Assembly: GCA_023134715.1 (NCBI GenBank)
Contig: JAGLUP010000004.1
Span: 1-64,000, forward strand
DNA: 64,000 bases
From: Candidatus Parcubacteria bacterium
GTDB lineage: Bacteria > Patescibacteriota > Minisyncoccia > Minisyncoccales > JAGLUP01
Reading direction: 5' to 3'
Part shown: piece by piece, positions 1 through 64,000 of the stretch
How positions within the stretch are numbered: the stretch's first letter is position 1
Layout: each line of letters begins with the position of its first letter
Notes under the pieces: model-generated
Told to the model about the DNA's origin: nothing
Database searches by the model: none
Seen by the model: the letters and a program-made list of their open reading frames with translations, nothing else
Position numbers and translations under genes: made by a program

Positions 1-254
1 ACCTTAATTCTTACTGTTTTGTCAGAACCAATGCCTGTTGAACCTTCATCTGTGTAGACAGTGCCCGAGACAGTAGTGGTGGCTGCTGCTCCTGCCGCTT
101 CCGTAATAACATAAGGCGCTCCTTTCAACCAATCATAATTAGTGGTATCGGTTTGAACAGGTATGCCTAAAATCCAGTCATATTGGGCAGCTGAAGCTAT
201 TCCCGCTATCCCTGATAAAAAAATTATTAAAATAATAATTAAAACTTTCTTCAT
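1..254 (-). CDS. Exported protein, N-terminal part only (runs off left edge)
   Basis: The first 84 codons of a minus-strand gene are present and remain open to the window edge. The N-terminus is a clear signal peptide: MKK, a run of Ile/Leu/Val, then GIASA followed by AQ, a good signal peptidase I site. The visible mature part is Thr/Ser/Gly-rich and matches no family I recognise. Its ATG overlaps the TGA of the upstream giant surface protein (TGATG), which implies translational coupling and a shared role at the cell surface. The function is unknown. Confidence 0.75.
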   Translation of the reverse strand, partial: MKKVLIIILIIFLSGIAGIASAAQYDWILGIPVQTDTTNYDWLKGAPYVITEAAGAAATTTVSGTVYTDEGSTGIGSDKTVRIK

Positions 255-3200
255 CATTCAATGACTGGTTTAATGTCCACATAAATGCCTTTGCTCGCTT
301 CATATTTTTTAAGATAAACTTTAACATAAACCCAGCCCGCCTGCACAGGAGTAAAAGTTGTGGTAAACGCAACCCAAGTTGTTTCGTCTGATAAAACTTG
401 CGTAGAAGCGGTAGATGTCGCCCTTTCCGCCGAACCCGCGTCATCCCAGTATTCTGCCTGAATGTATAGCTCTGAATTAGTAGGATATGATGACCAAACG
501 CCTAAGGAACGGATATAAACTGTTACTGTGGTAGCTGCTGCTGATGCCCAGACAACAAAATCTCCTCTGTCTAAATCAGATGATAATCTTAAAGGATAGG
601 TTGAAGTGCAGGTACTATTAGGTTCAAGTTTAGCTGAAGAACTTGCTCCCCCGCTATGAGTAACGCCCGTGTCTTTTGTTACTGTCCCGGCTTTATACCA
701 GCTTTTGCTTGCTAATTTGGTTCCTCCATAATCTTCAATTTTTACAAAACTTCCATAATAAGCGTTTTCAATATTTTCAACTTTTGTAGCGCTGTCTAAT
801 TTACCGTTCCCTCTGACATAAGCTTGAACATTTGAAGCCAAGTATATATCCCTGCTGGTATTATTTCCTATGGTTCCTCCAAACTCACAGTCATCAAGTA
901 TAATACTAGTCGCTCCGCTCACATGAAACCCCGTAGTACATGCATAAGCTTTGCAGTTAGAATAACTTCGTTGAACTGAATGTCTCACCGCAAAACCTGC
1001 ACCACAATCAATCGCAATACAATTAGTATGTTTTGCGCCAGAACTACCGTCAAGTATGTCAAATCCGTTAGCTGAGTGATACATGGCAATACAATTCTCC
1101 CTTTCTTCTCCTAGTTGAGCGCGAAAAAAAGCCAAATAACCACCGTCATAACTAAAAACATTTTCAATCTTCAGATTATTCGCACCCCAATCCAATACTA
1201 ATGTAGCATAAGGATTAGATCCCCCGCCTGCGCGATAACTTCCTGTAAACACTGAATTTTTAAGGGGAATCGCGACATCAGTACTGCTTATCTTTAAAGC
1301 TTGAGATGACCAATGTCCAAGCTCTTTAAACAAGGCGCAGTCAATGTTTAAATCTCCGCCCGAACTAACATTTACATCGCTTTGATAGCTTGCGGAATTT
1401 GTTTCTTCAATAACAGCGTTTCTGGTTAAGTTGATAATATAAGAGCCAGTGACATGAGTGTTGGAAAGATTCCCGGTTAAAGTAATTGTTGTTCCCGAAA
1501 CACTTGAAATAGTCATTTTTTCTGATTCTCCGAAAGAGTTGCCGCCAACTCCGAGAATATCACCGGCAACCCAGCCGGTTGTATCTGAAGTTATTAAATC
1601 AGCTTGACTTGAAGTAGCGTTTGAAGCAAGGGTTGTTTTATAATAACTAAGAACAGCCCCATACATATTTAAAGCCCCGCCGCTATTAACAGTTAAATCG
1701 CAGGCGTCATCAGCGCTTGAATTAAATTTAAGAGCCGCTGTATAAGAAGACCCGATTCTGGCTCCGGAAGTTCCAATGCTCAAAGTCCCTGTAATAGAAG
1801 TTGTACCGTTAGTAGTAAGAGAAGTATCAGTACTGTTAAGAAAAGTAAGCGTGCCGCCAGAGTTTATTGTCAAGCTTGAGGAGGTAGCGTTGCTAACATT
1901 TACAGTTACAGTATGAGTGTCTAAAATTGTAACATCATCCGCTGAAGTTGGAACCACTCCGCCGCTCCAAGTTGAGGTTGCGTCCCAGTTCCCAGTTTGA
2001 GCTGAAGATATTGCCGCGTCCACGGCAATCTGCCACGAACGAAGCTCCTTAAACACTAAACTGTCACTATGAAATTCAAGAGGTCCCAGCAAATATAAGT
2101 AGGGGCTGATGTCTGGCGCGTCAAATTGATATTTTAATTCATACTCTTCCCCCGCTTCCCAATCAACCTGCCATATAATTTCTTTTGTATTTTCGTGTGG
2201 TTTCGTGTTCAGTTTCGTGCCTGTTTCGTGTACTACCTCAAAGCTCGCAGGCGCACTTTCTATTACCTGCCCGACGAAATCTTCATTCGCCTTAATTTTT
2301 AATGTTACCTCATAAAACGCCGGGGGATAAATCCTTGTCGGCCCGATTCTCTCAACATCAAAAGCAACCGATTCACGAACCTCAAAAGAGTCAAAAATTT
2401 CACGAACGCCGTTTCGGGTAATCGCTGTTAAATAGAGCTCATATAATCCCAACTCATCCGGGATATCATAATATGCATAGTAATCAGGGGTATTGGTAAT
2501 AGTGCTTGGCCCGCATTCTGAACTTCTCTGAATTGTTTCGTCTTCAGTTGAAAATTCCTTCTCAACTCCTGCCGGACTTTTTACTATCAGAGTCAAATCA
2601 GCGTTGCAAATTGTTTTTCCAATATCATCTAGTACTCCCATTTGAATATAAGCAGAGCTGTCACTGCCTGATAGATATATCGACTTGTTTATATTTATAG
2701 CTAAAACCCCCCATGTAAAATCTTGTTCTGAAATCAATATCGCTTCATCAGTTTCAATCTCAATCTCCATCTTCCATTTGCCCGGATAAAAATCTCTTCC
2801 CGGTTTTGGAATTTTTATTTCAAACCCTTGTTTATTATCAATAAATTTAGTAATCACATGGGCTTCAATTAAAGATTCCTGGCCCATAGGGTTAAAAATT
2901 TTAATTCTGAAATTATTCGGTTCTACTTGAGCCGCAACTTGAGGAACAAAAACAATTTTCTTAATTGCTTTTTTCATCGCCCCTATTATTTCCCCGCCCG
3001 CCTGATTGTCCTCAGGACTTTCGGCGGGTTCCGTGGTTGTGGCTATCTCTTCTGTAGTAGTTGCCACTGCTTCCATGGTCTTAGCTTCCTCGCCCGCCTG
3101 ATTGTCCGCCCCGTAGGGAACCGCAGGTTCTCCTTCGGGGTCTGGACTTTCGGCGGGCTCAATAATAATTATTTCATTCTGCGCAGGAGTATCGGTTTCA

Positions 3201-5347
3201 AGAATGCTGTCGTCAGGCAAAGCTGGCTCCCCGCCCGCCTGATTGTCCGCAGGACTTTCGGCGGGCTCGCCATCTTCTCGATTAAAAATTGGTTCTAAAA
3301 CATTTTCAATAACTTCTTCAACTATCCCGTCAATAAATTCTTTTATCGGCTCAATTATTGAAGCTGTTCTTGTTTCTTGATTCTTATAAAACTCGCCTTC
3401 TATAATTTCCGCCTCGTTAACATTAACAAGTTCTTGAAGCTGCTTGACTGTAAATTCTGGTTCTTTAATTACAAAAACCGGCTCTTCATTAGAATGAAAA
3501 CTTTTCTCGCCAAGAGGAGAAATCAATAAATGACTATCTTTAATCCTTATTCTTGGCTTGTCTTTTGTGTCGATTTCATGTTTAGTTTCGTTTTCTTTCG
3601 TGTAGCTCGCCTCCACCCAGACACTGTCAAGATAAGCCGTAATATTTGTTTCGCCTCCCACTGTTCCATCAAACTTAATTTTTAAATTTTTAATGCCTTC
3701 TTCACTTTTTAAAAGAGGAGCTTCGTATTCAAAATAGCCATGATTTAAAGCATTAGACAAGGGAGAAGAAGAAATAATCCCGAGCTTATCCCATGATTCG
3801 CCATCTAAGGAATACCAGATAATAATCTTATCATCAATGTTAGATAAAACCTCCGGATGTTCGTCCTCTATATTTTCTTCAGCTTCAACTATTATTAAAT
3901 CTCCAATCCCCTTAACCGCTTCTTCAAATTTGCTTCCCCAAGTTTTAATTCGGCTTATTGATTTTTTGAAAGAATTCCAAAAGCCCACTGGCTCTTCTAA
4001 TAAAATGTCCTGTTCTTTTTCACCAAGAGCAAAAGAAAATTTAATTTTTGCTGATTGAAAAACTTTATTTTCCTGAGCTTGAACTAAACCTATGGAACCA
4101 AAAATATTTTTTAATTCCCTTTTCGCTTTCTCAAAAAATGAAATCGGCTCATCAGAAATTACTGGCTCAGAAATAATTTCATCAGCTGCTTCTATCTCTT
4201 CTGTCGTTGTTGCCTCTATTGTCTCCTCAATAATAATTATTTCATTCTGCGCAGGAGTATCGGTTTCAAGAATGCTGTCGTCAGGCAAAGCTGGCTCCCC
4301 GCCCGCCTGAATATCTGCCCCGCCTGCATCGCTATGCGAAGCATTGCGGGCAGGAAGATTTTCGGCGGGTTCCGTGGTTGTGGCTATCTCTTCTGTTGTT
4401 GTAGCTATCTCTTCTGTTTCACTGACCTCCTCTATCGCCACATCCTCTTCTACCTCAGTTAATTCTTCCACAAATTCATCAATGCCAGTATCTGTCTCAA
4501 CATCGTCATCACTCAACTCTTCACTGACAAACTCTCCGCATATTAATGTAAGCGCCCCTGTTTTATAAACAGCTGAATTTGCTTCAGAAAAATTATTAAT
4601 ATCTCCATTGGACAAAACATCAGGCGGCCCTTGCGCATTTTCTGAATTTTGCCAACCACCCGTAAATTGAGTCGGATAAAAATTAATAATCTCTGTCTCC
4701 CCTCCTGTAATGGCCGTGATAACAGAATTTTGTAAAAATTTTATAGGAGCAAAACCAGAAAGTAAAAACAATACTACAAAAGCCGCTAAAGCAAATCTCC
4801 AACCAAATTGAAAAGTTTTTATAGTTTTTATATGTTTAATCCACGGGATTAAACAATTTTTAATTTCTGAAATTTGCTTTTTTAATTTTTTAAACGCAAC
4901 TACTTTAAACGCAACCACAGGAATAGGAACTGACACACGTCGGGTCTGTGTTAATTTTAAGGTTTTTCTATTTTTATATTCCATCACTGCTCTTTTTGTA
5001 GTTTGTAAAGAAACTCCAGAATAAGCTTTTCTTCCTTTGAGCTTTCCCTCGCGAATCAAAAAACCAATATAGTCAGAACTATAACCAGAAATTTTTGCCG
5101 CTTGTTTTAAAGAAAGATATCTTCTCCTCAATAAAGAAGAAGAATCTCGGGTAGCGAGATTTTTTGTTTTTTTACAGCATTTTATTATCTCTTTTGGAGT
5201 AATTTTCCAAGAACTTTTAAGAGAAATTTTTCTCCCTTTTATTTTTTTCTCCCGAATTAAAAAACCAATATGGTCAGAGCTATAACCAGAAATTTTTGCC
5301 GCTTGTTTTAGAGAAATATATTTACTTTTTTCTTTGTTTTCTTTCAT
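254..5347 (-). CDS. Giant membrane-anchored surface protein with two N-terminal HTH motifs
   Basis: This 1697-residue protein starts with two near-identical helix-turn-helix-like segments (about residues 10-40 and 76-107; both contain SLKQAAKISGYSSD). A basic stretch and one transmembrane helix follow (about 181-200). The HTH part is therefore predicted inside the cell and the rest outside. The exterior has Glu/Thr/Pro-rich linkers (ATTTEE, EPAE), beta-sandwich-like regions, and from about residue 1115 a G8-like/beta-helix region (NWDATSTWSGG, then many Ser/Thr/Gly repeats). Four palindromic elements and an 85-nt duplication lie in the linker-coding DNA. It could be an adhesin or cell-surface layer component. 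Whether the HTH motifs bind DNA is open. No catalytic motif is seen. Confidence 0.8.
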   Translation of the reverse strand: MKENKEKSKYISLKQAAKISGYSSDHIGFLIREKKIKGRKISLKSSWKITPKEIIKCCKKTKNLATRDSSSLLRRRYLSLKQAAKISGYSSDYIGFLIREGKLKGRKAYSGVSLQTTKRAVMEYKNRKTLKLTQTRRVSVPIPVVAFKVVAFKKLKKQISEIKNCLIPWIKHIKTIKTFQFGWRFALAAFVVLFLLSGFAPIKFLQNSVITAITGGETEIINFYPTQFTGGWQNSENAQGPPDVLSNGDINNFSEANSAVYKTGALTLICGEFVSEELSDDDVETDTGIDEFVEELTEVEEDVAIEEVSETEEIATTTEEIATTTEPAENLPARNASHSDAGGADIQAGGEPALPDDSILETDTPAQNEIIIIEETIEATTTEEIEAADEIISEPVISDEPISFFEKAKRELKNIFGSIGLVQAQENKVFQSAKIKFSFALGEKEQDILLEEPVGFWNSFKKSISRIKTWGSKFEEAVKGIGDLIIVEAEENIEDEHPEVLSNIDDKIIIWYSLDGESWDKLGIISSSPLSNALNHGYFEYEAPLLKSEEGIKNLKIKFDGTVGGETNITAYLDSVWVEASYTKENETKHEIDTKDKPRIRIKDSHLLISPLGEKSFHSNEEPVFVIKEPEFTVKQLQELVNVNEAEIIEGEFYKNQETRTASIIEPIKEFIDGIVEEVIENVLEPIFNREDGEPAESPADNQAGGEPALPDDSILETDTPAQNEIIIIEPAESPDPEGEPAVPYGADNQAGEEAKTMEAVATTTEEIATTTEPAESPEDNQAGGEIIGAMKKAIKKIVFVPQVAAQVEPNNFRIKIFNPMGQESLIEAHVITKFIDNKQGFEIKIPKPGRDFYPGKWKMEIEIETDEAILISEQDFTWGVLAININKSIYLSGSDSSAYIQMGVLDDIGKTICNADLTLIVKSPAGVEKEFSTEDETIQRSSECGPSTITNTPDYYAYYDIPDELGLYELYLTAITRNGVREIFDSFEVRESVAFDVERIGPTRIYPPAFYEVTLKIKANEDFVGQVIESAPASFEVVHETGTKLNTKPHENTKEIIWQVDWEAGEEYELKYQFDAPDISPYLYLLGPLEFHSDSLVFKELRSWQIAVDAAISSAQTGNWDATSTWSGGVVPTSADDVTILDTHTVTVNVSNATSSSLTINSGGTLTFLNSTDTSLTTNGTTSITGTLSIGTSGARIGSSYTAALKFNSSADDACDLTVNSGGALNMYGAVLSYYKTTLASNATSSQADLITSDTTGWVAGDILGVGGNSFGESEKMTISSVSGTTITLTGNLSNTHVTGSYIINLTRNAVIEETNSASYQSDVNVSSGGDLNIDCALFKELGHWSSQALKISSTDVAIPLKNSVFTGSYRAGGGSNPYATLVLDWGANNLKIENVFSYDGGYLAFFRAQLGEERENCIAMYHSANGFDILDGSSGAKHTNCIAIDCGAGFAVRHSVQRSYSNCKAYACTTGFHVSGATSIILDDCEFGGTIGNNTSRDIYLASNVQAYVRGNGKLDSATKVENIENAYYGSFVKIEDYGGTKLASKSWYKAGTVTKDTGVTHSGGASSSAKLEPNSTCTSTYPLRLSSDLDRGDFVVWASAAATTVTVYIRSLGVWSSYPTNSELYIQAEYWDDAGSAERATSTASTQVLSDETTWVAFTTTFTPVQAGWVYVKVYLKKYEASKGIYVDIKPVIE
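2997..3028. repeat. RPE-like palindromic element, copy 1 (inside surface-protein CDS)
   Basis: The outer arms are CCCGCC and GGCGGG and the inner arms GTCC and GGAC, with an asymmetric internal loop (TGATT against TTTC). It is read in frame as part of a PAESPEDNQAGG segment of the host protein. It is closely related to the elements at 3234-3265 and 41245-41276. Confidence 0.75.
3093..3157. repeat. RPE-like palindromic element, copy 2, with a nested hairpin
   Basis: The outer arms and inner GTCC arm match copy 1, but about 33 nt containing a second palindrome (CCCCG...GAACC-GCA-GGTTC...CGGGG) occupy the loop. The reading frame is kept and encodes a PDPEGEPAVPYGAD segment. Confidence 0.65.
3158..3242. 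repeat. 85-nt direct duplication, copy 1
   Basis: This block is repeated with essentially no change at 4226-4310 in the same gene and ends inside a palindromic element in both places. It encodes a linker containing EPALPDDSILETDTPAQ. The near-identity suggests recent duplication or conversion. Confidence 0.85.
3234..3265. repeat. RPE-like palindromic element, copy 3
   Basis: A 32-nt element with arms CCCGCC/GGCGGG and GTCC/GGAC, differing from the copy inside rpoD by about one base. It is read in the Pro-Ala-Glu-Ser frame. Confidence 0.8.
4226..4310. repeat. 85-nt direct duplication, copy 2
   Basis: Second copy of the block at 3158-3242, in the same orientation and reading frame of the giant surface gene. 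Confidence 0.85.
4302..4369. repeat. RPE-like palindromic element, copy 4, diverged and with a nested palindrome
   Basis: The outer arms CCCGCC and GGCGGG are kept. The interior contains another imperfect palindrome bounded by CCGCCTGCATCGC and GCGGGCAGG, giving an in-frame NLPARNASHSDAGG segment. The nesting parallels copy 2. Confidence 0.6.
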
Positions 5348-5457
5348 GCCACATATTTATCTTAAATCTCGAAGTTCGAGATTATCGAGTGCCGAGATTA
5401 TTCTATTTTACCTTGTTTTATAAATCAGTGTCAACTCAATAACTGTGGATAACCTTG

Positions 5458-5512
5458 CCCCGTGAAATCCCTGACATGTCGGGGAAAATCTTTACGATTT
5501 TATTTCACGGGG
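5458..5512. repeat. Family C structured repeat, copy 1
   Basis: The closing stem CCCCGTGAAAT/ATTTCACGGGG encloses two hairpins (CCCTGACATGTCGGGG, and AAAATC-TTTAC-GATTTT), so a three-way junction is predicted. It lies about 110 nt upstream of the giant surface gene. Related elements occur at 12131-12192 and 26226-26284. Confidence 0.75.
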
Positions 5513-5573
5513 TCCATCTTAACACAACGATAAAAATGTTAAATAAATAAATATGGCCTAAAAATTACATTGA

Positions 5574-5602
5574 TTGCAAAAAAATCTTCAAAAACGTATA
5601 AT
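5574..5602 (+). promoter_or_regulatory. Sigma70-type promoter for candidate small RNA
   Basis: A TTGCAA -35 box (5574-5579) is followed after exactly 17 nt by a perfect TATAAT -10 box (5597-5602) on the plus strand. No coding sequence follows before the terminator at 5705. Confidence 0.7.
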
Positions 5603-5608
5603 GTATTG

Positions 5609-5731
5609 TAAAAATAAGCTATATCGGATACATAAAATGCCTTAAATAATATCGGATAAATTAAAATTTAAATATAATACGATTTATCCGATATAATAAA
5701 AACTAAAAAGAGCTGCTGAGCAGCTCTTTTT
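5609..5731 (+). ncRNA. Candidate small non-coding RNA (about 120 nt)
   Basis: The predicted transcript starts after a good promoter and ends in a 13-bp intrinsic terminator. It contains no plausible ORF. A perfect 13-bp stem forms between ATATCGGATAAAT (5649-5661) and ATTTATCCGATAT (5682-5694). A further copy of ATATCGGATA at 5621-5630 could compete for the same 3' arm, so two alternative folds are possible. I do not recognise a known RNA family. Apart from the Family C repeat and a short palindrome, the 5348-5773 gap holds nothing else I can identify. Confidence 0.55.
5705..5731. terminator. Bidirectional intrinsic terminator
   Basis: The sequence AAAAAGAGCTGCT, one central G, then AGCAGCTCTTTTT is a perfect 13-bp inverted repeat with T-tracts on both strands. 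It can end the plus-strand small RNA and the minus-strand DUF167 gene. Confidence 0.85.
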
Positions 5732-5773
5732 ATTATTGTAAAACTATGCGCCCATTCTGATAAGGGTGTATTT

Positions 5774-5986
5774 TTATTTTACTTCAAAAACTTTGTTTCT
5801 TTCTCTAAACCCTTTAATCAATCTAACGCTCTGATTGGGAAAATGTTCTGCTAAAACTTTAATCACCGCTCTGTTCGCTTCCCCTCTTATGGGCGCCTCT
5901 TTTACTTTTATCTCAAAACTGTCCTGAGATTTTTTAATTATCTCTTGCTTTATTGAATCAGGAAAAACTTTTACTTTTATTAACAT
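5774..5986 (-). CDS. DUF167 family protein (YggU-like)
   Basis: This 70-residue protein matches the small DUF167/YggU family. It shows the KVKVFPDS start, the conserved VKEAPIRGEANRAV core and the VRLIKGFRERNKVFEV end. The length is normal for a compact member of the family, whose molecular role is unknown. The first 36 codons and the upstream sequence are duplicated at 6393-6559. A bidirectional terminator lies just downstream. Confidence 0.85.
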   Translation of the reverse strand: MLIKVKVFPDSIKQEIIKKSQDSFEIKVKEAPIRGEANRAVIKVLAEHFPNQSVRLIKGFRERNKVFEVK

Positions 5987-6031
5987 TAATTAATTTTAAC
6001 ATAAAAATAAAATCCCTCAAAATAATTTTAT

Positions 6032-6060
6032 TTGCTTCGCCACTAATTATTTGATATGAT
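6032..6060 (+). promoter_or_regulatory. Promoter of tRNA-Asp
   Basis: TTGCTT (6032-6037), a 17-nt spacer and TATGAT (6055-6060) lie 20 nt before the tRNA on the plus strand. Confidence 0.6.
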
Positions 6061-6079
6061 GAAGTTGCAGTCCCGGAGC

Positions 6080-6153
6080 GGGGCGGTAAGTTAATTGGCA
6101 AACTCCAGGACCTGTCACTCTTGGAAATGCGGGTTCGAATCCCGTCCGCTCCA
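6080..6153 (+). tRNA. tRNA-Asp (GTC), atypical anticodon loop
   Basis: A cloverleaf can be drawn. The acceptor is GGGGCGG/CCGCTCC with one G-U, the D stem AGTT/AACT, the anticodon stem CAGGA/TCTTG with one G-U, the variable loop 5 nt and the T arm GCGGG-TTCGAAT-CCCGT. The anticodon loop, CCTGTCAC, is 8 nt rather than 7, with GTC as the probable anticodon. CCA is not encoded. It lies between two copies of the DUF167 5' region and has an inverted partial copy at 6226-6250. Confidence 0.7.
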
Positions 6154-6225
6154 ATGGGGCTGTTTTTTTAGTTTTCCCCACATTAGGACTTGACAAAATA
6201 TCTGACTCTGTTACACTAAAAGTAA

Positions 6226-6250
6226 AAGAGTGACAGGTCAAGTTTGCCAA
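6226..6250 (-). repeat. Inverted fragment of the tRNA-Asp gene
   Basis: The reverse complement reads TTGGCAAACT, then TGACCTGTCACTCTT. It matches the D-loop-to-anticodon part of tRNA-Asp (6095-6122) except for a 3-nt deletion and one or so substitution. A transcript across both would form a long hairpin. Confidence 0.65.
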
Positions 6251-6392
6251 ACGGCTTACTGTAACGAAAGGGTCCTCCTCATTTTGAGAGGTCTCTTTTA
6301 TTTTATTCAAATTTGTATTATAATAATCTTGTAATGCTGCCATATTATTGGTGGCTTTTTGATTCAACAAGATTGCTGAAACATTGACAATC

Positions 6393-6527
6393 TCAAATCC
6401 TAACCACTGCCCTATTTGCCTCCCCTCTTATGGGCGCCTCTTTTACTTTTATTTCAAAACTATCCTGAGATTTTTTAATTATCTCTTGCTTTATTGAATC
6501 AGGAAAAACTTTTACTTTTATTAACAT
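6393..6527 (-). pseudogene. Truncated duplicate of the DUF167 gene
   Basis: The first 41 residues match the gene at 5774-5986 (MLIKVKVFPDS through EAPIRGEANRAV). The frame then diverges and ends at residue 44. The nucleotide match extends into the upstream region (6419-6559 against 5879-6016, offset 541 nt). The half of the family that carries the C-terminal fold is missing, so this is a duplication remnant. Confidence 0.8.
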
Positions 6528-6543
6528 TGATTAATTTTAGCAT

Positions 6544-6583
6544 ATAAACAAAATCCCTTAAAGAGTTAAGGGATTTTGTTTAT
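6544..6583 (-). terminator. Terminator of the Cys-rich protein gene
   Basis: A perfect 18-bp inverted repeat (arm ATAAACAAAATCCCTTAA, loop AGAG) ends in a T-rich arm, 29 nt past the stop of the gene at 6612. Confidence 0.8.
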
Positions 6584-6611
6584 TTCTTAATCTTTCTTTA
6601 TTCTAAAACTT

Positions 6612-8198
6612 CTAAAAAGAAATTTCAAGGGCAGTGGCTACACTAGCTAAAAATTGTTTGATTGTTTCAAAAAATGTTTGCGGTTCCTCAAAAAAAGGAG
6701 CTGCTTCTTCTGACTGTGGTTCTTGCATAGGCGCAAATTCTTTTTGAGGCATCATCATACCTTGTTCTGGAGGTGTCATTTCTATATATCCTTCTGGAGG
6801 TGTCATTTCTATATATCCTTCTGGAGGTGTCATTTCTATATATCCTTCTGGAGGCGTCATCATTTGTTTCATTTTCTCTGCGTCTTCCGAACTCATCATG
6901 CCTTCTTTGACAGAAAAATTAAAACATTCTTCCATATGTTCAGGATTATCGCAATACGCTTTGCATTCTTCCGGCGTCTGACAACCGCCCGGACCGCCTG
7001 GACCCTCTGGTCCAATTTTTTTAACCATTTCAACTTCTTCCGGCTTTACTAATCCCATTTTCTGACCAAATTCCATACATTCCTGCATATGTTCCGGGTC
7101 TTGACAATAAGCATCACATTCTTCCGGCGTCTGACAACCGCCCGGACCGCCCGGACCGCCAGGCCCAAATTGTTCTCCTATTTTTTTTGTCTCTTCTGCT
7201 TCTTCAGAACTCATAAACCCGGCTTTAACAGCAAATTCCATACATTCCTGCATATTATCAGGATTATTACAATATGCTTCGCATTCCTCTTTTCCCTGAC
7301 ATCCGCCAGGACCGCCAAAAATTCCTGCTTTCGCCATCTTCCTTACTTGTTCTGCTTCTTCAGAGCTCATAAACCCGGCCGCCTCGCCAAAATTAACACA
7401 CTCTTCCATATGCTCTGGCTGGGAACAATAGATGTCGCATTCTTGTTTGTTTCCACACATCGGCGGTTTAATGCCTTTTTCCAATGCCTGAAGCATCATT
7501 CTTGCCTCTTTTTCTTCCTCTGCCGGCATAAGTCCATACTTAAGACCAAACTCTATACACTCTTTCATATGGTCTGGGTTATTACAATAAGCATCGCATT
7601 CCTCTTTTCCCTGACATCCGCCTGGTCCTTTCCCTCCGGTCTTACGAATCATTCCTGCTTCTTCAGAGCTCATAAACCCGGCCGCCTCGCCAAAAGTAAT
7701 ACATTCTTCAAGATGTTCTATCTGAGAGCAATAAATATCACACTCTTGTTTTCCGCGGCAAGGAGGTGGTTTTACTCCTTTTTTAATCGCTATTAGAGCT
7801 TGTTCTGCTTGGGCAAGTTCTTCCGGGGGAATCAAGTTATGCTCTTTGCCAAAAATAATACACTCTTCCATATGCTCCGGCTCATCACAATATATCTCGC
7901 ACTCTTCCTGACCTTGACAGCCGCCTGGGCCAGCCATTGTCTCGAGCATCTCGAGCATTTTCCTGTCTTTTTCTATTTCTTCCTGAGAAAGTAAATTATG
8001 GGCTTCAGCAAAATCAAGACAGGCCTTAGTATTTTCTTCTAAATCGCAATATGCCTCACATTCCTCCATACTGACGCAATTTCCTAATTCAGGAATAGGA
8101 AAATTAACATCAGATAGCAAATCCTCCTCAGCAAACGCAAAACCGCAAAAACCTAAAAAAATAAAAGTAAAAATAAAAACAAAATAAACCTTTTTCAT
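6612..8198 (-). CDS. Secreted Cys-rich repeat protein (eight 4-Cys repeats)
   Basis: The 528-residue product has a signal peptide (hydrophobic core to FAFA, then EE). Eight degenerate repeats of about 50 residues follow, each with a C-x5-C-x3-C-x8-C core (for example CQGKEECEAYCNNPDNMQEC), 32 cysteines in all. A typical repeat continues EEC-x-x-F and ends in a Ser/Glu-rich helix (FMSSEEAE). Near the C-terminus PPEGYIEMT is repeated in tandem. The regular cysteine spacing suggests disulfide or metal-binding modules outside the membrane. I know no function. The gene has its own terminator and precedes the DUF167 remnant. Confidence 0.8.
   Translation of the reverse strand: MKKVYFVFIFTFIFLGFCGFAFAEEDLLSDVNFPIPELGNCVSMEECEAYCDLEENTKACLDFAEAHNLLSQEEIEKDRKMLEMLETMAGPGGCQGQEECEIYCDEPEHMEECIIFGKEHNLIPPEELAQAEQALIAIKKGVKPPPCRGKQECDIYCSQIEHLEECITFGEAAGFMSSEEAGMIRKTGGKGPGGCQGKEECDAYCNNPDHMKECIEFGLKYGLMPAEEEKEARMMLQALEKGIKPPMCGNKQECDIYCSQPEHMEECVNFGEAAGFMSSEEAEQVRKMAKAGIFGGPGGCQGKEECEAYCNNPDNMQECMEFAVKAGFMSSEEAEETKKIGEQFGPGGPGGPGGCQTPEECDAYCQDPEHMQECMEFGQKMGLVKPEEVEMVKKIGPEGPGGPGGCQTPEECKAYCDNPEHMEECFNFSVKEGMMSSEDAEKMKQMMTPPEGYIEMTPPEGYIEMTPPEGYIEMTPPEQGMMMPQKEFAPMQEPQSEEAAPFFEEPQTFFETIKQFLASVATALEISF
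6766..6861. repeat. 27-nt coding tandem repeat
   Basis: About 3.5 near-perfect copies of a 27-nt unit encode PPEGYIEMT in the Cys-rich protein. Slippage would change the length by nine residues at a time without breaking the frame. Confidence 0.85.
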
Positions 8199-8207
8199 AT
8201 AGCTTTT

Positions 8208-8507
8208 TTATTTAAACGGATTCTTGTATCCTCCTTCAAACGGATTGGTCTTAACTCCTTCCAGCGGATTAGCAGAAGGAAGGTTCTCTACTGGATTGAC
8301 TTCAGCTCCAGCCGTGGTTTTGGAAATCATCTCTTGTTGTTCCGCCTCCACTGCTTTTTTGCCATCATCATATCCTTTGGTATAACCGCTATTATGACCA
8401 GTTTTATAGCCCTCCGTCTGACCGAAATAATAAGCGCCTGCTCCCGTAACTAAAGCAACTGTCATAGCAATGATAATTATTTTTAAATTTTCCATATCTT
8501 TTTTCAT
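8208..8507 (-). CDS. Small single-pass membrane protein, unknown
   Basis: A 99-residue protein with one N-terminal hydrophobic helix (IIIIAMTVALVTGAGAYYFG) is followed by a Gly/Tyr/Lys-rich stretch (EGYKTGHNSGYTKGYDDG) and an NPF-containing tail with NPLEG, NPFEG and NPFK. It sits 9 nt upstream of the Cys-rich secreted protein gene, so the two are probably co-transcribed. An internal start (MENLK) five codons in is also possible. No family is recognised. Confidence 0.7.
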   Translation of the reverse strand: MKKDMENLKIIIIAMTVALVTGAGAYYFGQTEGYKTGHNSGYTKGYDDGKKAVEAEQQEMISKTTAGAEVNPVENLPSANPLEGVKTNPFEGGYKNPFK

Positions 8508-8561
8508 TATTCAATTATACAATAGAAATTAATTCTTTTCTACGCTCCTGGGTGTGCATAA

Positions 8562-10562
8562 CTATAAATCTAATTCCTGAACTTTTTCCCAATCAATTTC
8601 ATTCAGTACGGTGATTTTATTCTCGCCGATAATATATAAATAATCATTAATGTAAATCGCTCTTCTGGCAGAAATCTGGCTTATTGCTTTTTTCAACTGT
8701 AGTTTGTCATTTTCATAGGAAAAAATATAACCTCCTTTACTGCCGGGCAGGAAAAATATATTATGCTTTTTATCCAGTAAAAAAGCGTGATGGGTATTTA
8801 AAATATCAGACCAGTATTCATTTAAAAGATATTTATCGCGCTCAATAGGTTTTTCCGCAAACTCCACATCAAATAAAGAAATCTTTATTTTTGAGCCCTC
8901 CTTGCCTATGCCCAAAATTTTGTCTTTAGACAGAGGATGCAAATAAGCGGAATAGCCAGGAATTTTTAATTCCCCTTTTAGTTCTGGATTTTTTGGGTCA
9001 GACAAATCTAAAACATAGAAAGGGTCAATCTGCCTATATGTAACAACATATCCTTTGTCTTGAATAAATCTAACCGAGTAAATTCTTTCAGTTAAACCCA
9101 TATCTTTCACAGCTCCCTGAATTTTCAAATTTTTATCCAAAACATAAACATCATTAGCGCTCTCTCCCCTGCCCATGAACCAACTGTCTCCAATTGTAAT
9201 CGCAACTCTTAAATTGCCTTTGTATTCATCTAATGCAAACTGATTTAAAAGACGGCCAGGCACTTTTCCTGCGGCCTTAACCTTAAATCCTTCCAGTCCT
9301 ATTTTTATAATACCTGTTTTTTCCAACTCTCGCTTATGTTTTTTATAATAATCATTCATTCTGTTTTCCATTTCATTCTCTATTCTTAAACGCTCATCTC
9401 TGTCTAAAGAAGCCATATATTTTTCCAAAATTATTTGAAATTCAATAAGTTTTGCCTGCTGGCTAATATCATATTCCTCTAACTTATCAAGCTTGGCAAT
9501 AACATAACTCGGAAAAATATCTCGCGCTTCTTCTTTCAAAAAATCAGCAAAAAATTTAATCATACTTTCATAATAAGAATAAGTAGCGTATATTGAATTC
9601 TCTGACATATAAACAATTGAAGAGCCGGAAGACCCGACAAAAGAAATCTTTTTTTCTACTTTTCCGGATTTAGGGTTTAAAATTGTTGCGGTAAAAACAA
9701 CATCTATCGGTACTGGAGAAACTGGATGATAAATATCTACACATTTTATCTCAAGCTCTGCTCCGTTAACTGTCAAAGGTCTTATCGGACAAGGATGATA
9801 AATATTTATCCTGTCCTTGGTGACTAAATATATTTTATTTTTATAAAGCCGCGCGCTGACTAAATGACTATTATCCTCCAGCTCTATATCCCATTTCTTT
9901 TCAGGTGATTTTGAATCAGAAACATCATAACCATAAATATCCTGCCCAGAAAAAATAATCAAATTATTTCCATCTAAAAGTAAATTTCCTGTTTGAGCAA
10001 TGCTGGAATCTATATCTAAGTCAGACGGAGGAAACGCCTTTATTATTTTTGTTTCTCCCTTGACTGAAGGATGCGGCAGCGCTATCATTTCCCTCATTCC
10101 CCATCCATAATAACTTTTTGCTTGAGAAAAATAAATTTCTTTGCCGTCTGTTTTAACAATATCTGGCTCGTCAATTCCCGCAACCTGAACATTGGTATCG
10201 GAAACTCTTCCTATCACTGCCTCACCCGCTCCTTTCCTCAGCTCTCCGGTTTGCTCCAACATCGGAACCGACATATCACTGACAGAACGGACCGCTCCCA
10301 AGCTAAAACCATAACTTGAATCAAGCGCTCCTTCTACTAAATAATCTTTAAATTCCTGCTCTGAAGAAAATGTTTTAATGTCCTCTACCTTTTCAGAGGA
10401 AAGAGGAGCTTGAGATAATGGAATTTGAGGAAAATGAAGCGAAAGATTTTGAGCTAAATCTTCACAAACTAAAAAAATGCCGCAAACGGCAACGAAAAAA
10501 GCAGCTACAGCAACAGCTAATTTCCCGTCAACTTCTTTTTTTAAAAAATTTGTCATATTCAT
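8562..10562 (-). CDS. Membrane-anchored beta-propeller protein
   Basis: This 666-residue protein has an N-terminal membrane anchor (LAVAVAAFFVAVCGIFLV) and then a long region resembling the secreted C-terminal beta-propeller family (Beta_propel). Diagnostic pieces are VAGIDEPDIVKTDGKEIYF, DSWFMGRGESANDVYVLD, ERIYSVRFIQDKGYVVTYRQ and DPFYVLDLSDPKNPELKGELKIPGYSAYLHP. Members of this family are exported and their role is poorly known. A Lys/Glu-rich coiled insert lies around residues 335-410. A Family A repeat lies directly upstream of the start. Confidence 0.85.
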   Translation of the reverse strand: MNMTNFLKKEVDGKLAVAVAAFFVAVCGIFLVCEDLAQNLSLHFPQIPLSQAPLSSEKVEDIKTFSSEQEFKDYLVEGALDSSYGFSLGAVRSVSDMSVPMLEQTGELRKGAGEAVIGRVSDTNVQVAGIDEPDIVKTDGKEIYFSQAKSYYGWGMREMIALPHPSVKGETKIIKAFPPSDLDIDSSIAQTGNLLLDGNNLIIFSGQDIYGYDVSDSKSPEKKWDIELEDNSHLVSARLYKNKIYLVTKDRINIYHPCPIRPLTVNGAELEIKCVDIYHPVSPVPIDVVFTATILNPKSGKVEKKISFVGSSGSSIVYMSENSIYATYSYYESMIKFFADFLKEEARDIFPSYVIAKLDKLEEYDISQQAKLIEFQIILEKYMASLDRDERLRIENEMENRMNDYYKKHKRELEKTGIIKIGLEGFKVKAAGKVPGRLLNQFALDEYKGNLRVAITIGDSWFMGRGESANDVYVLDKNLKIQGAVKDMGLTERIYSVRFIQDKGYVVTYRQIDPFYVLDLSDPKNPELKGELKIPGYSAYLHPLSKDKILGIGKEGSKIKISLFDVEFAEKPIERDKYLLNEYWSDILNTHHAFLLDKKHNIFFLPGSKGGYIFSYENDKLQLKKAISQISARRAIYINDYLYIIGENKITVLNEIDWEKVQELDL

Positions 10563-10570
10563 ATATTATA

Positions 10571-10673
10571 GAAAACGCAGAAAACCAATTTTCTAAATCG
10601 TGGGGCCCCGCCTTGGCGGGGTAGGGCGCGGTTAGGGGGAAACGATTTAGGAAATTAGGTTTTCGGAGTTTTC
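10571..10673. repeat. Family A structured repeat, copy 1
   Basis: Outer arms of about 31 nt (GAAAACGCAGAAAACC... and its near reverse complement) enclose a conserved core, TCGTGGGGC ... GTAGGGCGCGGTTAGGGGG then AAACGATT. The apical hairpin is CCCCGCC-TT-GGCGGGG (10606-10621). The second copy (14571-14684) has the same core but a different apical hairpin. Confidence 0.85.
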
Positions 10674-10739
10674 GTAAGTTTAATTTGCTTTATTAAAGTA
10701 TACCAAACTTCAAAACGCAAAACAACAAGCTATTTAAAA

Positions 10740-10779
10740 TTATCCTATTTCATCCACGGCCGTGGATGAAATAGGATAA
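10740..10779. repeat. Perfect 40-nt palindrome
   Basis: Twenty bases from TTATCC to CCACGG are followed by their exact reverse complement. There is no loop, so the DNA could form a cruciform or the RNA a tight hairpin. It lies between the PRPP synthetase terminator and the Family A repeat. Confidence 0.85.
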
Positions 10780-10782
10780 AAT

Positions 10783-10806
10783 AAAAAAGCTTATCTTGAG
10801 ATAAGC
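10783..10806 (-). terminator. Terminator of the PRPP synthetase gene
   Basis: GCTTATCT-TG-AGATAAGC with a six-T tail on the minus strand, starting 3 nt after the stop codon. Confidence 0.8.
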
Positions 10807-10808
10807 CC

Positions 10809-11678
10809 TTATTTATAATCTCTTATTGCCCTTGCGACTAAGCCGGAAATATCTATGTTTGCCCTTGGGTTGTCTACCGTATTTGTCAAATAAAATCCGT
10901 CATATTTCTGAAAGACCTTTTCCGCCCCACTGGGAATAACACCATGTGTTGCCGCCGCCACAACTTTTTTCACGCCTGCCGACCTGCACTCATCGTAAAA
11001 ATCAACCAATGTATTCCCTGTGCCTATCATATCATCAACAACGCCCACTGTTTTATCTGAAACATTCTCTGTAATTTCTTTAATTTCTACATTATGTGAA
11101 TCTTTTCTTTTCTTCTCTGTGCCCTTTAGTCCTGTTCTTTTTTGCGATCCAATGTCAGGCGCTAAAAAAATAATCTCTGGATATTTTGCCAGCGCGCTAT
11201 TTTTCAATAAATCAACCGCAGAAACATTAACTATTGGGTAATTCTTAACCCATTCTCTATGAGAAAAATGCGCGTCAATAATATAAATTTTCTCAACATT
11301 ATAATAATTAACCAATTTCTCTATCAAATTTCGGGCAGTATTTGTTTCCCCTATTTTCCAAACATTATCTTGTCTTGCATAAGGAAAATAAGTAAAAAAT
11401 ACTTCTATCGGGCGAACTGAATCTCTTGAAATTATTTCTAAAAGTATTTCTAATTCTATCAGTCCTTTATCTGGGTTTGGCGCGCCAGAGTGCAAAACAA
11501 CTGTCCTTCCGTTTATTTCATTAATCTTTGAGAGTCTTGTGTAGACTTCGCCATCAGGAAAATACCTGCTTCCCTCTTTATTTTTGTCCGGAAATATAAT
11601 TTTTAAACCTCTTCCATCTTCCAACTTTTTGGCAATATGCTCTGCCGCCGTAGTCGGAATAATATTACATACATTCAT
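10809..11678 (-). CDS. prs: Ribose-phosphate pyrophosphokinase (PRPP synthetase)
   Basis: The enzyme makes 5-phosphoribosyl diphosphate from ribose 5-phosphate and ATP for nucleotide synthesis. The 289-residue chain has the two phosphoribosyltransferase-type halves. The evidence is YFPDGEVYTRL (about 39-49), FPYARQDNVW (98-107), IDAHFSHREW, and the PRPP loop VVDDMIGTGNTLV (213-225). It is shorter than the usual bacterial enzyme (about 310-320 residues), and the flexible-loop region is less conserved. A compact, divergent class is likely. It is a single-gene unit with its own terminator. Confidence 0.85.
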   Translation of the reverse strand: MNVCNIIPTTAAEHIAKKLEDGRGLKIIFPDKNKEGSRYFPDGEVYTRLSKINEINGRTVVLHSGAPNPDKGLIELEILLEIISRDSVRPIEVFFTYFPYARQDNVWKIGETNTARNLIEKLVNYYNVEKIYIIDAHFSHREWVKNYPIVNVSAVDLLKNSALAKYPEIIFLAPDIGSQKRTGLKGTEKKRKDSHNVEIKEITENVSDKTVGVVDDMIGTGNTLVDFYDECRSAGVKKVVAAATHGVIPSGAEKVFQKYDGFYLTNTVDNPRANIDISGLVARAIRDYK

Positions 11679-11773
11679 TTTATTTACACCTCTTTTATTT
11701 ATTAAAAAATCAATGAACTATACCAATATACTACCAAATCAATTTTAAAAATCAAGCGCAGCTCCGCGCAACA

Positions 11774-11799
11774 CAAAAAAGCCCTGAAAGGGCTTTTTG
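11774..11799. terminator. Bidirectional terminator downstream of the RRM gene
   Basis: AAAAAAGCCCT-GAA-AGGGCTTTTTG gives a strong GC stem with T-tracts on both strands, 28 nt past the RRM gene stop. Confidence 0.8.
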
Positions 11800-11826
11800 T
11801 TTGATTAACTCGAAAATCTTTTTTTC

Positions 11827-12123
11827 TTATCGATCATATCCTCCGCGAGGAGAAAATTCTTTAAAAGGTCTTTTCTGCATTGGCTTGGCTTTATCAACCA
11901 CAATAGCCCTTCCGTCTAACTCTTTTCCATTAAGCGTTTCTATCGCTTTTTGGACTTCGTCTTCTGAAGACATTTCCACAAAGCCAAATCCTTTTGATCT
12001 GCCAGACATCTTGTCTATAATAATGGTTGCAGAACTAACTGTCCCAGCTGCTGAAAAAAACTCTTTAAGAGAATCTTCAGTTGTGTCGTAAGAAAGACTT
12101 CCTACGTAAAGTTTATTTTCCAT
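11827..12123 (-). CDS. RRM-domain RNA-binding protein
   Basis: A single RNA recognition motif fills residues 3-80 of this 98-residue protein, with RNP2 LYVGSL (5-10) and RNP1 KGFGFVEM (44-51), followed by a short basic tail ending RGGYDR. Such proteins bind single-stranded RNA and in bacteria are linked to cold response or RNA handling. The start codon lies 7 nt from a Family C three-way-junction repeat whose closing stem would cover the AGGGT ribosome-binding sequence, suggesting translational control. Confidence 0.9.
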   Translation of the reverse strand: MENKLYVGSLSYDTTEDSLKEFFSAAGTVSSATIIIDKMSGRSKGFGFVEMSSEDEVQKAIETLNGKELDGRAIVVDKAKPMQKRPFKEFSPRGGYDR

Positions 12124-12130
12124 TTTATTT

Positions 12131-12192
12131 ACCCTGTGAAATTGTTCCGATTTATCGGAACACCTCCGACTTGTCGGAGGATTTCACGGGGT
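12131..12192 (-). promoter_or_regulatory. Family C structured leader element, copy 2
   Basis: The closing stem ACCCTGTGAAAT/ATTTCACGGGGT encloses two perfect hairpins (TGTTCCGATTTATCGGAACA at 12143-12162 and CCTCCGACTTGTCGGAGG at 12163-12180). On the minus strand it ends 7 nt before the RRM gene ATG, and the AGGG of its last strand is the only ribosome-binding-like sequence. A thermometer or protein-binding leader is an inference. Confidence 0.7.
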
Positions 12193-12325
12193 GAACTTAA
12201 AATTTACTAACGACCTACTCCTAACTTTCTTATTACTAAAACTTAGCCTAAGACTTAGAAAGCACAACATTTCTTGAAAGAAACGTATTTTTAATATACA
12301 CCAAAAACCTCAATTTGTCAAATCG

Positions 12326-13393
12326 TCAAGCGCCCGCCTTAATTTCAATAACATCGCCGTCTTGGACAATATAGCCCTTGCCAACAGTGTTAATCAGGCC
12401 TTTTTCCTTAGCTTTGACAAAGCCACAAACATTAATAAGTTCCTGTGAATTAATAACATCTGCCTTAATGAAACAATTTTCAAAATCGCTGTGAATCACG
12501 CCGCCCGCTTGAGGAGCTGTTGCTCCCCTCTTTAATGTCCAAGCGCGGGTCTCATCAGGCCCTGTAGTAAAAAATGTTATCAAATCAAGCAGTTCATAAG
12601 ATTCTTTTATTAAAACATCTAACCTTAAATCAATCGGCAAGCCGAGAGAAGCTCTTTCTTCCGGCTTAAATTCCATTGCCTCAAATTCAGCAAGCACATC
12701 AATAAAAACAAAACGCCAATTATTTTTTTCAAAAACCTGTAAAACATTTTCAGAAATATCTTTTTCCTCTCCGTTTAATAAATACAATCTTGGCTTTAGG
12801 GTTAAAAATTGATACTTATTTAAACATCTTTTTTCATCTTTATCCCAGTCCTGCTCGATTAAAAGACGCTCATCTCCTAAAAAACTCTCTGCTCTTTTTA
12901 GCGCTTCCAATTCTTTAATAATTTCCTTGTCTCCTGTTTTGGCGTCTTTTTCTAATGATTGAATTCTTTTTTCTACTGCGTCCAAATCCTTAACAATCAT
13001 TTCCATATCTAAAATTTCTTTATCTCTTAAAATATCAACACTTGATTGAGTATTAATAATTTTTTCATTCTCAAAACAACGCAAAACATAAATAATAGCG
13101 TTCACCTCTCTGATGTTTGCCAGAAATTTATTTCCCAAACCTTCACCCTTGCTCGCGCCCTTTACCAATCCGGCAATATCAACAAACTCCACTATCGTAT
13201 AAACTTTTTTAGCGGAATTAGTTAATTCAACAAGTTCATCCACTCTTTTATCGGGAACCGCGACAACCCCAACATTGGGGTCAATTGTGCAAAAAGGATA
13301 ATTAGAGCGTTCAACCTGTTTTTTAGTAATGGCTTCAAATAAAGTTGACTTTCCCACATTGGGCAAGCCAACAATTCCAATAGATAATGACAT
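12326..13393 (-). CDS. ychF: YchF/Ola1 family GTP/ATP-binding protein
   Basis: This universally conserved Obg-related P-loop NTPase acts in ribosome and stress biology. The G1 motif GLPNVGKST is at 9-17, and DIAGLVKGASKGEGLGNKFL follows around 70-90. The C-terminus is a TGS-type domain (ETRAWTLKRGATAPQAGGVIHSDFENCFIKADV). The length of 355 residues is normal. It is the last gene of the minus-strand operon beginning at 17388 and follows DUF134 by 1 nt. Confidence 0.95.
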   Translation of the reverse strand: MSLSIGIVGLPNVGKSTLFEAITKKQVERSNYPFCTIDPNVGVVAVPDKRVDELVELTNSAKKVYTIVEFVDIAGLVKGASKGEGLGNKFLANIREVNAIIYVLRCFENEKIINTQSSVDILRDKEILDMEMIVKDLDAVEKRIQSLEKDAKTGDKEIIKELEALKRAESFLGDERLLIEQDWDKDEKRCLNKYQFLTLKPRLYLLNGEEKDISENVLQVFEKNNWRFVFIDVLAEFEAMEFKPEERASLGLPIDLRLDVLIKESYELLDLITFFTTGPDETRAWTLKRGATAPQAGGVIHSDFENCFIKADVINSQELINVCGFVKAKEKGLINTVGKGYIVQDGDVIEIKAGA

Positions 13394-13394
13394 A

Positions 13395-13673
13395 TTATTT
13401 TTTTATAATTTTTATTGCTTTGCCTTGTATTAATGCCTCTGTTATTTTCTTGCGGGCGGAGATTAAAGTTCGCTGAAGAGTGCTTTGAGAAATTTTCATT
13501 TTCTTGGCAGCTTTAATTTGTTTTAAAGCTTTTAAATCACACAATCTAATCGCTTCTAATTCATCTACACTCAAATTCACCTCTTCTAATATGGAAAGCG
13601 GCACAGCTCTCGGCTTAAAATAAGTAATATTTGGGTTAAACAAAACCCTTCTTGGTTTTATTGGCCTTGGCAT
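13395..13673 (-). CDS. DUF134 family putative DNA-binding protein
   Basis: The 92-residue protein has the family opening (MPRPIKPRRV, then ITYFKPRAVPL) and a sigma-region-4-like helix-turn-helix (LSVDELEAIRLCDL, then MKISQSTLQRTLISARKKI). DUF134 genes are typically found beside NifX/NifB-type metal-cofactor proteins and ferredoxin-MinD ATPases, as here. It overlaps the upstream ATPase gene by 16 nt. It may regulate this operon, and a palindrome near the operon promoter (17412-17427) is a candidate site. Confidence 0.85.
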   Translation of the reverse strand: MPRPIKPRRVLFNPNITYFKPRAVPLSILEEVNLSVDELEAIRLCDLKALKQIKAAKKMKISQSTLQRTLISARKKITEALIQGKAIKIIKK

Positions 13674-14548
13674 ATTTTTAATTCATCGTAAATATCTTTA
13701 ATCTCATTCTTTGCTTTTAGATTTGTTTCCATAATTGGCGTTAAATTGGAAATGGCTTGGAAGATTTTTTTATCATAAGATATTTTGCCTAAAAATTTAC
13801 CTCGGGCCCATTTTTCCATTCTATTGCTAAATTTTGGATTTATATCCCATTTATTGACCACTACGCCATAAGGAATTTTAAAATGATTAACCACTTCTAA
13901 AACCCTTTTTAAATCAGCAAACCCTGAAGGAGTCGGCTCTGTGATTAAAATAGTAAAATCAGCGTCTTTTAATGCCGCGGTTACCGGACATCCTGTGCCA
14001 GGAGCTGAATCAATAATCATAATAATTTTTCCTTTGTCCGCCATAGCTTTAGCGGCGGCGGATGCTTCGCTTTTTATCTCGTCCACAACCTTGCCTGAAC
14101 CTGTTTCTCCTGGAAAAAGCTGGCCAGAAACCAAAGGAAAATTATACCTTGTCCTTTTAATCCTGATTTCTCCATTCTGAACCGGCTTTAATTTAATAGC
14201 TCCTTTCGGACAAATAACCTCGCAAGCGCCGCAACCCTCGCATAAAAACGGATTTAACGCAGGTTTACCCTGAGGCGTCAACCGAAGGGCGCTAAAGCGA
14301 CAATTCTCAACGCATAATCCGCAGCCATCACATTTTTTATAATCAATCTCTGGTTTTGCGGAAGTAATAACCGGAATAATTTTATCCCAGCTTTTTATTC
14401 CTCCCAACCAAAGAGCTAAATTTGGAGCGTCAGCATCGCAATCCACTGCCACTACTTTTCTTTCTTTAGCAAAAAGCATTGCCAGCGCTGAAGTCAACAT
14501 TGACTTTCCCACTCCCCCTTTTCCACTCGCAATTGTAATTTTTTTTAT
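13658..14548 (-). CDS. MinD-family ATPase with inserted ferredoxin domain (start codon unusual)
   Basis: This P-loop ATPase has a GKGGVGKS loop, two 4Fe-4S motifs (CDGCGLCVENC and CEGCGACEVICPKGA), and the DSAPGTGCP and EPTPSGFADL motifs typical of COG1149. The first canonical start in frame is a GTG inside the P-loop (14512), which would destroy it. The frame upstream reads KKITIASGKGGVGKS and is preceded exactly at the expected Met position by an ATA codon (14546-14548). No ATG, GTG or TTG occurs before the stop at the Family A repeat. A non-canonical start, or a damaged start, is therefore implied. It is paired with the homologue at 14683. Confidence 0.8.
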   Translation of the reverse strand: MKKITIASGKGGVGKSMLTSALAMLFAKERKVVAVDCDADAPNLALWLGGIKSWDKIIPVITSAKPEIDYKKCDGCGLCVENCRFSALRLTPQGKPALNPFLCEGCGACEVICPKGAIKLKPVQNGEIRIKRTRYNFPLVSGQLFPGETGSGKVVDEIKSEASAAAKAMADKGKIIMIIDSAPGTGCPVTAALKDADFTILITEPTPSGFADLKRVLEVVNHFKIPYGVVVNKWDINPKFSNRMEKWARGKFLGKISYDKKIFQAISNLTPIMETNLKAKNEIKDIYDELKICQGQ

Positions 14549-14570
14549 TTCTTTTTTGATGTATATTTAT

Positions 14571-14684
14571 AAAAACGAAGAAAACAAATTTTGAAATCGT
14601 GGGGCATCCCGATAGGTGAAAGCTATCGGGAGGTAGGGCGCGGTTAGGGGGAAACGATTTCAAAATTTAGTTTTCGTAGTTTTT
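14571..14684. repeat. Family A structured repeat, copy 2
   Basis: The core matches the copy at 10571 (GTGGGGC ... GTAGGGCGCGGTTAGGGGG, then AAACGATTT) with long A/T-rich pairing arms. The apical hairpin is instead CCCGATAG...CTATCGGG (14608-14630). It fills the space between the two MinD-like genes and touches the stop of the upstream one. Confidence 0.85.
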
Positions 14685-15525
14685 AAAATTTAAAATTAAG
14701 CAATTTACCTTTTGAATAAGCCCTTACTAATTCTTTAGAATAAGGAATTTCTTTTTTAATTTTTGTTTTAAATTTTTTAGCGATTTTTTCAACTTTTGTT
14801 TTATCTCCTAAGTCTGCCTGATTTAAAATTATTTTAATCGGTGTTTTAAGCTTTTGGCATAAATCCAAAATTAAACTTAAATCCATTGCTCCCATTGGCG
14901 TTGGTTCAGTAATAATATAAGCGAAATCAACATCTAAAAGAGCGTTAATTACAGGGCAATGAGTGCCAGCCGCCGTATCAAACAAAATATAATCTGCTTT
15001 TACTTTTTTAGCAAAATCTAAGGCAAATTTTTTTGTCTGAGCCACAACCGGCCCTGTTTCTTCAAGTCCTGCATTTGCTTGTCCTGTCGCCAACCAAAAA
15101 TTCTTCTCAATAGGATTAACAAAAATCTGGCCAATTTCTTGTTTTTGAGATTTAATAGCTTTATAAGGACAAACAATCCAGCACGCGCCGCAGCCAGAAC
15201 ATAAATCTTTAACAAATATCGGATATTTCCCTGCCTGTTGAAAAATAGCGTTATTTCGACAGGTTCTAGCGCACAGACCGCACTTTCTGCATTTTGATTT
15301 AATTAATTTTGGAAACTCCGCAAAAACCCTTTGCATCGGTTTTCTTAATTTCTGGCCAAGTAATAAATAGTCATTAGGGCATTCCACGTCACAGTCGCAA
15401 AGAATAACTTTCTTGCCTTTTTTTATTAATTTATTAGCAAATAAAACAGCGACCGTGGATTTTCCTACACCACCCTTGCCGCCGGAAATTGCTATCTGTT
15501 TAATTTTCTTTCGCATTATTCTCAA
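14683..15525 (-). CDS. MinD-family ATPase with inserted ferredoxin domain
   Basis: The 280-residue protein has a complete P-loop (ISGGKGGVGKST, about 13-24), two 4Fe-4S clusters (CRKCGLCARTCR and CSGCGACWIVCPYKA), and FDTAAGTHCP and EPTPMGAMDL. It is a diverged paralogue of the next gene. The two probably form a hetero- or homodimeric ATPase using Fe-S clusters, and the pathway is not established. The start overlaps the CDF-NifX gene by 26 nt (17 nt if Met4 is used), implying coupled translation. Confidence 0.9.
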   Translation of the reverse strand: MRIMRKKIKQIAISGGKGGVGKSTVAVLFANKLIKKGKKVILCDCDVECPNDYLLLGQKLRKPMQRVFAEFPKLIKSKCRKCGLCARTCRNNAIFQQAGKYPIFVKDLCSGCGACWIVCPYKAIKSQKQEIGQIFVNPIEKNFWLATGQANAGLEETGPVVAQTKKFALDFAKKVKADYILFDTAAGTHCPVINALLDVDFAYIITEPTPMGAMDLSLILDLCQKLKTPIKIILNQADLGDKTKVEKIAKKFKTKIKKEIPYSKELVRAYSKGKLLNFKF

Positions 15526-16735
15526 TTAATTTTAATATACCATTAAGATTTTTATCTGGGACTATTCGAACTTTAATACCAAAATTTTCTAAACCCTGTT
15601 TAGCGTTAGGTCCTATCTCGCGTGTAATTACCTTATCGGCGCGAACCGTCTTGGCAAACCTTGCTCCGTGAGGCAAATCCTTGTTAAAGTAAGGATTTTT
15701 TAAGAACTTTTTTAATAAAATTTTGCTCTCTTTCTGGTCAATTATTAAATATTCGCTTGAACCAAATTGAGGAGCAATTTCCTGTTTTTCAATAGGAATA
15801 ATTGTTCTCTCCCCTATTTTTTCAGGACCGATTTTTTCAAAACCTTTTAAATCTCCTATCTTCTTTCCCAATTTAGGCGAAACTATTGTTTTAGCCATAT
15901 TATACGCTTCAATTGAAATAATTATTTGTTTCAGCTCTGGGATATTATTCAGCAATCTATCTTCCAATGTCTCTGTTATTTTCTGAACCTGCTCAACTTT
16001 TAATTTTGGAGGAAGCTTGATTTTAATCTCAGCAAAATTAAAAGAACCAATCATTCTGGTTTTTAATTCGGCAATTTCTATCTGATGAGAAACGCAAATT
16101 TTTCTAATCCTTTGCTCCACATCTTTATTGGCTACATCCAATAATGAATCAGTGATTTCTTTTCCTATTTGCCAGGATTCAAAAAGAATATAACCGCCGA
16201 TAAACAAAGCAATTACAGCATCAGCTAAATTAAAATAAGGCGCTAAAAAAAGCCCGATTAAAACACCTATTGAAGACAAAGCGTCAGCCCTTGAATGTTC
16301 AGCGTCAGCCACTAAAGCCAAGCTCTTAAATTTTCCGCCGTAATAAAATTTTAATCTGGCTAAAATTTCAGTGACCACAATAGAGATAACCACTACAGCG
16401 ATTGCTCCGATGCTGAGTTCAACTGTTCCTTCTCCAAAAATTCTCATAACCGCTTCATATAAAATCCAAATACCAGAAATTGCCAAAAGTATTGCGACCA
16501 AAAAACCAGCTAAACTTTCCGCTTTCCAATATCCATAAGGGTGCTTTTCGTCAATTGGTTTTTTAGCTGTTCTTAATCCTAAAAAAGTAACAAAGGAAGA
16601 AAATACATCCAAGCTTGAATGTATTCCATCGGCAATCAAAGCCACACTGCCGGTTAAAAAACCAAAAAACAGCTTGGCAATGCCCAAGCCAAGATTTACA
16701 AAAACGCTAATAATGGAAACAGATTGAGGAGTCAT
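15500..16735 (-). CDS. Cation diffusion facilitator fused to a NifX-like domain
   Basis: Residues 1-200 form a CDF metal transporter. The evidence is HSSLDVFSSFVTFLGL with ADGIHS, the HPYGYWKAESL loop, VADAEHSRADALSSIGVLIGL, and several membrane helices. A CDF cytoplasmic domain (about 205-285) follows. The last 120 residues (from AKTIVSPKLGKKI) resemble the NifX/NafY dinitrogenase-cofactor-binding fold, with HGARFAKTVRADKVITREIGPNAKQGLENFGI. The fusion links divalent-metal transport to a metallocluster-binding domain, in keeping with its neighbours. It overlaps the upstream NifX gene by 4 nt. Confidence 0.9.
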   Translation of the reverse strand: MTPQSVSIISVFVNLGLGIAKLFFGFLTGSVALIADGIHSSLDVFSSFVTFLGLRTAKKPIDEKHPYGYWKAESLAGFLVAILLAISGIWILYEAVMRIFGEGTVELSIGAIAVVVISIVVTEILARLKFYYGGKFKSLALVADAEHSRADALSSIGVLIGLFLAPYFNLADAVIALFIGGYILFESWQIGKEITDSLLDVANKDVEQRIRKICVSHQIEIAELKTRMIGSFNFAEIKIKLPPKLKVEQVQKITETLEDRLLNNIPELKQIIISIEAYNMAKTIVSPKLGKKIGDLKGFEKIGPEKIGERTIIPIEKQEIAPQFGSSEYLIIDQKESKILLKKFLKNPYFNKDLPHGARFAKTVRADKVITREIGPNAKQGLENFGIKVRIVPDKNLNGILKLIENNAKEN

Positions 16736-17163
16736 ATTCTTCCTCTGCCAAAACCGCGGCCAGAACCAGGACCACGTCCAGGACCACGCCTGTAAGGCAG
16801 TGTCTCAGCTATTTCCTGAAGCTTTCCTTCTTGATATTCTTTTAAAACATCCTTTACCTTTGCTCCCGGCTTGCCAATAAAAACCTTTATTCCAGAAGCG
16901 CTTAAAACCATAATAGCGTTAGGCCCAATATTTCCGGTAATCACTGCCTTAACTTTTTCATCAGCCACAATCTGGGCAGCTGTTACGCCAGCTCCCCTCA
17001 TTGCTTCTACTCCATGATTCTTAATAGCTTTAATTAATTTTCCTTTGCTGTCAACAAATAAAAAATATACAGCCCTGCCAAAACGCGGGTCTAAAAACGC
17101 GTTTAAATCCCTGCCTTCAGCAGTAATACAAATTTTTGTCTTTTCAGATATTTTCTTCGTCAT
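16732..17163 (-). CDS. NifX/NafY-like (dinitrogenase iron-molybdenum cofactor) family protein
   Basis: This 143-residue protein belongs to the small COG1433-type family. It shows ICITAEGRDLNAFLDPRFGRAVYFLFVD, GAGVTAAQIVADEKVKAVITGNIGPNAI and a Gly/Arg-rich tail (RRGPGRGPGSGRGFGRG). There are no nitrogenase genes here. In anaerobes such proteins accompany ferredoxin-MinD ATPases and DUF134, as in this operon. It probably binds a metal cluster, and the substrate is unknown. Confidence 0.9.
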   Translation of the reverse strand: MTKKISEKTKICITAEGRDLNAFLDPRFGRAVYFLFVDSKGKLIKAIKNHGVEAMRGAGVTAAQIVADEKVKAVITGNIGPNAIMVLSASGIKVFIGKPGAKVKDVLKEYQEGKLQEIAETLPYRRGPGRGPGSGRGFGRGRI

Positions 17164-17172
17164 AATAAAATT

Positions 17173-17388
17173 TTATCTCTCTCTGGTCATTGGCTGACCG
17201 CATTTTGAACACTTTCTTTCATAACAAGGAACTCCTCTTTGATGAGCAGCGCTTTCCCCGCAACTTGGACAAACACACTTGCCTGCCGGCCCTAATCCAA
17301 AACCACCGGGCTGGCGGCCGCGGCCGCCTCCACCAGGCGCTCTAAATCTTCCGCCGGGAGAAATTGAATTATCTCTTCTATTTTGCAT
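17173..17388 (-). CDS. Small Gly/Arg-rich zinc-ribbon protein
   Basis: The 71-residue protein has a Gly/Pro/Arg-rich first half and a four-cysteine zinc-ribbon-like second half ([18 protein letters not shown], then CSKCGQPM). It is the first gene of the NifX/MinD/DUF134 operon. The start is supported by an AGGGT sequence 8 nt upstream and by a good promoter at 17446-17474. Similar small proteins often head such clusters in anaerobes. The role is unknown. Confidence 0.8.
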
Positions 17389-17411
17389 ATTATTTACCCT
17401 GTTAAAGGTGA

Positions 17412-17427
17412 ATTATTAATTAATAAT
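17412..17427. promoter_or_regulatory. 16-nt palindrome in the operon leader (possible operator)
   Basis: ATTATTAATTAATAAT is a perfect palindrome about 20 nt downstream of the -10 box of the NifX/MinD operon promoter. Its position fits repressor binding, but its A/T-only sequence makes chance occurrence plausible. Confidence 0.35.
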
Positions 17428-17445
17428 ACTTCGACTCTTGTTTTG

Positions 17446-17474
17446 AGTATATACCCATTATAATACCTTGTCAA
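17446..17474 (-). promoter_or_regulatory. Promoter of the NifX/MinD/DUF134 operon
   Basis: On the minus strand TTGACA (17474-17469), a 17-nt spacer and TATACT (17451-17446) form a near-consensus promoter that overlaps the end of the exonuclease III gene. Confidence 0.75.
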
Positions 17475-18223
17475 GTTTTTATTCCGATTGGACAATGGTC
17501 TGAACCCATCACTTTATTGAGAATAAAAGCTTTTTTCAGCTTCATAGACATATTTTTTGAAACAAAAATATAATCCAATCGCCAACCCAAATTTCGCTCC
17601 CTGCAATTAGCAATATGCGGCCACCATGTATAATTTCCCGTTTTTTTATTAAATTTTCTAAAAGTATCGATAAACCCCATTTTAATTACTTTATCAATCT
17701 GCTTTCTTTCTTCTGAAGTAAACATTATATTCTTTTGATTTTGTTTCGGTCTCGCTAAATCAATTTCCTGATGGGCTACATTGAAATCTCCCACCAAAAC
17801 AATTTTTTGATTCTTAATTTTTTTCAAATAGTTTAAAAGATATTTATAAACTTCCAGCTTGTAACCTAAGTTTTCTTTTTGTCTTCCACCGTGCGGCAAA
17901 TAAATATTGATTAAAGTAAAATCAGGATATTTTAGTTTTAAAATCCTGCCCTCTTGGTCAAATCTTTTTAAACCTAATTTATTTTCTACTTTTAACGGCT
18001 TTTTCTTGGAATAAATCGCAACTCCAGAATAGCCCTTTTTAACGGCCTGATTAAAATAAAAATAATAACCCTTTGGCTGAAGCAAATCATCTGGCAGCTG
18101 CTCTTTTTGCGCTCTTATTTCCTGCAAGCAAACAATATCTGCTTTGGATTTTTTAAACCAATTCAAAAAATTCTTTTTACAAGCCGCTCTAATTCCGTTT
18201 ACATTCCAAGATATAATCTTCAT
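17471..18223 (-). CDS. xth: Exodeoxyribonuclease III / AP endonuclease
   Basis: This 250-residue Mg-dependent nuclease of base-excision repair has MKIISWNVNGIRA (1-13), CLQEIRA, LINIYLPHGG, LVGDFNVAH (catalytic Asp/Asn), and the C-terminal SDHCPIGI motif with the catalytic Asp-His. The length is normal. An extended -10 box lies 6 nt before the ATG, so a leaderless transcript is likely. Confidence 0.95.
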   Translation of the reverse strand: MKIISWNVNGIRAACKKNFLNWFKKSKADIVCLQEIRAQKEQLPDDLLQPKGYYFYFNQAVKKGYSGVAIYSKKKPLKVENKLGLKRFDQEGRILKLKYPDFTLINIYLPHGGRQKENLGYKLEVYKYLLNYLKKIKNQKIVLVGDFNVAHQEIDLARPKQNQKNIMFTSEERKQIDKVIKMGFIDTFRKFNKKTGNYTWWPHIANCRERNLGWRLDYIFVSKNMSMKLKKAFILNKVMGSDHCPIGIKT

Positions 18224-18229
18224 TATCTT

Positions 18230-18238
18230 ATTCTACCA
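18230..18238 (-). promoter_or_regulatory. Extended -10 promoter of xth (leaderless)
   Basis: The minus strand reads TTGG-TAGAAT-AAGATA-ATG. The six-base gap between the -10 box and the start codon places the transcription start at or next to the A of ATG. The same arrangement recurs at 23150, 27548, 34017 and 37349. Confidence 0.6.
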
Positions 18239-18274
18239 AAAAACCGCCTGCTTAGCCAGTTTTACGTTTTACAC

Positions 18275-18303
18275 TTGACACGACCCATTCTTAGAACTAA
18301 AAT
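18275..18303 (+). promoter_or_regulatory. Promoter of the glycosyltransferase operon
   Basis: TTGACA (18275-18280), a 17-nt spacer and TAAAAT (18298-18303) precede the glycosyltransferase ATG by 61 nt. The leader contains a small hairpin CCCGG-GAAAT-CCGGG just before the start codon. Confidence 0.7.
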
Positions 18304-18364
18304 TAGAGTACAATCTAATAAAATTCCAAAAAATAAAATCCCGGGAAATCCGGGCTTTAAAAAT

Positions 18365-19645
18365 ATGAGTAACGGCAAAAATAATCACAAAAAAAGAATA
18401 GCAATGTTCAGTGTTCACTCTGACCCATCAGCTAAGTTGGGCGGGCACGAAACAGGAGGACAAAATGTTTATGTTTCTGAATTAAGCAAGGCATTAGGAC
18501 GAATCGGCTGGTCAGTTGATATTTTTACTAGATTGACCAGGAAAAGAACAAAATTAGTCAAAGCTTATGGAAAAAATGTAAATATTATATATATAAAGGC
18601 AGGCCCTCGCTATCTTATACCTAAAGACAAAGCACTGGAAAAATTACCAGAATTTGTTGGTAATTTTCTTGCTTATAAGGAAGAAAACAAAATTAATTAC
18701 AAAATAATTCATGGAAATTATTACTTGGGTGGATGGACAGCTGCTCAAATCAAAAGAATACTGCGTGTTCCAATGGTAGAAACCTTTCACTCATTGGGTC
18801 ATATTCGTCATCGCACTTTAGAAAAATTTGAAAAAGAAAATATTAACATTGAAAACTTTAAAGAACGACTAATAGCTGAAAAAGAAATAATGGAAGCAGC
18901 TGACACTATAATTGCAACGAATCCTCCAGAAAAAAAAGACCTTATGCATTATTATGATTTTGATTTGGAGAACAAAATAAAAATTATCCCCTGTGGAGTT
19001 AATTTAAAACGTTTCCAGAAAGTAAACCTTGAAAATGCCAGAGATTATATCAATCATTTTTCTAAAAAAGATAAAATAATCACATACATCGGGCGGATAG
19101 ATTGGCGCAAAGGAATTGAAACATTAATTAGGGCTTTCCCTTTAGTTTCAAAAAGATTACCTGAATTAAGTTTAAATATAATAATTGTAGGCGGAAAAAT
19201 CGGCAAAAAGGGCGACCCAGCTGACAAAAAAGAAATTGCCCGATTAAAAGATATAGTTAAGGAATTAAAGATTGAGAAAAAAATCTTATTTTTAGGTAGA
19301 AGAGATCAGAAAAAACTCCGTTACTATTATTCAGCTAGCGACATCTTTGTAATTCCCTCTTACTACGAACCATTTGGTATGACAGCATTAGAGGCAATGC
19401 GCTGTGGCGTGCCTATTATTGCCTCAAATGTAGGCGGACTTTCTTATATTATACAAAATAGAAAAACAGGAATTTTTTTCCCGCCAAAAAATCATAGAAT
19501 TCTTGCAAGAAAAATCATCGAACTTTTAAAAAACAAAAAGCTAAGAAATAAATTAACTAAAAACGCTGAAGTAATCGTAAAAGAAAACTATGGCTGGAAT
19601 AAAATTGCTTCAGATGTGTCAAAATTATACCAAGAATTATTATGA
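18365..19645 (+). CDS. GT4-family glycosyltransferase (MshA/sucrose-synthase-like)
   Basis: This retaining nucleotide-sugar transferase has a GT-B fold. The N-terminus has the GGHETGGQNVYVSELSKAL donor/acceptor loop typical of the MshA/sucrose-phosphate-synthase branch. The C-half has IPCGVNLKRF, YIGRIDWRKGIETLIRAF, the EX7E region PSYYEPFGMTALEAMRCGVPIIASNVGGL, and a closing helix. I chose the start at 18365 because the earlier in-frame codons lie antisense to xth and before the promoter. The next transferase overlaps it by 4 nt. The acceptor is unknown. Confidence 0.85.
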   Translation: MSNGKNNHKKRIAMFSVHSDPSAKLGGHETGGQNVYVSELSKALGRIGWSVDIFTRLTRKRTKLVKAYGKNVNIIYIKAGPRYLIPKDKALEKLPEFVGNFLAYKEENKINYKIIHGNYYLGGWTAAQIKRILRVPMVETFHSLGHIRHRTLEKFEKENINIENFKERLIAEKEIMEAADTIIATNPPEKKDLMHYYDFDLENKIKIIPCGVNLKRFQKVNLENARDYINHFSKKDKIITYIGRIDWRKGIETLIRAFPLVSKRLPELSLNIIIVGGKIGKKGDPADKKEIARLKDIVKELKIEKKILFLGRRDQKKLRYYYSASDIFVIPSYYEPFGMTALEAMRCGVPIIASNVGGLSYIIQNRKTGIFFPPKNHRILARKIIELLKNKKLRNKLTKNAEVIVKENYGWNKIASDVSKLYQELL

Positions 19646-20757
19646 AAAAAAAGCTCAAAATTGCTTATTATTGCTCAAATAGAACTATCTTCCCTCCCCC
19701 AAACAATATTATCACAGCTAATGCCGATATAATGTATGAAATCGTAAAGGCAATGATTGAGAAAGGACATGATGTGACTATTTACGCGTCAAAAGGGTCG
19801 TCTATGAAAAAAGCAAAAATAGTTGACCTAAGATTGCCTCCCCATAAACTCGACCATGCTTATCTATCTGAAGAATGGGTAAAAGACCTGCATAATGCTT
19901 ATAGAATAACCTATATCAGTGAACTAATTAACAATTCTAATAAATACGATATCATTCATTTTCACGTTGGACGCCCAATTTTTGGAGAGCCCTTTGTTAA
20001 ATTTGCAAAATGCCCAATAATTTTTACAATCCATGAAAACTTTGTGCCATCTTTCGGCCCATTAATGAATTTCTTTAAAAAATCAAAGCTGATATCGATT
20101 TCAAACGCTCAGAGAAAAACCTTCGCATCTCTAAACTATATAGCCACTATTTATCATGGAGTTCATGTTGAAAACTATCCTTTTAATCTAAATCCAAAAA
20201 GAAATTGTATCTTCTTAAACAGAGTTTCAAAAGAAAAAGGCGTGGAGCTGGCAATCAAAGCTGCTCAAAAAAGTAAAATTAAGTTAGATATTTACGGTCC
20301 GGGCAACGAAAATTATTTAAAAAAATCTGTACTTCCTTATCTTAATAAAAATATATCTTACAAAGGAATGATAAAAAAATATTCTAAAAAGTGGTATAAA
20401 GCTTATTCAGAAGCTAAGGTTTTGCTTATACCTATTCAATGGGATGAACCGTTCGGTTTGGTTATGATAGAAGCTATGGCTTGCGGAACACCTGTTATTG
20501 CTTTTAATAGAGGCTCTGTGCCGGAAATAATGAAAAACAGAGAAACTGGATTTGTTGTTAAGCCATTTGACAAGAATGGAAAACCAAATATAAAAGGATT
20601 TGTGGAAGCAGTAAAGAAGCTCTACCAAATGCCAGAAGAAGAATATATAAAAATGCGACATAATTGCCGCAAACATATAGAAAAAAATTTTACTACCAAA
20701 AAAATGACAGATGAACATGAAAAATTATATTATAAGGTTTTAAAATTTCAAAAATAA
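19642..20757 (+). CDS. GT4-family glycosyltransferase
   Basis: A second GT-B transferase of 371 residues. Its evidence is LKIAYYCSNRTIFPPPNN, IIHFHVGRPIFGEPFVKF, a short central FLNRVSKEKGVELAIKAA, and the nucleotide-sugar motif PIQWDEPFGLVMIEAMACGTPVIAFNRGSVPEI. The ATG overlaps the TGA of the upstream gene (ATGA), so both belong to one unit that probably makes a surface glycan or glycolipid. The family matches transferases often annotated for lipopolysaccharide-like sugars. Donor and acceptor cannot be read from sequence. Confidence 0.85.
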   Translation: MKKKLKIAYYCSNRTIFPPPNNIITANADIMYEIVKAMIEKGHDVTIYASKGSSMKKAKIVDLRLPPHKLDHAYLSEEWVKDLHNAYRITYISELINNSNKYDIIHFHVGRPIFGEPFVKFAKCPIIFTIHENFVPSFGPLMNFFKKSKLISISNAQRKTFASLNYIATIYHGVHVENYPFNLNPKRNCIFLNRVSKEKGVELAIKAAQKSKIKLDIYGPGNENYLKKSVLPYLNKNISYKGMIKKYSKKWYKAYSEAKVLLIPIQWDEPFGLVMIEAMACGTPVIAFNRGSVPEIMKNRETGFVVKPFDKNGKPNIKGFVEAVKKLYQMPEEEYIKMRHNCRKHIEKNFTTKKMTDEHEKLYYKVLKFQK

Positions 20758-20841
20758 TTTGAATATTTGAATTATTTTTGTTTTAATATTATATTATAAA
20801 TATTAAGCCGCTATTCGCGGACTTTTAATTTAAGAAAAAAT

Positions 20842-21018
20842 ATGGAAATTCGTAATATCGCAATTATTGCCCATATTAATCATGGAAAGACAGCTCTTAC
20901 TGACGCAATTATGCGCCAGACAGGAACGTTTGGAAAAGGAATGAGCATGGACACAAATACTCTTGAAAAAGAAAGAGGAATTACTATTTATGCAAAAAAT
21001 TACAAAATAAAAAAATAA
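20842..21018 (+). pseudogene. Truncated TypA/BipA-like N-terminus
   Basis: The 58 codons match the first 54 residues of the full TypA encoded at 31507-33300 ([36 protein letters not shown]) and then end at a stop shortly after the switch-I motif. The Asp of the VDHGK motif is Asn here. Nucleotide divergence from typA is high, so this is not a recent copy. It has an A/T-rich promoter-like region and an A-rich leader, so expression of a short peptide cannot be excluded. Confidence 0.75.
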
Positions 21019-21041
21019 AATAAAAATACATAAGACAAATC

Positions 21042-21085
21042 TTGTATAACACATATACCACGATCGTTGTATGTGTGTTATACAA
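21042..21085. repeat. Family D inverted repeat, copy 1
   Basis: The arms TTGTATAACACATATAC and GTATGTGTGTTATACAA (16 of 17 pair) flank a CACGATCGTT centre. An almost identical 44-nt element lies at 56738-56781 upstream of the MFS transporter. Confidence 0.8.
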
Positions 21086-21151
21086 ATAAAAAATAAGAAT
21101 TGGGCTAAATTTTGCAAATTTCTCTCAATTTTTTTACAAGCTATAGAATAT

Positions 21152-22171
21152 TTATCTTTTAATTTCTATTGTCTTATTTTTTATTTGGTTAAGCAGCTGT
21201 GGAGAGCTTCTTAAAGATAATTTTTCAAGAAATTGAGCAGCGTCTTTTTGTTCCATTAAAAATGGCTGGCTTAAATGACTTTTAATAGGAAAAATTTTAT
21301 AAACAAATTTTTCAGGATAAATTTCTAATCCTACTGCTAATCCTTGTTGTGTTTCTTCTGAAAAATACTGGTCAAAAATAAAATTCCCTAAAGAATAAAA
21401 AATAAGCTTTCTATTATATTCTTCTATTTCCTGAACAACATGAGGATGAGAGCCAATAATTAAATCCGCGCCCGCGTCAATTGATTGATGAGCTAATTTC
21501 TGTTGATGAATTGAGCTTTTCGGCTGATATTCTTCTCCCCAATGTAAAATAACAACCACAAAATTTTCAGAATTTGAATCTCTTGTCTTTTTTATAACTT
21601 CTGCGATTTCATCGTCAGAACAATTAAACGGAAAAGTTTTATTAAAAGCCAAGTAAATTATATTATCTTTTTTAAATAAAAAATCTTTATCGCATCCGAG
21701 TGGTTCGCCGACAAAATTAATATCTGCCTTTTTTAAAAAATCTTTTGTTTCCTCTAATCCAGCTTTTCCCATATTAGTGGTATGATTATTAGCTAAAGAA
21801 AATAAACCAAAATTAGAAGAAACAAGCCCCTGAATTACTTTTGGCGAAAAAGCAAACATCAAAGAACCATCTGGAAAACTCGTAGGATTCTCTACGATCG
21901 GACCCTCTAAATTACCAACCAGAAAATCAGCTTCTATTAGAAACGGGCTGATTTTTTCAAAAGGATAAAGAAAATCATTTTTTGTCATTAAATACTCCAC
22001 TCCCCTGTCCAGCATAATATCTCCCACAAATAAAATTGTTTCTGGCTCAAAAACTTTTTTCTCTTCCTCTTTGAAATGCGATTCTGTTTCTTTGATATTA
22101 GAAATTACTTGACTTGATCCAAAAATCAGAAAAAACAATAATAGTATGACTAATAAATTTTTATCTTTCAT
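21152..22171 (-). CDS. CapA family metallophosphatase-like protein
   Basis: The 339-residue protein has an N-terminal membrane anchor (LLVILLLFFLIFGSS) and the CapA (poly-gamma-glutamate synthesis) fold. The evidence is LFVGDIMLDRGVEYL, FLVGNLEGPIV, SLANNHTTNMGKAGL, VILHWGEEYQ, and GADLIIGSHPHVVQEIE. The conserved Asp, Asn and His residues suggest a metal-dependent hydrolase facing outward. No capB or capC genes are present, so a role in poly-glutamate synthesis is doubtful. It lies 4 nt after obg and is probably co-transcribed. Confidence 0.9.
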   Translation of the reverse strand: MKDKNLLVILLLFFLIFGSSQVISNIKETESHFKEEEKKVFEPETILFVGDIMLDRGVEYLMTKNDFLYPFEKISPFLIEADFLVGNLEGPIVENPTSFPDGSLMFAFSPKVIQGLVSSNFGLFSLANNHTTNMGKAGLEETKDFLKKADINFVGEPLGCDKDFLFKKDNIIYLAFNKTFPFNCSDDEIAEVIKKTRDSNSENFVVVILHWGEEYQPKSSIHQQKLAHQSIDAGADLIIGSHPHVVQEIEEYNRKLIFYSLGNFIFDQYFSEETQQGLAVGLEIYPEKFVYKIFPIKSHLSQPFLMEQKDAAQFLEKLSLRSSPQLLNQIKNKTIEIKR

Positions 22172-22175
22172 TATT

Positions 22176-23141
22176 TTAATATTTTTGTTTTATTATATCG
22201 CGCAATATCTTCTCAACTCGCTTCACACTCTTATCGTCAATTATAGAAATTGGAACCACTTCCCTGCCTGTTTTTTTTAACTTATTGAGTTTTTTCTTAA
22301 TTTCGTCTTTATCCAACAAATCGGCCTTGCTCAAAAAAATATATTCTGGCTTATCTAAAAGCTCCTTATTGTAAACACCTAACTCGTTTCTAATAATTTC
22401 ATAATCTTTTACTGGCTCAGGAGATTCCGCGGAAATAAAATGAAAAAGGATTTTTGTTCTTTCAACGTGGCGTAAAAATTTAATTCCAAGTCCCTTGCCA
22501 ACAGAAGCGCCTTCAATAATGCCGGGAATATCAGCCAAAATTAATTCATAATAAGCGCCTAAATTCGGGTCAAGTGTTGTAAAGGCATAATTAGCCACCT
22601 TGCTTTTCGCGTTAGTTAATTCGTTCAATAAGCTGGATTTGCCAACATTGGGCAAACCGATAAATCCAACATCAGCGATAAGTTTAAGCTCTAATCTCAA
22701 TTCGCATTCTTTACCAGGAAAGCCCTGCTCAAATTCCTTCGGGCTTGTATTAGTTGATGAGCGAAATTCAAAATTACCTCTACCGCCCCTCCCCCCTTTT
22801 GCTATTAACAAACGCTGGCCGATAGAAACAATTTCCAAATTTTGACCGGTTGATAAATTATGCGCCACAACGCCAACCGGCACTTTTAAAATAAGGTCTT
22901 TGCCGTCTGCGCCATGGTCAAGTTTAGTTCTTCCATTCTTGCCGTTTTCCGCTTTCAATTCTTTTTTATAGCGAAACAGCTTAAGCGCGCCAAGGTCTGG
23001 CACGCCCTCTATGTAAACACTGCCGCCGCTTCCGCCATTAGCGCCTGTTGGCCCAAGATTCATTTTTACCTTGCTGAATCCTACTGCGCCGCTTCCGCCA
23101 TCACCGGCCTTTACTTTAATTTTTACATCATCAATTAACAT
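22176..23141 (-). CDS. obg: Obg GTPase (short form)
   Basis: This essential ribosome-assembly GTPase has an N-terminal Gly-rich OBG domain (VKAGDGGSGAVGFSKVK, GADGKDLILKVPVGV) and a G domain with GLPNVGKSSLLNELT, the switch region TTLDPNLG, DIPGIIEGASVGKGLGIKFLRH and SKADL. At 321 residues it lacks the C-terminal OCT domain, as in many compact genomes. The start is supported by an extended -10 box 8 nt upstream, just past the csp terminator. Confidence 0.95.
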   Translation of the reverse strand: MLIDDVKIKVKAGDGGSGAVGFSKVKMNLGPTGANGGSGGSVYIEGVPDLGALKLFRYKKELKAENGKNGRTKLDHGADGKDLILKVPVGVVAHNLSTGQNLEIVSIGQRLLIAKGGRGGRGNFEFRSSTNTSPKEFEQGFPGKECELRLELKLIADVGFIGLPNVGKSSLLNELTNAKSKVANYAFTTLDPNLGAYYELILADIPGIIEGASVGKGLGIKFLRHVERTKILFHFISAESPEPVKDYEIIRNELGVYNKELLDKPEYIFLSKADLLDKDEIKKKLNKLKKTGREVVPISIIDDKSVKRVEKILRDIIKQKY

Positions 23142-23149
23142 ATTATTTT

Positions 23150-23158
23150 ATTCTACCA
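23150..23158 (-). promoter_or_regulatory. Extended -10 promoter of obg fused to the csp terminator
   Basis: The T-tract of the terminator at 23158-23184 runs straight into TTGG-TAGAAT, which is followed by 8 nt and the obg ATG. The leader would be 1-2 nt or absent. Confidence 0.6.
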
Positions 23159-23184
23159 AAAAATCGCCCTCTTGGCGATTTTTT
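23158..23184 (-). terminator. Terminator of csp
   Basis: AAAAAATCGCC-CTCTT-GGCGATTTTTT is a strong stem with T-tracts on both strands, 24 nt past the csp stop. Confidence 0.85.
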
Positions 23185-23207
23185 GTTTGATTCTTTCAAA
23201 TCAATTT

Positions 23208-23405
23208 TTAAACGCGAGATACACCTACCGCGTTTGGTCCTTTTTCGGAATCAGCTTTCTCAAAAGAAACTCTGTCTCCTTCTTTTAACTCTTCATAACT
23301 TACTCCTTTGAGTTCATTGCTGTGAAAAAATAAATCTTTATCTTCACCATCAACAGTAATGAATCCAAATCCTTTGTCTGTAAGAGTTTTAATTACTCCT
23401 TCCAT
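23208..23405 (-). CDS. Cold-shock domain protein
   Basis: A 65-residue CspA-type single-domain nucleic-acid chaperone with KGFGFITVDGEDKDLFFHSNEL (RNP1 KGFGFI, RNP2 LFFHS) and GDRVSFEKADSEKGPNAVGV. The length is normal. It is followed by a terminator and preceded by a leader region of about 118 nt in which no other gene is seen. Confidence 0.95.
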   Translation of the reverse strand: MEGVIKTLTDKGFGFITVDGEDKDLFFHSNELKGVSYEELKEGDRVSFEKADSEKGPNAVGVSRV

Positions 23406-23523
23406 ATTTTTAGTTAAACTTAAATTAAACTAATTAATGTTTAAGGTTTTACCCTAAAGTATTGCGCTAATAAACTCGACTACTTTTTGATTAGACAACC
23501 ACTCTACATAAATAATACTAACA

Positions 23524-25887
23524 TTAAAAAAACAACTTGTCAACCCTTACAACTTTTCTGACAAACTCTCCATACTTCTCCATATCTATCTTGGTTTCAA
23601 GCTCAAATTCATCAAGCTGAGCCCCCAAAGAAATTCCAGATTCTGACTTATATTTTCTAACCTCGTCAATTGCCTGAATAGCTGAATCAAAATCAGATAC
23701 ATCAGACACATTCTTCAACTCTATTTGTTCAGGCCAAAGAGATAAATGAATACTCTTCGCCTCTTCCATTTCAGCAAAAAACTGCTGATATATTTCTTCT
23801 GTAACAAAAGGAAGAATCGGAGCAAACATCTTGAGAATAGAATAAAAAATAATTAACAATGTTTGTTGAGCCGCTTTTTTAGATTTCTGGTCATCGCTAA
23901 AAAATCTATACTTAATGAATTCAATATAATAATCAGTAAATTTTGACCAGAAAAATGAATCTATCTCATTTCTTGCCTTGGCAAACTCGTATTGCTCAAA
24001 GTCATTAGTGGCTTTTTCAATTGCCTCGTTTAATTCCCGCATTATCCATATATCTGCGAACTCAAAAGCAATATTTTCTTTGCTTAATTTAAAATCATCT
24101 ATATTCATTTCTAAAAACTTAGCAACATTCCACAGCTTAATAGTTGTTTTCTTTCCTTTTTTAAACTCCTCAATGTTAAGGCGAAGATTTTGTCCCAAAC
24201 CTGCTCCAGTCGCCCAATAGCGAATCGCGTCAGCTCCATACTTTTTTAAAAGAGTATCCGGAGAAACATAATTTCCTAATCGTTTGGATATTTTTTTCCC
24301 TTTTTCATCAAATCCATGCCCGGAAATCATAACGTCCTTAAACGGAATAGTGTTAAAATTATAATGGCTCTTAACAATAGAATAAAAATCCCATGTTCTG
24401 ATAATTTCAAAAGCATTAGCCCTCAACGTGGCTGGAAAAAGCTTGTCTTTTGCTTTTCCGCTTACTAATTCTCTTAAAAGAAAAGGAGTGCATGAAGAGG
24501 TCGCCCATGTGTCCATAACATCTTGCTCAGGAATAAATTTTGTTCCTTTGCATTTAGGACATTTTTTAACCGGCGGCTTGTCTTCAAAAGGATTAACAGG
24601 CAAATCCTCATCTCTGGCGAAAATAGGTTCTTCGCACTTTGAACAATACCAAATCGGGAAAGGAACCCCGTAATATCTCTGCCTGGAAATACACCAATCC
24701 CACTTAATTGATTTAACCCATAATTCATAATCCTTAAACCTATAACCAGGATACCAATTTAATTGCTTTCCCCTCTTCAGCCAAACATCTTCCATATCAG
24801 TAATTTTAATAAACCATTGCTTGCTAAGGATAAACTCTGTTGGAACGCCGCACCTTTCGTGAACATTAACTGTATGAGTTAGCTCTTCCTGCTTTATTAG
24901 ACACCCCTGGTTTTTTAAATCATCTATTATTCGCTCTCTTGCTTCTAATAATTTTAATCCTTGATATTTTCCTCCGAGTTTTCTAAGGGTTCCGTCTTCC
25001 TCAATTAAAGCCCTCGTGTCAAGATTATCAGTCCTCCATTTGTCTAAATCGTCCTGGTCTCCCCATGTGCATACCATCATTAAACCGGTTCCTAATTCCG
25101 CGTCCACTTCATCGCTGGCTTTAATGGGAACTTCATAATTAAAGAGCGGGACAACGGCTTTTTCGCCTATTAAATTCTTAAACCGAGCATCTTTTGGATT
25201 AACATATAAAGCAACACACGCTGGTATAAGTTCTGGCCGCGTAGTGGCGATTGTCAAATCTTTGCCTTTAGCAGTTTTAAAACTAATATAATTCATTTTA
25301 GAATCGCTTTCCTTGTCTTCTAAATCTGCCTGGGCAACTGCTGTTTGGCAAGAAGGACACCATAAAACAGGAGATTCTTTTCTGTATAAAACCTTTTTTT
25401 TCCACAAATCTATCAAAGACCTTTGAGAAACTTTTACAGCCACAGGACTGATTGTGCTGTATGTTTTAGACCAGTCAACTGAAATGCCAAGGTCATTCCA
25501 AAGTTTTCTGTATCTTTCAGCTCCTTTTTCTGTTTCTTTTAAGCAAATTTTTACAAACTCTGATTTTGTAATTTTTGATTCATCAATATTATATTTTTTT
25601 TCCACAAACCTTTCTGTCGGAAGCCCGTTATCGTCAAATCCCATAGGATAAAAAACATTATACCCTCTCATTCTTTTAAATCTAATAATAAATTCCGCCT
25701 GAGAATAAGACATAATATGCCCTGCGTGTAAATGGTCTGCGGAAACATAAGGAGGAGGCGTGTCAACTATATACAAAGGACGTTTTGCGTCATAATTAAA
25801 CTCATAGGTCTTTTCTTTTGCCCAAATTTTCCTCCACTTATTCTCAACTTCCTCCATATTATATGTTTTTGGCAATTCTTTTTTCAT
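23524..25887 (-). CDS. valS: Valyl-tRNA synthetase
   Basis: This class I aminoacyl-tRNA synthetase charges tRNA-Val. The signature HIGH motif is HAGH (54-57) within TPPPYVSADHLHAGHIMSY. FYPMGFDDNGLPTERFVEKKY matches the ValRS acceptor site, TTRPELIPACVALYVNP belongs to the editing domain, and KKISKRLGNYVSPDTLL is the KMSKS equivalent (here KISKR). CPSCQ and CSKC zinc-like pairs are present. At 787 residues it is shorter than typical bacterial ValRS, and it ends without the long C-terminal coiled coil. Confidence 0.92.
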   Translation of the reverse strand: MKKELPKTYNMEEVENKWRKIWAKEKTYEFNYDAKRPLYIVDTPPPYVSADHLHAGHIMSYSQAEFIIRFKRMRGYNVFYPMGFDDNGLPTERFVEKKYNIDESKITKSEFVKICLKETEKGAERYRKLWNDLGISVDWSKTYSTISPVAVKVSQRSLIDLWKKKVLYRKESPVLWCPSCQTAVAQADLEDKESDSKMNYISFKTAKGKDLTIATTRPELIPACVALYVNPKDARFKNLIGEKAVVPLFNYEVPIKASDEVDAELGTGLMMVCTWGDQDDLDKWRTDNLDTRALIEEDGTLRKLGGKYQGLKLLEARERIIDDLKNQGCLIKQEELTHTVNVHERCGVPTEFILSKQWFIKITDMEDVWLKRGKQLNWYPGYRFKDYELWVKSIKWDWCISRQRYYGVPFPIWYCSKCEEPIFARDEDLPVNPFEDKPPVKKCPKCKGTKFIPEQDVMDTWATSSCTPFLLRELVSGKAKDKLFPATLRANAFEIIRTWDFYSIVKSHYNFNTIPFKDVMISGHGFDEKGKKISKRLGNYVSPDTLLKKYGADAIRYWATGAGLGQNLRLNIEEFKKGKKTTIKLWNVAKFLEMNIDDFKLSKENIAFEFADIWIMRELNEAIEKATNDFEQYEFAKARNEIDSFFWSKFTDYYIEFIKYRFFSDDQKSKKAAQQTLLIIFYSILKMFAPILPFVTEEIYQQFFAEMEEAKSIHLSLWPEQIELKNVSDVSDFDSAIQAIDEVRKYKSESGISLGAQLDEFELETKIDMEKYGEFVRKVVRVDKLFF

Positions 25888-25952
25888 AATAAAAACTTAA
25901 ACTTAATTCTAAATTACCACTTTTCCGCCCAAAAAACAATATTGAGGCGATA

Positions 25953-25975
25953 CAAAAAACAGGGCTTTCGCCCTG
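25953..25975 (-). terminator. Terminator of the ferritin-like gene
   Basis: CAGGGC-TTTC-GCCCTG with a six-T tail on the minus strand. The same hairpin type is reused at 27581, 28319 and 34050. Confidence 0.8.
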
Positions 25976-25995
25976 CCCTAAATCTATTTCGCAAT

Positions 25996-26217
25996 CTAAA
26001 GTTCTTCTTTTTGAAACTTTTCTTCCTGCATTTCGTCTAATTTTCTGATAACTCTTATCAACTCGGCGACATGTTCCTTTTCGTCATCTCTAATATGCTC
26101 TAATACTTTCTTAATTTCTTCATCGTCAATTTCGTCTATATGCTCCTGATATTGATTGATAGCGTCTAACTCCCCTGCTAAGTCGTCTCTCAAGTTTATT
26201 AAAATTTTATTGTCCAT
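25996..26217 (-). CDS. Short ferritin-like (two-helix) protein
   Basis: The 73-residue protein looks like half of a ferritin-like four-helix bundle. Helix 1 has LAGELDAINQYQEHI, with Glu and ExxH-type ligands. Helix 2 has DDEKEHVAELIRVIR, also with ExxH. A normal ferritin or rubrerythrin has both helix pairs in one chain, so this one would have to dimerise to make a diiron site. It lies behind a Family C leader element. Confidence 0.7.
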   Translation of the reverse strand: MDNKILINLRDDLAGELDAINQYQEHIDEIDDEEIKKVLEHIRDDEKEHVAELIRVIRKLDEMQEEKFQKEEL

Positions 26218-26225
26218 ATTTTTTT

Positions 26226-26284
26226 ACCCGGTGAAATAAAAATCTGAAAGATTTTTCCCCGATGTGTCGGAAATTTCACTGGTT
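26226..26284 (-). promoter_or_regulatory. Family C structured leader element, copy 3
   Basis: The closing stem ACCCGGTGAAAT/ATTTCACTGGTT encloses the hairpins AAAAATCT-GAA-AGATTTTT and CCCCGATGTGTCGG. It ends 8 nt before the ferritin-like ATG. The hairpin sequences differ from copy 2 while the closing stem is conserved. Confidence 0.7.
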
Positions 26285-26318
26285 AACGATTATTTTTTAT
26301 TTATTTGACCTTTATTTG

Positions 26319-26849
26319 CTACTCAAACATCTCTTTTTTGGTAAATCGCGAAAGCGCGTAAATAATTGTCCTTTCAAACGCGCTTTTCCTCGGAATTAAA
26401 TTATCTGTCATGAAGCCAACACAACCCTCGTGTTGTTTCGTATTTTTCAACCCCCTCATTTCGTCCATCACGTCGCCCAATTCTTTTTTTTGTTCTCTTA
26501 CTTTTTTAACAATTTTTTCAGGCATCAAAAGTCCACTACCCTGAGCATACCCCCAAATCCCCTGTCTATCAACTATCGCCACAAAACCGCTTAAAAAAGT
26601 GCCTATTTTTTCATTTTCAAACCCGCCCTCTAATCCAACGCCAAAATCGGCATCTATCTTCTGTCTCGCTCTATCCGCTCTATTTCTAGAGCCCTCAAGC
26701 ATTTCTTCAAAACTTATAGGCATATCAGAAACACCAGAAGAAACAGAAATGCCAATAATTTCCACACTAGAACCGAACACTCTTTCAAAAGCGCTTTTTG
26801 TTGCTTCAATTTTAATTGGATTTTTAGAACCTATCGCTATTTTTAACAT
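26319..26849 (-). CDS. YjjX/DUF84 family inosine/xanthosine triphosphatase
   Basis: This 176-residue house-cleaning NTPase has the family opening IAIGSKNPIKIEATKSAFERVF, the SSGVSDMPISFEEMLEGSRNRA loop and VGLEGGFENE. The C-terminal part, GYAQGSGLLMPEKIV followed by a VMDEMRGLKNTKQHEGCVGFMT region, also fits. Family members hydrolyse non-canonical purine NTPs such as ITP and XTP. The length is normal, and the gene is separated from the ferritin-like gene by about 35 nt beyond the Family C element. Confidence 0.88.
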   Translation of the reverse strand: MLKIAIGSKNPIKIEATKSAFERVFGSSVEIIGISVSSGVSDMPISFEEMLEGSRNRADRARQKIDADFGVGLEGGFENEKIGTFLSGFVAIVDRQGIWGYAQGSGLLMPEKIVKKVREQKKELGDVMDEMRGLKNTKQHEGCVGFMTDNLIPRKSAFERTIIYALSRFTKKEMFE

Positions 26850-26907
26850 ATTACTTTTGCTATATTAAACTCCAATCCTATTCTTCGAATTAAAGTTCCT
26901 CTTTTTA

Positions 26908-27540
26908 TTATTTCCTTTCTGATATTACCTTCGCGAATGCTGAACTATTTTCGTAAAATTTAGTTTTTCCAGTCCATAATTTTCTAATCTTGAATTTTTC
27001 TTTTAATTTTTCTTTAAAATATTCTTCGCTAAAAAAATGTCTAACATGACCGTTTAAGACATACATATCTTTTTCAATAAGTTTCCCCTTTCCATAAAGA
27101 GGGTCATTAGTAGATTTACAGCAAGCACAAAAAATGCCCCCTCGCCTCAAAACTCTTCCAATTTCCTTAAAAATTCTTTTTGTGACTATATCATTAAAAT
27201 AATGAAGTGCCAGATGAGCATAAATTACATCAAAAGAAGCATCTTTAAAATTAAATTTCTTGCTTATATCTTGATTTAAAAAATTGATATTTTTAACGCC
27301 CAAGCTTTCAGTATTTTTCTCTGCTTTTTTTACAGCTTCTTTAGAAAAATCTATAACAGTAATCTTGTGTCCATTTTTGCTAAAAAAGATAGAATCTTTA
27401 CCTATTCCACAGCCAAGCTCTAAAACTCTTGATTTCTTTGGAAAATATCTTATACACTCTTTTGCGAATTCGCTGGTTTCTAAACGAAAAGGTCTTTCTC
27501 TAAAAATTTCATCCCACATTTTCTTTTGATTATAAGTCAT
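26908..27540 (-). CDS. Class I SAM-dependent methyltransferase
   Basis: The enzyme has the SAM-binding motif VLELGCGIGKDSIFFSKNG, the acidic end of strand 2 (ITVIDFSKEAV), FDVIYAHLALHYFND and a HVRHFFSEEYFKEKL C-terminal part, typical of small-molecule (thiopurine/tellurite-type) methyltransferases. I placed the start at 27540 (MTYNQKK) because an extended -10 box (TAGAAT) lies 7 nt upstream and the 14 earlier codons would cross it. The substrate is unknown. Confidence 0.85.
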   Translation of the reverse strand: MTYNQKKMWDEIFRERPFRLETSEFAKECIRYFPKKSRVLELGCGIGKDSIFFSKNGHKITVIDFSKEAVKKAEKNTESLGVKNINFLNQDISKKFNFKDASFDVIYAHLALHYFNDIVTKRIFKEIGRVLRRGGIFCACCKSTNDPLYGKGKLIEKDMYVLNGHVRHFFSEEYFKEKLKEKFKIRKLWTGKTKFYENSSAFAKVISERK

Positions 27541-27580
27541 ATATTCTATTCTACCAAAAAACCATCTTCCTATCAAAAGC

Positions 27581-27605
27581 AAAACAGGGCTTTCGCCCCG
27601 TTTTT
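27581..27605 (-). terminator. Terminator of the zinc-ribbon/RGG gene
   Basis: ACGGGGC-GAAA-GCCCTGTTTTG on the minus strand, 7 nt after the stop codon. It is a member of the recurrent CAGGGC-type terminators. Confidence 0.75.
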
Positions 27606-27611
27606 GATAAC

Positions 27612-28244
27612 TTATTTTTTCTTGTCTTTCTTCGCCTTTTTCTTTTTATCAACAGGTTTCTTGAGCTTCTTTGCTTTTACTTTCTTTTTAACTGGTTTTT
27701 TCTTCTTGACTATCACCTCTTTCCTTTGCTCTTTTGCCGGAGCAATCGAAGTTAAGACGCTTATAATCCTATCAAGCTTAATATTCAACATATCAAACTG
27801 TTTTTTATATTGATCAATAGCATTGTCACTATTTTTATTTACAGAACTACCGCCTCTGTCAAAACATTCATTACAATAAACTGGCTTGCTCCCAGTTGGC
27901 CTGAAAGGAAGTTCAAATCTTTTTCCACATTTATCGCATGTTGCGTCAAACATTTTTTTATCTTGAAATCTAGGTCTTTCATAGCTTCTTCTTTCGGGTC
28001 TGTTAGAGCTTGAGCTCTCCCTGCGGCTTGAAAAGCATTGACTGCAATAAACCGGCTTGTCGCTAGTTGGCTTGAAAGGTATCTCGCACTTCTTGCCGCA
28101 ATCACTGCAAATTGCCTCATGCATCTGCGGTCTTTCTCTGTCTCTATTACCAGATTGCCTTCCTCCTCCGCCCCCTCTCCTATAATCTCTTTTTCTTGAA
28201 TCGCCACCTCCCCCTTGACTAAATGTATTATTAAAATTTTTCAT
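27612..28244 (-). CDS. RGG/zinc-ribbon nucleic-acid-binding-like protein
   Basis: The N-terminus is Gly/Arg-rich (RRGGGGGRQSGNRDRERP). Two related zinc ribbons follow at about 43-71 (CSDCGKKCEIPFKPTSDKP, then CSQCF) and 98-126 (CDKCGKRFELPFRPTGSKP, then CNECF). After a short amphipathic segment the C-terminus is an almost pure Lys tail. The composition suggests RNA or DNA binding. The CxxC ribbon type is common in Patescibacteria and lacks a known function. Confidence 0.85.
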   Translation of the reverse strand: MKNFNNTFSQGGGGDSRKRDYRRGGGGGRQSGNRDRERPQMHEAICSDCGKKCEIPFKPTSDKPVYCSQCFSSRRESSSSNRPERRSYERPRFQDKKMFDATCDKCGKRFELPFRPTGSKPVYCNECFDRGGSSVNKNSDNAIDQYKKQFDMLNIKLDRIISVLTSIAPAKEQRKEVIVKKKKPVKKKVKAKKLKKPVDKKKKAKKDKKK

Positions 28245-28318
28245 AAGATTTTATTAATTATTTATTTAATACTTTTATTATATCAGAAAACAACTATTTT
28301 AGCAATCTTTGTAAAACA

Positions 28319-28340
28319 AAACAGGGCTTTCGCCCTGTTT
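28319..28340 (-). terminator. Terminator of the Spy-like gene
   Basis: AAACAGGGC-TTTC-GCCCTGTTT, with TTTTGTTTT after it on the minus strand. Confidence 0.8.
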
Positions 28341-28369
28341 CAAATAACTTGATTTATTTACTTTCTGAT

Positions 28370-28810
28370 TTACTTGCTGAAAGGCCTATAACCTTTGCCA
28401 TATTTACTGCCAAATTTTTTGAAAACACTTAAATCAATTTCATTTTCTTCTGCCCAAGCTTTCATCATCTCTTTCATCTCCTGCATCCTGGCTTTTTTCT
28501 CTTCAAAAGAAATATCTTCTCCTCTTAATGCTCCACACTCTTCCCTCAATTCCTGTTTTTTCGCCTTTAGGGCTTGTAATTGCTCTTCTGTGATACCTGC
28601 TTCTGCTAATCTTTCCTGCATCCTTTCTTCGCGATTCTTATCAAAAAATTCTTTTACTTCGCCAGTATCAAGATTAAATCGCTCAGCAAGTTTCTCAACA
28701 ATAGGCGGATATTTTTCTCCAACATCTTCGGCTTGAATACTAACAGTAGCTATGCCGCAGAGACCGAGAACAGCAACTGCCATTATTGTATAAGTTAAAA
28801 TTTTCTTCAT
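28370..28810 (-). CDS. Secreted helical protein (Spy/CpxP-like composition)
   Basis: The 146-residue protein starts with a signal peptide (MKKILTYTIMAVAVLGLCG, then VSIQA-ED). A highly charged helical mature region follows with FNLDTGEVKEFFDKNREERMQ, GITEEQLQALKAKKQELRE and ARMQEMKEMMKAWAEENEI. It recalls periplasmic Spy/CpxP-type stress proteins but lacks a clear LTxxQ signature. It lies just downstream of the sigma factor and membrane-protein pair and may be part of that regulon. Confidence 0.7.
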   Translation of the reverse strand: MKKILTYTIMAVAVLGLCGIATVSIQAEDVGEKYPPIVEKLAERFNLDTGEVKEFFDKNREERMQERLAEAGITEEQLQALKAKKQELREECGALRGEDISFEEKKARMQEMKEMMKAWAEENEIDLSVFKKFGSKYGKGYRPFSK

Positions 28811-28890
28811 AATTTTATTACTCCTCTCTCTTATATCAATTCCCGACCTTTCTATCTATTATTACAACTAAACTTATTTTTTCTTTCATT

Positions 28891-29610
28891 CTATCTTCTA
28901 AAAAACCTGCCTTTATTAACTTTACGTATATCGATAGCCTGCACTGCGCCATCACTTCGTTTTCCTAAAACAACTACAACATCGCCTTTTTTAATATCTG
29001 CTTTTAATGGAAAATGAGTTTTAGAACTAATAATTATAGTAAGCTCTTCGCCACAGGGGGTCTCTATTTTAAAACCACTTTTAATTACTTCAAAAATAAC
29101 TCCATGATGCGCGTTGCCAATCCGCGGAGCTCCAAAATCACGATAAATTATTCCTATAGCTGGCAAGCGTCTTTCTTGAGCTTTCCTAAATAAATTTGGA
29201 TGAAATCCTGTTTTGTCTATTAAAAAACTTCCTGCGGCTACAATAATTATAATAACCAATAAAGAATAAATAATTGGCCGACGATAAACAAAAGTAAATC
29301 TTTTAGCAAATATCTCTAATGATATAATCAATGTTGCGGCTATTAAAATTAAAAGCCACGGCAGAGCGTTAAATAAAATCTTCATGCCAGAAAAGCCAAA
29401 TTTTGGCAAAAACAAAGCCCCGCTTGCCCGTAAAGAAAAAATAATAAAACTAATAAAATAGATAAGAAAAAAAGTTAAAACTAAAATCCCCAATATCAGC
29501 AAAACCGCCCTCAGAACAAAGTATGCCCTGGACTTCATTTTAACTTCTCCGCTTTTTATCTTATCAAGCACTTTTTCAGCAATAAAATTTTTTTCTTGTT
29601 GATTATTCAT
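28891..29610 (-). CDS. Membrane protein partner of the ECF sigma factor (possible anti-sigma)
   Basis: The 239-residue protein has a short cytoplasmic N-terminus (ending KIKSGEVKMKSRAYF) and three membrane helices (about 34-56, 80-98, 112-132). An exterior domain of about 100 residues follows with beta-strands (HHGVIFEVIKSGFKIETP, KGDVVVVLGKRSDGAVQAIDIRKV). Its start overlaps the sigma gene stop by 4 nt, the usual arrangement of an anti-sigma factor, although no zinc anti-sigma motif is seen. Anti-sigma function is inferred from context only. Confidence 0.65.
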   Translation of the reverse strand: MNNQQEKNFIAEKVLDKIKSGEVKMKSRAYFVLRAVLLILGILVLTFFLIYFISFIIFSLRASGALFLPKFGFSGMKILFNALPWLLILIAATLIISLEIFAKRFTFVYRRPIIYSLLVIIIIVAAGSFLIDKTGFHPNLFRKAQERRLPAIGIIYRDFGAPRIGNAHHGVIFEVIKSGFKIETPCGEELTIIISSKTHFPLKADIKKGDVVVVLGKRSDGAVQAIDIRKVNKGRFFRR

Positions 29611-30179
29611 AATCTATATCCTAATTTTTTAAAAATAAATTTCATTTTTTCCTTTGCTCTTTTTATTCTTATTCCAACAGTTGAAATTGGAATTCGCATT
29701 ACCTCGGCAATTTCCTTGTAGGATAAATCCTCTAAATAATAAAGAATAATCGGCTCGCGGTATTTTGGTTCCAATTGATCAAGACATTTATTAATCATCT
29801 TCTGCGTATCTTGACTGTCTATGTCCTGACTAAAAGAATCGTCTTTAATGCTATAAGGAAGAAAGGTGTCTAAGTCAAACAAAGGTAATGTATTTTTCTT
29901 TCTCTTTTTAAGCGCGTTAACAAGTTCATTGTGGGCAATCCGATAAAGCCAGGAAGAAAATTTTCGATTTATATCAAAACTCTGAATGTTTGTATAAGCT
30001 TTTATAAAAATTTCCTGAATAATATCGCTTATATCTTCATTATCAGAAAGAAATTTCCTTGCGTAACGAATCATTTTTTCTTTATAACGATGGATTAAAA
30101 CCCCAAAAAAATCAACATCACCTGCCTGAACTAAGGCGGCAATATCTTCATCTGATTGCTGAGATTTTTTTTGCTCCAT
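29607..30179 (-). CDS. ECF-type RNA polymerase sigma factor
   Basis: The 190-residue protein has sigma region 2 (FGVLIHRYKEKMIRYARKFLSDNEDISDIIQEIFIKAY, then FSSWLYRIAHNELVNALKK) and region 4 (LEPKYREPIILYYLEDLSYKEIAEVMRIPISTVGIRIKRAKEKMK). There is no region 3, as expected for ECF factors. It overlaps the downstream membrane protein. A palindrome with AAAGTATACTTT lies 17 nt before its ATG. Confidence 0.92.
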   Translation of the reverse strand: MEQKKSQQSDEDIAALVQAGDVDFFGVLIHRYKEKMIRYARKFLSDNEDISDIIQEIFIKAYTNIQSFDINRKFSSWLYRIAHNELVNALKKRKKNTLPLFDLDTFLPYSIKDDSFSQDIDSQDTQKMINKCLDQLEPKYREPIILYYLEDLSYKEIAEVMRIPISTVGIRIKRAKEKMKFIFKKLGYRL

Positions 30180-30195
30180 TTTTATTACTACAACT

Positions 30196-30207
30196 AAAGT
30201 ATACTTT
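30196..30207. promoter_or_regulatory. Palindrome upstream of the sigma factor gene
   Basis: AAAGTATACTTT is a perfect 12-nt palindrome in the sigma gene leader, and a related GTATACTT occurs about 14 nt further upstream. It may be an operator or part of an autoregulated promoter. Confidence 0.35.
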
Positions 30208-30237
30208 TTATTTCATTAATGTATACTTCATACTATC

Positions 30238-30264
30238 AAAAAACCGCCCAAATGGCGATTTTTT
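30238..30264 (-). terminator. Terminator of the typA-DEAD-box unit
   Basis: AAAAACCGCC-CAAAT-GGCGATTTTTT, 20 nt past the helicase stop codon. It has T-tracts on both strands. Confidence 0.8.
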
Positions 30265-30284
30265 ATGTACAAACTCTTTATTTT

Positions 30285-31499
30285 CTAACTAACAAATGTT
30301 AAAGCTTTTCCTCGCTTAGTTCCACGGCCAGTTCTTCCGATTCTATGAATGTAATCATCGTATGTTTCTGGAATTTCATAATTAATAACATGCGTAACAT
30401 CATTAATATGCAACCCGCGCGCGGCAACATCAGTTGCCACCAAAGCCTGTACACGATTCTCTTTAAAATTTAGCAATGCTCTCTTCCGCTGTGACTGCGA
30501 TTTATTACTATGAATAGATTCTACTTTTATCCCGCGTTTTGTCAGCATGCGTGATAAATTTTCTACTCCACGCTTTGTTCGTCCGAATACTAAAACTTTT
30601 TTAAACTCGTTATTTTTCAATAAACCGTGCAACACATCTACCCTGTTTAAATTACGAACCCGTACAATATCTTGCTCAATATTTTCTGGAGTTTCCGCTG
30701 TTTTTACGGAAACTGTGCTTGGATTTTTTAAAAAATCATTAATAATCGCCTCTATATTTTTTGACATAGTCGCGGAAAAACAAAGTGTTTGCCGCTCTTC
30801 TGGAGTATGAGCCATTAAAATCCTAATGTCATTTACAAAACCCATATCAAGCATTCTATCCGCTTCATCAAGTACAACCGTACGCGCTTCGCTCAAATTA
30901 AGGGCGCCTCGCTTTACTAAATCAATAAGACGGCCCGGAGTTCCAATAATAAAATTGTTTTTACGTCTTAATTTTCTAATTTGTGGTCCCATATGTTCTC
31001 CCCCCACGCATGTTGTGAAATATACACACATTTGCTTAGTAATATTCTGAAGCTCTTGTTCTATTTGCGGCGCAAGCTCCCGGGTAGGAGTTATAATAAG
31101 AATTTGTTCATGCGTATTTTGTAATACTTTCTCAATAAGCGGGATGAGGAACGCTGCTGTTTTTCCTGTTCCTGTATTCGCAAGCCCAACCACATCTTTT
31201 CCTTGAAGAATAGAAGGAATAATTTTATCTTGAATAGGAGTCGGTTGCGCGTATCCCGACCGCCTAACAGAATGTAATAATACAGAGCTTAGTTCAAAAT
31301 CCGCGAATGAATGTTCTGGCGTAAACACCTCTTTTGGAACGCATGAAGCTACCGCTTTATTAATAAAAGAAGAAATATCTATCTTTTGACCTTTTGGCTT
31401 GCCGTTTTTTACTCCAAATCGTGAACGCCCACCACGAAATCCACCACTTTTCTTTGAGCGGCTGAATCTTCTTGCTTTGAATGTTCTTTGATTATACAT
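30285..31499 (-). CDS. DEAD-box RNA helicase
   Basis: The 404-residue ATP-dependent RNA helicase contains the Q motif (PTPIQDKIIPSIL), Walker A GLANTGTGKTAAFLIPL, PTRELAPQ, GTPGRLIDL, VLDEADRMLDMGF, SAT (CFSATMSKN), VFGRTKRGVENL, ATDVAARGLHI and HRIGRTGRGTKRG. The N-terminus is basic and Gly/Arg-rich. It lies 7 nt after typA, so both belong to one unit probably controlled by the typA leader. Confidence 0.95.
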   Translation of the reverse strand: MYNQRTFKARRFSRSKKSGGFRGGRSRFGVKNGKPKGQKIDISSFINKAVASCVPKEVFTPEHSFADFELSSVLLHSVRRSGYAQPTPIQDKIIPSILQGKDVVGLANTGTGKTAAFLIPLIEKVLQNTHEQILIITPTRELAPQIEQELQNITKQMCVYFTTCVGGEHMGPQIRKLRRKNNFIIGTPGRLIDLVKRGALNLSEARTVVLDEADRMLDMGFVNDIRILMAHTPEERQTLCFSATMSKNIEAIINDFLKNPSTVSVKTAETPENIEQDIVRVRNLNRVDVLHGLLKNNEFKKVLVFGRTKRGVENLSRMLTKRGIKVESIHSNKSQSQRKRALLNFKENRVQALVATDVAARGLHINDVTHVINYEIPETYDDYIHRIGRTGRGTKRGKALTFVS

Positions 31500-31506
31500 A
31501 TTATTT

Positions 31507-33300
31507 TTATTTACTTTCTCGTTTTGCCCTTACGCGTTCTATTTCTGTAAGATATTTCTTTCGCAACCTTACGCTTTCAGGCGTTATTTCCAGATATTCA
31601 TCTTTATCCATTATCTCTAAACCTGTCTCAATAGTTATAATTTGAGGACTCGTAAGATTAATCGCGTCGTCAGAACCAGAAGCCCGCATATTAGTAAGAT
31701 GCTTTCCTTTAATTGGATTTACCGTCATCTGTTCCCCTTTCGCTGTATTGCCGATTACCATACCCTCATAAACTTCAGTATTTTCTTTGATATATAATGT
31801 GCCTCTGGTCTGTAAATTGTCTAACGAATAAGCCAATGCCTTGCCTGTTGCTCCAGAAATCATAGACCCCTTTTTTCTTTGCGCAATTTCTCCCGCGTGT
31901 GGACGGTATCCAACAACCCGTTTTGCTAAAATTCCGTTTCCTTTTGTGTCTATAACAAATTGATTTCTATATCCAAGCAAACCACGGCTTGGACCTTCAA
32001 ACTGCATAAAACAACGGCCTTCTTTCACCTCCATATCTATCATTCGCGCTCCGCGAGAACTCAACTTTTCAATAACTGTTCCCTGAAACTCTTCCGGCAC
32101 ATCTGCTATAATTTCTTCAAAAGGTTCATGTTTCTTGCCGTCAATTTCTTTTATAATAACCTGCGGCCGAGAAACCTGAAGCTCATACCCTTGTCTACGC
32201 ATATTTTCAATAAGAATAGCTATATGCAATTCTCCTCTTCCATATACAACAAATTGTTCACTCGTTTCCGTGTCAAAATCTATTTTTAATCCCACATTTA
32301 CCTCAAGCTCTTTTTCTAATCGTTCTCTAATCTGCCTGCTTGTCACAAATTTTCCCTCGCGTCCGGCGAACGGAGAGTTGTTCACTAAAAATGTAAGTTC
32401 AATAGTCGGTTCATCTACTGAAATACTTTCGAGCAAGGCCTCATCTGCGGATTTTACCAATGTATCTCCAATATATATATCTGGAAGTCCGGCAATCATT
32501 GCAATATCGCCTGCCTCAACAATTTGCGCGTCTTTTCTAATAATTCCCTTAAATGTAAATAGTTTTGTTATCTTATGGCTTGTAGTTTGCCCAGAATGCT
32601 TTTTTACATATACAGTATCTCCGACATTAACACTGCCGCTATACACGCGAACAATCGCAAGCCGCCCCAAAAAATTATCATACGCTAAATTAAAGGGTTG
32701 AGCGCGAAACACATCGTCGCGAGCTTTTGAAGCTATCGGCGCATGCTCTAAAATTATATCTAATACTGGAGTAATATCTTTTGCTTCGTCAGCAAGATTG
32801 CGTTTTGCGAGCCCATCTCTCGCAATGGCGTATACCACTGGAAAATCAAGCTGCTCTTCTGTTGCCCCAAGCTCCGCGAATAATTCAAATACCTGGTTGT
32901 GCGTACGCTCTGAATTTGCCGCTGACTTATCAATTTTGTTAATCACTAATATGGGCCGCAATCCAAGCTCCAAAGATTTTTTTAATACAAAACGAGTTTG
33001 CGGCATTGGGCCTTCTTGCGCGTCCACCACCAACAACACTGAATCAATGGAACGCAGCACCCTCTCTACTTCAGAACCAAAATCCGCGTGCCCTGGCGTA
33101 TCTACAATGTTAATTTTAGTATCTTTATATAATACAGCGGCATTTTTTGAGTAAATCGTAATGCCGCGCTCTTTTTCAAGCGTGTTTGAATCCATACTTA
33201 CTCCTTTCTCCGCGGCTCCTGTTTGCCGCAAAATAGCGTCAGTAAGCGCGGTTTTCCCATGGTCCACATGGGCAATAATAGCTATATTTCTAATTTCCAT
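31507..33300 (-). CDS. typA: TypA/BipA ribosome-associated GTPase
   Basis: The 597-residue translational GTPase has G1 [15 protein letters not shown] (10-24), switch [13 protein letters not shown]3 [16 protein letters not shown] and G4 INKIDK. The EF-G-like domains II, III and V follow ([37 protein letters not shown]), and then the TypA-specific C-terminus ([23 protein letters not shown]). BipA acts on ribosomes at low temperature and in 50S assembly. Its leader carries a short ORF and a terminator-like hairpin. Confidence 0.95.
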
Positions 33301-33315
33301 TTTAATAAATTTAAT

Positions 33316-33354
33316 CTAATTAAAAAATCTCCCTACATATAAGGAGATCCTCAT
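33316..33354 (-). promoter_or_regulatory. Leader peptide and terminator-like hairpin upstream of typA (attenuator)
   Basis: The typA leader contains a 12-codon ORF, MRISLYVGRFFN, with a GGAGG-type ribosome-binding site upstream. Inside it lies a hairpin (ATCTCC, loop of 10, GGAGAT) followed by TTTTTT, an intrinsic terminator shape. The ORF stop lies just after the T-run. Ribosome movement on the leader could therefore decide whether typA is transcribed. This is inference from position; rare Arg codons AGG and AGA occur in the ORF. Confidence 0.5.
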
Positions 33355-33388
33355 AACTGTGTCTCTCCTCCCTTCTCTTCTCTACTAA

Positions 33389-33417
33389 AGAATACCACAT
33401 TCCCCCTCTCCTGTCAA
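33389..33417 (-). promoter_or_regulatory. Promoter of typA
   Basis: TTGACA (33417-33412), a 17-nt spacer and TATTCT (33394-33389) on the minus strand, about 90 nt before the typA start. Confidence 0.75.
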
Positions 33418-33449
33418 GTATTGGTATTTCCATCCAAATTAAAAACCTT

Positions 33450-34010
33450 TTATAATTCATCAACCCATACATAAGTACTGCCTGCTGGAACAAATCCGTA
33501 TTTTGTAATCTTACAACCTATCCTTTCGCTTTCTCTAATTAGAATATCATCAAACGATTCTACTTCTATTAACTCAATGTCTTTTGCGTTATTTGTTATA
33601 TATTTTAATTTATTGTCTTTGTCTCTGAAAACAGTTGCCGCATGCTGTCCTTTCATCTCGCCGCTTAACTTGAGACACATTATTTTTACATCATACCCAT
33701 GTTGTTCTAATACATATGAACCAAATGTGGCAAGATTTTTACAATCCCCTTCTTTTATATAAAAAAATTCCTCTGGCGGAAAAGAAATATGTCCTTCGCA
33801 ATCTCTCCATTTAAAATTTTTCTTAATATAATCCAATAACTTTTTTGGCGTGTCTAATTCGCTAACAACTTTTTCAAAATTCGGTTTCTGAATTTTAGAT
33901 TCTGCTTTTTCATCCAGTTCCGTTGACCACAGCGTTGCTGAAATCAAAACCGCCGCTAAAATCAAAACCGCAACACCAATAACACTAATTATTTTTACTC
34001 TATTCTTCAT
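33450..34010 (-). CDS. Membrane-anchored transglutaminase-like protein
   Basis: The 186-residue protein has an N-terminal membrane helix (IISVIGVAVLILAAVLIS) and a transglutaminase/papain-like core. A Cys lies in EGDCKNLATFGSYVLEQHGY, a His in GQHAATVFRDKDNKL, and an Asn/Asp in YITNNAKD. These could form a Cys-His-Asp triad. Such domains act as proteases or cross-linking enzymes, and the target is unknown. The start lies 6 nt after an extended -10 box, so the mRNA is probably leaderless. Confidence 0.8.
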   Translation of the reverse strand: MKNRVKIISVIGVAVLILAAVLISATLWSTELDEKAESKIQKPNFEKVVSELDTPKKLLDYIKKNFKWRDCEGHISFPPEEFFYIKEGDCKNLATFGSYVLEQHGYDVKIMCLKLSGEMKGQHAATVFRDKDNKLKYITNNAKDIELIEVESFDDILIRESERIGCKITKYGFVPAGSTYVWVDEL

Positions 34011-34016
34011 TATTTT

Positions 34017-34025
34017 ATTCTACCA
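34017..34025 (-). promoter_or_regulatory. Extended -10 promoter of the transglutaminase-like gene
   Basis: The minus strand reads TTGG-TAGAAT-AAAATA-ATG, with the -10 box six bases before the start codon. Confidence 0.6.
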
Positions 34026-34049
34026 AAAAATATCGCTCCTATCAAAAAC

Positions 34050-34073
34050 AAAACAGAGCTTCCGCTCTGTTTT
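34050..34073 (-). terminator. Second terminator behind the STAS-like gene
   Basis: AAAACAGAGC-TTCC-GCTCTGTTTT, of the same type as the CAGGGC terminators, with compensating changes in the stem. Confidence 0.7.
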
Positions 34074-34155
34074 TAATCATTTGCCTCTCTGGCGATTTTC
34101 CTTAGCTCGGCTCCCCTTGCGGGACGCGTTCAGAACCGTTGTCCTAAAAAATAAA

Positions 34156-34175
34156 AACTACCAATTTTGGTAGTT
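34156..34175 (-). terminator. Terminator of the STAS-like/ATPase unit
   Basis: AACTACCAA-TT-TTGGTAGTT followed by TTTTATTTTTT on the minus strand, 35 nt after the STAS-like gene. Confidence 0.7.
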
Positions 34176-34209
34176 AAAAACGGATCACCCTGAAATGAAA
34201 CATTTGATA

Positions 34210-34581
34210 TTATGCTGCCGCTTTTTTCAATAAAGAAGTTATATCAACTTTTTCTGGGCTAAACTCTGATTCTTTAGTAGAATAAGCCCTGTTTGCAGCT
34301 ACGATACGGAGCATTTCCGAAACATCATTCTCGGCATTTATAAAAGATATCTCTTTCCTATTTGAAACTTTACTTTCAAATCTCGCTTTCAATAGAAGTA
34401 AAGAATGAGCCGCTGAGCGAGAAACAAATTTAACATCGGTAAAATCTAAAATTACTGACATGGTATCAGTTTTTTTTATCATTTGCTCTAAAACATCAGC
34501 TACATCACGAGAACTTATGATTGTTGCCAATGATTTAGCTATGCTAATTTCAAATAAATTTTGACTTTTATTAATTTTCAT
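34210..34581 (-). CDS. STAS-like domain protein (DUF4325 type)
   Basis: The 123-residue protein resembles the STAS-like DUF4325 fold. It has a basic/Ile-rich strand, ARG-poor helix ISSRDVADVLEQMIKKTD, the strand MSVILDFTDVKFVSRSAAHSLL (the position of the STAS Ser loop, with SRSAAH), and ISFINAENDVSEMLRIV. STAS proteins bind and are phosphorylated by HPK-like kinases. The ATPase gene immediately upstream is the obvious partner, 55 nt away. A Ser/Ala-rich tail follows. The assignment rests on pattern, not on a search. Confidence 0.65.
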   Translation of the reverse strand: MKINKSQNLFEISIAKSLATIISSRDVADVLEQMIKKTDTMSVILDFTDVKFVSRSAAHSLLLLKARFESKVSNRKEISFINAENDVSEMLRIVAANRAYSTKESEFSPEKVDITSLLKKAAA

Positions 34582-34636
34582 ATTAGTAGAATCGTTATCT
34601 ATATCAACTATACCATAAAATAGAATAATTAGTATA

Positions 34637-35491
34637 TCACTCTACATACTTAAGATAATCAATATCGCCAGTTGGTTTTGGTATTCTATAAGCAACGATA
34701 GCTCCCTGCCAATGAAAATCGTGCAAAAACACTAATTTCTCGCTCCGATTAGTGGCAACTAATGCACAAGAACCAGAAATTAAAATAAATCCACCTCCTT
34801 TTAGCGCTTTACATACAACATCCTTTGAAGTTCTCAAACCGTAGCCTCGTTCTTTATCTTTCTTTACCGAATTACCCATCATCGCTTCGGTAATGGCTTG
34901 TTCATCTGTTAAATTTAGCCCTTTCTCTTCTTTGTAAGCTGTAGCAAAACCTCTGCCACAGTCAATAATACAAATATCTAAATAGTCTTTTTGGGGATAA
35001 AACTGTGCAAAAATATAGCCTGAATCCCTCTTACTGTGTTCAAAAACATTGGTTATTAATTCTGACATAGGATACCAAAGAGCACTCCGAGCCCCAGATA
35101 CATTACCAAGAACTTTATAAACTTTTTCTTGAAATAGTGCTTCTAATTTTTCTCTCCCAACTTTCTCTTCTTTATTTAATACGCTTATTGGTATAAAAGT
35201 TCTATGCCTCTGTACCTGTTGCTGAAAAGAAGAGATAGAATTTATACCTTTCGGGAAGCTTACTTTTTCTAAATAAGACCTTATACTACAACTGTCTATT
35301 TTAAATCCGCTTTTCGTTTCGTTTATATAGGCACTTATGGGCAAGATTAAAAGTGGACAAACCCAATTTAATAACGATAAATCAAATTCTAATTTCTCGC
35401 CAAAAGTAACGCCCTTAAATATATTATAAAAAGACCCTAATTGAGCAACAAGAGAATCATTTTTTGGTTTTGGGACTATAATACTTTTCAT
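34637..35491 (-). CDS. GHKL-type ATPase (anti-sigma/histidine-kinase-like), partner of STAS-like protein
   Basis: The C-terminal 150 residues have the HATPase_c boxes: N box SELITNVFEHSKRDSGYI, G1 DICIIDCGRGF, and G2 GYGLRTSKDVV. The N-terminal 130 residues contain a STAS-like strand (FDLSLLNWVCPLLILPISAYI). There is no phosphoacceptor His motif of a classical two-component kinase. Together with the downstream STAS-like gene it suggests a partner-switching pair such as SpoIIAB/SpoIIAA. The output is not visible. Confidence 0.75.
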   Translation of the reverse strand: MKSIIVPKPKNDSLVAQLGSFYNIFKGVTFGEKLEFDLSLLNWVCPLLILPISAYINETKSGFKIDSCSIRSYLEKVSFPKGINSISSFQQQVQRHRTFIPISVLNKEEKVGREKLEALFQEKVYKVLGNVSGARSALWYPMSELITNVFEHSKRDSGYIFAQFYPQKDYLDICIIDCGRGFATAYKEEKGLNLTDEQAITEAMMGNSVKKDKERGYGLRTSKDVVCKALKGGGFILISGSCALVATNRSEKLVFLHDFHWQGAIVAYRIPKPTGDIDYLKYVE

Positions 35492-35710
35492 AGTTCTTAT
35501 ATTAATTTTGAGTTCATTCTTTTTATTTTTCCTTTATTTTATTATACCAAATAAAGGAAATAAGAAAAACCCAAGAATTCTTTTTGGGCTAATTTGGCTC
35601 CGCATCGTGAACAACGTTAGAACCGCAATCCAAGAAGCAGATGGGCATATTTATATACCGGAATTAAAATAAAAGGTGACTAATTCCATTTTCTTCTAAT
35701 TTTAGAACGC

Positions 35711-36643
35711 TTATTTTTGGCTCGGCAAAAACTTTTTTGAGTCTTGAGTCTCGCTTTTTAAATATGCAACAATCTCACCAAAGAGCCCATTTAATGCATT
35801 ATTGAAAGACATAATTTCATTAAACAATGTGCCATAATATCCTTCACTAATTAATGGAAACATCCTGCCCTTTTTATGGCCTTCTGGAGTTCTAAATTTT
35901 TGAGTAAAAAGCTCGTAGTCTTCAACTATGTTCCGTAATTTTTTAACTATTTTTAGTTCAGTTTTTCCGCTATTTTTTAAAAAAACAGACCTTATCCTTT
36001 TAGCTTTTTTAAGTTTTTTGTAATACTCTAAACTGCTATCTATCCTCGCAACTAAAAAGATCAGTTCTTCTATCTTGGCTCCAGTAATAAAAATATTCGA
36101 TAAAATAATTGAGTACTGTTTCAAAGCATGCGCCTTGCCTTGTTCCATGGTGACTAAAATTTGTATGCCGGAAGCAATAAAAATATAAATATCTAACAAA
36201 TATTTTCTTATTTCATTATCCAATTGTTCATTCTCAATGAGATCTCTACACTGGTATGGCTCCAGCATGACAGGATTTCCATCAAAAACGACATCATCAT
36301 ATATCTCCGCCAATTTCTTCCTTGATTTTGGATAAAATCCAAAATTTCGAAGATCAAAGATTATATTATTTGGTTTGAGGGCGAGACAGCTGAGGGATTG
36401 CGTGGATCTATGTTGTTCTCGAATCGTCATAATGTCATTCTTAGCTGCTTCAGCCTTTTTATCATATCGAACACATAAAACTTCTTCCTTGGAATCAGGC
36501 AAAAGCCCTTCATCTATCTTGTCAAAAACAGCAAGTATGTGGCTAAACCCAGACCTAAGTTCATATCCTTTCATTCTGACAAGATAAGTACGGACTGTTG
36601 CAACAGTCCAATGTTTTTTATTAAAAAGTAGGATGGTTTTCAT
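35711..36643 (-). CDS. Protein of unknown function beside the STAS/ATPase pair
   Basis: The 310-residue soluble-looking protein matches no family I know. The first 140 residues alternate strands and helices (MKTILLFNKKHW, VLCVRYDKKAEAAKND, NNIIFDLRNFGFYPKSR), a Rossmann- or receiver-like pattern. The rest is mainly helical and rich in Lys/Glu (IDSSLEYYKKLKKAKRIRSVF, then LFNEIMSFNNALNGLFGEIVAYL). It is 219 nt upstream of the ATPase gene in the same direction, so it may belong to the same system. The 35492-35710 gap holds only a promoter-like TTTGGTATAAT and a possible gene-end remnant. Confidence 0.7.
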   Translation of the reverse strand: MKTILLFNKKHWTVATVRTYLVRMKGYELRSGFSHILAVFDKIDEGLLPDSKEEVLCVRYDKKAEAAKNDIMTIREQHRSTQSLSCLALKPNNIIFDLRNFGFYPKSRKKLAEIYDDVVFDGNPVMLEPYQCRDLIENEQLDNEIRKYLLDIYIFIASGIQILVTMEQGKAHALKQYSIILSNIFITGAKIEELIFLVARIDSSLEYYKKLKKAKRIRSVFLKNSGKTELKIVKKLRNIVEDYELFTQKFRTPEGHKKGRMFPLISEGYYGTLFNEIMSFNNALNGLFGEIVAYLKSETQDSKKFLPSQK

Positions 36644-36730
36644 AACTTTTGTTTAAAAACTTCAGTAAAAAGGTAAAAAGGGGGACGTTTCACTTTTAGT
36701 CAAGGTTTTAGGCGTTTTTAGTTTTTTGCT

Positions 36731-36838
36731 TCATTTCTCTACTTTTTCTTGAATTTCCAAAAGTTTTATAAATTGCTTACCAGGAATTGAATTGGTAATA
36801 ATTTTGGCATTTTCTGATAAATAATATTTACTGAACAT
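36731..36838 (-). pseudogene. Short ORF, possible remnant of an aminotransferase N-terminus
   Basis: The 35 codons start one base after the peptidase stop codon and read in part ENAKIITNSIPGKQFIKLL, then EIQEKVEK. The IPG-x-x-x-x-x-L-EIQEK pattern recalls the N-terminus of class III (GABA-type) aminotransferases, but no further domain follows. It is either a decayed gene or a small ORF of unknown role. Identity is uncertain. Confidence 0.35.
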
Positions 36839-37342
36839 TTATTTATAAACAGCAATTATTTGTCTTACGATTAACTCATTCGGCTTTATATATTCCCCTA
36901 TGAAATCAAACCACACTTTCATAAAATCATCTCTTTCCAGCTTTCTAATTTTTCCTATTTCAGGATCTTGAAGATGGATAAATTTATCATCAAGCCCAGC
37001 GACAACCGAGTAGTGTCCGTCAGCGACATCAGAATCAGAATAATCTTTTCTGCCCCTGGTAAACCAACCTACAATAACAGGAACTTTCCTATCAAGCCAT
37101 TTTTCAATGTCTTTAAAGCTGCTATTATTTTTTATTTTTACCTTGAAACCTAAGCATTTTGCCGCCTTTTTAATCCCCTTATCATCTATTCCTAAATCTT
37201 TATTCCATCCAGTCATTTCGGCTAATTCTTTTTCTGTTTTGTCTATCCCGTAATATTTCAGAACTATTTTCAAAGACGCAGGTCCGCACATTCCCGAATT
37301 AAGAGTTTCTTGAAATGGCTTAATATTTAATATTATTTTCAT
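36839..37342 (-). CDS. C39-like cysteine peptidase domain protein
   Basis: The stand-alone C39-like domain has the catalytic Cys in SGMCGPASLKIVLKYYG, the His in ADGHYSVVAGLD and the Asp in LQDPEIGK. It lacks the ABC transporter found in bacteriocin-processing C39 enzymes and has no signal peptide, so it may act in the cytoplasm. I chose the start at 37342 because a TATAAT box lies 6 nt upstream and an earlier in-frame start falls in the preceding terminator. It lies downstream of the radical SAM gene and the 20-codon ORF. Confidence 0.8.
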   Translation of the reverse strand: MKIILNIKPFQETLNSGMCGPASLKIVLKYYGIDKTEKELAEMTGWNKDLGIDDKGIKKAAKCLGFKVKIKNNSSFKDIEKWLDRKVPVIVGWFTRGRKDYSDSDVADGHYSVVAGLDDKFIHLQDPEIGKIRKLERDDFMKVWFDFIGEYIKPNELIVRQIIAVYK

Positions 37343-37348
37343 ATTTTT

Positions 37349-37356
37349 ATTATACC
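37349..37356 (-). promoter_or_regulatory. Extended -10 promoter of the C39-like gene
   Basis: The minus strand reads TTGG-TATAAT-AAAAAT-ATG, directly after the T-tract of the terminator at 37357-37381. This predicts a leaderless mRNA. Confidence 0.6.
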
Positions 37357-37381
37357 AAAAAATCGCCAAAAAGGCGATTTT
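37357..37381 (-). terminator. Terminator of the radical SAM/short-ORF unit
   Basis: AAAAATCGCC-AAAAA-GGCGATTTT on the plus strand, with a six-T tail on the minus strand. It separates the radical SAM unit from the C39-like gene. Confidence 0.8.
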
Positions 37382-37509
37382 CCTACAAGCTCCGGATAAG
37401 AAACCGCATCAAACTTAATGCTAGAGGCTATAAAAAATTAATTAAAAAACAAAAAATAATCTAGTAAACTAAATTTCTAGAATTCAATAAAGATGCCCCT
37501 TATATTCTT

Positions 37510-37572
37510 TTACATATCGCTACCACAAGAATTTTCTATAAATTCTTCGAAAGTAACATTTTCTGTCTCCAT
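37510..37572 (-). CDS. 20-residue ORF next to the radical SAM enzyme (candidate precursor peptide)
   Basis: A short ORF begins 14 nt after the radical SAM stop and encodes METENVTFEEFIENSCGSDM. It is acidic with a single Cys and a Ser/Gly/Asp end, in the size range of very short RiPP precursors such as PqqA. It lies before the shared terminator, so it would be co-transcribed with the enzyme. There is no strong ribosome-binding site. A precursor role is inferred from context, and chance occurrence is quite possible. Confidence 0.4.
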   Translation of the reverse strand: METENVTFEEFIENSCGSDM

Positions 37573-37586
37573 GGTTTAAAGTTGTT

Positions 37587-38606
37587 TTATTTTTTATTCG
37601 ACTTTTTATTATTATAAAAACATAATGGGTCAGATGTCAAGGGGTCGCCAGTTTCTATATATGCTGCGGCACGACAACCCCCACAAGACAAAATTCTGTC
37701 ACATCTTCCACATTTTCCCTTTAATTCTCTATTTCTTAACTGTTTTAAAATTTTTGTATTATTCCAAATTTTTTTTAAAGAAATTTTCTTAATATTCCCC
37801 AATAATAATTTTAATTTTGTGCATATATAAACATTTCCATTAAAATCGACTGACAAAGAGTTAACTCCAGCCAAACAACCACTGTAAGTGTCTATTCTTT
37901 TATAAGATGAAGCTGGGAAAGGATCATTAAAAGAAATCTTTTGCTGTATTTTTAATTTATTAACATTGTTTACTAATTTTCTATAATTAAATTGTGATAA
38001 TATTAAGCTCTGGTCAGATTCCTTTCTTACCGGTATATAGCGCTTAATTGTCAGAAAAACTCCAATATCTTTTGCTATTTTTGCCACAGCAAAAAGTTCA
38101 TTTAAATTATGCGCATGCGCGGTAAATGCTATCGAAGTATTGAAATGTTTTTTAATCTTCTTGGTTGCTTCTAATGATTTATTAAAGGCGCCATTTGACC
38201 CTCTGATTTCATCGTGTTTTTTGGCGGATCCAGCATCTAAACTAATATTAACTTTATCGATTAAACCTTTAAATTTTTCGATAAAAACGCTGTCAATTAA
38301 TGTTCCATTTGTGGCAAGAAAAACTAATAATTTCTTTTTTTTAGCAAAATTTACTAGTTCTAAAAGATCTGTACGCACAAGAGGCTCTCCTCCCGTAAAT
38401 AAAATAGCTCTTAAGCCCAAAGGAATAGCATCTTCTATTATATCTTTTCCCTCTTGAGTAGACATTTCATCTAAAATGCTTTCTTCTGAAAAAACTTTAT
38501 TATAGCAATGTCTGCATTTCAAATTACACCTGCAAGTAATATTCCAAGTCAGATAATAGAGAGGGAAAATCATTCGTTTATTTTTTGATATATTTTTGAT
38601 TGCCAA
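37587..38606 (-). CDS. Radical SAM/SPASM domain enzyme
   Basis: The 339-residue enzyme has the radical SAM Fe-S motif CNLKCRHC (27-34), the GGEPL motif (FTGGEPLVRTDL), and a SPASM-type C-terminus. The latter has CLAGVNSLSVDFNGNVYICTK and then CGRCDRILSCGGCRAAAY and a final Cys. This layout is shared with PqqE, heme-d1/AhbD-like and sactipeptide or ranthipeptide maturases, which modify peptides or tetrapyrroles. No heme genes are near. The gene overlaps serS by 29 nt, or begins 5 nt after it if Met12 is used. A 20-codon ORF follows 14 nt downstream. Confidence 0.85.
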   Translation of the reverse strand: MAIKNISKNKRMIFPLYYLTWNITCRCNLKCRHCYNKVFSEESILDEMSTQEGKDIIEDAIPLGLRAILFTGGEPLVRTDLLELVNFAKKKKLLVFLATNGTLIDSVFIEKFKGLIDKVNISLDAGSAKKHDEIRGSNGAFNKSLEATKKIKKHFNTSIAFTAHAHNLNELFAVAKIAKDIGVFLTIKRYIPVRKESDQSLILSQFNYRKLVNNVNKLKIQQKISFNDPFPASSYKRIDTYSGCLAGVNSLSVDFNGNVYICTKLKLLLGNIKKISLKKIWNNTKILKQLRNRELKGKCGRCDRILSCGGCRAAAYIETGDPLTSDPLCFYNNKKSNKK

Positions 38607-39882
38607 GATATGGCCTCAATACTTCGGGAATTAAAATAGAACCATCTTTTTGCTGATTGCATTCTAGAAGCGCTATTAAAATTCGAGGAGAGGCAATTAC
38701 TGTATTATTTAAAGTATGAACATAGCGCTTATTTTTTTCTTTCGTTCTGTATCTAATATTTAATCTTCTAGATTGCCATGTAGTAAGGTTTGAATCAGAA
38801 TGGGTTTCGCCAAAAGCATTTCTTGATGGCATCCAAGTCTCAATGTCATACATTTTATGTTTTCCAATACCCATATCGCCAGTACATATTTGTATAACTC
38901 TATGAGGCAATTTTAAATCTTTTAAAATTTCTTGAGATATTTGCTTCATCTCCTCTAGCCACTTATTCGATTCTTCTATATCATCCCTGCAAATAACAAC
39001 TTGCTCAACTTTCATAAATTCGTGAAGACGATATAACCCATGAGTATCTTTCCCATAACTTCCCGCTTCGGATCTGTAACATTGAGATATTCCGCAAATT
39101 TTAATTGGCAAATCTTTTTCATCTAATGTTTCATCGGCATAATAACTAATTAATGATGGCTCTGCCGTACCCGCTAAAAACATGGGTTCTTTAGTAGCTT
39201 TTTTATTTTCAAGTCTACCAAAATTCGCGATTTGATAAACCTCTTCACGCGCTGTCGGAAAATGACCACTGCCAATTAAAGAAAATTCGCGAATAATCGT
39301 AGGAGGAACAAATAACTTAAATCCTTTTTGTTCCATTTTCTTTATTGAAAGCCACATTAAAGAGAAATGGAGTAAAGCAGCTTCATTTTTTAAAAAATAT
39401 CCTCTAAATCCTGATATTTTTACTCCTGCCTTAGTATCAATTAAATCTAATTCTTTGCCTAATTCTATATGATTTTTAATTAAAAAATCAAATTTTGGCA
39501 CCTCTCCCCATCTTTCTATTTCTTTATTAAATTTTTCACTTGCCCCAACTGGAGAATCTTCCGAAGGAATATTTGGGACTAGAAGCATAATAATTTCAAA
39601 TTCTTTATCTATTTCTTTAAATTCTTTTTCAATCTTGTCTATCTTTTTATTTAATTTTTGCATTTCTAGAATAATATCTTTTTTTTCTTCAAAATTTTTT
39701 GATTTTTTGATTTTTTGATTTGCTTTATTCTTTTGCGCTCTCATATCTTCAACTGTCCGAAGTAATTCTCGCCTTAATTCATCTATCTCTAATAATCTGT
39801 CAATATCAACTCTAGCTTGTTTTTTTTGACAAGCATCTTTTATAATATCAGGGTTGGTGCGAATGAAATTAATATCTATCAT
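38578..39882 (-). CDS. serS: Seryl-tRNA synthetase
   Basis: The 434-residue class II synthetase has an N-terminal coiled-coil arm (about 25-100, DMRAQKNKANQKIKKSKNFEEKK) and the catalytic core. Core motifs are LFVPPTIIREFSLIGSGHFP, LAGTAEPSLISYYADE, CYRSEAGSYGKDTHGLYRLHEFMKVEQV (motif 2), and NTVIASPRILIALLECNQQKDGSILIPEVLRPYLG (motif 3). The length and all motifs are normal. A radical SAM gene overlaps its 3' end, probably by chance of compaction. Confidence 0.95.
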   Translation of the reverse strand: MIDINFIRTNPDIIKDACQKKQARVDIDRLLEIDELRRELLRTVEDMRAQKNKANQKIKKSKNFEEKKDIILEMQKLNKKIDKIEKEFKEIDKEFEIIMLLVPNIPSEDSPVGASEKFNKEIERWGEVPKFDFLIKNHIELGKELDLIDTKAGVKISGFRGYFLKNEAALLHFSLMWLSIKKMEQKGFKLFVPPTIIREFSLIGSGHFPTAREEVYQIANFGRLENKKATKEPMFLAGTAEPSLISYYADETLDEKDLPIKICGISQCYRSEAGSYGKDTHGLYRLHEFMKVEQVVICRDDIEESNKWLEEMKQISQEILKDLKLPHRVIQICTGDMGIGKHKMYDIETWMPSRNAFGETHSDSNLTTWQSRRLNIRYRTKEKNKRYVHTLNNTVIASPRILIALLECNQQKDGSILIPEVLRPYLGNQKYIKK

Positions 39883-39937
39883 ACTTCTTTAATTAATTCA
39901 AAACTCTTAGAGCAATTAATTTATCTCTTTATTATAG

Positions 39938-40009
39938 CTCCGCGGGTAGGATTCGAACCTACAACCTAATGCTTAACAGGCATTCGCGCTACCATTGCGC
40001 CACCGCGGA
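39938..40009 (-). tRNA. tRNA-Asn (GTT)
   Basis: The cloverleaf is complete: acceptor TCCGCGG/CCGCGGA, D stem GCGC/GCGC, anticodon arm AATGC-CTGTTAA-GCATT, T arm GTAGG-TTCGAAT-CCTAC and discriminator G. CCA is not encoded. Confidence 0.95.
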
Positions 40010-40057
40010 ATGTGAAATCTATATATTAGTATAAACGAAAAATAAAATTTTTCAAGG

Positions 40058-41296
40058 TTAGTAGCCGCGAAGTTTTTTTAGTTTTTCGTGTTCTCTGATT
40101 TTTTGAAGGGACTTGGCTTCAATTTGCCGAATTCTTTCTCTGGTAACGCTAAATACCACTCCCACTTCTTCCAAAGTATGAGTAATATCATCCTTTAAGC
40201 CAAACCTCATTGACAAAATCTTTTGCTCACGCGGACTTAAATCAGATAAAATCTCATTCAATCGCTCTCTTAAAAGCTTTCGCGCCGCGCCCAAATAAGG
40301 CGGAGCTGTTTTTTCATCTTTAATAAACTCTGCCAAAACATTATCTTCTTCTTTTTCTCCAACCGGTGTTTCTAAAGAAATTACTTCTTGAGAAATTTTC
40401 ATTATGTGGCGAACTTTGGGAATACTAAGTTCCATCTCAGCCGCGACTTCTTCTGGCAAGGGTTCCCTGCCCAAGCTCTGCAAAAGCTGCTGCCTAACTC
40501 TGGTATATTTAGAAATTGTTTCCACCATGTGAACTGGAATCCGCACAGTTCGAGCGTGGTCGGCTAAAGCTCTGGTAATTGCCTGCCTTATCCACCAAGT
40601 AGCGTAAGTAGAAAACTTATATCCCCTTCTCCAGTCAAATTTTTCTACTGCCCGAAAAAGCCCTAAATTTCCTTCTTGGATTAAATCAAGCATGGTTAAA
40701 TTTGGCGACCGTCCGACATATTTCTTAGCGATAGAGACAACTAATTTCAAATTCCGCCAAATCATTTTTCTTCTTGCTTCATCGTCTCCCTTTTCAATTC
40801 TTTTAGCTAATTCTTTTTCCTCTTTAGCAGTCAAAGATTGCGATCTGCCAATTTCTTTTAAATAAATTTGAATTGGATCTATTTTTGCCCGGCCTATTGT
40901 TTTAACCGGCTTTTCTGAATCTTTTTTTATTTCTAAAAATTCTTTTCTGTCTTTTATTTCAATTCTTTCCTGCTCTAATTTATAATAAAGATCTTCTAAA
41001 TTTTCAATATTTTGTTCTATATTCGGAAAAAAGTTTAAAATTTCGGCAAGAATAACAAAACCCCGCTGCCTTCCCCTTTTAATTAAAGAAGCGACTTTTC
41101 CTGCGTCTAATTCCCGACGGCCTATTCGCTTTTTAGGTTCTGCTTTTTTAAAAACCTTCTTTTTTATTCTTTTCTTTATTGTTTTTTTCTCTACTTTTTT
41201 CTTGGTCGGTTTTAAAATCTTTTTCTTTTTTTGAAGTTTTCTTGCCCGCCTGATTGTCCGAAGGACTTTCGGCGGGTTGATTTTTTTCTTAATCAT
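40058..41296 (-). CDS. rpoD: Primary sigma factor (sigma-70 family)
   Basis: The 412-residue protein has a Lys-rich N-terminus, region 1.2/2 ([75 protein letters not shown]), region 3 and region 4 ([15 protein letters not shown] ... [28 protein letters not shown]). Residues 3-14 are encoded by a palindromic element that also occurs in the giant surface gene in another frame. It overlaps dnaG by 4 nt, giving the classic dnaG-rpoD pair. Confidence 0.95.
41245..41276. repeat. RPE-like palindromic element, copy 5 (inside rpoD)
   Basis: The 32-nt sequence with arms CCCGCC/GGCGGG and GTCC/GGAC is almost identical to 3234-3265 in the surface gene. Here it is read in a different frame as [13 protein letters not shown], a basic segment that fits the Lys/Arg-rich N-terminus of the sigma factor. 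Confidence 0.85.
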
Positions 41297-43041
41297 ATTA
41301 ATTCTTGTGTTAATTTATTAAACTCTTGAGTCAGGGTCTCAACCTGCTCTTTATTATTTTCTTGCTCAGCTTTTTTTATAGCCAAAGAAATTTGATCTAA
41401 TCTTTTCTTTACTTCTAAATTTTGAATTTCTCTCAAGCAAATTTGTATTTCTTTTTTTGGTTCTTCTTCCTGCTCCAACTCTGCCATTAAACAAAGCTCG
41501 TTTAAAAAATCAGTCAAATGAGAAGGAAATTTTTCAAGCAGGGCTTTATCCTGAAAATTAAAATTTGGAATCTGTTTCAGAATAGATAATATCTCTTTTG
41601 TTTGTGAAGAAAAAAAAGATAAAAACTTTTCCTCAATAAGAGATAAATCCTGCGGTCTTTTTAAAATTAAAGAAATAATTTTTTCTTCCAAAATCTCTTT
41701 CCTGGTTTTACTTGGTTTGCCCTGAACCTCCCGATTTATCGGGATGGTTTGCGGCTTGTCCTCTTGAATTTTCTTCATTTCAATATCTATATCTTCTTCT
41801 TTTACTCCTAATTTTCCGGCTAATTCTTGAATCCAATGGGATTGCTCAATCCGATTAGGAATTCTTTTGATAATCGGCAAAAGAATATTGGAAATTCCTT
41901 TTTTTCCTTCCGGCGTCTGGCAGTCAAATTTAGAAAAAGTGGTTTTAAAATAAAAATCTAAAATAGACAAAGCTTTTTTAATAAGTCCCTCCCATTCTTT
42001 AGGATTTTGAGAAACAACATCTGCTGGATCTTTTCCTTCAGGCATTATCGCTACCTTTATATTAAACCCCTGCGCTTGAGCTAAGTCAATACCTCTCTTT
42101 GTCGCCGAATCGCCGGCAGTATCCATATCAAAAGCAGTAATTAAATTATTAGAATATCTTTTCAAAAGACCTAATTGATATAAAGTAAGGGCTGTGCCTG
42201 ATGTGGCAGCTACATTTTTAAGCCCTGCCTGACAGGATAAAATAACATCTGTCTGGCCCTCAACTAAAATACAAGCGTCTTTTTTCCTTATTTCCATTTT
42301 TGCTTTGTCTAATCCGTATAAAATTCGGCTCTTATCATAAAGCAATGTGCTGGGAGTATTCACATATTTTCCTTGCCCATCTCCCTCCTTGCCAAATGTC
42401 CTGCCGGTAAATCCAACCACCTGACCGCTTAAATCAAAAATAGGAAACATTATTCTTGCCCTAAACCTATCATACCATTTTACAGCGTCTTTTTTTATCG
42501 CTAATCCAGATTTTTCAATCTCTTGTCTTTTATATCCTTTGCCTACTAAAAAATCAGAAAGGCCCTGCCATGTTTCTGGCGCGTAGCCAATCCGCCAGGT
42601 CTCAATGCTTTTTTCGCTTATTCCTCTATTTAAAAGATATTCTTTCGCTTTTTTTCCAACCTGCCCCGCTTCCAATTGTTTCTCAAAAAAACTACAGCTC
42701 ATATCGCAAATTTCATAAAGCCGCTGACGCTCTGTTACTAATTTTGGGTCTATTTTCTTCAGCTGAATCCCGGCTTTTTGAGCTAAAATGCGCAAAGCAT
42801 CGCCAAACTCTACTCCCTCAATTTTCATTACAAATTTAAAAATGTCGCCTCCTTCGGAACATGACCCAAAACAATGCCAAAGCTGGCGGGACGGAGAAAC
42901 AAAAAAAGAAGGATTTTTTTCTGAATGAAAAGGACAAGGCGCCCGAAAATTAATCCCGGCTTTTTCCAATTTAATATAGCCGCCAATTACCTCAACTATA
43001 TCCAGCTTATTTTTAATTTCTTCAATCGGCGAATTAATCAT
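41293..43041 (-). CDS. dnaG: DNA primase
   Basis: The 582-residue primase has a CHC2-type zinc-finger domain ([38 protein letters not shown]), the RNA polymerase core ([42 protein letters not shown]) and TOPRIM residues ([42 protein letters not shown]). A helical C-terminal domain follows a linker. In the linker the DNA contains a 14-nt palindrome (41730-41743). The gene is followed by rpoD and preceded by mscS with 1 nt overlap. Confidence 0.95.
41730..41743. repeat. Short palindrome CCCGATTTATCGGG inside dnaG
   Basis: A perfect 14-nt hairpin with arms CCCGAT/ATCGGG lies in the linker between the TOPRIM-type core and the C-terminal domain. It resembles the apical hairpins of Families A, B and C. 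Confidence 0.45.
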
Positions 43042-43601
43042 TATTTTTGATTTCTGGAAAAATTAGAAATAATTTTTATCTGGCCGTTGGGGACATAATG
43101 TTCTACTCCTTCTAAATCTTTAATAGTTGTCTTTCTTAAGTTTAAATTTTTTACCTCTCCATTAATCCCTGCTATTTTCACTTTTTCCCCTACTCTATAC
43201 TGATCCTCAATTATAATAAAAAGCCCGGACAGATAATCCTGAATAAGACCTTTTGCTCCCATGCCAAAGGCAAGGCCCATTACTCCAATACCTGCGAGAA
43301 GCGGCGCAATATTAATCCCAAGCTCAGGCAAAATCATCAAACCCGCAGCCAACCAAATCACAACTTTTAGAGCAGAACTAAAAACATTTTCTAAGGTCTT
43401 TTGTCTTTCTTCTTGAATCTTATTTTCGTTTTTCCCCGCCCTTATTAAATAACTTTTTTTAATAAAACCCTTAATTACTTTTAAAATAAAAATTCTTCCA
43501 TAGCGAATAGCTAAGTTTGCGGCAAATAAAATTAAGACAATCTTAATGCCTGAAGAAAAAAACCAGAGAATCAAATTTTGAAAAAAATTTTCTAAAATCA
43601 T
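43041..43601 (-). CDS. MscS-type mechanosensitive channel (small)
   Basis: The 186-residue protein has one N-terminal membrane helix, the pore-lining helix (LGINIAPLLAGIGVMGLAFGMGAKGLIQDYLSGLFIIIEDQYRVGEKVKI) and the beta-domain (GEVKNLNLRKTTIKDLEGVEHYVPNGQI). It stops shortly after the beta-domain, without the long cytoplasmic cage of E. coli MscS. The role is release of solutes under osmotic shock. It overlaps dnaG by 1 nt. Confidence 0.9.
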   Translation of the reverse strand: MILENFFQNLILWFFSSGIKIVLILFAANLAIRYGRIFILKVIKGFIKKSYLIRAGKNENKIQEERQKTLENVFSSALKVVIWLAAGLMILPELGINIAPLLAGIGVMGLAFGMGAKGLIQDYLSGLFIIIEDQYRVGEKVKIAGINGEVKNLNLRKTTIKDLEGVEHYVPNGQIKIISNFSRNQK

Positions 43602-43639
43602 ATATTTAAAGTTAAAACTAATAATTAAATTTAATTTAT

Positions 43640-44143
43640 TTAATTTTTTGAGTATTCTATTTGGTCGGGACTGGCTCCTTTCAAAATTTGGTCCACCATT
43701 TCAACTTCTTCCAATAATCCTTCTACCAAATCATAATTTTTCGCCTCTTCATAACTCACCCACTTATAATCAATATTCTCTTCATTTAATTTTACTTCTC
43801 CGGATTTATAATCACAATAATAACTTAAAATTATACACGGAATTCCGCTTGGCAGAATAAAAACCATATCTACAAGATATTTTAGTTTTCCAACTTCCAA
43901 ATTTACCTCTTCTCTTATCTCCCTTCTCAAAGATTTTTCTATGACAAAATACCAAATATCAGAAGTGGTTTTAGGTAAATTAATATAATCATCTACTTCC
44001 AGTCCTCCGCCCGGCACTGCCCATTTTCCAGGAAAAGCTTTTTTATCCAAAGCCCGACGGGCAATTAAATACTTGCCATCTTTATGAATAATAGCCGTAG
44101 AAGTAATCCGATGCAATTCTCTATTTTGAATTTCCATAAACAA
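43640..44143 (-). CDS. NUDIX hydrolase
   Basis: The 167-residue enzyme has the NUDIX fold: ITSTAIIHKDGKYLIARRALD, WAVPGGGLEVDDY, and the catalytic helix SLRREIREEVNLEVG. About 14 residues (INLPKTTSDIWYFV) are inserted between the GG loop and the REIREE helix, a subfamily feature rather than damage. Such enzymes hydrolyse nucleoside diphosphate derivatives. The substrate is unknown. Confidence 0.9.
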   Translation of the reverse strand: MFMEIQNRELHRITSTAIIHKDGKYLIARRALDKKAFPGKWAVPGGGLEVDDYINLPKTTSDIWYFVIEKSLRREIREEVNLEVGKLKYLVDMVFILPSGIPCIILSYYCDYKSGEVKLNEENIDYKWVSYEEAKNYDLVEGLLEEVEMVDQILKGASPDQIEYSKN

Positions 44144-44179
44144 AATTTTAAACTTTCTAAATTTACCCTGCCATACTAT

Positions 44180-44850
44180 TTACAGCTCGCCTTTGATTTC
44201 TTTTTCTAATCTATCTAAAAAACTTTTGTAAAATTTCATTCTTTCTTTGCAAATCTTCTTTGCTTGTTTTGTGTGCAATTTATCTATCAAAAATTTCAAT
44301 TTAGTTTCAAATTCTACTTGTGGACTATGTTTAGTTGTATCCTGTATTCGGCCATTAATTTTCCCGCCAAGATTATCTTTAATATATTCATCAATATCAA
44401 CATCAGTATATATTTTAGCGTTGTTTTTACTAATCCACAGAAACGCGCGAGCAACTCCAATCGCGCCCAAAGTGTCTAACTTGTCCGCGTCAAATAAAAT
44501 TTGGCCTCTATAGTTTTTGCTTTATTCCCTGTTCTATATCTATGAGAAATAATACAATCTTGAATATGTTTTATTTTATCATCTGAAAAACCTAATTTCT
44601 GTAAAATTGGAACCGCCATTTCTGAACCAACTATTGCATGATCTGTATTTCCAGTGGGATCATTGTCTTCTTTAACTCTCGCAATATCGTGCAATAAGGC
44701 AGACGCTTGAAGAACGTCTAAATCAACATTTTCATTTTCAGCAAGACGCAGGCATAGATTATAGACTCTCATAATATGATCCATGCTGTGAGCAGAACAA
44801 GAAAGCTCTTTCTCAACCACCTCTTTTATTTTTTGAAATTTTTCATCCAT
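44180..44850 (-). pseudogene. HD-domain phosphohydrolase broken by a single-base frameshift
   Basis: The first part (44476-44850) has the HD metal-binding motif (AHSMDHIMRVYNL, ALLHDIARVKED, DCIISHRYR). The second part (44180 to about 44510) continues the family with FDADKLDTLGAIGVARAF and a helical end. The frames join if one A is added to the AAA of GCCAAATTTT near 44499-44503, restoring KAKILFDADKLD. One homopolymer base has been lost, either in the genome or in the sequencing. Without the fault it would be a normal HD hydrolase of about 220 residues. Confidence 0.85.
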
Positions 44851-44950
44851 TTTTTATTTATTTATCTTTAATATCAAAATTTAAGCTCGCAAATCACCTG
44901 TTTTTCTGACGAAACGACAAAGCTGTACATTTTTTAAGGACTATCAAAAA

Positions 44951-45301
44951 TTACCTCCCGCATTCACTTTCACATCGATGAATTTCGACAACATCGTTTT
45001 TGTAATCTTCTAAACATTTTTCAACACAAAATTTACATTCTTCAAATTCTACCTTCTTAACTAATTGACACCTTCCCTCAATAATCTCACAACTAACATA
45101 TTGGCGACAGCGGTCGCCAAGCATGTACATCATTGTACATTGTTTCGGAACATTGGGTCCGCAGGTAATATCAAGGCCATGACAATTTTCTATCCCGCAT
45201 TTATGCAGAGATGAACTACGAAATGAAAATATAATAACAGCCAGGACAATTAATAATACAGTAGCTGAAATTCCATAAAATAACTTTTTGCTTTTTGTCA
45301 T
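44951..45301 (-). CDS. Membrane-anchored 12-Cys protein, unknown
   Basis: The 116-residue protein has an N-terminal signal anchor (LFYGISATVLLIVLAVIIFSF) followed by a compact exterior domain with 12 cysteines (from KCGIENCHGLDITCG to HRCESECGR). The even number suggests six disulfides. I recognise no family. No partner gene is obvious nearby. Confidence 0.75.
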   Translation of the reverse strand: MTKSKKLFYGISATVLLIVLAVIIFSFRSSSLHKCGIENCHGLDITCGPNVPKQCTMMYMLGDRCRQYVSCEIIEGRCQLVKKVEFEECKFCVEKCLEDYKNDVVEIHRCESECGR

Positions 45302-45315
45302 AAATTTTATTTATA

Positions 45316-45435
45316 CTATTTTAATAATTTTTTATCTTGTGGTTTTTCTAAATAATTTCTCTTTGATGAAACTGACTTGCCGCTCTTTTTTTCTAAATCT
45401 CTTCTAATTTCAGTTGTCGGCAAAATGTCGATAAT
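45316..45435 (-). pseudogene. C-terminal remnant of an unidentified gene
   Basis: A 39-codon open stretch without a good start codon reads ILPTTEIRRDLEKKSGKSV, followed by a Lys-rich end. It looks like the C-terminus of a real protein whose upstream part is lost (a stop precedes it). Identity is uncertain. The rest of the 45302-45516 gap shows nothing recognisable. Confidence 0.4.
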
Positions 45436-45516
45436 TCAATTTTCAAATATAACTTTTGTAATTTGTGTGAGTAATTTGTAATTTGGGATAAATTTTTACT
45501 AACGCAAAAATTTATG

Positions 45517-45601
45517 CGGAGAGGGAGGGATTCGAACCCTCGATACCTTGCGGTATACCGCCTTTCCAAGACGGGGCACTCGGCCACTATGCGACCTCTC
45601 C
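45517..45601 (-). tRNA. tRNA-Ser (GGA)
   Basis: A class II tRNA with acceptor GGAGAGG/CCTCTCC, a long variable arm (GGTATACCGCAAGGTATC), T arm GAGGG-TTCGAAT-CCCTC and anticodon loop CTTGGAAAG, giving GGA. Confidence 0.92.
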
Positions 45602-45618
45602 AAAATATTGTTCACAAT

Positions 45619-46698
45619 CTATTCAATAAATTCTTCCACGATTTGTTTTGCCTCGCTGTCTGTTTTCTGAACTAAAGGGTGCTTCATAAAATAAGAACTT
45701 ACATCAAGATAACCGCCAATTCCTCTGTCCAGAGCCAACTTAGCGCAACGGATAGCGTCAACCACTATTCCCCCGCTGTTTGCCTTGTCGTCTACGTCCA
45801 AACGCAATTCCATAGAATAAGGAATATCAGCAAACATTTTCCCCTCTATTCGAATAAATGCTAATTTGGTGTTTCCTAAAAAAGGAATAAAATCACTGGG
45901 CCCGATATAAACATTTTCTGCTGAAATTTCTTTTTCCACCTGACTGGTCACGGACTCTGTCTTGCTGATTTTTTTACTTTTTAATCGTTCCTGCTCTTTC
46001 ATATTTAAAAAATCCGTATTTCCGCCGACATTTAATTGATATGTCTTATCAATAGTCGCTCCCCTGTCATTGCAAAGCCGAGCTAAAACCCGATGAACAA
46101 TTGTCGCGCCAACCTGGCCTTTAATGTCATCGCCGATGATTGGAACGCCCTGCTTTTTAAAAAGCTCTGCTAATTTTTCCTCAGAAGCGATAAATTCAGG
46201 AATGCAGTTTATAAAAGCGCATTTTGTTTTCAGCGCCATTGCAGCCCAAAACAGAGTCGCTTTCTGGCTTCCCACTGGCAAATAATTAACTAAAATTTCT
46301 GTTCCAGTGCTTTTAATCTCTTCTTCAATCTGATTTTTTAATATATCTGAATTAGTGGGATTTGGCAAGGGTTTTATTTTATTTTCCACATAAATACCGA
46401 TTCCATCTAAAACAGGCGCCTCTTTCACCATAACTTCGCTTTTTGGCAAATCTACCCATTTTACTAAATTAGGAGTAGAGCAAACTGCTTGGTCTAAAGA
46501 TTTTCCAATTTTATTTTCCCCTACATCAAAAGCAGATGTAAATTCAATATCATCAAACTTATAAGAGCCAACGGTCTTATGCATTAAACCTATTGGCTCT
46601 TTGTCCCTGTTCTGCTTATAATATTCTATCCCCTGAATTAAACCGGCAAAGCAATTACCGACCCCGATTATTCCTACTTTTATTTTATTTTCATCCAT
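45619..46698 (-). CDS. ino1: Inositol-1-phosphate synthase (MIPS)
   Basis: The 359-residue NAD-dependent enzyme converts glucose 6-phosphate to myo-inositol 1(3)-phosphate. It has the nucleotide-binding start VGIIGVGNCFAGLIQGIEYY and the family core (VNYLPVGSQKATLFWAAMAL, FINCIPEFIASEE, GVPIIGDDIKGQVGATIVHRVL). It ends with LNVGGNTDFLNM and YSMELRLDVDDKANSGGIVVDAIRCAKLALDRG. It is of the actinobacterial/archaeal short type. Inositol phosphate could serve inositol lipids or glycosides, and no partner enzyme is adjacent. Confidence 0.93.
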   Translation of the reverse strand: MDENKIKVGIIGVGNCFAGLIQGIEYYKQNRDKEPIGLMHKTVGSYKFDDIEFTSAFDVGENKIGKSLDQAVCSTPNLVKWVDLPKSEVMVKEAPVLDGIGIYVENKIKPLPNPTNSDILKNQIEEEIKSTGTEILVNYLPVGSQKATLFWAAMALKTKCAFINCIPEFIASEEKLAELFKKQGVPIIGDDIKGQVGATIVHRVLARLCNDRGATIDKTYQLNVGGNTDFLNMKEQERLKSKKISKTESVTSQVEKEISAENVYIGPSDFIPFLGNTKLAFIRIEGKMFADIPYSMELRLDVDDKANSGGIVVDAIRCAKLALDRGIGGYLDVSSYFMKHPLVQKTDSEAKQIVEEFIE

Positions 46699-46702
46699 AA
46701 TT

Positions 46703-47599
46703 TTATACCTTTATTCCGCGGAGAGCTTTTGTTCTCTCCTCTACTGGCGGATGGGTCTGAAAAAGTTTAGTAAACCAACTTTTAGATTGATCGCCTCTAA
46801 AAGGCGAAGAAATATAAAGATGCGCCGTTGAATTATTAGCTCTTTTTAAAGGAGCTGAATCAGCTGAAATTTTTTCTAAAGCACGAGCTAATCCTTCTGG
46901 ATATCTTGTAAGCAAAGCGCCTGTGGCGTCAGCTAAAAATTCTCTTTTTCTGGAAACAGCAAGCTTAATCGTTGTTGCCGCCAAAGGAGCTAAAATTGCG
47001 GCTAAAATTCCCAAAATAATCAAAAGTGTCCCTCCTGATTCTCTGCGCCGCCTCCCCCCGCCCCAAAAAGTCATTCTTAAAAACATATCTGAAAGTATTG
47101 CCACAGTCCCGACTAAAACCACGACAACTGTTCCTAAAAGCATATCTTTATTCTTAATATGAGCAAGTTCGTGAGCAATCACGCCTTCTAATTCTGCTCT
47201 GTCTAATTTTTCCAATAATCCCTTAGTTACCGCTATTACCGCATGCTTTTCATCTCTACCAGTGGCAAAAGCGTTTGGCTGAAGTTCGTTTAAAATATAA
47301 ATTCTTGGCAAGGGCAAACCAGCGGTAATGCAAAGATTTTCAACCAAGCGATAAAGCTCTGGATTATCTCTTTTTTCAATTAATTTAGCATGAACCATTG
47401 CCAGCACAATTTTGTCTGAATACCAATAACTGGTAAAACTCATTAAAACGCTAAAAACCACTGCTATTATCAAAATAATCTGATTATCAAGCGTATAGCT
47501 GAAAAACCAGCCAAGAGCAATGACAAAAATAAGAAAACCTGTTATCAATAACCAAGTTTTCCGAGTATTTGATTCGGCGTGACTATATAATGTAGACAT
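46703..47599 (-). CDS. htpX: HtpX-like M48 metalloprotease
   Basis: This membrane zinc protease has HEXXH in VIAHELAHIKNKD, two N-terminal membrane helices, a further pair after the active site (MLLGTVVVVLVGTVAIL, LLIILGILAAILAPLAATTIKL) and the third ligand region REFLADATGALLTRYPEGLA. I placed the start at 47599 (MSTLYSHAESNTRKTW) because ten additional in-frame codons upstream fall in the flank of a Family B repeat. It follows lemA, its usual neighbour. Confidence 0.92.
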   Translation of the reverse strand: MSTLYSHAESNTRKTWLLITGFLIFVIALGWFFSYTLDNQIILIIAVVFSVLMSFTSYWYSDKIVLAMVHAKLIEKRDNPELYRLVENLCITAGLPLPRIYILNELQPNAFATGRDEKHAVIAVTKGLLEKLDRAELEGVIAHELAHIKNKDMLLGTVVVVLVGTVAILSDMFLRMTFWGGGRRRRESGGTLLIILGILAAILAPLAATTIKLAVSRKREFLADATGALLTRYPEGLARALEKISADSAPLKRANNSTAHLYISSPFRGDQSKSWFTKLFQTHPPVEERTKALRGIKV

Positions 47600-47602
47600 A
47601 AA

Positions 47603-47740
47603 AGAAAACGCAGAAAACAAATTTTTCAAGGCGAAAATTCTGTATTTTCTGAGACGCGTAGGGCTCCCTCCCGATAGGTGGAAGCTATCGGGATGGGATA
47701 AAGCGCGAAGAAAAGACAGAATTTGAGCAAGAAAAATTTT
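47603..47740. repeat. Family B structured repeat, copy 1
   Basis: The core GCGAAAATTCTG ... GAGACGCGTAGGGCTCCC is followed by the apical hairpin CCCGATAG...CTATCGGG (47670-47692) and the closing part GGATAAAGCGCGAAGAAAAG, then ACAGAATTTGAGC. Its 5' flank (GAAAACGCAGAAAACAAATT) matches Family A. It fills the lemA-htpX gap. Confidence 0.85.
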
Positions 47741-48293
47741 AAAACTGAACTTTTGGTGTTTCTCGCTCTTCTGCTTCTGTTAGTTCAAATAATTCCATCT
47801 TTTTAAAACCAAACATATTGGCAATAATACTTGATGGAAAACTCTCAACCTTAATGCTTAAATCCCGAACATTAGTGTTGTAAAATCTTCTTGCCGCTTG
47901 AATTTTATCTTCAGTATCCCGCAATTCTCTCTGAAGCTCTAAAAAATTCTGAGACGCTTTTAAGTCAGGATAACTTTCAGATACGGCAAAAAGAGATTTC
48001 AAAGCGCCGGTAAGCATATTTTCCGCTTGTCCATGCTCTTGAACTGATTGCGCTCCCATTGCTTTAGTCCTGGCTTCGGTCACTTTTTGAAAAACTTCTT
48101 TTTCATGACCAGCATATCCTTTCACTGTTTCCATCAAATTGGGAATTAAATTATATCTTCTCTTTAGCTGGACATCAATATCAGCCCATGCCTCTTGCGC
48201 CCGATTGCGAAGTTTTACCAAGCTGTTATAAACAGCAATTATTCCTAAAGCCAAAACCGCAACCACGATTAAACCTAAATATAATGAATCCAT
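47739..48293 (-). CDS. lemA: LemA family protein
   Basis: The 184-residue protein has one N-terminal membrane helix and the LemA core (AQEAWADIDVQLKRRYNLIPNLMETVKGYAGHEKEVFQKVTEAR, then FNTNVRDLS-type YNTNVRDLSIKVESFPSSIIANMFGFK). LemA is a helical, membrane-attached protein that is nearly always paired with HtpX-like proteases. Its role is unclear. The 3' end touches the Family B repeat that separates it from htpX. Confidence 0.93.
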   Translation of the reverse strand: MDSLYLGLIVVAVLALGIIAVYNSLVKLRNRAQEAWADIDVQLKRRYNLIPNLMETVKGYAGHEKEVFQKVTEARTKAMGAQSVQEHGQAENMLTGALKSLFAVSESYPDLKASQNFLELQRELRDTEDKIQAARRFYNTNVRDLSIKVESFPSSIIANMFGFKKMELFELTEAEERETPKVQF

Positions 48294-48317
48294 AATATTT
48301 TTTTAAAAATTAAAAAA

Positions 48318-48695
48318 TTAAACCTTCGACCTTTTTTCTCTTTTTTCCAATTTTTTGATTTCCTGCTTCAGCTCTATCATTTTTAATTCTCTGCCTATTG
48401 TTAAACGATGAAATTTTTCTAACTCATCTAATCGCTCCCGCAGTTCTTTTGTTCTTTCTCCAACTCTTTGCTCTAATGTTTTATTTAATTCTTCTAATTC
48501 TTTTGTTCTGGCTTTTACTTTTATTTCTAAAACATTTCTTGCTTCTTCTGTTTCTCTAAGAGATTTTTCTAATCTCCTCCTGGTTTCTACTGTTTCTTTG
48601 GTTTTCTTAATTATAAATCGGGATAAACGAAAAACCTCTTGTTTTTCTAATTTAAGCTCATTTTTTAAATCTTTTGTTGTTTTTTTCTTTGCCAT
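48318..48695 (-). CDS. Stand-alone coiled-coil protein (kinase-linker-like)
   Basis: The 125-residue Lys/Glu-rich protein is almost entirely a predicted coiled coil (residues 10-120). RTKELEELNKTLEQRVGERT, then KELRERLDELEKFHRLTIGRELKMIELK resembles the linker before histidine-kinase domains, but no kinase follows. It lies 8 nt downstream of the FIST gene, so it may relay its signal or oligomerise with it. Function is unknown. Confidence 0.7.
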   Translation of the reverse strand: MAKKKTTKDLKNELKLEKQEVFRLSRFIIKKTKETVETRRRLEKSLRETEEARNVLEIKVKARTKELEELNKTLEQRVGERTKELRERLDELEKFHRLTIGRELKMIELKQEIKKLEKREKRSKV

Positions 48696-48703
48696 TTTTA
48701 AAT

Positions 48704-49912
48704 TTATTCACTCATCAGGCCTACTACTATTGTTTCGTTATGCAGCATCCACTCTTCTTCTTCTTTTCTTGAGCATATTTCTCCGGCATTCCAAGAGCCG
48801 AATAAAGGAATATCTTTCCCAATCTTTTCTATCACTGCCTTGCTCTCTCTTCCCTGGTCTGGCATTAAAAGGCCCTTTCTAATAGTACAGCTAAATAAAA
48901 ATGCTAATTCTGGAGATTTTCCATCTAACTGAGTCATAGCATCTTCGGTCACTTCTTTTGCTGTTTCAACCATCTTGTCTGTCTGAACTTGAAGTATTCT
49001 AATTGTGGCGCCTTCTGAAATAGGGGTAAAAAGAATTAATTCTCCTGCTGGAGTAGCTCCGACAATAGCTTTAACTATAACTTTTTGTGAATTTTCTGAA
49101 ACAATTCCGAAAGGATAAAAAGTCCCCTCCTTTGTAAAAAATTCTGGATTTAATATCTCTTCTTTAGTTTTCTCTAAATATTTTTCAAAAACCTCAATTG
49201 CCGGTTTTCCATCTATCTCCTGAATAAGTCCTGGTTTTGTTTTTGTGACTTTCATTTCTAATCCAATCGGTTCCCAGCCATGCCCGCTTACCGCGCTAAA
49301 CGAAAAATCTCCCCAAAAGCCTACGGCCACAATACTATGTTGTTTAACTTCTTTATTGTAAAATTCAAAACCAGGTAAAACTTTTCCTGATTTAAAAAAT
49401 TCTTCACTTATACCGCCTCCTCCTATTATTGAACTGTTCTTTAGTTTCTTTTTTAGTCCTTCCAAAAACATATTTATATCAAACATTTGATTCTCTTTTT
49501 CTGCTGGAGACAAGAATAACATTACTAATTTCGGCTCTTCTTCGCATTTTTCTAATAATTCTTCTCCTAATTTAATTCCTTTTTCAACTAAATTTTCATT
49601 AGAAAGGCCTTCAACGCAAGCTGTGGCAAACTTTGCCTTCTCAAACTTTAAAGCCATTATGGCAACTCCTTGGTCTTCCAACCCCTTTTCAGTAATAACT
49701 CCTCCCAAGGGAGATCCTCCAGCTAATGGAACATCAGGAAAAACAGAATCTATGCCAGCCAATATCTTTGGTTGCTCATAACTTGAAGAAGCCCTAACTA
49801 AAATCAATTGGGGCTCTACGCCAGCCATTTCTTCTTTGGCTTGTTGAGCGGCATCTTTGCCTGCTTCAAAAGCGTCTTGATTATTGCTTATGCCTGTTTT
49901 TGCTGTAATCAT
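48704..49912 (-). CDS. FIST-domain sensory protein
   Basis: The 402-residue protein has FIST_N (about 30-215: GIDSVFPDVPLAGGSPLGGVITEKG, IIGGGGISEEFFKSGKVLPG) and FIST_C (about 230-390: FYPFGIVSENSQKVIVKAIVG, LQVQTDKMVETAKEV, FLFSCTIRKGLL, IPLFGSWNAGEI). FIST domains are thought to sense small ligands such as amino acids and usually feed kinases or cyclases. Here only a coiled-coil protein follows. Hexamer repeats lie in its leader. Confidence 0.9.
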   Translation of the reverse strand: MITAKTGISNNQDAFEAGKDAAQQAKEEMAGVEPQLILVRASSSYEQPKILAGIDSVFPDVPLAGGSPLGGVITEKGLEDQGVAIMALKFEKAKFATACVEGLSNENLVEKGIKLGEELLEKCEEEPKLVMLFLSPAEKENQMFDINMFLEGLKKKLKNSSIIGGGGISEEFFKSGKVLPGFEFYNKEVKQHSIVAVGFWGDFSFSAVSGHGWEPIGLEMKVTKTKPGLIQEIDGKPAIEVFEKYLEKTKEEILNPEFFTKEGTFYPFGIVSENSQKVIVKAIVGATPAGELILFTPISEGATIRILQVQTDKMVETAKEVTEDAMTQLDGKSPELAFLFSCTIRKGLLMPDQGRESKAVIEKIGKDIPLFGSWNAGEICSRKEEEEWMLHNETIVVGLMSE

Positions 49913-49921
49913 AAACCTTAA

Positions 49922-49990
49922 ATAACCATAACTATGACCATAACCATGACATTATTATATCGTCATCGTCATCGTCATCGTCGTTGTTAT
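49922..49990. repeat. Hexanucleotide microsatellites upstream of the FIST gene
   Basis: An imperfect ACCATA/ACTATG tract (49922-49950) lies in the leader. A (CGTCAT)n-type tract (from 49961) directly abuts a perfect minus-strand TATAAT (49959-49954). Changes in repeat number would alter promoter spacing or leader length, as in phase-variable genes. Confidence 0.6.
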
Positions 49991-50030
49991 TATTTTATTA
50001 TAATTAAAAATTTTCTTAAAAACAATGATG

Positions 50031-50059
50031 TTGACAAAAATCAAAAAATTTGCCATATT
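50031..50059 (+). promoter_or_regulatory. Putative promoter of the 90-residue protein gene
   Basis: TTGACA (50031-50036), a 17-nt spacer and a weak -10 box CATATT (50054-50059) lie 58 nt before the ATG. Confidence 0.45.
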
Positions 50060-50117
50060 AAACTTAAAGCATTGTTTTTTTAACAAATCAAAATAATGAG
50101 ATAATGAGGTGATATAA

Positions 50118-50390
50118 ATGAACTTACTTATATTTAAACAGGAAGGCATGAAAGATGTTGAAAGCGTGAAAATAACCGGAGATAGGTTTAGGAAAACAGC
50201 CATAATTACGCTAAAAGATGGCAACATAATGAAATTTGAAACATCAGAAAAAATAATATTAAAAGATAAAGAGGGTAATTATGTGGCAGAAATAAACAAA
50301 GGAGATTTTAGCTTCATAAATATTAAGATGGTATCTGTGACAATATATTCAAAGGATGATAGGACAGAAATGAGCATTTTTTCAAGCTAA
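50118..50390 (+). CDS. Small protein of unknown function
   Basis: The 90-residue product, MNLLIFKQEGMKD then alternating beta-strand-like segments (ESVKITGDRFRKTAIITLKDGN, MVSVTIYSKDD), resembles a small all-beta domain. I recognise no family. The gene is supported by a promoter, an AGGTGAT ribosome-binding site 6-8 nt before the ATG and an own terminator. It is an isolated plus-strand gene among minus-strand genes. Confidence 0.75.
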   Translation: MNLLIFKQEGMKDVESVKITGDRFRKTAIITLKDGNIMKFETSEKIILKDKEGNYVAEINKGDFSFINIKMVSVTIYSKDDRTEMSIFSS

Positions 50391-50400
50391 TACTAATTAT

Positions 50401-50430
50401 GCCAAGATATTTTTTCTTGGCGTATTTTTT
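50401..50430 (+). terminator. Terminator of the 90-residue protein gene
   Basis: GCCAAGA-TATTTTT-TCTTGGC, then GTATTTTTTTT, 10 nt after the stop codon. Confidence 0.75.
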
Positions 50431-50449
50431 TTACTAAAAAAACAAAAAT

Positions 50450-50959
50450 TTATAATCCTTGTTTAGTGCCTTTGATTTTTTTGATAAGTTCTTCGCGCAA
50501 CTCTTCGGCTCTCTTCATCTCAATGCCAGGCAAATTTCCTTCTGCTGAACTGCCCCATTTTCCCTGCATTCCGCCAAAGCCCGCTGTCTGAATTCTAAGA
50601 TCGCTTAATCCTAAAAGCCGAGCCATTATTCCTCTATGAATATCAATATTTTGAATTCTTTCATAAGGAATAGAAACATATCTCTTATAAATTACGCCAT
50701 GTTCCATTTTAAATGTGTCTTCTGTCGCTTCATACTTCCAAAAATTATAAGTCCATTTAGCCCAAATATAACATAAGGCAAAATATACGGCTAAAAAAAG
50801 CAAAGGGACCAAAGATATCAAAAAAATACTGTCTCCGGCAATCAACGGTAAAATAATTAAAGGAACCAAATAAATGCCAAAGAAAAATAATAAAAATAAT
50901 CCCACGAAAATAAACTTAAAAAAGAATAACCAAATTGCTTTAGGATGTAATTTCTCCAT
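50450..50959 (-). CDS. Bacterial PH-domain (DUF304) membrane protein
   Basis: The 169-residue protein has two N-terminal membrane helices (FIFVGLFLLFFFGIYLVPLII, SLVPLLFLAVYFALCYIW) and a bPH_2-type domain (EATEDTFKMEHGVIYKRYVSIPYERIQNIDIHRGIMARLLGLSDLRIQTAGF). Such proteins are common in bacteria with unknown role at the membrane. Repeats of ATGTTCTATG lie in its leader region. Confidence 0.88.
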   Translation of the reverse strand: MEKLHPKAIWLFFFKFIFVGLFLLFFFGIYLVPLIILPLIAGDSIFLISLVPLLFLAVYFALCYIWAKWTYNFWKYEATEDTFKMEHGVIYKRYVSIPYERIQNIDIHRGIMARLLGLSDLRIQTAGFGGMQGKWGSSAEGNLPGIEMKRAEELREELIKKIKGTKQGL

Positions 50960-51141
50960 ATAATGCGATATTAATATACAAATTCATCCGAATCATACGA
51001 ACAAATTTTATTCGTAAATTTGAATATATTCATAAATTAATATCATTTAATCTATTTTTTGTTCCATGTTCTATGTTTTATGTTCTATGACTTTATTATA
51101 ACCAAAAACCCCTTAAAAAGCAAAGAGATTTTGGGAAATTT

Positions 51142-51666
51142 TCATAATACTTTTGATAAAGTCGTGTCTAAATTTGGCGCAACATTGTATTCATTAAGCT
51201 GTTCGGGCCTAATCCATTTGTATTCTGTATGTTCCCAATCTAATTTTATAGTAGGTTTATTTTTTAATTCAACTAATGCAGGAAAAATTATCCAGGTTTT
51301 CTGAATATCTTTATCGTAAAACTCATAAGGACTGCCTAATTTTGTTTTTAGAATATTATCAGCGCTAATACCAAGTTCCTCATTTAATTCTTCATACGCT
51401 TTTACATCAATTGGTTTTACTTCATCTAAATATCCAGCGACCGCATTCCATAGCCCCTGATAAGCGCGGACTTTATCGCTTCGCTTTAAAATCAATATTT
51501 TTTCTTGATATTTTACAAAACAAGTTAAGACCGGAGCTTTATCAGAATTAGAATAATCAATCCTGCCGTCAGAAAATTTGGGTAATTTCTCAGAAAATTC
51601 TTGTATCACATTTTCAAATTTGATATTATCTTCAGTCATAAAAATTATAAATTTATTTGAATTCAT
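51142..51666 (-). CDS. NUDIX hydrolase, divergent box
   Basis: The 174-residue protein has a NUDIX-like core (VLTCFVKYQEKILILKRSDKV, YQGLWNAVAGYLDE, AYEELNEELGI). The usual REUXEE helix is EELNEE here, with the Arg replaced. A C-terminal TWIIFPALVEL, then EHTEYKWIRPEQL is typical of the fold. It may be a divergent hydrolase or a non-catalytic variant. Confidence 0.8.
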   Translation of the reverse strand: MNSNKFIIFMTEDNIKFENVIQEFSEKLPKFSDGRIDYSNSDKAPVLTCFVKYQEKILILKRSDKVRAYQGLWNAVAGYLDEVKPIDVKAYEELNEELGISADNILKTKLGSPYEFYDKDIQKTWIIFPALVELKNKPTIKLDWEHTEYKWIRPEQLNEYNVAPNLDTTLSKVL

Positions 51667-51698
51667 ATAGCTTAGGATACAAGGACTACTCGGAATTA

Positions 51699-52220
51699 CT
51701 AAGAAATATACCTAAAAATATCACTCAATTTTTTAATAGTTCTCTTTGCCTGTGTCTTCATCGGCTCATATTCTGATTCAAGTAGTAAGGCATCAATACC
51801 CATTTCTTTTGATGGCTTGTAATCCCACTTATAGCTGTCGCCCACTATCAACGCTTTTGACTTTGGTATTTTTCTTTCCTTTAAAATTCTTAACATAAAT
51901 TCTCCTTTCGACTCATGATACTCTCTTGTTGCATGTACTTCATCAAATAATTCTGCTAATTTAAAATGTTTTATCTTCTCTTTGAGAAGAACATCTGCTT
52001 CTTTTGGTGGATGAGGATGCGTAGAAAGAACAACTGTAATTATCCCTTCTCTTTTTAATCTCTTTATTGTTGAGAGCGCTGACGGAGTCATGACAAGATG
52101 ATTCGCATGATTTTTAAACCTTTTATCTCTGTAAAGCCAAACAGGATGTTTTGCATGCTTTGTTTTCTTGGGATGCCAAAGAGTTCCATCACCATCAAAA
52201 AATATTATCTTCTTTTTCAT
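51699..52220 (-). CDS. HAD-family phosphatase
   Basis: The 173-residue protein has the catalytic DxD motif (IIFFDGDGTLWHP), the Thr/Ser motif (VVLSTHPHPPKE), and KALIVGDSYKWDYKPSKEMGIDALLLE (motifs III-IV). It lacks a large cap domain. It belongs to the small HAD phosphatases with broad substrate range. The substrate is unknown. Confidence 0.88.
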   Translation of the reverse strand: MKKKIIFFDGDGTLWHPKKTKHAKHPVWLYRDKRFKNHANHLVMTPSALSTIKRLKREGIITVVLSTHPHPPKEADVLLKEKIKHFKLAELFDEVHATREYHESKGEFMLRILKERKIPKSKALIVGDSYKWDYKPSKEMGIDALLLESEYEPMKTQAKRTIKKLSDIFRYIS

Positions 52221-52291
52221 CGTCTGTTTATAAAAATAAAATTTATTCTAAATAACTAATTATTATACAATCTTTTTACTCTATCATAACC

Positions 52292-52323
52292 AAAAACCCT
52301 CTCTAAAACAAGAGAGGGTTTTT
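52292..52323 (-). terminator. Terminator of the AbiEii-type gene
   Basis: AAAAACCCTCTCT-AAAACA-AGAGAGGGTTTTT, nearly identical to the groESL terminator at 53234-53268. Confidence 0.85.
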
Positions 52324-52339
52324 ACGAAAATTGGTTTTG

Positions 52340-52957
52340 CTAATTAAATTTTTGTTTTATTGTTTCCTGAAAATATTTTTTAACTTCTTGCCAGTCAATT
52401 TCTTGAAGCATTATCGGCATTGGCTCGCTATCTGCTTCAACAAAATAAACCAAGCTTTTCAAAATATGAAGTTGATTATATTCTATCTTCTGATATTTTT
52501 TATTAAAAAATCGCATTAATTCAACCAAAGAACAATCTTTTAAAATAAAATATAAATCAATAAAATCCTTTTTAGCGCCTCTTGATGAAACTGCGTCTAA
52601 TTTCATACAAGCGATATCTCGCGGGTCAGCCAATTTAATCCCGCGCCATTTTACAAAAGGAAAAAGCAATTTATATGGATAACCCAAAAAACTTAACTTA
52701 ACATTATTTATTGTTAAATTAAGAGTGTTTTTTTCTTCGGAATCAATAATAATTTTGCCTAATTGCGCAAGGTCTTTTTTTAGTTTAGCTGTATCAAAAT
52801 CTTTTTGATTAAACCAATCCAAATCAATTGATTTTCTGTGCCCGTATTGAAGAGCTAAAGCCGTGCCGCCAGCTAAATAAAAATCTTTAATAATCTTGCT
52901 TTCAGTTAGTTTTGATAAAAGATTTTCAGTTTTTTGATTTATGACTTTTTTATGCAT
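52340..52957 (-). CDS. AbiEii/AbiGii-type nucleotidyltransferase toxin
   Basis: The 205-residue protein has the nucleotidyltransferase signature FYLAGGTALALQYGHRKSID, then LDWF (GG...DLD), and KLDAVSSRGAKKDFIDLYFIL, the conserved KxxAxxxR-like helix of the AbiEii toxin family. It overlaps the upstream small gene by 8 nt. In known systems such toxins transfer nucleotides to tRNAs and abort phage growth. This assignment is by family resemblance. Confidence 0.88.
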   Translation of the reverse strand: MHKKVINQKTENLLSKLTESKIIKDFYLAGGTALALQYGHRKSIDLDWFNQKDFDTAKLKKDLAQLGKIIIDSEEKNTLNLTINNVKLSFLGYPYKLLFPFVKWRGIKLADPRDIACMKLDAVSSRGAKKDFIDLYFILKDCSLVELMRFFNKKYQKIEYNQLHILKSLVYFVEADSEPMPIMLQEIDWQEVKKYFQETIKQKFN

Positions 52958-53189
52958 GAACTGGCAGGTTAAAAATAATGCTCCAAAAGTTTAAACTTTT
53001 TTTATTAGGATAACTAATTTTTTTAGCTACGCTTTTTAGTTTTTTAATTCCGTACTTCTTTTTAATAATTTGATAATCTTTTATATCCCCAAAAGAAAGA
53101 ACCCGTCCAATAATAAAACGACTATGCTTTTCATAATTAAGCTTTTTAAATTCTACATCCCAAAATAACTTTTTACTCACCTGAATCAT
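52950..53189 (-). CDS. Putative antitoxin partner (DUF6922-like)
   Basis: The 79-residue protein (SKKLFWDVEFKKLNYEKHSR, then FIIGRVLSFGDIKDYQIIKKKYG, and SLNFWSIIFNLP at the end) resembles small proteins encoded just upstream of AbiEii-type nucleotidyltransferases. The 8-nt overlap implies tight co-expression. It is likely the antitoxin, although it lacks the winged helix of classic AbiEi. Confidence 0.75.
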   Translation of the reverse strand: MIQVSKKLFWDVEFKKLNYEKHSRFIIGRVLSFGDIKDYQIIKKKYGIKKLKSVAKKISYPNKKSLNFWSIIFNLPVHA

Positions 53190-53233
53190 ATATTATACGG
53201 TCTTATTATCTTTATTTATTGTCTTTATTATAA

Positions 53234-53268
53234 CCAAAAACCCTCTCTGAAACAAGAGAGGGTTTTGG
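53234..53268 (-). terminator. Terminator of groESL
   Basis: A 14-bp stem CCAAAAACCCTCTCT with its complement and loop GAAACA, followed on the minus strand by a T-rich end, about 70 nt after the groL stop. Confidence 0.8.
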
Positions 53269-53337
53269 AAAATTTCATAACTGTATTTTGAGATTCTTCG
53301 CCTGCTGGCTCAGAATGACAAATGGGGAGGAACTAAG

Positions 53338-55294
<1,957 letters not shown>

Positions 55295-55360
55295 AAAACA
55301 TTGAACATAAAACATAGAACATAAAACATAAATTTGTTATGTGTTATGTATTATGTGTTA
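55295..55360. repeat. AACATA-type simple repeats in the groESL leader
   Basis: Tandem AACATA/GAACATAAAACATA units followed by TTATGTGTTATGTATT-type units, which together can fold back on each other. A similar ATGTTCTATGTTTTATG tract lies at 51059-51090. No CIRCE operator is seen. Confidence 0.6.
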
Positions 55361-55379
55361 TGTGATTAATATATACTCT

Positions 55380-55407
55380 ATTCTAACCATTAAAAAAAAT
55401 TTGTCAA
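55380..55407 (-). promoter_or_regulatory. Promoter of groESL
   Basis: TTGACA (55407-55402), a 16-nt spacer and TAGAAT (55385-55380) on the minus strand, about 85 nt before groS. Confidence 0.65.
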
Positions 55408-55416
55408 ATTTTTAAC

Positions 55417-56688
55417 TTAGTTGTTGCTATAAGCCATATGTTTCTGCATTTTTTTAAGGAAAATCAAACTTGCCATTATTATAAATATCATAGAAATCAC
55501 AGCTACTTTATAACGCAAAGGTCCAAACTGCCTAAGGCCCACAACAAACAAACTCCATACAAGAGGTCCCAATATAGCGGCGAAACGTTCTGCGCATCCA
55601 TAAAAGCCAAAATATTCGCCTCTTTCTGTCACGGGAATAATAGCAGTGTATAAAGCTCTTGTAATTGTCCATGTCCCGCCGAAAAGAATACCCATAAGAG
55701 CGACTGCAATTATAAGACTCAACCCACCACTATTAATCTGTATAAAAAACATTAAAGCCATAACCCATCCTATAATTACAGCGTTTAATAGTTTTGCATA
55801 ACCAAATTTATCTCCAAGTTTCCCGATTACTATCGCACCAACAGCGCCCATTGTAAGAAGTAAAGCGCCAAGAAAAACTTTTTCCTGATCTGGAATTTTT
55901 AAAACTATTTCAAGGTATAAAGGAAAATTATCCTGGATTGTGAGAACTGCGTCAATAAAAAGCCAATAAGCGATTAAAAAGTAGAATATTTCCGGCCTAG
56001 TTCTTAATCCTTTAAAATCTTTCAGCACTTTACTGTATGCCTGTTTCATACTTATCTTTTTCGGCTTTGGTATAACGGTTTGCGGTTCTTTTAAAAATAT
56101 AAAAACTATACTTATGAGTACTGCGAAAATCAATGCGCTCGGTATAAATGCCTGCAATCTGCCTCCTGGCTGAAAAAATGGAATTTGTCCGCTAACAAAG
56201 GGTAGAATCAATAGTAGTCCGACAATAGCGCCAATCCATCCTGCAGCCAATCCTATTCCAGAAACTGTTCCATATTTTTCACGCTTCGCAAGATTTCCCA
56301 ACATGGAATGATAAAAAATCAAACTTAACTGGTAAAAATAAATTACAAAAATAAAAGAAAGAATGCCGATTATAATTGGAGAAATCCCTGTAAAAACCTG
56401 TCCAGAAAACCCAATCAAAAATGTAAAAAAGAATATTGGTATAGCTGTCAATTTCATAAACAACACTCTTTTATTGGTTATATCTGAAATCACACCCAAC
56501 GCCGGCAGGGTTAATAACAGGAGAACTGTAGCGGCTACATCTGTAAAATTAAACCAAAACTCACTAACTCCCTGCTCAATAACAAGCCATTGCGAAAAAT
56601 ATAATCCTAAATTAATGATTACTATTGAATTAGCAAAATCGAAAAGAGCCCACCAGAGTATTTGACGAGATTGTTTTGGGTTATCCAT
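55417..56688 (-). CDS. MFS transporter, UMF1/Atg22-like
   Basis: The 423-residue protein has about 12 membrane helices and the UMF1-family features near the start (WWALFDFANSIVIINLGLYFSQWLV), after TM2 (LGVISDITNKRVLFM), and in FGGTWTITRALYTAIIPVTERGEYFGFYGCAERFAAILGPLVW. Substrates of the bacterial family are unknown, with amino acids or peptides suggested from the vacuolar relative. Its promoter region carries an array of TTGTATAAC boxes. Confidence 0.9.
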   Translation of the reverse strand: MDNPKQSRQILWWALFDFANSIVIINLGLYFSQWLVIEQGVSEFWFNFTDVAATVLLLLTLPALGVISDITNKRVLFMKLTAIPIFFFTFLIGFSGQVFTGISPIIIGILSFIFVIYFYQLSLIFYHSMLGNLAKREKYGTVSGIGLAAGWIGAIVGLLLILPFVSGQIPFFQPGGRLQAFIPSALIFAVLISIVFIFLKEPQTVIPKPKKISMKQAYSKVLKDFKGLRTRPEIFYFLIAYWLFIDAVLTIQDNFPLYLEIVLKIPDQEKVFLGALLLTMGAVGAIVIGKLGDKFGYAKLLNAVIIGWVMALMFFIQINSGGLSLIIAVALMGILFGGTWTITRALYTAIIPVTERGEYFGFYGCAERFAAILGPLVWSLFVVGLRQFGPLRYKVAVISMIFIIMASLIFLKKMQKHMAYSNN

Positions 56689-56696
56689 ATATAATT

Positions 56697-56705
56697 ATTA
56701 TAGCA
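56697..56705 (-). promoter_or_regulatory. Extended -10 promoter of the MFS gene
   Basis: The minus strand reads TGC-TATAAT, 8 nt, then ATG. The leader would be very short or absent. The TTGTATAAC boxes begin about 15 nt upstream. Confidence 0.6.
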
Positions 56706-56717
56706 AATCATAAATTT

Positions 56718-56781
56718 TTGTATAACTTTGCATAACATTGTATAACACATATAGCACGATCGTTGTATATGTGTTATACAA
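56718..56781. promoter_or_regulatory. Array of TTGTATAAC boxes with Family D inverted repeat, copy 2
   Basis: TTGTATAAC (56718-56726), TTGCATAAC (56728-56736) and TTGTATAAC (56738-56746) recur at a 10-bp period. GTTATACAA follows in inverse orientation at 56773-56781. The last two bound a 44-nt inverted repeat (16-bp arms, CACGATCGT centre) almost identical to 21042-21085. The array lies between two divergent promoters and looks like a multi-site operator. Confidence 0.65.
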
Positions 56782-56815
56782 AAACAAACAAAAAATAAAT
56801 TGGTTGACGTTGGGA

Positions 56816-56843
56816 TTGACTTATTTTTATTGTTTGTTATTAT
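56816..56843 (+). promoter_or_regulatory. Promoter of the holin-like/secG unit (leaderless)
   Basis: TTGACT (56816-56821), a 16-nt spacer and TATTAT (56838-56843) are followed by only six bases (GGAATA) before the ATG at 56850, so the mRNA should begin at the start codon. Confidence 0.6.
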
Positions 56844-56849
56844 GGAATA

Positions 56850-57209
56850 ATGTTCAAAGGACTTGTTCTCCATATTGCCGCTGGAATTTTAGGCCTTTGG
56901 CTCGCAGTTAAATTTGTTGCCGAAGTAGAATTTATCGGCGAAATTCAAAGCTTACTTTTGGCCGGAATAATACTGGGTCTGGCTAACTTATTCCTAAAAC
57001 CGATTTTAAAACTTATTACTTGGCCTTTAAGAATAATAACCTTAGGACTTTTTACTATAATCATTAATTTGGCTCTGGTTTGGGGAGTAGATATTTTATT
57101 TCCAGAACTAATAATCAGAGGAATACTGCCATTATTTTATACAACTATTATTGTCTTGACGCTAAATTTTTTACTTCCAAAACTTTTCCCTGAAAAAACA
57201 ATCGCTTAA
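56850..57209 (+). CDS. Phage holin 4-like (PF04020-type) membrane protein
   Basis: The 119-residue protein has four membrane helices and the family pattern (LLAGIILGLANLFLKPILKLITWPLRIITLGLFTIIINLALVW). Despite the family name, such genes are widespread chromosomal genes in bacteria, with unknown function. It is the first gene of a plus-strand unit with secG 4 nt downstream and probably the peptide-binding protein. Confidence 0.85.
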   Translation: MFKGLVLHIAAGILGLWLAVKFVAEVEFIGEIQSLLLAGIILGLANLFLKPILKLITWPLRIITLGLFTIIINLALVWGVDILFPELIIRGILPLFYTTIIVLTLNFLLPKLFPEKTIA

Positions 57210-57213
57210 AACT

Positions 57214-57438
57214 ATGCAAGAATATTTACCTATCGCGCAAATCATTGTCTCAATCCTCTTAATTATCTCTATTCTGATTCAGCAGAGAGGGACAGCTATG
57301 GGAGGCGCTTTTGGCGGCGGCGGAGAAAGCAGCGGCTTTTATTCCACCCGTCGCGGCCTTCAACAAAAAATTCTCTGGGCAACAGTAATTTTAGGTATTC
57401 TTTTTATTTCTCTTGCCTTTATTGACCTTGTCTTATAA
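57214..57438 (+). CDS. secG: Preprotein translocase subunit SecG
   Basis: The 74-residue protein has two membrane helices separated by the conserved loop (QQRGTAMGGAFGGGGESSGFYSTRRG). SecG assists SecYE during protein export, consistent with the many exported proteins nearby. The 3' end overlaps the next gene by 26 nt. Confidence 0.9.
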   Translation: MQEYLPIAQIIVSILLIISILIQQRGTAMGGAFGGGGESSGFYSTRRGLQQKILWATVILGILFISLAFIDLVL

Positions 57439-59428
57439 AAATATCAAAAAAAAATACAGAAAATTTCCTGCTTTTTCTCAATGGAAGCAAGTTTTTAAAG
57501 TTCTTAATAAAAATGAAAAAATAATTCTTTGCTCTTTTTTTATTTTAACTTTTACTTCTTCAATTTTTCTTATTTTCAATTTTTATATCCAAAACACTCA
57601 AACCCAGCCAGCTGACGGCGGAATCTACAGAGAAGGAGTAGTCGGCAGACCCAGATTTATCAACCCTGTTTACAGCGCGGCAAATGATGTTGATAGAGAC
57701 CTTACCGAACTAATTTTTTCAGGTTTAATGAAATATGACCGAGAAGGAAAAATAGTGCCCGACTTAGTTAGAGATTATAAAATTGACGAGCAAGGAACTA
57801 TTTACGAATTTTATTTAAAAGACAATATTCTTTGGCACGATGGAAAAAAGCTCACAGCTGAAGATGTAGTTTTTACTATAAAAACAATCCAAAATCCTGA
57901 TTACAAAAGTCCGCTTTGGATTAATTGGCTGGGAATAAAAGTGGAAAAAACCTCTGAATTAGTTGTCCGCTTTACACTCAAAAAGCCATATCCTGGTTTC
58001 TTAGAGACAGCTACGGTAAAAATTATGCCAAAACACATTTGGGAAAACATCTCTCCCCAAAATTTTCCGTTAACAGATTATAATTTTCAACCAATCGGAA
58101 CAGGCCCATATAAATTAAAAAACATAGAACGAGATAAATTGGGCGTTAGTTTTTTAATTTTAGAAAAAAACCCAGATTATTTTAATAAAAAACCATTTAT
58201 TTCAGAAATCTCTTTCCGCTTTTTTGAAGAAGAAAAGGACTTAACGCAAGCGGCAGCCAGAAAAGAAATTGACGGATTTTCAATTCTTAATTTTAAAAAT
58301 TATAATACAGCAACTAATCAAGATTTTGCTGACTATCATTTCTCTTTGCCAAGATATTTTGCCGTGTTCTTTAATCAATCTCAATGTAAAATCTTATCTG
58401 AAAAAGAAGTAAGAGAAGGGCTTGCTTACGGAACAAATAAGCAAGAAATCATAAACAAAGCTCTCTCTGACCATGGAAAAATTGTAAACTCCCCAATCCT
58501 ACCCAATATCTATGGCTTTTCTCCTCCCCAAGATTCTAAACAATTTAATATTGAAAAAGCTAAACAAATTTTAGAAGATGCAGGATTTAAAGAGAGAGAG
58601 GATGGTATAAGAGAAAAAACTACAGAGAAAAAGCCCTCTTTTGAATTTAAAAGCCGTCTCCAAACAGGATCTCGAGGAGATGAAGCAAGAGAACTTCAGA
58701 AATGTTTATCTCAAGACGCTGAGGTTTATCCCGAAGGAGAAATTTCCGGCTACTTTGGCAGTAAAACAAAACAAGCTGTAATTAAATTCCAGGAAAAATA
58801 TTCTGAAGAGATACTTGAGCCATTTGGCCTAAAAAATGGAACAGGAATAGTTGGTAAAAGCACCAGGGCAAAATTAAATGAACTCTGCGCGGCTCCAAAA
58901 GTTGAAATTCTACCTCTCCAATTTACTCTTACCACAGTCAACCAGCCCCAACTTTTAGAAGTAGCTGAAGTTCTAAAACAACAATGGAAAAAAATAGGCG
59001 TAGAAATTCAAATTGAATCATGGGAACCGTCCGAGCTAAGCCAAGATATTTTAAAACCGAGAAATTATCAGGCATTGCTGTTTGGAGAAGTTTTGGGAAG
59101 CATAATTGACCCTTTTCCTTTTTGGCACTCTTCTCAAAAACAAGCCCCTGGCCTTAATTTAACAATGTATGAAAATGAAAAAGTTGACAAACTTCTTGAA
59201 GAAGCGCGCCAATCCACAGATGAAAAAATAAGAAAAGAAAAATATGAAGAATTTCAAGCTCTAATAATTGAAGAAATTCCTGCTATATTTCTCTATACTC
59301 CTGATTTCCTTTATTTTGTTAATGAAAAAATAAAGGGCGTAGAACAAAGTATAATTGTTGACCCTTCAAAACGATTCTCGGGAATTGAAAATTGGTACAT
59401 TAAAACTCACAGAGTATGGAAAAAATAA
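57413..59428 (+). CDS. Peptide-binding (SBP_bac_5) lipoprotein-like protein with inserted peptidoglycan-binding domain
   Basis: The 671-residue protein has an N-terminal membrane anchor (IILCSFFILTFTSSIFLIF). A family 5 solute-binding domain follows (GRPRFINPVYSAANDVDRDLTELIFSGLM, DNILWHDGKKLTAEDVVFT, IGTGPYKLKNI). About residues 415-490 hold a PG_binding_1-like module (LQTGSRGDEARELQKCL, GYFGSKTKQAVIKFQEKY, GKSTRAKLNELC), which splits the solute-binding domain. No ABC permease or ATPase gene is present. The start is TTG, and two later TTG codons are alternatives. Confidence 0.85.
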   Translation: MPLLTLSYKNIKKKYRKFPAFSQWKQVFKVLNKNEKIILCSFFILTFTSSIFLIFNFYIQNTQTQPADGGIYREGVVGRPRFINPVYSAANDVDRDLTELIFSGLMKYDREGKIVPDLVRDYKIDEQGTIYEFYLKDNILWHDGKKLTAEDVVFTIKTIQNPDYKSPLWINWLGIKVEKTSELVVRFTLKKPYPGFLETATVKIMPKHIWENISPQNFPLTDYNFQPIGTGPYKLKNIERDKLGVSFLILEKNPDYFNKKPFISEISFRFFEEEKDLTQAAARKEIDGFSILNFKNYNTATNQDFADYHFSLPRYFAVFFNQSQCKILSEKEVREGLAYGTNKQEIINKALSDHGKIVNSPILPNIYGFSPPQDSKQFNIEKAKQILEDAGFKEREDGIREKTTEKKPSFEFKSRLQTGSRGDEARELQKCLSQDAEVYPEGEISGYFGSKTKQAVIKFQEKYSEEILEPFGLKNGTGIVGKSTRAKLNELCAAPKVEILPLQFTLTTVNQPQLLEVAEVLKQQWKKIGVEIQIESWEPSELSQDILKPRNYQALLFGEVLGSIIDPFPFWHSSQKQAPGLNLTMYENEKVDKLLEEARQSTDEKIRKEKYEEFQALIIEEIPAIFLYTPDFLYFVNEKIKGVEQSIIVDPSKRFSGIENWYIKTHRVWKK

Positions 59429-59970
59429 GATATTTATATGATATGAAATTAGTTCTCTATGACCAAGATTGGGCAAAAACAGCTCCAAATCTTGAATTAT
59501 ATTATATGCATAGAGGAGTAAGAACCAAAGATAATTTAAGATATGATATTACAATTATTCCGGCAATGATGCTGGGAACAGAATTTATAAAAACAAAAGG
59601 TCATCGCCATCAAAAATATCAAGAACTTTACACTATTCTTGAGGGCAAGGCAATTTTCTTGCTTCAAAAAATAAATAATAATAAAATAGAAGATGTTTAT
59701 ATGGTAAAAGCAAGAAAAAATGAAATTGTAATTATCCCCTCTCTTTACGACCACATCACAATTAATCCTCTGAAAAAGGAATTAAAATTAGCAAACTGGA
59801 TTTCCTCAAAATGCAAAAGCGATTATAAATTTATTGAAAAGAAAAAAGGCGCCTGCTATTTCTATACTAAAAAGGGCTGGATAAAAAATAAAAACTATAA
59901 AAACATCCCCAAACTTCGTTCTGAAAAACCGCTAAAATCAATTCCTAAAAACTTAGATTTCTTAAACTAA
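59416..59970 (+). CDS. Cupin-type glucose-6-phosphate isomerase
   Basis: The 184-residue protein has the archaeal-type cupin isomerase pattern: ELYYMHRGVRTKDNLRYDITIIPAMMLGTEFIKTKGHRHQKYQELYTILEGKAIFLLQ, with metal ligands in GHRH and QELY. Such enzymes interconvert glucose 6-phosphate and fructose 6-phosphate and are typical of archaea and a few bacteria. The gene overlaps the preceding one by 13 nt. Met10 (59443) is an alternative start. Confidence 0.85.
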   Translation: MEKIRYLYDMKLVLYDQDWAKTAPNLELYYMHRGVRTKDNLRYDITIIPAMMLGTEFIKTKGHRHQKYQELYTILEGKAIFLLQKINNNKIEDVYMVKARKNEIVIIPSLYDHITINPLKKELKLANWISSKCKSDYKFIEKKKGACYFYTKKGWIKNKNYKNIPKLRSEKPLKSIPKNLDFLN

Positions 59971-59981
59971 ATAAAACTTAG

Positions 59982-60068
59982 GCGGGTGTGGCGGAATTGG
60001 CAGACGCGTACGGTTCAGAGCCGTATAGCCGCAAGGCTGTGGAGGTTCAAGTCCTCCTACCCGCACCA
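59982..60068 (+). tRNA. tRNA-Leu (CAG), CCA encoded
   Basis: A class II tRNA with acceptor GCGGGTG/TACCCGC, D arm with GGCGGAATTGGCAGACGC, anticodon loop GGTTCAGAGCC (CAG), a long variable arm, T arm GAGG-TTCAAGT-CCTC and genome-encoded ACCA. Confidence 0.95.
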
Positions 60069-60077
60069 ACAAAAATT

Positions 60078-61778
60078 ATGTATAAATCAACAAAACACCA
60101 ACAATTTAAAAAACCAGATAACCTGCGAATTATTCCTCTCGGCGGGCTTGGCGAGGTTGGACGAAATATGACGCTTTTTGAATACAAAGGCAAGATTTTA
60201 ATTATTGACGTAGGCCTGCGAATGCCGGAAGAAGATATGCCGGGAATAGATTTTATTATTCCAGATATCAGCTATCTTAAGAAAAAACAAAAAAATATCC
60301 TAGGTATTGTCTTTACTCACGGCCATTATGACCACATCGGCGCTCTCCCCTATCTTGTTGAGAAATTAGGCAATCCCTTAATGTTTGCCTCCAAATTAAC
60401 TAAGGGAATTATCCTAAAAAGACAGGAAGAATTTCCTTTTAAGTCAAAGTTGGAAATTGTAGAAGTGGAAGATAAGTCCCGAATTAAATTAGGACCCTTT
60501 AAAATTGAATTCTTTCATCAAAACCACAACATTCCGGGCAATTTGGGTCTTTTTATTCAAACGCCAGCTGGAAATATTGTTCATACCTCTGATTTTAAAT
60601 TTGACAAAACTCCGATAAATGAAGCTCCTGTTGATTTTAATTATTTAGAACAAATAGGCAGGCAAAAAATTCTTCTCTTAATGTCTGATTCAACAGGGGC
60701 AGAAGAAAACGGGCGATCTCTTTCAGAAAGTGATATTTCTAAAAATTTAGAAGAAATTTTCAAAAACGCGCAAGGCAGAATTATTTCCGCCACTTTTTCT
60801 TCTTTAATTAATCGGATTCAGCAAATTATTTCTCTCTCGGAAAAATATAAAAGAAAAGTCGCAATAGAAGGATATTCAATGAAAAACAATATAGAACTCG
60901 CGAGGAATTTAGGATATCTTAAGATCAAAAAAGAAATTATTATTTCTACTAAAGAAATTAAAAATTATCCTGATTCCAAGGTAACTGTTCTCTGCACCGG
61001 CGCTCAAGGAGAAGGCCGCGCGGCTCTAATGAAAATCGCCAATAGAGAACACCGCATTCTGCGCCTGAAAAAAAATGACACAATTATTTTTTCATCCTCT
61101 GTTATCCCGGGAAATGAACGAACTGTCCAAATTTTAAAAGACGAACTCTACAGGCAAAAAGCAAAAGTTTTTCATTATAAAATGATGGATATTCACGCGG
61201 GCGGCCACGCCAAGCAAGAAGAACTGAAAAAAATGATACAGCTGATAAAGCCAAAATTCTTCCTCCCTATCCATGGCCAGTATTCTATGTTAGTAAGCCA
61301 TGCTGAACTTGCTCAAAGCGTTGGCATTCCTCAAAAAAACATAATAGTTATTGAAAACGGCCAAGCAATTGATTTGAATGTTCAAGGATTTTCTTTGGAT
61401 AAAAGAAAAATTCCTTCAAGCTATGTAATGGTTGATGGATTAGGAGTCGGAGACATAGGCGAAGTAGTATTGCGCGATCGCCAAGCGTTGGCTGAAGATG
61501 GAATGTTTGTTATAATTGTAGTTATTGACAGGCAAAAAGGCAAAGTCAAAGGAAGTCCTGATATAATCTCCAGAGGATTTGTTTATCTTAGAGAATCAAA
61601 AGGACTGCTTCAGGAAACCCGGAAAAAAGTAATTGAAATAGTTGACAAAGCAGCTGGAACAGGAGGCGCGGTAAACTGGGTTTATGTAAAAGATGAAATC
61701 AGAAACAAAATCGGCCAATTTTTCTTTTCTAAAACCAAACGCCGACCAATGATCTTGCCTGTAGTAATTGAGGTCTAA
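60078..61778 (+). CDS. rnj: Ribonuclease J
   Basis: The RNase J-type metallo-beta-lactamase/beta-CASP nuclease has the family opening RIIPLGGLGEVGRNMTLFEYKGKILIIDVG, the zinc motif FTHGHYDHIGALPYLVEKLG, SDSTGAEENGRSLSE, STKEIKNYPDSKVTVLCTGAQGEG and the beta-CASP HAGGHAKQEELKKMIQLIKPKFFLPIHG. RNase J carries out 5'-3' RNA decay. I chose the start at 60078 because the earlier in-frame codons lie in tRNA-Leu. Confidence 0.93.
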   Translation: MYKSTKHQQFKKPDNLRIIPLGGLGEVGRNMTLFEYKGKILIIDVGLRMPEEDMPGIDFIIPDISYLKKKQKNILGIVFTHGHYDHIGALPYLVEKLGNPLMFASKLTKGIILKRQEEFPFKSKLEIVEVEDKSRIKLGPFKIEFFHQNHNIPGNLGLFIQTPAGNIVHTSDFKFDKTPINEAPVDFNYLEQIGRQKILLLMSDSTGAEENGRSLSESDISKNLEEIFKNAQGRIISATFSSLINRIQQIISLSEKYKRKVAIEGYSMKNNIELARNLGYLKIKKEIIISTKEIKNYPDSKVTVLCTGAQGEGRAALMKIANREHRILRLKKNDTIIFSSSVIPGNERTVQILKDELYRQKAKVFHYKMMDIHAGGHAKQEELKKMIQLIKPKFFLPIHGQYSMLVSHAELAQSVGIPQKNIIVIENGQAIDLNVQGFSLDKRKIPSSYVMVDGLGVGDIGEVVLRDRQALAEDGMFVIIVVIDRQKGKVKGSPDIISRGFVYLRESKGLLQETRKKVIEIVDKAAGTGGAVNWVYVKDEIRNKIGQFFFSKTKRRPMILPVVIEV

Positions 61779-61890
61779 AATTTTTGAATGCGAAAATTCT
61801 GGATTTTCTGAGACGCGTAGGGCTCCCTCCCGCCTTGGCGGGAAGGGATAAAGCGCGAAGAAAAGACAGAATTCGAGCAATGAAAAAAAA
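61777..61890. repeat. Family B structured repeat, copy 2
   Basis: The core is the same as the copy at 47603 (GCGAAAATTCTG ... GAGACGCGTAGGGCTCCC ... GGATAAAGCGCGAAGAAAAG). The apical hairpin is CCCGCC-TT-GGCGGG (61829-61842) instead of the CCCGATAG type. It lies between rnj and trpS. Confidence 0.85.
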
Positions 61891-61897
61891 ATAAACA

Positions 61898-62872
61898 ATG
61901 CGAGTTTTAAGCGGCATTCAGCCGACTGGACAATTACATATTGGAAACTATTTAGGAGCAATAAAACAATGGATTGAACTTCAACAAGAAAATGAATGTA
62001 TTTTTTTTATTACTGATTTGCACGCCATAACTCTTCCACGCGACCCTAAAACTTTTCAAAAAGAAATTTTAAATACAGCGGTAGAATATCTTGCCACAGG
62101 GCTTGATCCAGAAAAATCCATTATTTTTGTTCAATCTCAAGTTAAAGAGCACACTGAACTTTGCTGGCTTTTAAATACCATCACGCCTGCAGCGGAACTA
62201 TTTCGTATGACCCAATACAAAGATAAAAGCCAGCAATTTAAAAAAAATATTAATGCCGGACTATTAGATTATCCTGTCCTTCAGGCCGCTGATATTCTTC
62301 TTTATCAAACTGATATAGTGCCTGTTGGAAAAGATCAGCTCCAACATTTAGAATTAAGCAGAATTATTGCTCGAAAATTTAACAATCGCTTTGGTGAAAC
62401 CTTTAAAATTCCAAAAGCATATGTATCTAAAACAGGAGCCAAAATTATGTCTTTAGAAAATCCAAAAAAGAAAATGTCAAAATCAATCCCATCCTCCTGC
62501 CTTTTCCTATTTGACGAACCAAAAGAAATTAAGAAAAAAATTATGTCAGCCACCACTGACTCTCAAAAAATTATAAAATACGACCCAAAAAAAAAGCCGG
62601 GGATATCTAATCTCCTAACCATCTATTCGCTTTTCAGCAACAAATCAATAAAAGATTTAGAAAAAAAATTTAAAGGAAAAAATTACGCTGAATTTAAAAA
62701 ATCCTTAGCCCAGCTTCTAATTTTAAAATTAGAACCTTTCAGAAGAAAGAAAAAAGAACTTCTCTCAAGAGAAGTTTATGTCCAGGAAATCCTTAATAAG
62801 GGAGAAAAAAGAGCTCGCTCTATTGCCCAATCCACAATCACAGATGTCCGCCAAAAAATGGGCCTTGCTTAA
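61898..62872 (+). CDS. trpS: Tryptophanyl-tRNA synthetase
   Basis: The 324-residue class I synthetase has RVLSGIQPTGQLHIGNYLGAIKQW (HIGH as HIGN), LLDYPVLQAADILLYQTDIVPVGKDQLQHLELSR, and KKKMSKS. The length and order are normal. It follows a Family B repeat behind rnj. Confidence 0.95.
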   Translation: MRVLSGIQPTGQLHIGNYLGAIKQWIELQQENECIFFITDLHAITLPRDPKTFQKEILNTAVEYLATGLDPEKSIIFVQSQVKEHTELCWLLNTITPAAELFRMTQYKDKSQQFKKNINAGLLDYPVLQAADILLYQTDIVPVGKDQLQHLELSRIIARKFNNRFGETFKIPKAYVSKTGAKIMSLENPKKKMSKSIPSSCLFLFDEPKEIKKKIMSATTDSQKIIKYDPKKKPGISNLLTIYSLFSNKSIKDLEKKFKGKNYAEFKKSLAQLLILKLEPFRRKKKELLSREVYVQEILNKGEKRARSIAQSTITDVRQKMGLA

Positions 62873-62892
62873 AAATGGTTTGTCATATTTTA

Positions 62893-62920
62893 TTGACTTT
62901 TGAAATTATTTTATTAGAAT
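62893..62920 (+). promoter_or_regulatory. Promoter of the 102-residue protein gene
   Basis: TTGACT (62893-62898), a 16-nt spacer and TAGAAT (62915-62920), matching the groESL promoter, 38 nt before the ATG. Confidence 0.6.
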
Positions 62921-62958
62921 AAAATTAATAAATAATAAATAGTATCTTGAAAATAAAA

Positions 62959-63267
62959 ATGGCTGAATTGACATATGTTATTAAAGGACACGAGGGAAAG
63001 GAGGCAATAGATATTAACAAATTGCATGAATATCAAATTTTCGAAAAACAAAGCGGGAAGAAATTGAATGAAAAAGAAGTTACAGAGCTAATTGAGCGAC
63101 TAAGGAAACAGCTGAAAGAACCAGTGCCATGCTTAGTAAAGACAGATGGTTCATATCTTCCCTTAAATAAGATAAAAGTCGGAGATGAAGTGCTTGCTTG
63201 GGTATACCCGAAAAGTGGAGGAAGGCATACCGGAATACCGACAGATGCAATGATTATGGAAAAATAA
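62959..63267 (+). CDS. Small soluble protein of unknown function
   Basis: The 102-residue product (MAELTYVIKGHEGKEAID ... LVKTDGSYLPLNKIKVGDEVLAWVYPKSG) has a helical middle (LNEKEVTELIERLRKQLKE) and a beta-rich end recalling small barrel domains, but no recognised family. I use the ATG at 62959, since the TTG four codons earlier has no ribosome-binding site. Promoter and terminator mark a single-gene unit. Confidence 0.7.
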   Translation: MAELTYVIKGHEGKEAIDINKLHEYQIFEKQSGKKLNEKEVTELIERLRKQLKEPVPCLVKTDGSYLPLNKIKVGDEVLAWVYPKSGGRHTGIPTDAMIMEK

Positions 63268-63270
63268 ATA

Positions 63271-63295
63271 AGCCGAAATCACTCGGCTCTTTTTT
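63271..63295 (+). terminator. Terminator of the 102-residue protein gene
   Basis: AGCCGA-AATCAC-TCGGCT followed by CTTTTTT, 3 nt after the stop codon. Confidence 0.8.
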
Positions 63296-63387
63296 ATAAA
63301 AAAAGTATTTTTTATTCTTTATAGCCAATATTACAAAATCAACAACAAATCAAAACAAATCAACAACTTATAACTCAAATACTTTAC

Positions 63388-63399
63388 CTGCGGCCGCAG
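63388..63399. repeat. Short palindrome CTGCGGCCGCAG
   Basis: A perfect 12-nt GC-rich palindrome in an otherwise A/T-rich stretch between the 102-residue gene and the PaaX-like gene. It recalls the centre of the 40-nt palindrome at 10740-10779 (CGGCCG). Confidence 0.4.
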
Positions 63400-63415
63400 A
63401 TCGTTTATAAAAAAT

Positions 63416-64000
63416 TTATTTGTAAAGATATTTTTTAAAAAATAAATAAGCCTCTTCTCCCTGCCAATCTTCTGGCAAAAGCTCTACGGGAAGCTGAGGG
63501 TCTCTGCTTAAAATAGACATATATTCAAAAATCATTTTCTCTGGTTTTTTCTTTTGAGCTTTTTTAATAAGCTCTTGATAATGATTGTTGATTTCTTTTA
63601 AATTCCAAATTTTATTAGCTAAAATCCTTGATTCTTCTCTGCCTACTTTATCGGAAACAGCTAAAATTACATAAATGGAAAGATTATATTCTTCAACAAT
63701 CTCTTCTGCTTCTTCTAAAAAATTAAAAGGGGATATCCACAAGCTGGCATGTAATTTGCCAAATCCTAATCGTTTCAAATTCTCTCTTAAAATCTCGCGA
63801 AACCTCTTCTTTTCTTCCGGAATGTCATAACTTACTAAATACCAATTTCCATCCCATTTTCTTTTTTCAAAATATTCTGGCAAAAAACCTTGTAATCTTT
63901 TCCTCCCCTCTTTCGTTAAAGTTAAATCATTTTTAATCCATCCCTTATGTTCAGCGTTATACATCGCGCGTTTTATAGTCAAATAATTAAACTTTTTTAA
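63416..64000 (-). CDS. PaaX-like regulator, 5' end beyond the window
   Basis: The visible 195 codons remain open to the right edge. The N-terminal part looks like the end of a winged helix (YLTIKRAMYNAEHKGWIKND, then LTLTKEGRKRLQ). The middle (GNWYLVSYDIPEEKKRFREILRENLKRLGFGKLHASLWISPF) is the PaaX/Cas2-like ferredoxin fold, and the C-terminus is helical. No CRISPR array or other cas gene is in the window, so a transcription regulator of the PaaX type fits better than Cas2. Confidence 0.8.
   Translation of the reverse strand, partial: LKKFNYLTIKRAMYNAEHKGWIKNDLTLTKEGRKRLQGFLPEYFEKRKWDGNWYLVSYDIPEEKKRFREILRENLKRLGFGKLHASLWISPFNFLEEAEEIVEEYNLSIYVILAVSDKVGREESRILANKIWNLKEINNHYQELIKKAQKKKPEKMIFEYMSILSRDPQLPVELLPEDWQGEEAYLFFKKYLYK

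Follow-up and report, generated by a model that had tools for sequence, protein, structure and literature searches.

A short palindromic DNA repeat is read in several frames inside unrelated genes of Patescibacteria

How does one palindromic DNA sequence come to lie in genes as different as those of a sigma factor and a giant surface-type protein, and to be read there in different frames? The question arises from a 64,000-nt stretch of contig JAGLUP010000004.1 (hereafter the window) from assembly GCA_023134715.1 of an uncultured, ultra-small Candidatus Parcubacteria bacterium, in which a first-pass annotation made from the letters had pointed to a 32-nt element in rpoD. We recovered this imperfect palindrome, here called F1, at exactly 41245-41276 on the minus strand, where it forms codons 6-17 of rpoD in frame 1; the plus strand carries the letters CCCGCCTGATTGTCCGAAGGACTTTCGGCGGG at these positions, and rpoD reads F1 from the minus strand. 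A short foot tag, CAAG in sense orientation (plus strand CTTG; 41241-41244, minus strand), follows directly 3' of the GGCGGG end. Gene identity is secure: the host gene (40058-41296, minus strand) encodes a sigma-70 factor of 412 aa with Pfam regions 1.1, 1.2, 2, 3 and 4 and orthologues in 40 genomes. Since its ATG overlaps the stop codon of dnaG as ATGA, F1 lies inside the coding sequence. RpoD proteins are about 57-71% identical within the order, and in the orthologue comparison their N-termini were too variable across the order to yield an exact empty site. The adjoining dnaG holds another palindrome, CCTCCCGATTTATCGGGATGG, at 41727-41747 of the window.

The second host gene in the window (254-5347, minus strand) encodes a 1697-aa protein with a G8 domain, which we call surface-type from its composition. 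Four copies of the 32-nt element had been reported in it. Two of them, at 2997-3028 and 3234-3265 (both minus strand), are indeed intact and are read as PAESPEDNQAG and PAESPADNQAG, respectively, the latter being our reference copy with 0 mismatches to the sense consensus. The other two are not 32-mers and are each interrupted, in frame, by a nested palindrome. The copy at 3093-3157 (minus strand, 65 nt, hairpin z -6.0) harbours a palindrome of a family named F3, CCCCGAAGGAGAACC..GGTTCCCTACGGGG, at 3109-3143 (minus strand), which swaps out 2 nt of the F1 loop for a net gain of 33 nt, the boundaries being taken from the alignment with an intact F1 copy. The copy at 4302-4369 (minus strand, 68 nt, hairpin z -4.9) is lengthened by 36 nt through an F4 palindrome, CCTGCCCGCAATGCTTCGCATAGCGATGCAGGCGGG, at 4319-4354 (minus strand), which encodes PARNASHSDAGG; F4 is nested at the identical position of the F1 loop at L014:8712 and C5:202005. 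A 93-nt flanking stretch is duplicated inside the surface gene at 97% identity, and thus the four copies are not independent insertions. The stretches flanking F1 are also common to a second surface gene on C5. At 6612-8198 of the window, a 528-aa protein consists of repeats of a unit about 50 codons long, plus a 27-nt tandem repeat.

Is F1 more than a local repeat? Its pattern matched nowhere in 100 dinucleotide shuffles of the window and nine times in the 761-kb genome, as opposed to 0 matches of the reversed control. The genome was searched with such patterns and with a covariance model of the element plus 10-nt flanks, and stretches of it were sampled; the full-genome search, proposed with the first-pass annotation, yielded 21 model copies at E < 1e-3. 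The weakest of these matches include hairpins of sister families in ComEC-like, MurD and PheT genes, so that strict F1 copies number about 16-17. Hosts of F1 are rpoD, uL22, a glycerate-kinase-type gene, the two surface genes, a coiled-coil membrane protein, an ORF on C3 and a membrane protein on C6. By far the commonest is frame 0, used in the surface proteins, uL22 and the C8 and C3 ORFs; rpoD uses frame 1, while the glycerate kinase and the C6 membrane protein use frame 2. The earlier reading that the similarity lies in the DNA, across unrelated genes and differing frames, therefore held, with all three frames represented and F1 not conserved as protein. Neither of the two outcomes that would have spoken against it, an rpoD insert conserved as protein where the DNA repeat is missing or a lack of further copies, was found.

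About 18 of the 21 model copies lie in ORFs, which is close to the coding fraction of 0.85-0.89. Three copies (C5:131858, C5:132574 and C5:202005) are outside clear genes, the first two of them in a local duplication; in this region of C5 (131.3-133 kb), two identical degenerate copies lie 716 nt apart, suggesting such a duplication. Read in sense, F1 is free of stop codons in every frame; read in antisense, in two of three. Intragenic copies were sense-oriented in all 16 distinct host genes across genomes (p ~3e-4, given three sense and two antisense open frames), a bias from which tolerance of the encoded peptide probably emerges as a filter on surviving copies. The C6 copy has about 30 nt of flank in common with rpoD; hence, more than the bare hairpin is sometimes copied. 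The hairpin itself measures 32 nt, and about 45-52 nt when conserved flanks are counted.

Conservation of F1 is one of pairing. With its arms CCCGCC/GGCGGG and GTCC/GGAC, the F1 hairpin scores z = -4.2, and each strand folds as single-stranded DNA at z ~-4. Among 18 distinct F1 copies, 97% of the alignment cells pair, and three stem pairs have changed on both sides, in seven such cells (G-C to A-T or C-G, T-A to C-G); the covariation score was reached by 0 of 500 shuffles. For a copy read in frame 0, going from T-A to C-G entails a D to G exchange, giving PAESPAGIQAG. As a compensatory change is thus bought with an amino-acid change, it is the pairing that is kept and not the peptide.

Other genomes carry near-identical F1 DNA: in Ca. 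Staskawiczbacteria it lies in the NusA tail, trigger factor, bL19 and a giant protein, in genome G220 in ArgS and one further gene, and in Ca. Giovannonibacteria in YebC. The NusA copy of genome G347 is identical to the copy at 3234 of the window, although RpoD proteins are just about 57-71% identical within the order. A scan of genomes with the core pattern gave matches in Patescibacteria only; within the class, F1 was present in 5 of 383 genomes at three mismatches, and it was absent from the genomes sampled in other classes of the phylum. Viral spread was considered as well and rejected, the core pattern finding no match as an exact pattern among 2.9 million viral contigs. The C-terminal tails of NusA in one family (L062-L091) show many peptides that look palindrome-derived (RTLTPSDSEG, PAPSEAEGE, SAKAS), suggesting a favoured landing site.

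F1 has company in its own genome. F2, read as PA[F/S]AKA[T/S]AG, is found in uL22 and GatA; F4, read as PARNAS.SDAGG, in TsaD, in HolB and nested in F1; and F5, 38 nt long, in PheT (frame 2) and MurD (frame 1), the two copies being identical at 37 of 38 positions. RpoD N-termini of other genomes carry F1-like, F3-like and nested F4 elements. In four conserved genes, insertions of at least 9 residues were more hairpin-forming than control segments of the same length from those genes (p = 4e-8). Nine of 20 clusters of CCCGCC/GGCGGG hairpins with interiors other than that of F1 bear C[AG][AG][AG] at one foot, compared to a background of 5.75% (p = 6e-7); these statistics were computed on loci other than those fetched by the flank-containing model. 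The conserved foot tag accordingly reads CRRR in sense and YYYG on the other strand. Such common ends and tag on unrelated interiors point to one recognition or mobilising machinery, which, judged from the sequences of few clusters, would probably handle all tagged families. More tentatively, these families might form a single superfamily with common ends and tag but unrelated interiors, mobilised in Patescibacteria by one undescribed system. Such a superfamily would cross family and order borders and give core proteins new loops in place of native residues; if this is true, inserts in these reduced genomes would generally be able to evolve from it.

Further palindromes and repeats were seen. 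In the TsaD of genome G036 (L144), a 26-residue insert near the C-terminus corresponds to a 78-nt hairpin that contains further hairpins (-50 kcal/mol). A palindromic repeat, TTGTATAACACATATA..TATATGTGTTATACAA, apparently intergenic, occurs at 21042-21100 and 56738-56796 of the window and in L016 at about 1654 and 14952, and a repeat of about 110 nt, GACGCGTAGGGCTCCCTCCCG...GATAAAGCGCGAAGAAAAGACAGAATT, stands twice at gene ends (47602-47736 and 61778-61886 of the window).

What does an arriving element do to its host gene? Presence and absence among relatives was observed both for sister families, in trigger factor, and for F1, in ArgS. Within one family, the trigger factor genes of G432 and G453 carry clean palindromes of 36 nt (between CCA and GAA) and 30 nt, respectively, which other orthologues do not have. 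The expectation of a clean gain at exact boundaries was thus borne out for sister families and not for F1 itself, which usually stands in for native loop residues. In the trigger factor of G275, two palindromes, one of them F1, take the place of the missing native loop FPENSPRKDLAGKEG. The ArgS of G220 has F1 while two genomes of the same genus do not, with a net difference of +3 residues against G819. The glycerate kinase with F1 comes to a net -1 residue against PDB 1x3l, GatA with F2 to about +1 against 3h0l, and in YebC, F1 sits at the junction where about 74 native residues shrink to 22 (net about -52). F1 therefore appears to have a tendency to replace native sequence in ArgS, glycerate kinase, trigger factor and YebC, the same-genus ArgS comparison being the strongest and those with distant PDB homologues weak. 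Replacement rather than addition of residues is not what simple insertion predicts. No target-site duplication was evident for F1; a possible LAG..LAG repeat was seen at the trigger factor insertion of G453, which is a sister palindrome.

Observed directly, F1 is a DNA repeat in multiple copies, frames, genes and lineages, with a conserved structure, presence and absence among orthologues and nesting of one family within another. We are confident, without regarding it as settled, that it represents mobile DNA of the REP/RPE type, a single family of short, non-coding palindromes, which is copied as DNA and does not avoid genes. F1 would copy itself to new genomic sites, genes included, and the three sense and two antisense open frames would allow read-through in place. 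Copies might then survive where a peptide of 11-12 residues lands in a tolerant loop, linker or tail, the hydrophilic PAESPADNQAG presumably being the best-tolerated frame. Mobility may act on single-stranded hairpins, because compensatory change keeps the pairing and a fixed tag marks one foot. Active transposition, a single-strand intermediate and a common enzyme for all families are what we infer from these observations.

For the way in which copies are inserted, capture during recombination or repair is a serious rival. Hairpin fragments from own or taken-up DNA could be joined in where DNA breaks or through microhomology, at the cost of a local deletion, with the element as junction filler. 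The native residues missing where F1 sits in ArgS, glycerate kinase, trigger factor and YebC are consistent with such a route, as are the rpoD flank of about 30 nt on the C6 copy, the sequences that two surface genes share on both sides of F1, the lack of a visible target-site duplication or of a dedicated transposase tied to F1, and the presence of a ComEC-like gene (identified by eye). A fixed foot tag and common ends over unrelated interiors, however, imply a defined and recognised unit, sister families show clean insertions, and loop length varies among distant homologues anyway. Taken together, we consider this route possible, though the less probable one.

A known enzyme would be at hand if F1 were an ordinary REP element, moved by the tyrosine transposases (RAYT/Y1) that these genomes encode. 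In its size, its imperfect palindrome and its foot tag on one side, F1 is REP-like, and Y1_Tnp genes occur in the own genome and in 52 of 100 genomes from its order. Yet, GGAGCTTAGCTCC hairpins bracket the RAYT of the own genome, and several others in the order are likewise bracketed, each time by their own palindromes; a tagged F1-type element flanked the gene at 0 of 31 RAYT loci, and the F1 tag is neither GTAG nor CGTC. This explanation is hence unlikely, and we rejected RAYT as the F1 mobiliser on the grounds that the flanks of the examined RAYT genes are free of F1. The RAYT/Y1 transposase gene on C6 (L010, 75.2 kb) lies between CCCACGGAGCTTAGCTCC-type hairpins, and several RAYT genes in the order are arranged alike with other palindromes.

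The constant sense orientation and the conserved pairing would also suit a functional RNA hairpin, regulatory or stabilising, under selection in transcripts. Against it stand the arbitrary position within genes, the unrelated hosts and the orthologues that do without the element; moreover, the limits set by open frames already favour the sense orientation, which leaves this alternative very improbable. Spread of a conserved PAESPADNQAG linker by protein-domain shuffling would account for the prevalence of frame 0, the 16 of 16 sense-oriented host genes and the recurrence in surface-protein linkers, but it is hardly credible given that rpoD, glycerate kinase and the C6 ORF use other frames, that some copies are intergenic, that residues are sacrificed to stem pairing (D to G, PAESPAGIQAG) and that unrelated palindromes show the same pattern.

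Protein-coding palindromes have classically been a curiosity of Rickettsia and Wolbachia, and are found here in a large, mostly uncultured bacterial group. For Patescibacteria, we found no published description in the open-licence literature, the scope of a search that most subscription journals lie outside; within it, the early remark that such elements are undescribed for this kind of genome stands. Several families in proteins of transcription, translation and replication suggest a recurrent route by which mobile DNA adds or swaps loops in essential proteins. This explains odd low-complexity inserts in predicted proteins (PARNASHSDAGG, PAFAKATAG, PAESPADNQAG), and such palindrome-derived inserts can lead alignments, phylogenetic trees and predicted structures astray.

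How does F1 relate to systems already known? The first-pass annotation had seen in it the hallmark of Rickettsia palindromic elements (RPE), which are palindromes of 105-146 bp that code for protein in frame (PMC2229807); similar elements are known from addA, addB and priA of Wolbachia (PMC4224334). As a working analogy this is apt: like F1, the RPE and Wolbachia elements are palindromic, multi-copy, in frame and free of stop codons, they are located in genes that are conserved and unrelated to one another, and they have no known mobility enzyme. A further trait of RPE, one DNA in more than one frame, is found in F1 (frames 0, 1 and 2) and in F5 (frames 1 and 2). Membership does not follow, however, as the 32-nt F1 is set apart by the described size of 105-146 bp (PMC2229807) and its tag is unlike those of REPs; F1 also belongs to a different phylum, often replaces native residues and comes in nested families.

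In the MITEs with reading frames (ERIC/RU-1, NEMIS, RU-2, RU-3), F1 has counterparts that are likewise short non-autonomous repeats able to fuse in frame to genes. Those MITEs, however, measure about 100-200 bp and have terminal inverted repeats and mostly target-site duplications or TA ends (PMC2229807), none of which were seen in F1. In REP elements, the GTAG and CGTC superfamilies include intragenic members in other phyla, and the CGTC repeats comprise RPE-4 and RPE-6 of R. conorii, which are REP-sized (PMC3733652). REPs resemble F1 in being imperfect palindromes of 20-40 nt, one foot of which bears an unpaired tag; there are intragenic ones that are read through in replication and repair genes, and the CGTC type is without a known transposase (PMC3733652). 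They differ in their tag (GTAG or CGTC versus CRRR in sense, YYYG on the other strand) and in being mainly extragenic, while F1 is mostly intragenic; GTAG REPs go with RAYT genes and F1 does not (0 of 31 loci flanked), and REP dimers have no noted equivalent in F1. Although its sequence and end signal are its own and no enzyme that mobilises it was identified, F1 works like Rickettsia palindromic elements and intragenic REPs.
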